A stretch of 33,726 nt of DNA from Thermoplasmata archaeon (GTDB taxonomy: Archaea; Thermoplasmatota; Thermoplasmata; Thermoplasmatales; Thermoplasmataceae). The notes below the pieces were generated by a model that was not told where the DNA came from, did no database searches, and saw only the letters and a program-made list of their open reading frames with translations. Numbering within the stretch: the first letter of the stretch is position 1; every line of letters starts with the position of its first letter. This document shows positions 1-33,726 of this stretch, piece after piece. Location of the stretch: the NCBI GenBank assembly GCA_021797555.1, contig JAJZZM010000018.1, positions 1 to 33,726 of the forward strand. Reading direction: 5' to 3'. Both the position numbers and the translations under genes were made by a program.

Positions 1-1
1 A

Positions 2-340
2 ATGAAGGAGGTGGCAGAGGCAGCAGTATTTGGAAAGCCCGATACAGTTAAGGGTGATACAATAATAGCCTTTGTTACATTGAGGGATGGTTATGAGAAA
101 TCGCCTGAATTAATAGAGAGCATTAAAAGAAGGATGAGGGATAATTTAGGGCCGATAATGGTTCCCGAGGAGATACACATAGTAAATGCCGTGCCAAAAA
201 CAAGGTCGGGCAAGATAATGCGCAGGGTAATAAAGGCGGTGTACTTGAAACAGTTGCCCGGAGATATCAGCACACTGGAAAATGAAGCATCTGTTGATGA
301 GATAAAAAAAGCAGTTGAAATAATAAAGGGAGGCGATTAA
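2..340 (+). CDS. acs: acetyl-CoA synthetase, C-terminal part (5' end outside window)
   Basis: This is the C-terminal lid domain of an AMP-forming acyl/acetyl-CoA synthetase, which activates acetate to acetyl-CoA through acetyl-AMP. The motif PKTRSGKIMRR lies at about residues 65-75 of the visible part. It is the A10 motif of the adenylate-forming family, and its lysine is the catalytic residue that is also the known acetylation target in bacterial Acs. The preceding V-x-x-VPKT context matches the family well. The frame is open at the window edge and full-length proteins are about 650 residues, so only the last sixth is here; the methionine at base 2 is internal. It is followed 19 bases later by an acetate-family transporter, which supports acetate rather than a longer acid as substrate. 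Identity is confident to family; substrate specificity is inferred. Confidence 0.88.
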   Translation: MKEVAEAAVFGKPDTVKGDTIIAFVTLRDGYEKSPELIESIKRRMRDNLGPIMVPEEIHIVNAVPKTRSGKIMRRVIKAVYLKQLPGDISTLENEASVDEIKKAVEIIKGGD

Positions 341-344
341 TATA
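328..344 (+). promoter_or_regulatory. strong Shine-Dalgarno followed by an AUA codon
   Basis: GGGAGGCGAT at 328-337 matches the archaeal GGAGGTGAT ribosome-binding consensus with one mismatch. Four bases later, in frame with the transporter gene, is ATA (342-344). The first in-frame ATG (360) lies 22 bases after the site, which is too far for normal use. Other operon-internal genes in this window have GGTGAT-type sites 4-5 bases before ATG. The site may therefore start translation at AUA, adding six residues to the transporter. Confidence 0.45.
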
Positions 345-359
345 GAGAATGTAAAAGAT

Positions 360-995
360 ATGGAAAGTGAGGAAAAAACATTAACAAAAATGAGGTCAGA
401 GGATCAAACAAATGTTAACCAGTTAAATAAATCATTCCTTGCAGACCCGGCGCCCCTTGGATTGGCTGCCTTTGGATTTACAACATTTCTATTGAGCTTT
501 GTCAATGCAGGAATACTATCATCATCGTCGGCTTCAGTTGTAATGCCACTAGCATTTTCATATGGTGGATTTGCACAATTAATGACTGGCGCTTTTGAAA
601 TGCGCAGGGGTAATACATTTGGCTTTACAGCGTTTACAAGCTATGGTTCATTCTGGTTTTTCTATGGGTTATTAGTATTATTGGCATCATTGAAGATAAT
701 TTCAATACCGGCCACAGCCCTAGGAGTTGCTTTAATTCTCTGGGGATTATTCACATTATATATGTGGGTAAACGCAATAAGGCTTAACCTTTCATTGAAT
801 TTAACATTCCTATTCCTGTGGCTTGCTTTCTTTACACTTGGCTTCGGTTCATATTATTCTATAATTGATCTAACGAGAATAGGTGGCATATTTGGATTTT
901 TAACCGCCTTCTTTGCAGTTTATACAAGCTTTGCAATAGTTAGCAACTCAATTAAAAAGGATTCAATGCCACTTGGGCCGGGATTATTTAAATAA
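360..995 (+). CDS. acetate transporter, GPR1/FUN34/YaaH (SatP) family
   Basis: A 211-residue membrane protein of the acetate uptake transporter family (bacterial SatP/YaaH, fungal GPR1/FUN34). The family signature near the start of the first helix is seen as ADPAPLGLAAF, at about residues 28-38. About six hydrophobic helices follow, including a segment rich in small and aromatic residues (FGFTAFTSYGSFWFFYG), as in SatP. The length fits the family (about 190-210 residues). It lies directly downstream of the acetyl-CoA synthetase gene, so uptake and activation of acetate are probably co-transcribed. The ATG at 360 is the first standard start; an AUA start at 342 is possible because the ribosome-binding site sits just before it. 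Family assignment is strong. Acetate as the main substrate is inferred from family and neighbour. Confidence 0.85.
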   Translation: MESEEKTLTKMRSEDQTNVNQLNKSFLADPAPLGLAAFGFTTFLLSFVNAGILSSSSASVVMPLAFSYGGFAQLMTGAFEMRRGNTFGFTAFTSYGSFWFFYGLLVLLASLKIISIPATALGVALILWGLFTLYMWVNAIRLNLSLNLTFLFLWLAFFTLGFGSYYSIIDLTRIGGIFGFLTAFFAVYTSFAIVSNSIKKDSMPLGPGLFK

Positions 996-998
996 TTT

Positions 999-1325
999 TT
1001 ATTTTTTTAAATTTTTATTGATATATTTTAAAATTAAAGGTATTTTTATTAATGTTCCCGGACTATCTATTATCAGATGTTCTAATGGCTTTTTGTATGG
1101 GTCATATTTATCGATATGAATTTCATACCGGTCAATAAATTCAACAACATGCACACCGAGGTTTGAATTATATATACTGCATCTGTAATCACTTAATTGC
1201 CCCCTGATTTCACCCACCGACCTTTTAAATAATTTAGACTCTTCAGGGTTTATAATATTTTTTGGTATATCAAATTTATCATAGACCAGGGCAAGTGCAC
1301 ATAAATTATTCCACAAATCAAACAT
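999..1325 (-). CDS. hypothetical protein (108 aa)
   Basis: A small soluble protein I do not recognise. It has no signal peptide or membrane segment, two cysteines, and alternating charged and hydrophobic stretches that suggest a compact alpha/beta fold. Its stop lies 3 bases from the convergent transporter stop. Upstream on its own strand an AT-rich TTTAAATATAAAAAT-like stretch (about 1341-1354) could be its TATA box about 22 bases from the ATG, giving a leaderless transcript divergent from the permease gene. The codon pattern (strong A/T at third positions) matches the neighbouring genes, which supports it being real. Function is unknown. Confidence 0.6.
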   Translation of the reverse strand: MFDLWNNLCALALVYDKFDIPKNIINPEESKLFKRSVGEIRGQLSDYRCSIYNSNLGVHVVEFIDRYEIHIDKYDPYKKPLEHLIIDSPGTLIKIPLILKYINKNLKK

Positions 1326-1380
1326 TATTTATTGCAATGTATTTTTATATTTAATTTTTATTTATTCCATATAAGAAATA

Positions 1381-1388
1381 TTTATATA
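1381..1388 (+). promoter_or_regulatory. TATA box for the amino acid permease gene
   Basis: TTTATATA ends 23 bases before the ATG at 1412. This is the spacing expected for a leaderless archaeal transcript. No Shine-Dalgarno sequence precedes the ATG. Confidence 0.65.
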
Positions 1389-1411
1389 TGTTAGTATAAT
1401 ACTAAATTATT

Positions 1412-2983
1412 ATGGATAGTAATAAAAGGTTAAAATCTCGTGGAAATAACGCATCCCTTGAAAAGGGTCAGGTAGGAACATGGGGAGGCATAGCAGAAGA
1501 AATATCGGCAATGGCCCCTGCATGTGATTCTGTTGCATTTGTTGTTGCCTCTGCAGCTTTTGCATTCTTCCTAACGCCATTATCGTTTATAATAGCAACA
1601 CTGACAATGTTTCTTGAGGTAAATACATTATACCATTTATCAAAAAGGCATGCAAGTGCCGGAGGATATTATGGCTATGTTGCAACAGCATTCGGTCCAA
1701 CACCTGCTATTTTTGCGGGTCTTATGTACCCGTTTTACCAGATAGTAAGCACTGCTGCAATACCGGTTTTTGTTGCCGGTGTTGTATTGCCAGGTGTTGT
1801 AAATTACTTTACAGGAATTGGAATGCCTGCATGGATATGGATACCATTTATACTTGTATTTATAATAGTTCCAATTGCGGTTGCCATAGTTGGCATAAGA
1901 CCACAGATGAAATATATAAGGGTTGCAGCATTCTTTGAAATAGGTTTCCTTATTGCATTATCTGCAATAATAATATTAAAGGCTCCGGATAATACATTAA
2001 ATGTTTTTAATCCGTACGCATTTCCACAGTATTCTTCATGGTTTGCACCTGAGGGTGGCCCAATAGCCGGTATAGGTCTTGGTATGGTTTTTGGTTTAAC
2101 AAGCTTTATTGGCTATGGTGGTTCTGCTCCTTTGGGTGAGGAGGCAACCCATCCAAAGGCAATTACAAAATCACTTGTGTTCGGATTATTAATAACAGGC
2201 ATAACATTAACCGAGGTTGCATATGCACAGATAGTGGGATGGGGAATACCATTAATGCAATCATTTACAACAAGTGCAATTCCTGGTGTAATAACCGCAA
2301 CAATATATACTGGTGCAATAGGCGGTATAATGTTCTCTTTGGTTGCTTTTAATTCAGCATTTTCTGATTCTGTTGCAATGCAGTCCAACGGTGGCAGGGT
2401 TTATTATGCAATGGGCCGTGATAATATATTACCTAAATTTTTCTCAAAAATACATGAAAGATTTAGAACACCGTCAAATGCATTAATTTTTGTTGCGATA
2501 ATGTCATCAATACTGGCTATAGGTGTAACATTTACAGTAACCTATGGTGCCGGCATATCACCGTATGCAATTATATCAGGCAATTCAGATAACCCCGATG
2601 TTGTAACGGCATTAACAGATTCCTTTGAGTTATTAACAACACTTGCACTTGGCGGTCTTATAATAACACATATATTATTAAATACAAGTGTAATGACAAT
2701 GTTCTACAGGTTAAAGGAAAAACATATAGGCATAAGAAAAATAATACATCCACTGGAGCATTATATATTTCCATCAATAGCAACAATAATATTCATATTT
2801 GTTTTATATGAATCTGTTGTTCCGCCTGTTTATCCCATAACAGACGGTATTGTAATAATTGGATTATATACAGTATTCTCAATTGCATATGCATTATATA
2901 TGAAGAAAATAAAACCAGAAATAGTTAAAAATGCAGGAAAAAGAGTAAATCTTGTTGTGGAAGATGAGATAAAAAATAAATAA
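1412..2983 (+). CDS. amino acid permease, APC superfamily
   Basis: A 523-residue polytopic membrane protein with about 12 hydrophobic segments. The N-terminal region has GTWGGIAEEISAMAPACDS followed by a helix, which resembles the first broken helix of APC-superfamily transporters. A conserved segment with FGLTSFIGYGGSAPLGEEATHPKAI (about residues 230-254) matches the helix 6 region of that family, where substrate contacts occur and a charged GEEA..P..AI turn follows. Such proteins usually import amino acids or polyamines by cation symport. The gene stands alone between a leaderless-type promoter and an AT-rich gap, so there is no operon hint for the substrate. Family assignment is good; substrate is unknown. 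Confidence 0.85.
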   Translation: MDSNKRLKSRGNNASLEKGQVGTWGGIAEEISAMAPACDSVAFVVASAAFAFFLTPLSFIIATLTMFLEVNTLYHLSKRHASAGGYYGYVATAFGPTPAIFAGLMYPFYQIVSTAAIPVFVAGVVLPGVVNYFTGIGMPAWIWIPFILVFIIVPIAVAIVGIRPQMKYIRVAAFFEIGFLIALSAIIILKAPDNTLNVFNPYAFPQYSSWFAPEGGPIAGIGLGMVFGLTSFIGYGGSAPLGEEATHPKAITKSLVFGLLITGITLTEVAYAQIVGWGIPLMQSFTTSAIPGVITATIYTGAIGGIMFSLVAFNSAFSDSVAMQSNGGRVYYAMGRDNILPKFFSKIHERFRTPSNALIFVAIMSSILAIGVTFTVTYGAGISPYAIISGNSDNPDVVTALTDSFELLTTLALGGLIITHILLNTSVMTMFYRLKEKHIGIRKIIHPLEHYIFPSIATIIFIFVLYESVVPPVYPITDGIVIIGLYTVFSIAYALYMKKIKPEIVKNAGKRVNLVVEDEIKNK

Positions 2984-3005
2984 AAATAATTTTATTTGGG
3001 ATGTT

Positions 3006-3225
3006 ATAACAGAATGACTATCATAAACTTTTTTGCAGTTTGGACTCTACCATTACAGGCTCTACACAATCTATCAATTGTTCTGGATTTAAGCTTATGT
3101 CTGCTACCGAAATCTTGCAGTAACTTACATTAATATATATTCTTTATTTTATCGATTAAATCCATTATTGGTTTTGCATAATTTGAATCACTCAATAAAT
3201 TTTCAACGCCATGACCAAGAAGCAT
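3006..3225 (-). other. unrecognised coding-like remnant in a 369-bp gap
   Basis: The gap from 2984 to 3352 has no full gene. On the minus strand a 31-codon frame (3225 to 3130, starting MLLGHGVENLL) is followed directly by another open stretch (about 3129-3006, containing SRTIDRLCRACNGRVQTAKKF) that has no start codon. Base composition there is more gene-like (more G and C) than the flanking AT-rich DNA. This looks like the tail of a broken gene, but I cannot assign a family. It may be noise. Confidence 0.25.
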
Positions 3226-3320
3226 AAATTAAAACGTTGCATTTGAATTTTTTACATACTTATATTATAATTTTGATGGGTGTAAATAGCTATTTTATAT
3301 ATATGTTATAATATTAAAAA

Positions 3321-3330
3321 TTTTTATATG
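3321..3330 (+). promoter_or_regulatory. TATA box for tRNA-Pro
   Basis: TTTTTATATG lies 22 bases before the first base of the tRNA. The same ten-base sequence precedes the aldehyde dehydrogenase gene at 24651, so it looks like a standard promoter element of this genome. Confidence 0.6.
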
Positions 3331-3352
3331 CTATTTTGTTATTGCATGTTAA

Positions 3353-3425
3353 GGGGCCGTGGGGTAGATTGGTATCCTACCAGCTTGGGGTGTTGGTGAC
3401 TCCGATTCAAATTCGGACGGCCCCA
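3353..3425 (+). tRNA. tRNA-Pro (anticodon GGG)
   Basis: A full cloverleaf can be folded. The acceptor stem is GGGGCCG/CGGCCCC with discriminator A. The anticodon stem is CCAGC/GTTGG with loop TTGGGGT, giving anticodon GGG for proline codons CCC/CCU. The T arm is TCCGA-TTCAAAT-TCGGA. CCA is not encoded. A short T-run follows directly and may end transcription. No intron is seen. Confidence 0.93.
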
Positions 3426-3715
3426 TTTTTCATATGGGGATATATATGATGTCAAAAAAATTTATGGTATTTATGCTTAGTATATAGTTCAGGTAATAAA
3501 AACTATAAAAATCATTTTACAATTTAATGTTATTGAAATGGATAAAAGTTAAAATAGATAGAAAAATAAATAGATAGAAAAATATTAAAAATTACATAAA
3601 TATATTGCTAACTTTTTCCATTATTATTTTTATAAAATATATAAAATTTGATGATTTTATTACTGGCAATAACAATTTTTGTCCGTTGGATGTTACCCAC
3701 TAAATTTAATAATAA

Positions 3716-4894
3716 CTAAAAATTTGTCCCTTTCAATGATTCCCCCGTTATAAGAAGTATCAGAGAAATGGGAACTATCAGTGCAAATGCCAGTATTCCT
3801 GTTGCATTGATACCTATTATAACTACAATATACGGAATTATAAGAGCTCCAACCGCACTTGAAACCCCTCTGAATGTATACAGAGAGGATGCGCTTCTTC
3901 CAAGAAAGTTGACATTCACAGATCCCTGGAGGTAAACATTGAAAAGTATTATACAGCTGTCAAAGGAAATTCCCGCTGCAATCCATACAGATATCTCTGA
4001 TACCCTGTTTGAAAAAATATATGACGAGGTTATAATCATAAAGGCATACACAATGGCCCATGACACAATCCAGTAACCTGTTTTCCTTCTAGGGTTAAGA
4101 ACCCCCATTAACGGTCCGGCCACACTTCCTCCAACCATGTATGAGGCATAGAAAATTACGTACCACACTGATCCCGCAGTTTCTCTGAGTATAAACACTA
4201 AAGGGACAAGGCCAAAAAAATAAATAAGTGAAAGATAAACTGCCAGCCAGGTCAAGGATCTGTGATTCTTTATTATATATTTCCAGCCATCCATGAAACT
4301 GCCTCTGGATTTAGAAGTAGGCCATGCCGATTCAAGGGAAATAAAAAGTGAGACAAAAGCCGCGGCTGCCATTGCAAGGCAATAAAGGAAAATAGAATCA
4401 AGTTCTCCGATAAAAATAAGGATTATGCCGCCAATCGCAAATCCTCCCACAGCATGTGAGCCGGATATAAGATGGGCATAGCCGTTTGCCCTAAATAAAT
4501 CTGATTTTTCAATAAGTAGAGGAAGAACTGTATGGCCCGCAGTCCATGCAAAGTTATCCGACATTGCTATCATCGCTACAGAAATTATCAATATTGATGA
4601 CGTGATTAGATTCAGGCGAATCACAATATCTAGGAACAGAGCAATGATAGCTATTGTTCCATATGACCCAACGAAGATGGTCCTTTTGTTTTTAATTCTA
4701 TCTACAAGCGGCCCGGTAAGGAATGTCAGGGCATACACCCCATACTGTGCAAACAGAACCAACCCTGTGAAAATGAGGCTTCCTGAATATAGATAGGCGA
4801 ATACTGGTATAACGAGCACGTACAGGCTGAAAGCAAAGCTTGTGAATGCTACTCTTATAAGGTAGAGATGGAATCTTCTGTTATGCCTTAGCAT
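3716..4894 (-). CDS. MFS transporter with atypical codon use
   Basis: A 392-residue major facilitator superfamily protein with about 12 hydrophobic segments. The loop between helices 2 and 3 reads GPLVDRIKNKRT (about residues 61-72), the MFS G-x-x-x-D-x-x-x-x-[KR] motif. The N-terminal half carries the usual charged segment and the C-terminal half ends soon after the last helix, as expected for small drug- or metabolite-efflux members. An AGAGGCAGG site close to the ATG serves as ribosome-binding site, so it is not leaderless. Codon use differs from its neighbours, with more CTC, CTG, GTG, GCC and GGA and less of the TTA that dominates elsewhere. With its isolation between gene-poor, AT-rich stretches, this suggests acquisition from a related but less AT-rich archaeon. 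Substrate is unknown. Confidence 0.8.
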   Translation of the reverse strand: MLRHNRRFHLYLIRVAFTSFAFSLYVLVIPVFAYLYSGSLIFTGLVLFAQYGVYALTFLTGPLVDRIKNKRTIFVGSYGTIAIIALFLDIVIRLNLITSSILIISVAMIAMSDNFAWTAGHTVLPLLIEKSDLFRANGYAHLISGSHAVGGFAIGGIILIFIGELDSIFLYCLAMAAAAFVSLFISLESAWPTSKSRGSFMDGWKYIIKNHRSLTWLAVYLSLIYFFGLVPLVFILRETAGSVWYVIFYASYMVGGSVAGPLMGVLNPRRKTGYWIVSWAIVYAFMIITSSYIFSNRVSEISVWIAAGISFDSCIILFNVYLQGSVNVNFLGRSASSLYTFRGVSSAVGALIIPYIVVIIGINATGILAFALIVPISLILLITGESLKGTNF

Positions 4895-5042
4895 GTTCCT
4901 GCCTCTTTAACAGCCATATTATTGCATAATTAGGCATATTATAAAATTTATTGTTTATAAAGTTTATAAAGCTTTAATTTGATTGACCATGGAAGTTCAC
5001 ACTATCTTCAGATATTGTCCCAGATATTTGTGCAACCAAATA

Positions 5043-5186
5043 CTATTTAAACAGAAATCTTTGCCATGCAATTACCATAAATAATAAAAATGCTATCTCA
5101 ATAAATGCTGATAAAATATATAATATAATTGACCTTTTTAGAAAATGCATATGGAAACTTGGTCCCCTCAAATTATATATAACCAT
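5043..5186 (-). CDS. possible small membrane protein (47 aa)
   Basis: A 47-codon frame begins MVIYNLRGPSF, continues into a run of about 23 hydrophobic residues (positions 19-40, with a single Glu) and ends WQRFLFK, so a single membrane-spanning helix with a basic C-terminal end is predicted. GGTGAT overlaps the region just before the ATG, and TTTAATATAAA lies about 20 bases upstream, so both a promoter and a ribosome-binding site are conceivable. It lies in a 417-bp gap that otherwise holds no gene. It could also be a fragment of a lost membrane protein. I do not recognise the family. Confidence 0.4.
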   Translation of the reverse strand: MVIYNLRGPSFHMHFLKRSIILYILSAFIEIAFLLFMVIAWQRFLFK

Positions 5187-5274
5187 ATCACCATTTTTAT
5201 ATTAAAATAATATTTAATAAGTTGATTAATAAATGTAGTATGAAAAACGCATATAAATAAATCCTTCGGCGTGC

Positions 5275-5299
5275 TTAAATATAAAAATATAAATATAAA
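5275..5299 (+). promoter_or_regulatory. TATA region for the small basic protein gene
   Basis: An uninterrupted series of overlapping TATA-like elements (AAATATAAAAATATAAATAT) lies 13-37 bases before the ATG at 5312. The most upstream copies are correctly placed for a leaderless or nearly leaderless transcript. Confidence 0.5.
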
Positions 5300-5311
5300 C
5301 CTAGTGATTAA

Positions 5312-5446
5312 ATGGGCGACGATAAGGACAAGTATAAAAAGAAGGGAGAGAATACAGGCAAAGCTATGAGAGATGCGACTGAAAAAACAAAATCAGCTTT
5401 TAGTGGATTTAAAAAAGGGTTCAAGAAAGATAAAGATGGTAAATAA
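5312..5446 (+). CDS. small lysine-rich charged protein (44 aa)
   Basis: A 44-codon frame starting MGDDKDKYKKKGENTGKAM and ending KKDKDGK. About a third of residues are lysine and there are several aspartates and glutamates, with only a short amphipathic centre (about residues 22-36, ATEKTKSAFSGFKKGF). There is no cysteine or membrane segment. It has a good promoter and codon use like its neighbours. It lies alone between two gene-poor stretches. It could bind nucleic acid or be a stress-type disordered protein, but this is only inference from composition. I do not recognise a family. Confidence 0.55.
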   Translation: MGDDKDKYKKKGENTGKAMRDATEKTKSAFSGFKKGFKKDKDGK

Positions 5447-5897
5447 TATAAAAACATGCTAATAATTTAACATTAATTGCATCTGATTATGCTAAATATT
5501 TTATTAAATTAGCATTGTAGTTTTTTACACTAAAATAAATTGTTTAAAATTTTCAAATTCCTAGTTTGGATATATAAGGTTCAATTCTAAATATGTTTAT
5601 TAAAATTATTAGGAATATGTAGGAGTAATTATTTATAAACAATTTTGGCACTTAGTTTCTATCATATGAATAATTTGTGGTAAATTTTAACTAATTTTTA
5701 ATGGCATAAATAATGTAGTGTTATATGTATTTTCAGAGCTCAGTATTAACATAGTCAATTTTACAGCAAATTCAATATACTATTTTCTCATATACATTTT
5801 TATTACCTTAACATGTTAAACATATATTTATATTAATAAATAGTTAATGAATTAAGTAAAAACTTAAAAATATAAAATTAATAGAATATATATTAGT
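5447..5897 (+). other. 451-bp gap, no gene seen
   Basis: Very AT-rich sequence between two convergent gene ends. No open frame longer than about 20 codons with a plausible start, no tRNA and no clear hairpin were found. An isolated TATA-like ATTTATAAAC (about 5630-5641) could drive a short RNA, but nothing supports one. Confidence 0.4.
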
Positions 5898-6803
5898 TTA
5901 TGATAATACCTTATAGATAACGCCCTTCTCACTGTATATCCTGTTTTCAGCCTCATCAAAAACTACACTGTGTATTCCATCTATTATCTCATCTGTTACC
6001 TCAAGGCCACGGTGTGCCGGCAGGCAGTGCAGAAATATATAATTTTTATCCGCATAATCCGTTAATTCCGGATTTACCTGGTAATCCTTAAACAATTTCT
6101 CCCTTTCTGCCTTTTCATTTTCATCTCCCATTGATACCCATACATCGGTATAAACAACATCCGCAGAATCTACCGCTGTTCTAGGGTCTCTGACTATTTC
6201 TATTTTATTGCCTGTTTTTAATGATAAGTCTTTAGCCCTATATATGATATCTTTATCGGGTTCATGGTTCTCAGGACATGCTATCGATATATCAATACCC
6301 AAAATTGATGCACCTAATAATAACGAATTTGCCATGTTATTGCCATCGCCGATATATGCAAGCTTTAATCCATTTAATTTGTGTTTCTTTTCGTATATGG
6401 TCATAAAATCTGCAACAATCTGCATTGGGTGTTCCTTATTATCCAGGGCATTTAAAACAGGTATAGAAGAATTTTTTGCCAGTTCAACAACATTATCATG
6501 GCTATACGCCCTGTAAGAAATTATATCAACTAATCTTGACATCACCTTAGCAGTATCAGAAATTGTTTCACCATCGCCTAAATGCATATCCTTAGGGCTC
6601 AAATATATAGCATGGCCGTTTAACTGTTTCATTGCAACTTCCAGTGATATTCTTGTCCTTGTACTGGGTTTTTCAAAGATCATGCCAAGAATCTTCTTTT
6701 CTGAAAATTTAATCGTTCTATCCTTTTTTAATTTTATTGATAAATCTATAATGTCCTCTAAATCATCCTTCATGTCATAAACTGATAAAATATCTCTTTT
6801 CAT
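5898..6803 (-). CDS. argF: ornithine carbamoyltransferase
   Basis: Transfers the carbamoyl group of carbamoyl phosphate to ornithine, giving citrulline for arginine synthesis. All family motifs are present: STRTR at 47-51 (carbamoyl phosphate), HPMQ at 125-128 (HPCQ/HPTQ box), SMGDE at 224-228 (the SMG ornithine loop, which separates it from aspartate carbamoyltransferase), and HCLP at 259-262 with the catalytic cysteine. At 301 residues it is of normal length. It lies 24 bases downstream of the thioredoxin reductase gene on the same strand, so co-transcription is possible, although the short gap itself contains TATA-like sequence. No other arginine-pathway gene is adjacent. Confidence 0.95.
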   Translation of the reverse strand: MKRDILSVYDMKDDLEDIIDLSIKLKKDRTIKFSEKKILGMIFEKPSTRTRISLEVAMKQLNGHAIYLSPKDMHLGDGETISDTAKVMSRLVDIISYRAYSHDNVVELAKNSSIPVLNALDNKEHPMQIVADFMTIYEKKHKLNGLKLAYIGDGNNMANSLLLGASILGIDISIACPENHEPDKDIIYRAKDLSLKTGNKIEIVRDPRTAVDSADVVYTDVWVSMGDENEKAEREKLFKDYQVNPELTDYADKNYIFLHCLPAHRGLEVTDEIIDGIHSVVFDEAENRIYSEKGVIYKVLS

Positions 6804-6827
6804 AAATAAGTAAGTATAAAAATAAAT

Positions 6828-7793
6828 TTAAAACTTTTTATTCATTTTATCCATATATAATGTTATTGCAGCCCTTGAACCATCGCCCACTGCTGTTGCT
6901 ATCTGTTCTTCACTGCCTGCAAGTACATCTCCGGCCGCATATATTCCTGGTATTGAGGTTCTTCCTTTTTCATCTGCTATAATAAATCCATGTTTGTCAA
7001 GTTTAACCCCTATATTTTTCAAGAATGATGTTTGCGGTATAACCCCTATGTAAATAAAGGCACCGTCAACGCTTATTGTTTCCTCCTTATTGGTTTCAGT
7101 ATTTTTGTATTTTATGCCTGTTAACTTTTTGCCATCACCTACAAATTCTTCGGTTTCAGCGTTCAATAAAAACGGTATTTTCTTTTCATCTATACTTTCT
7201 GTATAAGCTTCCTCACATTTCTTTATTTTTGAATGCGATATTATTGAAACGCTTTTGGCTATTCCATCTAAATATAATGCCGAAATAGCTCCGGAATTCC
7301 CACCACCAATAACTGCCACAGATTTATCTTTGAATAGATACCCATCACAGGTGGAACAATAGGATATGCCCTTGCCATAATATGTGTCTTCACCCTTCAC
7401 ATTCATTTTTCTATGTGTTGTGCCTGTTGTTATTATTACGGCCTTTGCAGTGAATTCCTTCTTGTCCGTTTCAATAATAAATTTATCACCATCTCTTTTT
7501 ATATCTCTTACATCTATTTCCGTTATAATTTTTCCATATTCCGAATAATGTTTTCTAAAATCCTCTGCAAGATCTGATCCTTCAACCGCCTTATAGCCTA
7601 AATAATTCTCAACCAAAGGTGATACTGCAGTATTTCCACCAGGAACTGCCTCCCTTTCAAGTATTGCAACGCTTAATCCAGACCTTTTTATGTAAATGCC
7701 CGCAGAATAGCCTGCTGCACCTGCACCAATTATTATAACATCATAATTAGTTTCATAGTCTCTCTCATTTGATCTTACGTTAAAATTCATCAT
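6828..7793 (-). CDS. trxB: thioredoxin reductase-like flavoprotein
   Basis: Flavin-dependent thioredoxin reductase family. Numbering from the GTG noted below, the FAD-binding GAGAAG is at 26-31, the redox-active pair is in CSTC (149-152), the second Rossmann motif GGGNSG is at 166-171, and GIYAAGD, typical of FAD binding, is near the C-terminus. The second domain lacks the HRRxxxR motif that binds NADPH in classical enzymes; the corresponding region reads ISHSKIKKCEEAY. The Thermoplasma acidophilum enzyme is reported to lack that motif and not to use NADPH, so this one may also take electrons from another donor. I chose ATG 7793 because GGTGAT (7798-7803) sits four bases before it; a longer GTG start at 7802 would overlap that site. 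Confidence 0.88.
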   Translation of the reverse strand: MMNFNVRSNERDYETNYDVIIIGAGAAGYSAGIYIKRSGLSVAILEREAVPGGNTAVSPLVENYLGYKAVEGSDLAEDFRKHYSEYGKIITEIDVRDIKRDGDKFIIETDKKEFTAKAVIITTGTTHRKMNVKGEDTYYGKGISYCSTCDGYLFKDKSVAVIGGGNSGAISALYLDGIAKSVSIISHSKIKKCEEAYTESIDEKKIPFLLNAETEEFVGDGKKLTGIKYKNTETNKEETISVDGAFIYIGVIPQTSFLKNIGVKLDKHGFIIADEKGRTSIPGIYAAGDVLAGSEEQIATAVGDGSRAAITLYMDKMNKKF

Positions 7794-7860
7794 TATAATC
7801 ACCAGCTAAAATATGCTAAAATAATATATATACTTTTAAAAAATAAAAAAATTATCTTTT

Positions 7861-9486
7861 TTAATATCCGCCCATGCCTCCAGGCATTCCACCAGCACCA
7901 CCTGCTGGAGGAGATGATTTTCTACTTGCTATTACATCATCTATTCTTAATATCATTGTTGCAACTTCAACTGCACTTTCTATTGCATGGGTTTTTACCC
8001 TATATGTATCAAATACACCAAGTTTTATCATATCATTTATCTGGCTGCCTTCCATATCAACACCGAAGTTTTTATCTCCTTTTTCATGTTTTGCTTTTAA
8101 TGTTATCAGTGTGTTTATCGGATCCATTCCAGCATTTTCAGCTAATGTTCTGGGTATTATTTCAAGGGCTTTTGCAAATGCCTCTATTGATAATTGTTCT
8201 CTTCCACCTACGCTGTTTGAGTAGCTTCTTAATTTCATTGCTAATTCAGCTTCGGTTGCCCCGCCACCTGGCAGGTATTTTCCATCTTCCTTTGTTATTG
8301 CAACTACCCTTATAGCATCGTTTAATGCCCTGTCTATTTCATCAACCACGTGCTCTGTTCCTCCCCTGATTAATATGTTTACTGCCTTGGGGTTTTCACA
8401 GCCTGTTACAAATGTCATTCTGTCATCGCCAATTTTTCTTTCTTCTACAGTTTCGGCTTTGCCCAGTGTATCACCTGTTATATCATCTAAATCTGTAACC
8501 ATTTTTGCTCCGGTTGCCTTTGCTAATTTTTCCATATCGCTCTGCTTTACCCTTCTTACTGCATATATTCCATATTTTGCTAAATAGTACTGAACTGTGT
8601 CATCTATTCCTTTCTGGCATAATACAACATTGGCACCGGATTTCTTTATTTTATCCGCCATTTCCTTTAGTGTATCTGTTTCCTGGTCAAGGAAGCCTTG
8701 TATTTTTGATGGGTCTGTTATCTGGACTTTAGCATCTATTTCTGTTTTCTTTATTTCCAAAGCAGAATTTATCAATGCTATTTTTGCATTTTTTACAATA
8801 GATGGCATTTTTGAATGAACCTTTTCCTTATCAACAATTATACCTTTAATGAAAGTTGTGTCTGCTGCACTGCCACCGCTTTTCTTGTCCACTTTTACAT
8901 TTACTGTATCAACAATGGTTTTTCCATTAACCGTTTCGGAAACAGAGTTTATTGCGTTTACAACCAAATCTGCTAAAAATTCTGCAGAAACGCCTGTATT
9001 TTTTCCTGATAATGCTGTTACTGCTATTTTCTTTAACATTGCATCATCAGTTGCCTTTAATGCCATATCACTAAGAATTTTTTTAGATTCACCTGCAGCC
9101 AAATGGTAACCATCCGCTATTATTGTTGAATGGACACCCTGATCAAGCAAGGATTCTGCCTGCTTTAATAATTCACCTGCAAGAACAACCACTGTTGTTG
9201 TACCATCGCCAACTGCAGTATCCTGTGACTTTGATGCCTCAACTATCATTTTTGCTGTAGGGTGATCAACATCCATTTCCTTTAAAATTGTGGCACCATC
9301 ATTGGAAATAATTATATCCCCTATGGAGTCTACAAGCATTTTATCCATTCCTTTTGGACCAAGTGTAGTTCTAACAGCATCTGCTATTGCCTTTGCAGCT
9401 TCAATGTTGTTCTTCTGGGCGCTTTTACCCTGTTGCCTCTCTGTACCTTCCTTTAATATCAATATTGGTGTTTGACCTGACATCAT
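7861..9486 (-). CDS. thsA: thermosome (group II chaperonin) subunit, alpha type
   Basis: ATP-dependent group II chaperonin subunit that forms the double-ring protein-folding complex in the cytoplasm. The N-terminal part holds [15 protein letters not shown] and the nucleotide-binding GDGTTT segment, and the C-terminal part holds [10 protein letters not shown], all family hallmarks. It ends in a glycine/methionine-rich tail (PGGMGGY) that projects into the ring cavity. The start region [14 protein letters not shown] resembles the T. acidophilum alpha subunit, so alpha is the likely type. The ATG at 9486 (or 9483) lies about 20 bases from a TATA-like CATATTTATG and has no ribosome-binding site, which fits a leaderless, strongly expressed gene. 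A more upstream TTG (9495) is unlikely. A partner beta subunit is not in this window. Confidence 0.95.
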
Positions 9487-9552
9487 AACAATCAATACAT
9501 AAATATGTTCTTCAATATAAAATTTTCTATAATATACATATTTAAATTAAAG

Positions 9553-11115
9553 TTAGTGAATAAATTTATTTTCATTTTTCAATTTGTTTATTTTTTCTTC
9601 CTTTCTAAGTTCAGATGGCAACCTGCCAAGCTTATAATTATTTGTATCAACAAATTTTATTAGCCTTGAAAGTTCAGGATGCACATTTTTAATCTGGTTA
9701 TACATATTTATTGCAATTTTTCTTAAATCGGGATGTACCGATTGCCCTGATCTAAGTTCTATAAAATATGCTAATTCATTTAAATTTGCATTGAATATAA
9801 CCGGATATTTATATCCATATGGAACGCAGTACTGTGCTATTTTATAATTAGATCTATCCTTAATATCCATATAAATCATTTTTGCCTTATCCATTAATTT
9901 AATATATTCATTTCTTAACTTTTCTATTTTATTAAGTTCTTCAGGTATATCATATCCATAATATATACTCAACGGTTTTCTTATTATTGATAAAAATCTG
10001 TGCCTCTGCAACTCCCTGAAGGCACCATAATTTGTATTTACCTCAAACACATAATTTATGTTTTCGAATGCCCTACCAATTTTATTTCTTCTATTCTTCC
10101 TGATATCTATTAATTTATTTAAAATATTTATTTCCTCGTCCTTGGTTATATTAATGCTATCATATCCATTATAATAGGGGTATAAAAGCATTTTTACTGA
10201 CAGATCAAGAGCCCTTTTTTCATCCATATAGTTTAATAATTTTAAATCATTAATATTTTCATAATTCATTCTGTATGAATTTACTATAAAGTCTTTTTTA
10301 ATATTATATTCTATCTGTGATTTTCCATGGTCTGAAACGGCCTCATCTATTAATTCCGGCATTTCATTTTTTAATTCCTTGTATATCAGGTCAGCAAATT
10401 TTGTGCTTTCCGCAGTGTCATAACCTGTTAATCTTTCTATTAAAGATATAAATGCCCTGCCATTACCGGAAATGCCCATATTTGTTAATGTTGATGCAGG
10501 CAATACTGACCTTATCTCATCCAAAACGGCTGACCTCAAGGATGATTTATATGATTTTTCTATAGCCCTGTCATCCAAATTTTTTATATCTGAATATTTA
10601 TAATTTGTGCCATCTATCTCAAAAAAGAAGTTATTTATAGGATATTTTTCCTTAAAATAGTCCATTAACTCCTTATACGCCACTGAATAAAAATCAAACA
10701 ATTCATTGCAGAAATCATCATATTCATCGCCATTTTTTTCTATTCCGGCATCATATGATTTTAAGAACAGATATCCATTTTTATCCTTTTTATCATATCT
10801 TACATATCTTGATGATTTTTCAAGGTATGATAGTCCTATTCTTGGTTCCTCAATTAATTTAGATAATATATTTGATATATTCTGTATACCCAGTTGTGCC
10901 GTTGTTAATTCTGCAACAGATTCATCACCATAATCCAGAAAAACTCTCTTATAGAAATCTTCAGCACGATCTGGATTGTTTTTGAATTCCTTATTATATA
11001 AATCCCTGATATCAAGATCCTTTGCCCGGCTGTATCTGGACATCATTGCACCACGGTCTATCATTTTTGTTTTAATTACAAAAACATCTTTATCATAGTT
11101 TGAAAAATCATCCAT
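9553..11115 (-). CDS. tandem ThyX-like protein (two flavin-dependent thymidylate synthase-type domains)
   Basis: A 520-residue protein made of two ThyX-like halves. Classical ThyX (about 220-250 residues) makes dTMP from dUMP with FAD and carries RHRxxSxxxxSxRY. In the first half the tail of that signature is kept (EKSSRYVRYD, 99-108) but the RHR position reads EPR (about 90-92). In the second half RHR is kept (371-373) but the serine-arginine-tyrosine tail is replaced (KPLSIYYGYD, 380-389). The distal block is also split: RSVLPAS...NGRAF in the first half (202-222) and LRSGQSVHPDLR in the second (454-465). The protein may form a composite site from both halves or have another role. It has its own AT-rich promoter region and is followed by the thermosome gene. 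Family is confident; enzymatic activity is not. Confidence 0.8.
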   Translation of the reverse strand: MDDFSNYDKDVFVIKTKMIDRGAMMSRYSRAKDLDIRDLYNKEFKNNPDRAEDFYKRVFLDYGDESVAELTTAQLGIQNISNILSKLIEEPRIGLSYLEKSSRYVRYDKKDKNGYLFLKSYDAGIEKNGDEYDDFCNELFDFYSVAYKELMDYFKEKYPINNFFFEIDGTNYKYSDIKNLDDRAIEKSYKSSLRSAVLDEIRSVLPASTLTNMGISGNGRAFISLIERLTGYDTAESTKFADLIYKELKNEMPELIDEAVSDHGKSQIEYNIKKDFIVNSYRMNYENINDLKLLNYMDEKRALDLSVKMLLYPYYNGYDSINITKDEEINILNKLIDIRKNRRNKIGRAFENINYVFEVNTNYGAFRELQRHRFLSIIRKPLSIYYGYDIPEELNKIEKLRNEYIKLMDKAKMIYMDIKDRSNYKIAQYCVPYGYKYPVIFNANLNELAYFIELRSGQSVHPDLRKIAINMYNQIKNVHPELSRLIKFVDTNNYKLGRLPSELRKEEKINKLKNENKFIH

Positions 11116-11162
11116 GTATGTGTAACAATTAAAGAGATAAAAAATTAACTATAATAAAATAT

Positions 11163-11177
11163 TTTATATTTATATAA
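11163..11177 (+). promoter_or_regulatory. TATA box for the epimerase-like gene
   Basis: Overlapping TTTATATT and TTTATATAA elements lie 12-26 bases before the ATG at 11189. The upstream one is correctly spaced for a leaderless transcript. The same gap must hold the divergent ThyX-like promoter. Confidence 0.55.
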
Positions 11178-11188
11178 TATACACATAT

Positions 11189-12031
11189 ATGAAATTAATA
11201 GTTATAGGAGGATCGGGCTTTGTTGGAAGGAACATTTTAAACCAGATGGATGCAGAAGAAAAAGCCTATTTCTCAAGGCATAACTCAAAAAGTTTAGATG
11301 ATAATGGTATAAAATATATTGAAGGTGATGTGAGAAATTATGATGATGTTGAAAAAGCCATAGAAGGTTATGATGTAATAATTCATGCAGTTGACGTTTT
11401 GAAAGAGGATGAAGAAAAGCACGAGGAACTTTCACTAAATGGCATAAAAAACATAGTAAAAGCCATAAAAAAATATGGCAAATCCCAGAAATTAATATAT
11501 TTTTCCGCAATAAATGCAGATAAGGGCAAAACAGATTATTTCAGGTATAAAAGATTGGCAGAGGATAACGTTGATTTATTAAAAAATGGATTATCCATAA
11601 GGCCATCAACAATGTATGGCGATGGTGACAAATTTACAAAAATGCTTGTGGATTTAGCAAAGCAAAAGGTTCCACTTTTGCCAAAAAGTGGAAACATGGC
11701 GCCTGTATATATAAACGATGTTATAACCGTATTAAAAAATTCAATGGATGCCCATGGAATAATTGATATATGCACAAGGGAAAACATTACATTTGCGGGC
11801 ATGTTTAACATAATAAGGGAAAAACTTGGACTAAAGCCTGTAAAGGAAGTATCATCGCTTGTATTTAGGCCGTTTATAAGTTCACTGCAGAAGAGGGGGT
11901 TATTAACAAAGGAACAGTTTTACATGCTTCAGCTTGATTATTATAAGGAAAATACATCATTATACAGGTATGTAAAAGAGCCAATGAACTACAGGGATTA
12001 CATCAATTCAATAGATTTAACGAAAATATAA
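11189..12031 (+). CDS. NAD(P)-dependent epimerase/dehydratase-like (extended SDR) protein
   Basis: A 280-residue Rossmann-fold protein of the extended short-chain dehydrogenase family. The dinucleotide-binding motif is GGSGFVG (7-13), followed by GDVRNYDDVEKAI and DVIIHAV, the usual second and third strands. The YxxxK pair is seen as YFRYK at about residues 120-124, preceded by FSAINAD. The RPSTMYGDGDKF segment resembles atypical SDR members related to the NDUFA9 subunit of complex I and to sugar-nucleotide epimerases. A leaderless promoter precedes it, and its stop is 2 bases from the convergent 155-residue gene. Substrate is unknown. Confidence 0.8.
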   Translation: MKLIVIGGSGFVGRNILNQMDAEEKAYFSRHNSKSLDDNGIKYIEGDVRNYDDVEKAIEGYDVIIHAVDVLKEDEEKHEELSLNGIKNIVKAIKKYGKSQKLIYFSAINADKGKTDYFRYKRLAEDNVDLLKNGLSIRPSTMYGDGDKFTKMLVDLAKQKVPLLPKSGNMAPVYINDVITVLKNSMDAHGIIDICTRENITFAGMFNIIREKLGLKPVKEVSSLVFRPFISSLQKRGLLTKEQFYMLQLDYYKENTSLYRYVKEPMNYRDYINSIDLTKI

Positions 12032-12033
12032 AT

Positions 12034-12501
12034 TTATAATAAAACATCACCTATAGCCTCATTATTCAACCTGTTTATAAGCTTTAGCATATATTCTATC
12101 TGATAATTATTAACATGTTCAGAGAAATCATTATCATTTTTTAATTCATATAGGTATGAAACCGCATTCCTAAGATGTGAGGATGCTATTATAAGATCTG
12201 CAGTATAACGGTTTCCATCATTCATTTTCTGGTTTATGTCAACCCATGTGGAATCTTCCCTTCTTAATTGTTTCCTTACCATATCCTCTAACTTTACATC
12301 ACTATCATATAAATTCTCGTTTAATGTATCCAAAATATCTATAATATTCCTTAATTGATCTACATTTTTACCTTCAGAAATTGCTAATCCTATAAATGAT
12401 TCTGCAATTTTTATTTCAGAATCATATTTAAAAAATGTATGGTTTAACGGCAAATCCTTATCAATTAAGTCGCAGTACTGGTTATTTATATCTTCGTCCA
12501 T
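12034..12501 (-). CDS. hypothetical helical protein (155 aa)
   Basis: A soluble, acidic, probably all-helical protein without a motif I recognise. Heptad-like stretches such as LRNIIDILDTLNENLYD and HLRNAVSYLYELKND suggest a helical bundle. It has one cysteine near the N-terminus and no membrane segment. The codon pattern matches its neighbours. It lies downstream of tRNA-Gln on the same strand and might be transcribed with it, though 55 bases separate them. Function unknown. Confidence 0.6.
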   Translation of the reverse strand: MDEDINNQYCDLIDKDLPLNHTFFKYDSEIKIAESFIGLAISEGKNVDQLRNIIDILDTLNENLYDSDVKLEDMVRKQLRREDSTWVDINQKMNDGNRYTADLIIASSHLRNAVSYLYELKNDNDFSEHVNNYQIEYMLKLINRLNNEAIGDVLL

Positions 12502-12556
12502 AAATGTATATTGAAAATTATATTATTAATTTATTCAATAAATTAAAACTACATTA

Positions 12557-12629
12557 TAGCTCCGGGCAGATTCGAACTGCCGTTAACTGGTCCAGAGCCA
12601 GTTATGCTTGGCCGCTACACCACGGAGCT
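12557..12629 (-). tRNA. tRNA-Gln (anticodon CTG)
   Basis: A full cloverleaf folds on the minus strand. The acceptor stem is AGCTCCG/CGGAGCT with discriminator A. The anticodon stem is ACTGG/CCAGT with loop CTCTGGA, giving anticodon CTG for codon CAG. The T arm is GGCAG-TTCGAAT-CTGCC. The CCA end is not encoded and no intron is seen. Confidence 0.93.
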
Positions 12630-12650
12630 TCCGGTATATATTACATTTTG

Positions 12651-12660
12651 ATATAAAAAT
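12651..12660 (-). promoter_or_regulatory. TATA box for tRNA-Gln
   Basis: On the minus strand ATTTTTATAT ends 21 bases before the first tRNA base, matching the spacing seen at tRNA-Pro. Confidence 0.55.
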
Positions 12661-12689
12661 GTTAATAATACACATTATAATTATTAATT

Positions 12690-13766
12690 ATGTTTACAAT
12701 AGGTAATTCATTGAAATTAACAATTTTTGGGTCCTCGCACGGAAAATATATAGGTGGCACCATAGATGGCATACCTTCTGGAATATATATAGATAGGGAT
12801 TACATTAATAAATGGCTATCAAGGCGTAAGCCGGCACAGAGTGTAATAACAACGCAGAGAAAAGAAAATGACAATATGGAAATGATATCAGGAATAAAAG
12901 ATAATTATACTGATGGGTCACCATTAACATTTTTATTTAAAAATGAGGACTATATAGATAAGCATTACGATGATTTAAAATTTAATCCTAGACCGGGACA
13001 TGCTGATTTAACAATGTTTTATAAATACGGTGAATACAGGAACTATGAAGGTGGCGGTTTTTTCTCAGGTAGAATGACACTGCCCTTAGTTGTTTCCGGG
13101 GCAATAGCAATGGATATATTAAAAAAATTTAATATAAAGGTAATTTCATATATTAAATCAGCAGGAGATATAAAAATAAATGATAAAACCATAGATGATG
13201 AGGATTATGTATATAATTTTAGAACAAGAATGCCGGATAATGCAATGGATGATAAACTATACAATAAATTAATTGAATTGATAAAAAATGGGGATAGTTT
13301 AGGCGGGAACATCAAAACTGTAGTATATAACATACCCCCTGGAATAGGCGAACCATTTTTTAATTCAATAGAAAGTGAAATATCAAGGGCCATGTTTTCT
13401 ATACCCGGATTGAAGGGGATAGAATTCGGATCAGGTTTTAATTTATCAGGAATGAAAGGTTCTGAAGCAAATGATGAATTTTATATTGATAATAATCAGA
13501 TAAAAACAAAAACAAATCACTGTGGCGGCATTTTAGGTGGAATCTCAGATGGAATGCCTGTAGAATTTAATACAGTTATGAAGCCAACATCGTCTATACA
13601 TAAGGAACAGAAAACTGTAAACCTTGAAACAATGAAAGAATCAATTTTGGAGGTGAAAGGAAGGCACGACCCATTCATAAGTTTCAGGGCAGTACCGGTT
13701 ATACAGACATTTACAGCATTTATAATACTTGATTTAATAATGTCGCAAAAAATTATAAAATTATAA
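12690..13766 (+). CDS. aroC: chorismate synthase
   Basis: Last step of the shikimate pathway: conversion of EPSP to chorismate with reduced FMN. Family motifs are all present: GSSHG at 14-18 with the conserved histidine 17, RPGHAD at 101-106 with the second active-site histidine, GGGFFSGR at 121-128, and GRHDPFISFRAVP near the C-terminus. At 358 residues it has normal length. The ATG has TATA-like sequence about 20-25 bases upstream and no ribosome-binding site. The 3' end overlaps the convergent DUF2070 gene by 14 bases. No other aromatic pathway gene is adjacent. Confidence 0.95.
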   Translation: MFTIGNSLKLTIFGSSHGKYIGGTIDGIPSGIYIDRDYINKWLSRRKPAQSVITTQRKENDNMEMISGIKDNYTDGSPLTFLFKNEDYIDKHYDDLKFNPRPGHADLTMFYKYGEYRNYEGGGFFSGRMTLPLVVSGAIAMDILKKFNIKVISYIKSAGDIKINDKTIDDEDYVYNFRTRMPDNAMDDKLYNKLIELIKNGDSLGGNIKTVVYNIPPGIGEPFFNSIESEISRAMFSIPGLKGIEFGSGFNLSGMKGSEANDEFYIDNNQIKTKTNHCGGILGGISDGMPVEFNTVMKPTSSIHKEQKTVNLETMKESILEVKGRHDPFISFRAVPVIQTFTAFIILDLIMSQKIIKL

Positions 13767-15474
13767 TTAACTCTTTAAATAAGTAAATAGAGATAAGTAT
13801 TGATACAAACAAAACAAAGGCTATGGAATACTTTGCCTTTTTTATTGATAATAACACAGTTGATATTAAATCATGGAATGAACTATCTGATCCCATTGTT
13901 ACATTTGCATACTGTGTATTCATTCCTGTTTTTACTTTTGCAACATCATTTATAGCGGATAAAACCGTTTCTCTTATTAAATCCGAAACTTCATTGATAT
14001 CACAGTTTTGACCTAAAGGATTTATATCTAAATTGCTGACATTCACAACATGATTATCCGTTGTATATATATCCAGGCTTGAAACATAACCTTTTAATTT
14101 ATATCTTGCATCCTTTATTATCCCTTCAGTTATATTATTTGAATCAGTTAAAACTATTGCATTGTATTTATTCTCTATCTTTGTTACTATTGCCTGTATT
14201 CCCATTGATGCTAAACCGTTTATGTTTTTAAATTTTTTGGAATAGCCAATCATTGCAGGGTATTTTGATTCGGTCTCCTTAAATTTTTTTATTAATGGTT
14301 TTATAAAAATAGAGCAGTCATTTAATTCGTCCGCATTTTTTGTGAATTTATTCTGTGAGTCTATTAATGCAAAATTATCTGCGCCCGAATTCTCCAAATC
14401 TTTTATTAATTTTAGGCCAGCTTTTAATGAAATATCGTCAAATCTTTTTTCATCCGGTATTATAGCCGAAAATGCTGAATTCCCGAACTTCTGAAGTGAT
14501 ACATCATATCCATCAACTTTAAATTTTACAAAATCCGAAATATAATCATTATATTTCATGTTTTTAATGGAATTTTTAACTGCAATAGCTATATTTTTTA
14601 CATCATCCCTGCCACTGCAGTTATTGCTATTTGTTGTTGCAGTGTGGAATACCATTATATTGTCATCATTCAATTCGTTTTTTAATTTAATTGGTAAATT
14701 GCTTGTGCACAAATCACCGAATGGCCCGGGATGCACATATGGAAATATTAGCGTTACCTTATTTTTATTATCCCCAATTATACTGACTGTTTTTACAGGT
14801 ATTCTTGCTTTTTTGTTATAAACCTTCTGGAAGAATTTTTCTCCAATATCGCCACTATTTCCCTTGTTTAAAAAGAAATTAATTAGTTCTGATGGCTTTG
14901 AATGATATTTTTTTGAGAAGTTTAAAGTTGTAATCCTTATGAATAAATATGAAAATATAACATATACAAGAGTTGATATGATTAATGGAATAATATATAA
15001 TATATTTTTTAATACACTATAAAATAAAAATGATGTTATTATAAGTGAATATGTATAATCCATAGATATTGTAAAAGCTTCAAAATTATGGTCCGGATAG
15101 TACACATAAAGTATCAAAAATCTTAAAAATGATGGAAATGCTATTGCCAGTGCAATCAGATAGTATATATCCTTACTTATTAAAGCATCGATAGAATATA
15201 TTATCCATAAAAACAGATTTGACAATACAAATGATGCAAAGTCAAGATATATTATTCTATTTCTATTAAAATTTTTATTTGTTGACCTTATAATTATAAA
15301 ATCAATTAAAATTAATATTAAATATGATAAGATTATAATATATGTAGCCGTTATATTTTTTATTAGAAGATAGTCTATGAATATTATAAATATTACAGGT
15401 AAGACAAAGTAATACCATTTAGGCGATTTTTTTACATATCTGGCAAGACCTGCCAGTGTATTCTTTTTTTCCAC
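13753..15474 (-). CDS. DUF2070 family membrane protein
   Basis: A 573-residue archaeal protein of the uncharacterised DUF2070 family. Residues 20-185 hold about seven hydrophobic helices, the region from about 190 to 545 is soluble, and a last helix is at about 553-572. The soluble part carries conserved histidine- and cysteine-rich blocks: HPGPFGDLCTSNLP at 248-261 and HTATTNSNNCSGRDD at 277-291. These look like metal or catalytic sites, but the activity is unknown. The start is GTG (15474), because no ATG lies in frame for the next 130 codons and the helices begin directly after it. It is the last gene of a minus-strand group with an ATP-NAD kinase-like gene 48 bases upstream. Confidence 0.82.
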   Translation of the reverse strand: MEKKNTLAGLARYVKKSPKWYYFVLPVIFIIFIDYLLIKNITATYIIILSYLILILIDFIIIRSTNKNFNRNRIIYLDFASFVLSNLFLWIIYSIDALISKDIYYLIALAIAFPSFLRFLILYVYYPDHNFEAFTISMDYTYSLIITSFLFYSVLKNILYIIPLIISTLVYVIFSYLFIRITTLNFSKKYHSKPSELINFFLNKGNSGDIGEKFFQKVYNKKARIPVKTVSIIGDNKNKVTLIFPYVHPGPFGDLCTSNLPIKLKNELNDDNIMVFHTATTNSNNCSGRDDVKNIAIAVKNSIKNMKYNDYISDFVKFKVDGYDVSLQKFGNSAFSAIIPDEKRFDDISLKAGLKLIKDLENSGADNFALIDSQNKFTKNADELNDCSIFIKPLIKKFKETESKYPAMIGYSKKFKNINGLASMGIQAIVTKIENKYNAIVLTDSNNITEGIIKDARYKLKGYVSSLDIYTTDNHVVNVSNLDINPLGQNCDINEVSDLIRETVLSAINDVAKVKTGMNTQYANVTMGSDSSFHDLISTVLLSIKKAKYSIAFVLFVSILISIYLFKELIIIL

Positions 15475-15522
15475 GCGCCTGTATTAACATCTCAAATATA
15501 AATATATTTTAAATATAATAAA

Positions 15523-16578
15523 TTAATATAATATTCTCATTATTTTATACATATTATAACCTGTTAACACCTTTATATATTCCGGTATTTTAAAATCATC
15601 ATGTTTTATATCAATATATAAATTTTTAAGATCCATTAATTTTTCACGTGCCGATATCAAGATTATATTTTCAAAGCCTATATATTTTATAATTCTCTGT
15701 GATAGCTGTTTATTGCCCCTTCCAAGTATAAATCCCTGGCCGCCAATAACTGTTATTATTAACTTTACCCTTTTATTTATTATATTGCTGTAAATACTAT
15801 TCTCATCCATGTCAGAAAATAATAATTTTTTATTTTTTATCAAATCAAAACCTAGTATATTTGTTGCTATTCCCATTTCTTTTTCTATGTTTTTGCATGT
15901 GTTTCCCGGTCCTATTAAATAATATGTTCCATTATCCATATTATCTATTATATACTCTGAAATATCATATATTGATGGGTCGTTATACTCTGCCTTTGAA
16001 AAACCTACAATATCCTCTGATAAGGGGATTCTGATCTTACCGTAAAATTTTATATCTAATATGCCATTTCTGAACTTCTCCTCATCTATATCATAAACAT
16101 CATTATAATTAAATTTTATATAATTATTCATTAATCTGTTAAATAAATATGCTGCATGGTCAACATTTATTGCAAAAATAGAGCTATACATCTTTACTCC
16201 AGAAGGTATTGCCAGTGTAATAAAATCCTTTCCTGATGATATTATGTCCCTAGCAGTGCCATCACCACCAACAAAGCATAGCAAATCTACATTATTTAAT
16301 GAATTCAAAAAATTTACTGTATCATATCTTGTTGTATCCTTATCTGGTTTATATGATATTTTATATTTTATTTTCAATTTGTCCATTAAATATGAACCCA
16401 TATAACCTTCAGGAACTATAAAATCAATATTGTTTTTATTTATTTTTTTTAGAAAACATTCTGCCTTTTCCAATGATACTGAATCATTAATATTATTCAA
16501 CTTTAAATTATCAGAACCCTTATTATTGATTTTGCCACCATATCCTGCTAACGGGTTAACAAAAAATGCTACATTCAT
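15523..16578 (-). CDS. ATP-NAD kinase-like protein (COG3199 type)
   Basis: A 351-residue protein of the NAD kinase/diacylglycerol kinase-like fold. FFVNPLAGYGG at 5-15 and GGDGT at 104-108 are the two signature glycine-rich elements; GGDGT is the nucleotide-phosphate site. The C-terminal GGQGFILGRGNKQLS region is typical of the longer COG3199 group, predicted ATP-NAD or polyphosphate kinases, rather than the standard NadK. Its ATG overlaps the stop of the upstream RNase Z-like gene (ATGA), so the two are translationally coupled. The exact substrate is uncertain. Confidence 0.8.
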   Translation of the reverse strand: MNVAFFVNPLAGYGGKINNKGSDNLKLNNINDSVSLEKAECFLKKINKNNIDFIVPEGYMGSYLMDKLKIKYKISYKPDKDTTRYDTVNFLNSLNNVDLLCFVGGDGTARDIISSGKDFITLAIPSGVKMYSSIFAINVDHAAYLFNRLMNNYIKFNYNDVYDIDEEKFRNGILDIKFYGKIRIPLSEDIVGFSKAEYNDPSIYDISEYIIDNMDNGTYYLIGPGNTCKNIEKEMGIATNILGFDLIKNKKLLFSDMDENSIYSNIINKRVKLIITVIGGQGFILGRGNKQLSQRIIKYIGFENIILISAREKLMDLKNLYIDIKHDDFKIPEYIKVLTGYNMYKIMRILY

Positions 16579-17279
16579 GTTATCACATATTTTTCATTTT
16601 CTTCGGGTATTATTATGTTATCATCATTTATTTTACGTATTTCATTTAATGATAATTCTGACATATGCGTTGGTATGAATATTTTAGACTTGCTTAATTT
16701 AAATGATTTATATGCATCGTTTACAGTGGAATGACCATATTTTACCGCAATATCCTCTACATCGCTGGGATACGTAGCCTCGTGTATGAAAATATCTGAA
16801 TTATAACCATCCCTTATAACTTCCTCTGAATATGAAGTATCACCTGTATAAAATAACGTTTTGTCCAGTTTTAATTTATAAGTATAATCATTAATAGAAT
16901 GTTTTCCATTGCCTATTATTATGTTGTCAAATCTTTTATTGAACTCAATATTTTTTTTAAAATAATCAGGGGTGTAATATTCATTTAGAATATTATATGT
17001 TCTTTTTTCTATGTCGTCAGGGCCTATTATTATAATTTTTTTATCTGTTGATTCAAAGGCCCGCTGCCATATAAGCTCTGGTAAACCTCCATAATGGTCA
17101 AGATGCATATGGCTTATTAATATTATATCTATATTAGAAATTTTTATACTGTTATTTATTAATGATTCGGCCGTATGCGGTCCGCAGTCTATTAAAATAT
17201 TATTATTAATTAAATATGACGTATTTCTTTTATTTCTCGATAATTTCGAACTCCATGTGCCTATTGCCCTTATTTCCAT
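16575..17279 (-). CDS. RNase Z-like metallo-beta-lactamase fold hydrolase
   Basis: A 234-residue zinc hydrolase. It shows SHMHLDH (56-62), GDT (146-148), HEAT (166-169), GHST (182-185) and THMS (204-207). HEAT and HST boxes are characteristic of tRNA 3'-processing endonuclease RNase Z. It is shorter than typical RNase Z (about 300 residues), and I cannot make out the full protruding tRNA-binding arm between the GLPELI segment and the GDT box, so a related nuclease or phosphodiesterase is possible. It sits between a HAD phosphatase gene (25 bases upstream) and an ATP-NAD kinase-like gene that overlaps it. Confidence 0.72.
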   Translation of the reverse strand: MEIRAIGTWSSKLSRNKRNTSYLINNNILIDCGPHTAESLINNSIKISNIDIILISHMHLDHYGGLPELIWQRAFESTDKKIIIIGPDDIEKRTYNILNEYYTPDYFKKNIEFNKRFDNIIIGNGKHSINDYTYKLKLDKTLFYTGDTSYSEEVIRDGYNSDIFIHEATYPSDVEDIAVKYGHSTVNDAYKSFKLSKSKIFIPTHMSELSLNEIRKINDDNIIIPEENEKYVIT

Positions 17280-17304
17280 GTTTCTTTATTTTCATTTAAT
17301 ATTT

Positions 17305-17970
17305 TTAGTTTTTCAGTGTTTTTATTACATCATATAAATTGTTTGATTTAACCACAAAATCCGAATATTTCATCATTTCAATATTTGAAGGATTAAATGC
17401 AATAAAATATTTCGATGACCTCTTCATGGACAAATCGTAAAATGAATCACCTATAGATATTGTGTTTTCCATTTTAACATTAAATTTTTTCTGTATAAAT
17501 TTGATATTTTTATCTTTATATGCCGGGTCAACATTTTTTATAAATATTTTTTTATTTATATCAATTTTGTTTCCTATAAAATAGTCCATGCCAAATAGGT
17601 CTGATAAATATTCCGCAAAGCAATGAGAGCCTGCAGAAACTATTGCTGTTTTTATATTTTTGCTTTTAAGGTATTCTACTGTGTTATTAATGTTATCCGA
17701 CATATCATTGATATTAAGATATTTTTTTATATTATAATCTTTTAAGTTATTATAATAATTTTCAGGTATATTATTTTTATAAATGTAATCAAATGTATAC
17801 TCCATTCTATTATAATCATTATAATTATTATTTTTTATTGCCCTGTTTATTATAACATCCCATGAATTCCTGTTTTTCAATAATACCCCATCCATATCAA
17901 ATACCATTAATTTTATATTTTTTAGATAGTTAAAGTTACTATTATTCTTATTTTCTATTATTTCCATCAT
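17305..17970 (-). CDS. HAD-superfamily phosphatase, phosphoserine phosphatase-like
   Basis: A 221-residue HAD hydrolase with all four motifs: DMDGV at 25-29 (nucleophile Asp25 and acid Asp27), SAGS at 112-115, a lysine in DPAYKDK at about 152-154, and GDSFYDL at 174-180. The helical cap between motifs I and II is about 80 residues and SerB-like. The protein is unusually rich in asparagine and tyrosine, reflecting AT-rich codons. It is the first gene of the minus-strand group. TAATATATAG about 20 bases before the ATG is a likely TATA box. The natural substrate could be phosphoserine or another small phosphate ester. Confidence 0.78.
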   Translation of the reverse strand: MMEIIENKNNSNFNYLKNIKLMVFDMDGVLLKNRNSWDVIINRAIKNNNYNDYNRMEYTFDYIYKNNIPENYYNNLKDYNIKKYLNINDMSDNINNTVEYLKSKNIKTAIVSAGSHCFAEYLSDLFGMDYFIGNKIDINKKIFIKNVDPAYKDKNIKFIQKKFNVKMENTISIGDSFYDLSMKRSSKYFIAFNPSNIEMMKYSDFVVKSNNLYDVIKTLKN

Positions 17971-18140
17971 TATTTATTACATAATATCTATATATTAAAG
18001 ATTTACTATATATTTTTTGATAAAATATATATAACAATCCATATGTAAAAAAATTTATAATAAATAACAATGCAACTATTAATGACACATTGCATTAAAT
18101 CCATTTTAATAATTAAAAAAACATTCCCTATAAATATTAA

Positions 18141-18154
18141 GGGTGATATAAATA
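18141..18154 (+). promoter_or_regulatory. Shine-Dalgarno GGGTGAT before an AUA codon
   Basis: GGGTGAT (18141-18147) is followed after four bases by ATA at 18152, in frame with the DUF92 gene. The same motif at four-base spacing precedes ATG at the trxB and rpl13 genes in this window. A TATA-like CTATAAATATT lies just upstream (about 18129-18139). Confidence 0.5.
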
Positions 18155-18865
18155 AGCATTGAATATATTATAACAACTGTAGTTATACTTGCATTATTAT
18201 TTATATTATCATTAAAATTCAATATATTCGACCTGAAAGGCAGTATAGCCGCACTTCTTATTGGCATAATAGTCGTAATTTTTGGTTCATTATACTGGCT
18301 AATTCTTATGTTAATCTTTGCAATAACTGCATATATTGCAACAAAGTATAGAATAAAGGAAAAAATAAAAAATAATTTGCAGGAAGGGAAAAATGGTGAA
18401 AGGCATGCATCAAACGTCATATATGCGGCCATAATAGGCATATTTATAGCTTTTGCAAATATAACAAGATTCCATAATTTACCATTTTTCGAGATATTTG
18501 CAGTATCATTTGCATCGGTGAATGCAGATACATTTGCATCGGAAATTGGTGTTTTTGATAAAAATGTTTATCTTATTACAAATTTTAAAAAAATAACGCC
18601 GGGAATTAATGGTGGTATATCATTGCTAGGTGAAACTGCGGCAATATTGGGTGCATTGATAATTGGCATATCATATTCAATATTGGCATTACATACCATT
18701 GCATTCTTGCCTGTATTTGTTATAACACTTTTAGGCTTTATTGGGTGCCAGGTCGATAGTATTTTAGGTTCACTGTTTGAAAACGGAAATAAATTATCAA
18801 AGGGACAGGTAAATGCGTTCTCAACACTTTTTGCTGTATTTGTTAGTGTATTAATATATATATAA
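18152..18865 (+). CDS. DUF92 family membrane protein, non-AUG start
   Basis: A member of the DUF92/COG1836 integral membrane family, whose eukaryotic relatives include TMEM19. Signature blocks are visible: NADTFASEIGVF, TPGINGGISLLGETAAILGAL and GFIGCQVDSILGSLFE. The first ATG in frame (18308) would remove the first helix and the conserved NIFDLKGSIAALLIGIIVV block (about residues 24-42), which clearly continues the same reading frame upstream. The frame is closed by TAA at 18149 and contains no ATG, GTG or TTG before 18308. The likely start is therefore AUA at 18152, or AUU at 18158. From 18152 the protein has 237 residues, normal for the family. It lies opposite the HAD phosphatase gene. 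Biochemical role unknown in archaea. Confidence 0.72.
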   Translation: MSIEYIITTVVILALLFILSLKFNIFDLKGSIAALLIGIIVVIFGSLYWLILMLIFAITAYIATKYRIKEKIKNNLQEGKNGERHASNVIYAAIIGIFIAFANITRFHNLPFFEIFAVSFASVNADTFASEIGVFDKNVYLITNFKKITPGINGGISLLGETAAILGALIIGISYSILALHTIAFLPVFVITLLGFIGCQVDSILGSLFENGNKLSKGQVNAFSTLFAVFVSVLIYI

Positions 18866-19019
18866 TTGAATTATATTTTTTATATAAAAGTATTTTTTTC
18901 TGCCGTATTTTAAAAAAAATTTATTGGTAAATTTTTGTATTACAGTAATCATGGCAAATGTAACTGTAAACTTTTCAGGTTAAGATTTAAGTTAACAATG
19001 TTAATATTAATATTTGGAA

Positions 19020-19690
19020 GTTGTCATCTTTAATAATTTAAATATGCTTAAAATTCCAGGATTAAACCTTAATCCCTCTATCCCTTCTGCAAATCCATCC
19101 TGGAATGCCTTTTTAATTATATTATATGAGCCATTAATATCTGCATTTATTAAAATACCCTTTACAGATTTAGATAATCCCATAAATATTTATCATGCTC
19201 CTCAATAATTTCATTATCCAAGAATGAACATTTTGATATATAACGTTCCACCTGCAAAACCACATATATTCCATTTTCTTCTGCCTTGTATTTAATTAAT
19301 TTTATTAGTTTGTTAAAAGGCATTTGAACAAAGTTCTGATTATGCTTCCTGACAAGATTTACATTCTGCTTCCATAATTCATTATGGCCTATAACAACAG
19401 TATCGATATTATTTAATAATGCATAATTAACAATTCCTGTTGATAATTTATGAGATGTTTAAGAACCACATTGTTCTAAATGTCTTTATTAAACATTGAA
19501 GTTGTTTTTTAGGCAATATATTATTCTCAGGACTTACAATGTTATATAATGCCTTCTCTGAATTTATAACATTATTTTTCCTTATTTTATTTTCCTTATA
19601 TAATTTGAAATTCTCAAAGTATCTCTGTCCTGTTATATAATTGAATTCATTGAATATATTCTTAGATATGTGTGTAAAATAATATAGATT
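19020..19690 (-). pseudogene. decayed IS605-family OrfB (TnpB-like) transposase remnant
   Basis: Reading the minus strand, recognisable pieces of an IS605 OrfB protein appear in order. They are the N-terminal SKNIFNEFNYITGQRYFENF, then LPKKQLQCLIKTFRTMWF, then a jump past the missing centre to HKLSTGIVNYALLNNIDTVV, RKHNQNFVQMPFNKLIKLI and SKCSFLDNEIIEEHDKY. After a frameshift near 19170-19190 come KGILINADINGSYNIIKKAF and GIEGLRFNPG. Internal stops, the frameshift and deletion of roughly the middle third show that it is dead. It lies directly downstream of the rpoN gene. Terminal hairpins of the element were not identified. The flanks 18866-19019 and 19691-19976 are AT-rich with no gene seen. 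Confidence 0.8.
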
Positions 19691-19976
19691 ATTTTTTTAT
19701 ATGTATTATTTTACTCCTTGTTATTCACATTGAAATCATTGTTAATTATTTTTATTTACTGTTATTTTAAAAATTACATTATTCACAAGATTTTAAAATA
19801 TTTCAATTATTAATTAGTTATTAATTAGTTATTCTATTGCATAAATTATAGAAATAATAATATAAAAATATAAAAATTCAGTTATATTAAAAAAATAATA
19901 ACATTAAAATATTGGAAGTATAAAAAGTTATGAGAATATTTAACAATACACCAATGAAAAATAATTTTTATAAAAT

Positions 19977-20198
19977 TTATGAATATGATATTACTTCGTC
20001 TATTAAATCTGCATTTGATAGTATCATTCTCCTGCAGCAGTATCTGTCAACACCGAGGTTGTCCATGATTTTGGATTTTTCTTCCCCAGTAGGTTCATGG
20101 CCAGTTTCATTTCTAATTTTCTTTGATTCTTCCACGAATTTAACATAGTCCGAAGCTATAACTTTTCCACAGCTGAAACATCTTACCGGAATTATCAT
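19977..20198 (-). CDS. rpoN: DNA-directed RNA polymerase subunit N
   Basis: A 73-residue small RNA polymerase subunit (Rpo10, eukaryotic RPB10 counterpart) that helps assemble the D/L/N/P platform. MIIPVRCFSCGK at the start and RYCCRRM in the middle form the atypical zinc-binding motif (CxxC...CC) that defines the family. I chose ATG 20198, as a longer frame to 20237 would overlap rps9 and add residues absent from the family. It is the last gene of the rpl18e-rpl13-rps9-rpoN operon, 4 bases after the rps9 stop. The rpoK, enolase and rps2 genes that often follow in archaea are missing here. Confidence 0.95.
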   Translation of the reverse strand: MIIPVRCFSCGKVIASDYVKFVEESKKIRNETGHEPTGEEKSKIMDNLGVDRYCCRRMILSNADLIDEVISYS

Positions 20199-20202
20199 AA
20201 TA

Positions 20203-20607
20203 TTACCTGTATGATTTCTGCCTCTTTGCCCTTGCACCTGAGCCCATCGGCTTCTTTGGCATTTTTCTCCTTATATCATTTACCAGTATTGTTCTGTCAT
20301 ATCCCCTTATATTATTCTCTAATTCATGGTCGTCACTGAAATATTTTATTATGCCCTTAGCCATTGCAGTTCTTGCCGCATCTGTCTGCCCTGTATTGCC
20401 ACCACCATTTACCTCTATGTTTATATCAATCTCATTTGACCTTTCTCCAAGTATTTTTAATGGTTCTATCAGTTTATACCTCAGTAATTCTATTGGATAT
20501 AGTTCTACCGGTACGCCGTTTATAAGAACTTTACCAGTTCCTTTTTTTGTCACTGCCCTTGCTGTTGCAGTTTTTCTCTTTCCTGTTGTTAAAATTTCAT
20601 TACTCAT
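20203..20607 (-). CDS. rps9: 30S ribosomal protein S9 (uS9)
   Basis: A 134-residue small-subunit protein. TTGKRKTATARA at the N-terminus, the central NGGGNTGQTDAARTAMAKGI, and the basic tail ending KRQKSYR are diagnostic; the C-terminal arginine reaches the ribosomal P site in this family. The start ATG overlaps the rpl13 stop (ATGA), with GGTGAG five bases upstream as ribosome-binding site, indicating coupled translation. Confidence 0.97.
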   Translation of the reverse strand: MSNEILTTGKRKTATARAVTKKGTGKVLINGVPVELYPIELLRYKLIEPLKILGERSNEIDINIEVNGGGNTGQTDAARTAMAKGIIKYFSDDHELENNIRGYDRTILVNDIRRKMPKKPMGSGARAKRQKSYR

Positions 20608-21017
20608 TGAGCCTCACCTAATATTTTTGAAATTTCACCTAATGTAATAAAACCAGTGGAATTACGATTTAATGCTTTATCTACATTAATAAATTTTACA
20701 TCCTTTAATGACTTTGGAACATCATTGAAAACCTTACATCTCTTAAATGCTTCCATTCCGTGTGTTTTCTTTTTAGGCAGCATATCGCCTACCGATCTCC
20801 TCATTATCTGATCGGCCGTTTTAGGGTAATATGGACCCTTTCTTACACTTCCTATATTCCTTCTATGGTTAAACTTTTCAAGAATAAACTTTCTGCCTCC
20901 TGTTATTACTATTTTTGAGGCATTTACTATTACTACTTCCTCACCATTTAATAATTGTTTTGCAACATATGAAGACAATCTTCCGTAAATATGATTTTCA
21001 CCGTTAATATATATCAT
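20604..21017 (-). CDS. rpl13: 50S ribosomal protein L13 (uL13)
   Basis: A 137-residue large-subunit protein. YINGENHIYGRLSSYVAKQLL, NASKIVITG and MLPKKKTHGMEAFKR are typical of archaeal uL13. I start it at ATG 21017, because GGTGAT (21022-21027) lies exactly four bases before it; the GTG at 21026 is inside that site. The site overlaps the stop codon of rpl18e. The gene is coupled to rps9 by a 4-base overlap. Confidence 0.96.
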   Translation of the reverse strand: MIYINGENHIYGRLSSYVAKQLLNGEEVVIVNASKIVITGGRKFILEKFNHRRNIGSVRKGPYYPKTADQIMRRSVGDMLPKKKTHGMEAFKRCKVFNDVPKSLKDVKFINVDKALNRNSTGFITLGEISKILGEAQ

Positions 21018-21022
21018 TTTTA

Positions 21023-21391
21023 TCACCTTACTATTTTTATATCTGTTCCTTTTGGATTTTCCTTTGCAAGTTCAGTTAGTTCAATGAACTCACTACCAGA
21101 TTCCTGAAGCTTCAACTTAGCCTTTTCTGATATTTTAAATGCAGATACTTTTAATTTTTTATGCAGTATGCCTGATGATAATAAATTACCTGGTATAACT
21201 ACTGTATCGCCATCATTTGCAACCCTATCAAGCTTTCCTAAATTAACGTCTGCATAATGATTTCTTGAAGAATTTAAACGAGAGGCAATATCGCGCCAGA
21301 ATATACCATGGCCTTCTCTCGATCTTTCAAGCAAATCGTTTATTACGCCTATTAGGTAGACACTTGTCTTTCTCTCTACTTTGATCGACAT
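21023..21391 (-). CDS. rpl18e: 50S ribosomal protein L18e (eL18)
   Basis: A 122-residue archaeal/eukaryotic-type large-subunit protein. VYLIGVINDLLERSREGHGIFWRDIASRL and the GDTVVIPGNLLSSGIL segment are hallmarks of eL18 in archaea. It is the first gene of the ribosomal operon that continues with rpl13, rps9 and rpoN. No ribosome-binding site precedes the ATG, and AATAAATTTATT about 25-35 bases upstream probably contains the TATA box, so the transcript is likely leaderless or nearly so. Confidence 0.95.
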   Translation of the reverse strand: MSIKVERKTSVYLIGVINDLLERSREGHGIFWRDIASRLNSSRNHYADVNLGKLDRVANDGDTVVIPGNLLSSGILHKKLKVSAFKISEKAKLKLQESGSEFIELTELAKENPKGTDIKIVR

Positions 21392-21439
21392 ATAACATAA
21401 TTAAGAATGCATTAATAAATTTATTGAATAATTTAAAAT

Positions 21440-22783
21440 TCAATCCAAACTTTTACCCTTTGTCTCAGGAGCAAATTTATATGTTACTGAAAATCCTATT
21501 ATTTCAAAGATAACAAGGAATAGCAATACATATGTAAATGGCAGGGTGAATAATATTATCGGGAATGCTATTGTTCCTACTATTGCACCTATTCTGGAAA
21601 TAGACGTTGCGAATCCCATTGCAGTACCTCTTATTCTTGTCGGAAATATTTCTGCAGGGTAATCATATGTAAGGTTTGTTGGCCCTAAATTGTGGAATAA
21701 ATGCATTATTGCAAATGAGAAAAATGTTAACAGTAAAGCAACCGCAATAAAATCGGAAATAATTGCAAATATAAACAGTGATAATGCTGCACCACCAAAA
21801 CCTATCAGTTCAAGGCTGCGCCTGCCTGTTTTTTCCACGAAATATATGCATATTAAAAATCCGATAAATACCGGCAATTCTTCCAATAATGTTGCGAGTA
21901 CAACCATGACTATATTAGAATTGTTGAAAGCAAAGGCTGAAGGGGTATATTCCCAGACGCCATAACTGGAAACATCGTATGAAAACCAGGCTATTGAAAC
22001 AAAAATTGTATAATATAAATATTTCTTTGAGAATAAATCCTTTATTTTTGAATTGCCTTTTTCAACGGATGGCAGTTCATCTATTTTTATTCCTACTGAA
22101 TTGCTTACTTCATTTGAAGATTCCATTGCCATATCATATTTGCCCTTGCTGGTCAACCAGAATGGGCTTTCAGGCAAATTTCTTCTCGATAAAATAACAA
22201 AGAACGGTATTACTGCACCTGTTAAATAAAGTATCCTCCAGTTTATCGCCACAGGAGTATATAATATAACAGGTATTGCAACTAATAATAGTGCAACGCC
22301 GCCCAAAGTCCACGAAAATATATTAAATACTAAAAATTCACCTCTTTTGTTTTTTGGTGAAAATTCAGCCTGTATTGATGAACTTATGGGATAATCAGCA
22401 CCTATTCCTATTCCTGCAAGAACCTCAAATATTATAAATTCAAGTATTGTTGTAGATATGCCACTCAATATTAAAAATATCAGTGTAATTACTAAATCAT
22501 ATTCATAAATTTTTTTCCTTCCATATTTATCCGATAAATTGCCTAAAAGTATAGACCCAAAGAACATGCCTATAAATAATGATGAACCCATAAATGCTAT
22601 ATAATAAACATAAAATGGTGTTCCTGAGTATAGATGGAAATAATTTTTCATGTATATTATTGCTATTGAATATATAGTTAATACATAGCCATCCATAAAA
22701 ATTCCCATAGAAGATAGTAAAGTTATTTTTAATAGAAATGGACTTACCGGTATATCGTCTATGCTTTTATGTGCTGATAACAT
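21440..22783 (-). CDS. MFS transporter, sugar porter-like / metabolite:H+ symporter
   Basis: A 447-residue transporter with about 12 membrane helices. GNLSDKYGRKK at 81-91 is the MFS loop 2-3 motif. ADYPISSSIQAEFSPKNKRGEF follows helix 4, and the RRNLPESPFWL segment is the sugar-porter PESPRWL motif. The C-terminus PETKGKSLD is the sugar-porter PETKG motif. An aspartate sits in helix 1 (GIFMDGY), common in proton-coupled organic acid/sugar symporters. The upstream AT-rich region has overlapping TATA-like elements and no ribosome-binding site. The substrate could be a sugar or an aromatic/organic acid. Confidence 0.86.
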   Translation of the reverse strand: MLSAHKSIDDIPVSPFLLKITLLSSMGIFMDGYVLTIYSIAIIYMKNYFHLYSGTPFYVYYIAFMGSSLFIGMFFGSILLGNLSDKYGRKKIYEYDLVITLIFLILSGISTTILEFIIFEVLAGIGIGADYPISSSIQAEFSPKNKRGEFLVFNIFSWTLGGVALLLVAIPVILYTPVAINWRILYLTGAVIPFFVILSRRNLPESPFWLTSKGKYDMAMESSNEVSNSVGIKIDELPSVEKGNSKIKDLFSKKYLYYTIFVSIAWFSYDVSSYGVWEYTPSAFAFNNSNIVMVVLATLLEELPVFIGFLICIYFVEKTGRRSLELIGFGGAALSLFIFAIISDFIAVALLLTFFSFAIMHLFHNLGPTNLTYDYPAEIFPTRIRGTAMGFATSISRIGAIVGTIAFPIILFTLPFTYVLLFLVIFEIIGFSVTYKFAPETKGKSLD

Positions 22784-22819
22784 CTTTTCTATATATCATA
22801 AATATATTTATAAATATTA

Positions 22820-23533
22820 TTAATCTTTTAAACGGTTTATCGTCTGCCTTAATATTCCCATAATTTTAAAATATTCAGATTCGGTAATCTTTGACCTGCC
22901 TATTATTCTATTTATCATCGTCATTAATATATAACGCTCTCCTGAATTGTAATCAATTATTGATAATAATTCATTTATTCTATTGTATAGAATATCAATT
23001 TTATCCCTATTTATTAAATCCTTACTTATTATAACATTCCCAGAATAATTAGTTTTTATCATTTCGTATAATATTATGGCAACTGCGTGTGATAAGTTAT
23101 ATACAGGATATTCAGGATTTCCTATTATTTTAATAAAAAAATTGCATTTGCTTAATTCATAATTGTTTAGCCCGTTATCCTCTCTTCCGAAAACCAGAGA
23201 TACTTTTTTGCCTGTTAAACCATAATTATTCCAGAATTCTTCCGGTGATATAGGAACCCTGCTGAATTTTTCCCCTGCTTTGGATATATCAGACGTCCCG
23301 ACTATTATCTCAGAATCTTTTACCGCATCATCAAAATTATCAAAGATCTTTGCATTTTCCAATATGTGTTTCCCATGCATTGACCTGTATATTGCCTCTG
23401 TTTCTATTTTTGTTCCTACAATTCTTAGATCGGTTAATCCACTATTGGCCATTGATCTGGCTATAGCACCTATATTTCCCTGATATTTTGGCTCAACAAG
23501 GACTACTGATATTAAATTTTTTAGATCGATCAT
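22820..23533 (-). CDS. trmJ: tRNA (cytidine-2'-O-)-methyltransferase, TrmJ-like SPOUT protein
   Basis: A 237-residue SPOUT-class methyltransferase. The N-terminal VEPKYQGNIGAIARSMANSGL (13-33), FGREDNGL (115-122) and YNLSHAVAIILYE (145-157) are the three SPOUT motifs in the form seen in TrmJ. TrmJ methylates the 2'-hydroxyl at position 32 of tRNA with S-adenosylmethionine, and the cofactor sits in the trefoil knot formed by the last two motifs. A C-terminal helical extension (about 170-237) matches the dimerisation/tRNA-binding part of the archaeal enzymes. Its ATG overlaps the FKBP stop (ATGA), so the two are co-translated. The exact target site is inferred. Confidence 0.88.
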   Translation of the reverse strand: MIDLKNLISVVLVEPKYQGNIGAIARSMANSGLTDLRIVGTKIETEAIYRSMHGKHILENAKIFDNFDDAVKDSEIIVGTSDISKAGEKFSRVPISPEEFWNNYGLTGKKVSLVFGREDNGLNNYELSKCNFFIKIIGNPEYPVYNLSHAVAIILYEMIKTNYSGNVIISKDLINRDKIDILYNRINELLSIIDYNSGERYILMTMINRIIGRSKITESEYFKIMGILRQTINRLKD

Positions 23534-24303
23534 TGTTCTGTTTCTTTTGCGTCTGATTTATTTTCCTTTGATTCTTCTTTGTTTTCTTCTTTTGGTTCTT
23601 CTTTCTTTTCTTCTTTTGGTTCTTCTTTCTTTTCTTCCTTTTTATATAGTTCCTTTACTACAATATCATAATCTTGCATATATTTTCTTATATCGTTTAC
23701 TATTCTGTACTTTGAATCTACCCAGTTAACATCAAATTTTGCTTCTTCAGGTATTTGTATATTTACTGTATTATTATCCAGGGAAATTTCAAAATTTTCT
23801 GAATCAGAATAGTCCATATCTATAATGGCCTTAGCTTTGCCAGCAACATCGTCTATAACCTTTTTTATTTCATATTTGTAATAAAGATCTTTGCCTGCAA
23901 GTTCATTGTTATAATCAATTAATACCCTTCCAGGTGTAACAGATATTATTCTGCCCACCTTATTGTTTATATTTACTTCCTTGCCCATTTCAGGATTTAT
24001 ATTATTCCTCTGGAATTCCCTCATTGGTACTACCTTTATATTTTTATTATCCCTCAGTCCATAGGCATCCTTTGCGGGAACTTCAACCTCATATTCTTTA
24101 CCTATTTCAGCATTTTTAAAGGATTCATTAATTTCCTTAAAAAGGCCATCACTGCCTACTATAATAACTGCATCTTTATATTTTTTCTTTTCATCAAATA
24201 TATTCTCTGCTTTTGCTACATCTTCTTTACTAGTTGAGATCAATTTCTTGTCCTTACCAGCTCTCATTTCAAAGCTTAGCTCTATGAAATCACCATCATT
24301 CAT
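23530..24303 (-). CDS. long FKBP-type peptidyl-prolyl isomerase with charged repeat tail
   Basis: A 257-residue FKBP/SlyD-like prolyl isomerase. The FKBP fold is visible as VPAKDAYG (75-82) and VTPGRVLIDYNNELAGKDLYYKYEI (122-146), split by an inserted chaperone-like domain (about 84-120), as in archaeal long FKBPs. A C-terminal domain (about 150-217) is followed by a disordered tail built of repeats of EEKKEEPK and EENKEESK. These proteins assist folding and suppress aggregation in the cytoplasm. ATG 24303 is chosen because GGTGAT (24309-24314) lies five bases upstream. A TATA-like stretch at about 24338-24356 gives a short leader. It forms an operon with the TrmJ-like gene. Confidence 0.9.
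   Translation of the reverse strand: MNDGDFIELSFEMRAGKDKKLISTSKEDVAKAENIFDEKKKYKDAVIIVGSDGLFKEINESFKNAEIGKEYEVEVPAKDAYGLRDNKNIKVVPMREFQRNNINPEMGKEVNINNKVGRIISVTPGRVLIDYNNELAGKDLYYKYEIKKVIDDVAGKAKAIIDMDYSDSENFEISLDNNTVNIQIPEEAKFDVNWVDSKYRIVNDIRKYMQDYDIVVKELYKKEEKKEEPKEEKKEEPKEENKEESKENKSDAKETEQ
23560..23645 (-). repeat. tandem coding repeat for the acidic-basic FKBP tail
   Basis: An imperfect 24-base unit coding for EEKKEEPK is repeated in direct order, visible on the plus strand as alternating TTCTTCTTTTGG and TTCTTCTTTCTT blocks. It lies at the 3' end of the FKBP gene and would be prone to slippage, so tail length may vary among strains. Confidence 0.7.
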
Positions 24304-24678
24304 CAATAATCACCGAAATTTACCGTTTGAGATTATTTATTTATATATATATTTATTGAAAAATTTCATTTTTTAATTTTTAATATTTTTAAGTGTGACC
24401 TGCTATATTATAAAATATAACTTTAATGCATATAAAAATAAGATCGATAATTACAGCATAATCACTGTTTATATACCTATATTATTGTATCTATTTTAAA
24501 TTATTAACTCTTAACAGAAATTTCCAATCATTTTATTAATCTGGTTTCAGAATATAATAAAATTATGCAGGAATTGTTTAATATAAGGCAATCTATAAAT
24601 TTTTATTACCTCTACAAACATGAACCTTTACAGTATATAATGTAAAAATGTTTTTATATGTTATTAGAATAAATAAAT
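24304..24678 (+). other. 375-bp divergent promoter region, no gene seen
   Basis: Between the divergent FKBP and aldehyde dehydrogenase genes. The left part holds the FKBP ribosome-binding site (24309-24314) and its TATA region (about 24338-24356, minus strand). The right end holds TTTTTATATG (24651-24660), 18 bases before the dehydrogenase ATG and identical to the tRNA-Pro TATA element. The middle is AT-rich, with no open frame over about 26 codons. Confidence 0.55.
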
Positions 24679-26160
24679 ATGAAAATTTATATAAATGGTG
24701 AATGGAAAGATTCCTCAAATAATGAGACTTTAAATAAATATAATCCAAGCAATGGTGAATTAATAGATACTTTTCCGGCGGCAACAAAAACAGATGTTGA
24801 TGATGCCATGGATGCATCTGAGGATGCTTTCGATTCTTGGAATTCGCTTGGCACACAGGAAAGGGCGAAAATATTATACAATGCATATCATTTAATAGGC
24901 GAAAAGAGAGAAGAACTTGAGAATTTGTTGACCCTCGAGGTTGGAAAAATCAAAAGGGAGGCAAAAGATGAGGTTGATGGTGTATTAGATCAATTACAGT
25001 ATTATACTGAATTCGAAAGGAAATTAACCGGAGATATAGTGGAAGGTTCAACTTCAAAAAGAAAAATATTTCAGTATAAGGTTCCATATGGCATTGTAGT
25101 TGCAATAACACCATGGAATTTTCCTGCAGCAATGGTAATAAGGAAATTAGCCCCGGCACTGTTAACCGGAAATACAGTTATATTAAAACCCAGTTCAGAT
25201 ACACCATTAACGGCACAGTGGATCGTAAATAAATTTATAGAGGCAGGCATACCTAAGGGAGCTTTAAATTTAATTACAGGCAGGGGTTCAGAAATAGGAG
25301 ATTACATTGTTAACCATAAGAAAGTTTCTTTAGTAACAATGACTGGATCTACGCCTACAGGTCAGAGAATAATGCAGAATGCATCAAATAACATGGCAAA
25401 ACTTATTTTAGAACTAGGAGGCAAAGCACCGTTTATGGTATGGAAGGATGCTAATATAGAGAGAACATTAAAATGTTTAGTATGGGCAAAATACCTTAAT
25501 GTAGGGCAATCATGCATAGCCGCAGAAAGGCTGTATATACATGAGGATATATATGACGATTTTATGAAAAAATTTGTTAATGTAACGAAAAGGCTAACAG
25601 TTGGAAACCCGGAAACATCAGATATAGGGCCTTTAATAAATAAAGGTGCCCTTAGCAATATGGAAGATGTTGTAAAAAATGCAAGGGAAAGTGGATATAA
25701 AATAGTTACTGGAGGAAATAAACCATCTTTAGAGGGGAACTATAAAAATGGTTATTTCTTTGAACCAACAATAATAGAGGATGTGAACCAGGATTCCCCA
25801 TTATTCCAGACAGAAATATTTGGCCCTATAATAGGAACTGAAAAGGTGTCAAACATAGATGAGTTATATAAAAAGGCAAATGATTCAAGATATGGCCTGG
25901 CATCGTATTTGTTTACAGAAGACCCTGAGTTGATACTTGATGCATCTGAAAAAATAAGATTCGGAGAATTATATATAAATATGCCTGGTCCTGAAGCATC
26001 ACAGGGATACCATACTGGATTTAGACTTACAGGTCAGGCAGGTGAAGGAAGTGTCTATGGAATAAATGAATATTTAAAGATTAAAAACGTTTACATCGAT
26101 TATTCAAAAAAGCCATTGAACATAAACACAATAAACAATGATATTTTTAATAATTTATAG
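24679..26160 (+). CDS. glyceraldehyde dehydrogenase (aldehyde dehydrogenase superfamily), non-phosphorylative Entner-Doudoroff pathway
   Basis: A 493-residue aldehyde dehydrogenase with the full catalytic set: TPWNFPA (144-150, Asn147), ELGGK (245-249, Glu245) and GQSC (276-279, nucleophile Cys279). KVPYGIVVAITPWNFPAAM, the LELGGKAPFMVWKDA segment and MPGPEASQGYHTGFR closely resemble, from memory, the NADP-dependent glyceraldehyde dehydrogenase family described from Picrophilus torridus and Thermoplasma acidophilum. That enzyme oxidises D-glyceraldehyde to glycerate in the non-phosphorylated branch of sugar breakdown. Its product leads through 2-phosphoglycerate and PEP to pyruvate kinase, which is also in this window. 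It has a clean leaderless-type promoter. A decayed fragment of the same gene lies at 29612-29765. Confidence 0.9.
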   Translation: MKIYINGEWKDSSNNETLNKYNPSNGELIDTFPAATKTDVDDAMDASEDAFDSWNSLGTQERAKILYNAYHLIGEKREELENLLTLEVGKIKREAKDEVDGVLDQLQYYTEFERKLTGDIVEGSTSKRKIFQYKVPYGIVVAITPWNFPAAMVIRKLAPALLTGNTVILKPSSDTPLTAQWIVNKFIEAGIPKGALNLITGRGSEIGDYIVNHKKVSLVTMTGSTPTGQRIMQNASNNMAKLILELGGKAPFMVWKDANIERTLKCLVWAKYLNVGQSCIAAERLYIHEDIYDDFMKKFVNVTKRLTVGNPETSDIGPLINKGALSNMEDVVKNARESGYKIVTGGNKPSLEGNYKNGYFFEPTIIEDVNQDSPLFQTEIFGPIIGTEKVSNIDELYKKANDSRYGLASYLFTEDPELILDASEKIRFGELYINMPGPEASQGYHTGFRLTGQAGEGSVYGINEYLKIKNVYIDYSKKPLNINTINNDIFNNL

Positions 26161-26165
26161 GCAGA

Positions 26166-26855
26166 TTATTTTTCTATTATTTCACCGTGAAATGGAATTA
26201 TGATTTTGCTTTTTATATTTATTAATTTATTGAATGATTTTACTGCTTCATTATAATCTTCACAGAAAAACTTAAACGGTGGCTTTATACCATATGTATT
26301 ATTTATAGCATCACCTGCAATCAATATATTATTATATAATACTGAAATGTGGCCTTTAGTATGCCCTGGTGAATTTATTATTTTTATGTTGCCAAATGTT
26401 TCCTCTGATTTTAGATATATATCTGCATTTATTTTACCACGTTTTATATGATTTATCCTATCTGTAGTTTTATAAAATTCCTCTTCATTTGCATTTAAAG
26501 TTGATTTTACATCATTATAATCTATATTAAATAAATCTTCATTTAACAGCTTTTCTTTCTCATTTTCCCCTGCTATTATCTTTGCACCCGATATTTCCTT
26601 AATAGCATTAACATTGCCTGTATGATCCGGATGATAATGTGTTATAAATATATATGATATATCATTTATATTATATTTCAATTTTTTTAAGAAATTTGAG
26701 ATAATTCCCATATTACCAGGGAGCCCGGTATCTATCATAGCTAAACCATTTTTATAACCATCTTCTATAAATGTAATATTATGGTTTAAAACGGTGCCAA
26801 AAAAATCTGGTTCAAGCATTTCAAGGATATGCACATTACCTGATATCATTACCAT
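26166..26855 (-). CDS. metallo-beta-lactamase fold hydrolase (glyoxalase II-like)
   Basis: A zinc hydrolase with THYHPDH (72-78), SPGHTKGH (162-169), AGDA (180-183) and a final PFHGE, the full set of metal ligands of the glyoxalase II/lactonase-type subgroup. The start is uncertain. The frame is open to a TTG at 26873 with GGTGAA two bases before it. I prefer ATG 26855 (or 26849), which puts the first beta strand (NVHILEM) where the family begins. It overlaps the 3' end of the U32-like gene by 20 bases at this start, so the two are co-transcribed. Substrate unknown; a thioester or lactone is possible. Confidence 0.78.
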   Translation of the reverse strand: MVMISGNVHILEMLEPDFFGTVLNHNITFIEDGYKNGLAMIDTGLPGNMGIISNFLKKLKYNINDISYIFITHYHPDHTGNVNAIKEISGAKIIAGENEKEKLLNEDLFNIDYNDVKSTLNANEEEFYKTTDRINHIKRGKINADIYLKSEETFGNIKIINSPGHTKGHISVLYNNILIAGDAINNTYGIKPPFKFFCEDYNEAVKSFNKLINIKSKIIIPFHGEIIEK

Positions 26856-27975
26856 CTTTAAACGCCTGTACAAGATTCACCGGTATTTTCATGTTTTTAT
26901 TTTCGCGGCCAATAATATTTTTACTGCCTATTGACATAGTTTTGTATGCTATTTTATCGCAGTAACCACAGACCTCACAGCTCATTGAATTACAATCGTT
27001 GTATTTAAAGAAATTTAACCATTTTCCAGGGAATTTTTTATTGTCTATATATACATTTTTTAGTTCACTATAATTATCCGGGCCATTGATTTTTGCCATG
27101 GCCCCTGGTACAGCGTTGCCCTGCGGATAACTTAAAATATCTAATAAATTGCCATCATAATTTCTATCAGAATAAGCTTTTATAGACTTTAATATCCAGG
27201 ATGTATTTTTGGTTCTTGATGCAATTTTAAAACGGTCTATGCCTATATCTTCATACATCTCTGTATCCTCGGGCCTGATCCACCTCATTTTTATAATATT
27301 TTTAGGGTCATTGTATACATCTGTTGCACAGAATAACAGGGGATATTCAAACCAGAACCTTTCATTATTATTTTTTGATGATAAGGATGATACAATGTCA
27401 TGTGTTCTTCTGTATGGGCATCCAAATAAACATGAATTGTCAGTTATTAATTCTATATCCATACCATTGGATTTTACATAATTATTTGCATTCTCCAGAA
27501 ATTTAAAATCCCTTGATGTATCTTCATTTAATATTATAGTATTTACATCCAAATTTTTATATTCCTCAATTTCACGCATTGTAGATATTCGTGCAAACGA
27601 GGATGCTGATATTTCAATGTCCGGGTATTCTTTTCTTATTTTGCCTATCAAAAATGGCATTGCAGCAATAAAACCATCAACACCATAGGATACGAGCTTT
27701 TCTATTTCATTTTCTATATTTTTATTAAATTCGGGAGAATATTCATTGCCATTCAATACAGCACTATTCATTACATATAAAAATTTCATATTATTTTTAT
27801 GTATTAAATCTATATGTTCTTTAAAATGGTCTTCGTCTATATCCGGCAATATAAATGATGCCCGTCCATGGCCCGTAATTGTTTTTTTAAAGCTGCCAAA
27901 TAAATATTTTACAGGATATTTATGAATTTCTTTTATAAGGTTATCATCAAAATTTGTTCCAACAACCAGTCTCAT
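26836..27975 (-). CDS. peptidase U32 family-like protein with C-terminal cysteine cluster
   Basis: A 379-residue protein related to the U32 family (YhbU/UbiU/TrhP type). The family anchor G-I-D-x-x-K-I-x-x-R is seen as GIDRFKIASRTKN (245-257). Cysteines in SCLFGCPYRR (Cys182, Cys186) and LLFCATD (Cys216) resemble the iron-sulfur ligands of UbiU/TrhP. An extra C-terminal set, C-x4-C-x2-C-x2-C (Cys328, 333, 336, 339), could hold a second cluster or zinc. Many members once called peptidases are now known to take part in RNA or ubiquinone hydroxylation, so protease activity should not be assumed. It shares its upstream region with the divergent peptide/radical SAM genes and overlaps the MBL gene. 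Confidence 0.72.
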   Translation of the reverse strand: MRLVVGTNFDDNLIKEIHKYPVKYLFGSFKKTITGHGRASFILPDIDEDHFKEHIDLIHKNNMKFLYVMNSAVLNGNEYSPEFNKNIENEIEKLVSYGVDGFIAAMPFLIGKIRKEYPDIEISASSFARISTMREIEEYKNLDVNTIILNEDTSRDFKFLENANNYVKSNGMDIELITDNSCLFGCPYRRTHDIVSSLSSKNNNERFWFEYPLLFCATDVYNDPKNIIKMRWIRPEDTEMYEDIGIDRFKIASRTKNTSWILKSIKAYSDRNYDGNLLDILSYPQGNAVPGAMAKINGPDNYSELKNVYIDNKKFPGKWLNFFKYNDCNSMSCEVCGYCDKIAYKTMSIGSKNIIGRENKNMKIPVNLVQAFKDGNDIR

Positions 27976-27986
27976 AATGACTTATT

Positions 27987-28090
27987 AGTTATTATTATTT
28001 TATTATTAGCTTTTTTATGAATATTTTCGTCACATAAATAATATATAAATAAAATATTAATATTAATTATCTTGATGTAGCATGAAAACA
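27987..28090 (+). repeat. promoter/leader repeat, copy A
   Basis: About 104 bases covering the promoter and first codons of the small peptide gene are repeated at 29833-29936 in the same orientation at roughly 80% identity by eye. Shared blocks include TATTTTATTATTA, CTTTTTTATG, AATAATATATAAATAAAAT and the ATGAA start region. It also lies just upstream of the divergent U32-like gene. Confidence 0.75.
28041..28055 (+). promoter_or_regulatory. TATA box for the small peptide gene
   Basis: ATATATAAATAAAAT lies 27-41 bases before the ATG at 28082. It predicts a start point about 10 bases before the ATG, so the leader would be very short. The element is conserved in copy B (29888-29902). Confidence 0.6.
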
Positions 28091-28165
28091 ACAACAGAAG
28101 TAAAAATAGTGAAATTGGATAGAAAGCTATGCAGGTGTGGTTATTCACCAAGCTGGGGAAATTAA
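28082..28165 (+). CDS. 27-residue cysteine-containing peptide, putative RiPP precursor
   Basis: A 27-codon ORF. The first 16 residues are lysine/threonine/valine-rich (start MKTTTEVKIVKLD), like a short leader. The last 11 read CRCGYSPSWGN, with two cysteines one residue apart, an aromatic pair and small residues, like a modifiable core. Its stop overlaps the start of a radical SAM/SPASM enzyme (TAATG), the arrangement of precursor and maturase in radical SAM peptide systems. A promoter is correctly placed, and a diverged second copy of promoter and start exists downstream. Which bond the enzyme would make (thioether, cyclophane at the WGN end, or other) cannot be told. The family is not one I recognise, and a chance ORF is not fully excluded. 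Confidence 0.6.
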   Translation: MKTTTEVKIVKLDRKLCRCGYSPSWGN

Positions 28166-28183
28166 TGCCCCAGCAATTTTTTT
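28152..28183 (+). terminator. hairpin plus T-run at the peptide/radical SAM junction (possible attenuator)
   Basis: GCTGGGG (28152-28158) and CCCCAGC (28168-28174) form a perfect 7-bp stem around a 9-base loop, followed by AA and seven Ts (28177-28183). The stem lies in the last codons of the peptide gene and the loop contains the enzyme's ATG (28165-28167). It could end most transcripts after the peptide gene or hide the enzyme's start codon, giving more peptide than enzyme. Confidence 0.6.
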
Positions 28184-29013
28184 CTAATTATAATATATTT
28201 ATTAAAGATAATGATGACTATATACTTTTTAATACACTAACAGGCTATGCATTAAGATTATCTGGCTATGAAAAATCCATGATAGAAAATGGTGATATAC
28301 CGGGGGGTCTTGAAGACTTATTTAATGAAGGTTTTATAACAAGTGATATAAACATAATTTTTGATAATTTAACGCTTAAAAAAAATGTTTTTGAACCGAC
28401 ATTATTGCTAACATATAATTGCAATTTTGACTGTTCATACTGTTTCCAGAAGGATTACAGGAATAGAAGTTATGTAAATAATGATGTTATTGATGGTTTT
28501 GTTAATTATATAAATAAAAATAATAATGGAAGAAAAACAAGAGTAACATTTTTTGGTGGAGAGCCTTTGCTTAATATAAGGGCAATAAAGGAAGTGTCTG
28601 AAAGGTTAAAGAATATAAATTATGAATTCAGCATAGTTACAAATGGGTCCCTATTAACAGAGAATATAGCCAATGATTTATACAGTTATGGATTAAGATA
28701 CGTTCAGATTACACTTGATGGCCCCGAAGATGTGCATAATAAAAGAAGATATTTTGAGAATGGCCGCGGATCGTTTAATATTATAATGAAGAACCTGAAA
28801 TATGCACAGAATATTTTTAATGTTGTATTGCGTGTCAATATAGATTATTCAAATGAAAATGAAATAGATAAATTATTAGAAGATTTAAAATTAAATGGCA
28901 TAGAAAATGTGAGGATAGACCCACATATAGTGCATGAAAATCTATTTAGAAACGAAGCGTGGGATGAAAATATACCAAGGAAAAACGAGCATATGGAGAT
29001 AAAAAATATATGA
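28165..29013 (+). CDS. radical SAM domain of a SPASM-type peptide maturase, ends at in-frame TGA
   Basis: A 282-residue radical SAM protein. CNFDCSYC (86-93) is the CxxxCxxC motif for the SAM-binding 4Fe-4S cluster, FFGGEPLL (129-136) is the GGEP motif, and VTNGSLL and QITLDGPEDVHNKRR are later strands typical of SPASM maturases. The N-terminal 75 residues resemble the leader-binding segment of such enzymes. ATG 28165 overlaps the peptide stop; the next ATG (codon 39) would cut off this segment. The frame stops at TGA (29011-29013) just before the SPASM domain, which continues in the same frame for 125 codons. TGA is a real stop elsewhere in this window (rpl18e, FKBP). The gene is therefore a recent nonsense mutant, a split enzyme, a read-through case or a sequencing error. 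Confidence 0.8.
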   Translation: MPQQFFSNYNIFIKDNDDYILFNTLTGYALRLSGYEKSMIENGDIPGGLEDLFNEGFITSDINIIFDNLTLKKNVFEPTLLLTYNCNFDCSYCFQKDYRNRSYVNNDVIDGFVNYINKNNNGRKTRVTFFGGEPLLNIRAIKEVSERLKNINYEFSIVTNGSLLTENIANDLYSYGLRYVQITLDGPEDVHNKRRYFENGRGSFNIIMKNLKYAQNIFNVVLRVNIDYSNENEIDKLLEDLKLNGIENVRIDPHIVHENLFRNEAWDENIPRKNEHMEIKNI

Positions 29014-29391
29014 AATAAGATTAAAGGTTGTGGATTTAAAATACCAGATGATGCTTTTAGGCTCGGAATATGTGTTGCCCATATAGATAAGGACATAATA
29101 GTTGACCCATATGGATATATATATCCATGCTGGGCATTTACAGGAGATAAAAAATATATAAAAGGCAGGTTAGATAAAAATGGTGATGTAATAATTTTAA
29201 ATAAAAATTTAACGGCGGGCAAAGCAGCAATGGCATGGAAAAATGATGAATGCATAAATTGCCCATATCTACCAATGTGCTTTGGAGGGTGTAGATTCTT
29301 TTCTGTTTTAAATGGGAATTCATTTTCTGGCAAGGAATGCAGAAAGGACTTATTCATGGAAACATTAGAATTTATAAAGGAGTTTGTTTAA
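29014..29391 (+). pseudogene. SPASM domain continuing the radical SAM frame after the TGA
   Basis: These 125 codons directly follow the TGA in the same frame and have no further stop or shift. Numbered from the upstream ATG, the cysteines are C303-x13-G-x4-C322, then C363-x2-C366-x5-C372-x3-C376-x15-C392. This is the complete SPASM pattern for two auxiliary iron-sulfur clusters (C-x9-15-G-x4-C, then C-x2-C-x5-C-x3-C-x~17-C). No ATG, GTG or TTG suitable for separate translation lies near the beginning; the ATG overlapping the TGA reads ATG AAA TAA. If the TGA is real and not read through, this part is not made. Confidence 0.75.
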
Positions 29392-29401
29392 AACAATAGA
29401 A

Positions 29402-29543
29402 ATTGTTATAATTATTATATCATTGGCACCACCTGAATATAATGATGGAAAACCTGAAACAAATATTGTTTTCTGACCGGACTTCAGGAAGTTTAATGAT
29501 GATAATTCATTAATTAAATCATATATATTATTCAAAAATTTTT
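29402..29543 (-). repeat. 142-bp copy of an internal pyruvate kinase gene segment
   Basis: Identical to 30494-30635 except for one base (A at 29414, C at 30506), in the same orientation and 1,092 bases apart. The source codes for the C-terminal part of the enzyme around NNIYDLINELSSLNFLKSGQ and SGFPSLYSGGAND. It has no start or context of its own here, so it is a non-functional insertion from a very recent duplication. Confidence 0.93.
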
Positions 29544-29611
29544 GATCACTTTGCATAATGGGTTTATAAAAAAACCTGTTAATGTAATTAAAATATTAAA
29601 GTAAATACAGA

Positions 29612-29765
29612 AAAATCAGATGTTAGAACTTTAATAAATAAGTGTTGATATAACATTATTAAGTGGTTTATAAAAATGCAAAAGAAAGTGGATATAAAAC
29701 GGTTACAGATGAAAATAGACATTCCTTGGAAGATAAATATAAAATAAATGTTTCATTGAAAAACA
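29612..29765 (+). pseudogene. decayed fragment of a glyceraldehyde dehydrogenase-like gene
   Basis: Aligns with about 25615-25765 of the aldehyde dehydrogenase gene. SDVRTLINK matches SDIGPLINK, and after a frame disruption KNAKESGYKTVTDENRHSLEDKYK matches KNARESGYKIVTGGNKPSLEGNYK. Internal stops and many substitutions show it is old and dead, unlike the nearly perfect pyruvate kinase copy next to it. Confidence 0.75.
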
Positions 29766-29832
29766 TGTAATGTATACCAGAATTCGCCATTTTAAAGTTG
29801 CAGAAATATTTTACATGGTAATAAAATTTGCA

Positions 29833-29936
29833 AGTTATCAAATATTTTATTATTATCTTTTTTATGTATATATTCGATGGATTAATAATATATAAATAAA
29901 ATATAAAGATTAATAATTTGGATATGATATGAACAC
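29833..29936 (+). repeat. promoter/leader repeat, copy B
   Basis: Second, diverged copy of 27987-28090. It keeps the TATA element and an ATG at the matching position (29929), but the ORF after it has only nine codons (start MNTKGIKTA) before TGA, with no cysteines and no maturase gene behind it. Confidence 0.72.
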
Positions 29937-29942
29937 AAAGGG

Positions 29943-29998
29943 AATAAAAACGGCATGATGTATTACTTACATATTTTATTTTGCCCGCCGTTTTTATT
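29943..29998 (+). terminator. 12-bp inverted repeat downstream of copy B
   Basis: AATAAAAACGGC (29943-29954) and GCCGTTTTTATT (29987-29998) are perfect inverse complements around a 32-base loop. The right arm itself contains a T-run. It may end transcription from promoter copy B. The remaining stretch to 30204 is AT-rich and I see no gene in it. Confidence 0.45.
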
Positions 29999-30204
29999 TC
30001 TGAATATATTGTTTTATTATAATCTTCCATTTTTAAAGATTTATTAACATTATCATGAGGACATAATATAAAATGTTAATATAGTTATATTTAGTAATTA
30101 AGAAATATTTGAATTTATCTTATAACTATAATTATTAAATAATTATGGACTTCTTTATCCAATGAAATATTTTTATCTTATTATATGCCAGTTTATAAAT
30201 AAAT

Positions 30205-31875
30205 TCACAAAAGTGTTATAATTCCTGTATCGGAATCTATGTTTATTTCCTCACCATCCTTAATATCCCCGGATATTTCTGCATTATAAACAATAGTTTT
30301 GTTTTTTTCAATAAAATCATCTATGATCCTATTTGTTATATTTGATTTTACTATCACTGCATCGTATTTTGAATAGTCAAAGTTTTTATTATAATTATCA
30401 ACAATTATTATATTGCCATTGCCAGGCGTATCTATATCAACTTTCCCGCTAACATTTTTACCTATTGAATATCCCCTGCCAATAAATTTTCCTATTGTTA
30501 TAATTCTTATATCATTGGCACCACCTGAATATAATGATGGAAAACCTGAAACAAATATTGTTTTCTGACCGGACTTCAGGAAGTTTAATGATGATAATTC
30601 ATTAATTAAATCATATATATTATTCAAAAATTTTTCCTGAATTTTTACAGGTACTACTCCTTTTAAAAGGTTGATTGATTTTGATAGCCAGTCCGATGTT
30701 ACTATTGCATATATATCCTTATTTGGCCTTATTGCAGAGATAATTCTTGCAGTATAACCTGATTTTGTAAAGGCTATTATTGAATCAACATTTATGCTTT
30801 CTGCCATTGTCCTGACACCTTTTGCAACAGAAAATGCAATTTTGTCCATGATAAAATTTTCAGGCTCCGAAAATTTAACATCCTGCGATTCCACAAAATT
30901 TGATATGTCATTTAAATAGCTAACTGCATTAACAGGGTATTTGCCTATTGCAGTTTCCTCGGATAGCATCAGGGCATCGGCATCGTCTATTATTGCATTG
31001 GTTACATCAGATACCTCTGCCCTTGTTGGAGAATCTGAATTTACCATAGATTCCAGCATCTGTGTTGCTACTATCGTGGGCACAGCATATTTGTGTGATG
31101 TTATTATTATTTTTTTCTGTGCCATTACAACCTCCTTTAACGGCAATTCTACACCTAAATCTCCACGTGCAACCATTATATAATCAGAGGCCTGAACTAT
31201 TGATTCTATATTATCATACCCGCTTTTTGTTTCTATTTTGCTTATTATTTCACCATTTCCATTTTTATCATATATATAATCCTGCAATTCGTTTACATTC
31301 TCTGCTTTTTGAACAAATGATAATGCATAAAAGTTAACGTTATTTTTTAATCCCTCATCTAAAAACAACTTATCACGGTCTGTTAATGTACCTAATTTTA
31401 TATATTTGCCGGGTATATTTACCCTTGATGTGCTGTGGATTTCTCCAGTATCCAGAGCTGTTGTTTCAATGTTATTATCTATTTTATTTACCCTAAACCT
31501 AATCTTGCCATCGTTTATCGCTATAACAGTATTATTGTCTACATAATCCCTGATTTTATGATTTATAAAAATATCAGATTTTGAATTATTATCATCGGAT
31601 ATTGTGTATTTATTTCCGGTCACAACATTAAAAATATTATTATTAAAAACTCCTGTTCTTAGCTCAGGGCCTTTAAGGTCTACCATTATGCCTATATTTG
31701 TTTTACAATCATTATTTATTTTATCTATCATGTTTGATACTTTAGTAATATATCCTGGTTCTATATGTGCAGTATTTATTCTTACTGCAGATAATCCCGA
31801 ATGCGCCATTTTATTCAATATGGCTTCATCAAAGCTTGCAGGACCTATTGTTGCAATTATTTTCGTTTTGGACAT
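30205..31875 (-). CDS. pyk: pyruvate kinase with C-terminal extension
   Basis: Converts phosphoenolpyruvate and ADP to pyruvate and ATP, the last step of the glycolytic/Entner-Doudoroff lower branch. KIIATIGPAS opens the barrel, ISKIETKSG (211-219, Lys213, Glu215) is the active-site signature, ARGDLG at 236-241 binds the metal, and SPTRAEVSDV at 282-291 is invariant. At 556 residues it exceeds the usual 470 because of an extension from about 460 that resembles the PEP-utilising mobile domain found on Bacillus pyruvate kinases, ending in a KDGEEINIDSDTGII strand pattern. I see no histidine in the extension, so phosphotransfer by it is unlikely. TATA-like ATTTATAATC lies about 20 bases before the ATG. 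Bases 30494-30635 are duplicated downstream of the gene. Confidence 0.92.
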   Translation of the reverse strand: MSKTKIIATIGPASFDEAILNKMAHSGLSAVRINTAHIEPGYITKVSNMIDKINNDCKTNIGIMVDLKGPELRTGVFNNNIFNVVTGNKYTISDDNNSKSDIFINHKIRDYVDNNTVIAINDGKIRFRVNKIDNNIETTALDTGEIHSTSRVNIPGKYIKLGTLTDRDKLFLDEGLKNNVNFYALSFVQKAENVNELQDYIYDKNGNGEIISKIETKSGYDNIESIVQASDYIMVARGDLGVELPLKEVVMAQKKIIITSHKYAVPTIVATQMLESMVNSDSPTRAEVSDVTNAIIDDADALMLSEETAIGKYPVNAVSYLNDISNFVESQDVKFSEPENFIMDKIAFSVAKGVRTMAESINVDSIIAFTKSGYTARIISAIRPNKDIYAIVTSDWLSKSINLLKGVVPVKIQEKFLNNIYDLINELSSLNFLKSGQKTIFVSGFPSLYSGGANDIRIITIGKFIGRGYSIGKNVSGKVDIDTPGNGNIIIVDNYNKNFDYSKYDAVIVKSNITNRIIDDFIEKNKTIVYNAEISGDIKDGEEINIDSDTGIITLL

Positions 31876-31908
31876 GCATACAAATATGATTATAAATATT
31901 AAATTTTT

Positions 31909-33537
31909 TTAAATAGAATTTAATAATTTTATTCCTATCAAATTTGATGAGTCCTCCATAATTTTTTTATATATTTTTAATAAGGTTATCCTCTTTTTCA
32001 TTTCAGGATCACCGAGAATGGGGCAATTTAAATAGAATTCATTAAATGCCTTTACAAGATTAAGAAGGTAATTTGCAATTATGTCGGGCCTTAAATAATT
32101 GGCAGAACTTTCAAGATAATATGGATAAACATACATTGCTTTTATCAATTTTTTTTCATGATCATTATAATTATCTGATATTTCGTTGTAATCACCGGAT
32201 TTATTCAGTATACTGGATGCCCTTGCATATGAATACATAATATATGGTGCGGAATCGCCTTCAAAATTAAGTGCCTCTGACCATTTGAATGTTAATGGCT
32301 TGTTTGCATTTACCTTAACAATATTGTATCTTATTGATGATAACGCTATTCCATTGCTTATCTCCTTTATTTTTTCCTCATCGTATTCCGGCCTTTTTTC
32401 TTTTATTATTTTTATTGATTCATCAACTGTTTTATCGTATAAATCATCCAGAGTTACTATTCTACCCTTTCTTGTTGACATTTTTCCGGATTCCAATGAT
32501 ACGAAGCCATAAAATAAATAATTTACTTTTGCATTAAAATCCAGGTAATTATTTAAAACATAATCAAGGTGCTTTGCATGGTCCTTATGGTCTTCACCCA
32601 GTATATCTATTATCCAGTCAAAATTTTCTGCTTTAAATAAATGGTACGCTATATCCCTTGTAAAGTATAATGAGGTGCCATTATCCCTTGTCAGAAATAT
32701 TTTCTTATCCCCTATTTCAATGTATTTTGCTTTGCCATCTTCCTTTAAATAATCTGATAATTCGTTTAAAACCTTATTTACATCGCCATATAAAATAAAA
32801 TTTGATTCCCATACATATGTGGATATTTCTATATCTAATTTCTTCAATGATTTTTTTATTGAATCAAGAATTACAGATGCGGTTTTCTGTATATTCTGTA
32901 TTAATTCATCATCGCCTCTCTCATACTGTTCTCCAAGCAATTCTATTTCTTTGTTTATTTCAGGATTTTCTTCCTTTTCTTTATATATTTTTTGATAACC
33001 CTCCAGAAGATTTTCCACTGTTAAGTCTTCATCCTTATGGTATTTCATATGGCCTAGATATAATGATATTACCTGTTTTCCAGAATCGTTTACAAAATAT
33101 TGCGTGCATGACCTGTAACCATAGCGGTCAATAATCCTGAATACTGAGTCACCTATTATTGAATTCCTGATCCTGCCAACGTGTATTGGCCCGGTAGGAT
33201 TTGAACTTGTATGCTCTATTAATGCCTTTGAGGTATCCTGAAATGTATTTGGATATTTGCCAAATGTGTCTATTGAATCATTTACTGTTTTAACCATTGA
33301 TGATGACTTTATAAAAAAATTTATATAATTATTATTGAGTTCTATTTTATCAATAAAATCTTCATTTAATGCATTTTTTATATTTTTATAAATGATCTCA
33401 GGTTTATCGTTTATCTTAAAAATTTTTAATGTGAAATCACCATAATTATTACTTATTTCCATATCATTTTCATTAATACTGTATATTTTCCTTATTTTTT
33501 CATATATAATTTTTTTATAATCGTTGAAAAGCAACAT
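31909..33537 (-). CDS. argS: arginyl-tRNA synthetase
   Basis: Class I aminoacyl-tRNA synthetase charging tRNA-Arg. NPTGPIHVGR (113-122) holds the HIGH-type motif and KMSTRKG (352-358) is the KMSKS-type motif, both in the form characteristic of ArgRS. The N-terminal tRNA-recognition domain (1-100) and the C-terminal helical anticodon-binding domain with the SYARASSIL segment are present. The length (542) is normal for archaea. It lies 33 bases upstream of pyruvate kinase on the same strand, so partial co-transcription is possible, although that gap carries its own TATA-like sequence. Confidence 0.95.
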   Translation of the reverse strand: MLLFNDYKKIIYEKIRKIYSINENDMEISNNYGDFTLKIFKINDKPEIIYKNIKNALNEDFIDKIELNNNYINFFIKSSSMVKTVNDSIDTFGKYPNTFQDTSKALIEHTSSNPTGPIHVGRIRNSIIGDSVFRIIDRYGYRSCTQYFVNDSGKQVISLYLGHMKYHKDEDLTVENLLEGYQKIYKEKEENPEINKEIELLGEQYERGDDELIQNIQKTASVILDSIKKSLKKLDIEISTYVWESNFILYGDVNKVLNELSDYLKEDGKAKYIEIGDKKIFLTRDNGTSLYFTRDIAYHLFKAENFDWIIDILGEDHKDHAKHLDYVLNNYLDFNAKVNYLFYGFVSLESGKMSTRKGRIVTLDDLYDKTVDESIKIIKEKRPEYDEEKIKEISNGIALSSIRYNIVKVNANKPLTFKWSEALNFEGDSAPYIMYSYARASSILNKSGDYNEISDNYNDHEKKLIKAMYVYPYYLESSANYLRPDIIANYLLNLVKAFNEFYLNCPILGDPEMKKRITLLKIYKKIMEDSSNLIGIKLLNSI

Positions 33538-33560
33538 GGTATGTAATATATTAAATGTAA

Positions 33561-33726
33561 TTATATTTTTTTATTTAAACCAGTATTATATTTATTTAGT
33601 TTATCATTTAACTTTACAATAGCCCTTATTACACCTAAATGTGTAATTGCCTGTGGAAAATTGCCCAATAAATCATGGGTATTCAAATCAACCTCCTCTG
33701 AGAATAGCATTAAATGGTTTGATAGA
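33561..33726 (-). CDS. GH15 glucoamylase-like protein, C-terminal end (partial)
   Basis: The last 54 codons of a gene whose 5' part lies beyond the window. LFSEEVDLNTHDLLGNFPQ followed by AITHLGVIRAIVKLN matches the end of glycoside hydrolase family 15 enzymes (SEExD...LLGNFPQAxSHLGLI), which release glucose from starch or glycogen. The stop lies 23 bases before the arginyl-tRNA synthetase ATG. In thermoacidophiles such enzymes feed glucose to the Entner-Doudoroff route. The call rests on a short but distinctive motif. Confidence 0.8.
   Translation of the reverse strand, partial: LSNHLMLFSEEVDLNTHDLLGNFPQAITHLGVIRAIVKLNDKLNKYNTGLNKKI

Follow-up and report, generated by a model that had tools for sequence, protein, structure and literature searches.

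A peptide of 22–28 residues with a near-invariant C-terminus is encoded directly 5′ of a radical SAM/SPASM gene in 19 genomes of acidophilic archaea from two phyla, and the best reading of these sequences is that the pair represents an undescribed radical-SAM RiPP family. The locus under study lies in a window of 33,726 nucleotides, the whole stretch of DNA that was analysed, and its features are listed below. Taken as a whole, it is highly probable that this is a RiPP-type locus in which a Cys thioether is formed to the last residue of the peptide, with possible tailoring by a U32-family protein and a metallo-beta-lactamase-fold (MBL) protein, and with an intracellular product. The Sulfolobales and Thermoplasmatales, dwellers in similar acid habitats, share the near-invariant precursor and its maturase; the clean presence or absence of an island, together with the two accompanying enzymes, makes the pathway directly testable. 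Most known radical-SAM RiPPs are bacterial, and little has been described of the peptide natural products of archaea. In the open-access literature we found no paper joining radical SAM, SPASM, Sulfolobus and RiPP and none with the string YSPSWG, and the accessible portions of a report on Ferroplasma biosynthetic clusters (PMC12350378) do not describe the locus.

26161–30204, no strand: island flanked by the genes for aldehyde dehydrogenase and pyruvate kinase; seven congeners lack it
26166–26873, minus strand: MBL protein (Pfam PF00753; co-occurrence)
26836–27975, minus strand: U32-family protein of 379 residues with seven invariant Cys, divergent from the pair (Pfam PF01136; co-occurrence)
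28041–28051, plus strand: TATA-like box (ATATATAAATA), about 30–40 bases 5′ of the peptide ATG (from sequence)
28082–28165, plus strand: precursor peptide ORF, 27 codons, 27 residues (MKTTTEVKIVKLDRKLCRCGYSPSWGN); sequence, and an orthologous ORF in 18 relatives
28133–28162, plus strand: core RCGYSPSWGN, RC[GN]YSPSWG[NQED] over 19 genomes
28165–29391, plus strand: radical SAM/SPASM maturase gene, interrupted; 408 codons when the internal stop is disregarded
28189–28374, plus strand: N-terminal domain of the maturase, residues 9–70, three strands then three helices, putatively RRE-like (AlphaFold2 model)
28420–28443, plus strand: radical SAM motif CX3CX2C (C86, C90, C93), 19/19 genomes
29011–29013, plus strand: in-frame TGA at the site of an invariant Trp (W283)
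29071–29340, plus strand: SPASM Cys set C303, C322, C363, C366, C372, C376 and C392, 19/19 genomes

The proposed precursor peptide and its maturase gene

A sequence-only reading of this DNA had described a 27-codon ORF ending in CRCGYSPSWGN, preceded by a promoter and overlapping the enzyme gene in a TAATG, and the sequence agrees: the ORF is present, its TAA stop (28163–28165) shares a base with the enzyme ATG at 28165, and there is a TATA-like stretch, a candidate promoter, with TAAATAAAAT kept in the two genomes of the window's genus with the pair (G063 and G065). The peptide consists of a leader, MKTTTEVKIVKLDRKLC, followed by the core. The window has a single occurrence of the core pattern, and 100 shuffles gave none even when three mismatches were permitted. 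No NCBIfam family matches the peptides, and their single Pfam match is insignificant.

All 18 full-length homologues of the enzyme outside the window, three from Thermoplasmatales and fifteen from Sulfolobales (the latter from a search of 214 genomes in the order of G419, with 50–57% identity), have a short ORF directly upstream that ends RC[GN]YSPSWG[NQED]-stop, and maturase identity between the two orders is 49–57%. The peptides directly upstream are METTEVKLLKLDRKLCRCGYSPSWGN in G063, MEVTEVKLLKLDRKLCRCGYSPSWGN in G065 and METIERKVLKVERKACRCGYSPSWGN in Acidiplasma aeolicum VT (G041), with MEKRKVVKIERKMGRCNYSPSWGQ and MEATLQAKKVVVIERKYGRCGYSPSWGD as examples from the Sulfolobales, where 15/15 have such an ORF. 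A further homologue, in the MAG named Sulfolobus sp. UBA167 (G419), is cut by a contig end. The RiPP proposal had named homologous enzyme genes lacking a small ORF as its refutation, and every intact gene with 5′ sequence (18/18) has one; as expected of a RiPP system, a short precursor with conserved leader and core consistently adjoins the maturase, in these 18 and in the window.

Across the 19 genomes synonymous variation is seen at all core codons but that of Trp, and one core Ser uses AGY as well as TCN codons. Among 42 genomes, each one with an uncut pair has a single copy of the pattern without mismatch, beside the enzyme, and the others have none. A sample of 400 genomes from the window's class has it only in the four with the pair, and in a sample of 398 genomes from the phylum of G419 the close enzyme is confined to the set already found in the order of G419. 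These whole-genome searches are the basis of the distribution given here, because a scan of named genomes, which returned only four loci, used search words drawn from the Thermoplasmatales alignment. Neither enzyme nor peptide was found in viral contigs. The core has near-matches in G055 and G077, which lie antisense to ribonucleotide reductase genes and are due to chance, and plasmid matches are distant maturases with less than 30% identity among the matches listed.

The C-terminus that had been predicted for both orders, C-x-C-G-aromatic, is conserved in part. The end itself is kept and the position of the G is occupied by G or N, but the first Cys of C-x-C is Gly in the Sulfolobales and only the second is conserved across relatives; the proposed core of two Cys and an aromatic residue is thus not upheld, and because of the Gly replacement C-x-C is not the essential feature of the peptide.

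The maturase gene of the window is interrupted. The radical SAM motif and all seven SPASM Cys do lie in the frame that starts at 28165, as had been noted, but this frame is not open and the working enzyme that was implied is not supported. The TGA splits it into a 282-codon part containing the radical SAM domain (Pfam, 8e-24) and a 125-codon part containing the SPASM domain (TIGR04085, 58.9 bits, cutoff 27), so that the CX3CX2C motif and full SPASM Cys set seen in 19/19 genomes are separated by a stop in this one. TGG is present at this site, within an open 408-codon gene, in G063, G065 and G041 (the last from the window's family), and residue 283 is Trp in 18/18 other full-length homologues; TGA as a sense codon was rejected, as the standard code leaves neighbouring genes open and the relatives have TGG. 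Relative to G063, dN/dS is 0.061 before the stop and 0.083 after it, and there is no surplus of amino-acid changes specific to the lineage (12, the stop counted, against 13), which suggests that the break is recent or that a single base is wrong through sequencing error. Without a SPASM domain, which the interrupted gene would not yield, peptide maturation should fail in the window's strain.

The question of whether the window's cassette is a decaying pseudo-system is evenly balanced. The TGA falls on an invariant Trp, there is duplication debris 3′ of the enzyme gene, the cassette is absent from congeners, and a cassette has decayed independently in G599 (L085), where a deletion that cost the core together with most of the enzyme fuses the peptide core (after GRC) to the C-terminal region of the enzyme. 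However, the low dN/dS on both sides of the stop and the lack of excess changes argue against decay, the peptide, U32 and MBL genes are intact, and the single base could be a sequencing error or a strain polymorphism.

Partner genes, inheritance and probable role

The U32 and MBL genes and the island that holds them had been overlooked in the sequence-only reading. The nearest NCBIfam model to the U32 protein is TrhP, with a score far below the cutoff, and its Cys pattern is divergent; its seven Cys and Glu175 are kept in 28/28, and its structure model (pLDDT 52) is too poor for a fold search. The MBL protein has a complete HxHxDH-H-D-H ligand set, conserved in 26/26. All four genes, those of the peptide, maturase, U32 and MBL proteins, lie within the island of about 4 kb. 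Its flanking genes, for aldehyde dehydrogenase and pyruvate kinase, are close neighbours in seven congeners, with measured spacings mostly of about 60–190 bases and, in G066, of about 535; the four genes thus behave as one unit.

The head-to-head arrangement of U32–MBL and the pair is also seen in G041 and in G602–G606, among which we take G605 to be Metallosphaera sedula and G602 to be M. cuprina. U32 and MBL genes are present in 20/20 genomes with the pair, counting the broken pair of the window and the contig-cut G419, and among 22 genomes searched in the window's family they occur only in the four with the pair. Six Sulfolobales genomes have U32–MBL without the pair and two have U32 alone, which speaks against an exclusive link. 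In G609–G611 the MBL gene is directly 3′ of the enzyme gene, and both branch with the Metallosphaera copies while the U32 genes branch elsewhere; the enzyme and MBL genes appear to have moved together in these genomes. In the enzyme tree the Thermoplasmatales are nested inside the Sulfolobales (97/96), which suggests transfer of the cassette enzyme from Sulfolobales to Thermoplasmatales, with a root that is uncertain owing to long outgroup branches. No such nesting is seen in the U32 and MBL trees, which were drawn with midpoint roots.

Two other arrangements were observed. First, many Sulfolobales have, 3′ of U32–MBL, radical SAM genes of AhbD-like (TIGR04053) and NirJ1/AhbC-like type (L072, L075, L076, L079, L081, L092, L095, L097, L101, L105 and L107), a possible link to heme-type chemistry. 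Secondly, the window's enzyme gene and pyruvate kinase gene are separated by an insert (29392–30204) that G063 and G065 lack; it comprises a 142-base copy of the pyruvate kinase gene (99% identical), a piece of the aldehyde dehydrogenase gene (about 69% identical), and a copy of the peptide promoter (81%) followed by a 9-codon ORF (MNTKGIKTA), a composition pointing to duplication or recombination debris.

No conserved gene for transport or immunity adjoins the pair, and for this reason the product probably acts inside the cell, as a cofactor or a metal or redox ligand, and not as a bacteriocin. Typical bacteriocins diversify their core, and the core here does not; that it is almost unchanged between two phyla suggests a single conserved product, closer to a cofactor than to a weapon. 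Loss has been repeated, as seen from the stop in the window, the absence from congeners and the deletion in G599, and the best fit is an intracellular product that is useful yet can be dispensed with. A specific form of this, in which cross-linking of the core is joined by hydroxylation or cleavage by the U32 protein, and the MBL protein finishes a small redox molecule similar to PQQ or mycofactocin, is possible, with something less than an even claim. It accords with the near-invariant core, the missing exporter, the co-inheritance of U32 and MBL and the part that characterised U32 proteins play in hydroxylation (PMC6599085, PMC6747719), and it is compatible with a thioether. Like those of PQQ and mycofactocin, the precursor here is short and strongly conserved and is accompanied by a SPASM enzyme and further co-inherited enzymes. 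However, its sequence is different, a U32 protein is present and its Cys pattern is divergent, the island holds no recognised PqqC, PqqD or MftE-type genes, PqqE and the mycofactocin maturase are both outside the 25 best families of the peptide-linked enzyme, the peptides have no family hit, and no cofactor-using enzyme has been identified. We only tentatively suggest that a radical SAM maturase, a U32 oxygen-independent hydroxylase and an MBL protein together make a new peptide-derived cofactor or cyclic peptide from the invariant core; if true, this would be a radical-SAM RiPP common to Sulfolobales and Thermoplasmatales, and a RiPP pathway in which a U32 protein does the tailoring. A role in the synthesis of caldariellaquinone, a sulfur-containing, tyrosine-derived quinone common to Sulfolobaceae, was considered and dropped, as the cassette is missing from many Sulfolobales genomes.

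Enzyme kinship and proposed chemistry

The best solved relative of the maturase, both by sequence and by fold, is CteB, whose product is a Cys–Thr thioether (PMC11002830). The top-ranking curated families are CefB, geopeptide, TIGR04463, Clo7bot and PapB, and the maturase falls far below the cutoff of these and of every other curated maturase. CefB (Cys-every-fifth, NF038107; 216–236 bits, cutoff 600) and the geopeptide maturase (TIGR04280; 230–233 bits, cutoff 400) are nearest over the full length (233–236 bits), although the precursor here is without a Cys repeat, and PapB (NF047865) gives 150–157 bits (cutoff 340). The ranthipeptide maturases, CteB of the SCIFF system and PapB of freyrasin, resemble this enzyme in being SPASM enzymes beside a short precursor, in giving the best sequence and fold match, in probably having three Cys for auxiliary cluster I, and in the Asp, Glu and Asn acceptors known there. 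They differ in that known precursors are Cys-rich or have CX3D, whereas there is one conserved Cys and no CX3D spacing here, and in that the U32 and MBL partners are found here with an enzyme far below the curated cutoffs.

We propose that the N-terminal domain of the maturase, which may be an RRE, binds the charged leader (the AlphaFold2 model is of moderate quality, with pLDDT 66 and moderate confidence over residues 9–70), and that a SAM-derived radical would then activate a carbon in the core. The seven SPASM Cys align with those of CteB, and by analogy they would satisfy one auxiliary cluster, with three remaining for the other, auxiliary cluster I, at which a non-Cys ligand is possible and for which His306 could be the fourth. 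Ranthi- and sactisynthases have an open site of this kind and can bind substrate at an auxiliary cluster, which SuiB and PqqE cannot do (PMC8326336). If the three-Cys cluster is open to substrate in this way, the single invariant Cys of the core would thus be a natural donor, held by the cluster for thioether formation. The likeliest acceptor would be the C-terminal residue, which is always N, Q, E or D; these side chains all have a CH2 next to a carbonyl, and such an acceptor is plausible. A nine-residue ring, C-[GN]-Y-S-P-S-W-G-[NQED], would then close from Cys to C-terminus. Acceptors known in ranthipeptides are Asp, Glu and Asn (PMC9413430, PMC11002830), and PapB tolerates long spacings (PMC9413430). 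Against the reading as a whole, N and Q are less usual acceptors than D and E, and there are the six Sulfolobales genomes with U32–MBL and no pair.

The U32 and MBL proteins may subsequently trim or oxidise the product, a weaker part of the proposal. The reactions in which characterised U32 proteins take part are hydroxylations, of RNA bases or of ubiquinone precursors, and most members are thought to bind an Fe-S cluster (PMC6599085, PMC6747719); because of this, hydroxylation of Tyr or Trp by the U32 protein would be at least as likely as proteolysis.

The main chemical rival of the thioether is a triceptide-like cyclophane, in which the Trp indole is joined to the beta-carbon two residues on and the Cys has some other role, and we consider it rather unlikely. 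The core has the aromatic residue and the acceptor at i+2 that typify triceptides (3-CyFE), with W-G-[NQED] in 19/19 and both Trp and the last residue conserved, and a C-terminal W-x-[N/D] as in the triceptide systems (OscB/GrrM, XncB, YhhB) fits OscB targets, in which Trp C7 is joined to Asn/Asp C-beta (PMC11002830). However, the enzyme is not close to the OscB/GrrM, XncB or YhhB families, scoring 60–111 bits with the cyclophane maturase models DynA, YhhB and GrrM (YhhB 69, cutoff 445; GrrM 60, cutoff 310), much lower than with thioether maturases such as PapB; the single Cys is invariant, and E and Q are without report as OscB acceptors in the same review. That the short ORF is instead a regulatory leader peptide controlling downstream translation is very improbable, for although the TAATG stop/start overlap is present in the window's Thermoplasmatales genus and Trp is conserved, the peptide is conserved even where its spacing to the enzyme start varies between lineages, the enzyme is one of the peptide maturases, and we know of no comparable leader peptide family in these archaea.

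Beyond the family for which a thioether is preferred, two other short ORFs were noted 5′ of enzyme genes. G040 and G020, from the window's order, encode another radical SAM enzyme of 466–468 residues directly 3′ of a different conserved short ORF, MIKPITKGN[IV]KT[AT]PPSPLC[SA]YICSP[AV]K.. (L010, 1374–1466 of the reverse complement; L012, from 316), and these are candidates for a second RiPP family. In G508 (L070, from 1350 of the reverse complement) a 463-residue relative of the enzyme is 3′ of the ORF MMPQSKVIVLERGITSVKEPNFCGTFCRTVCGLIITKK, in which Cys recurs at each fourth position and the leader is similar to the VxxxER motif.
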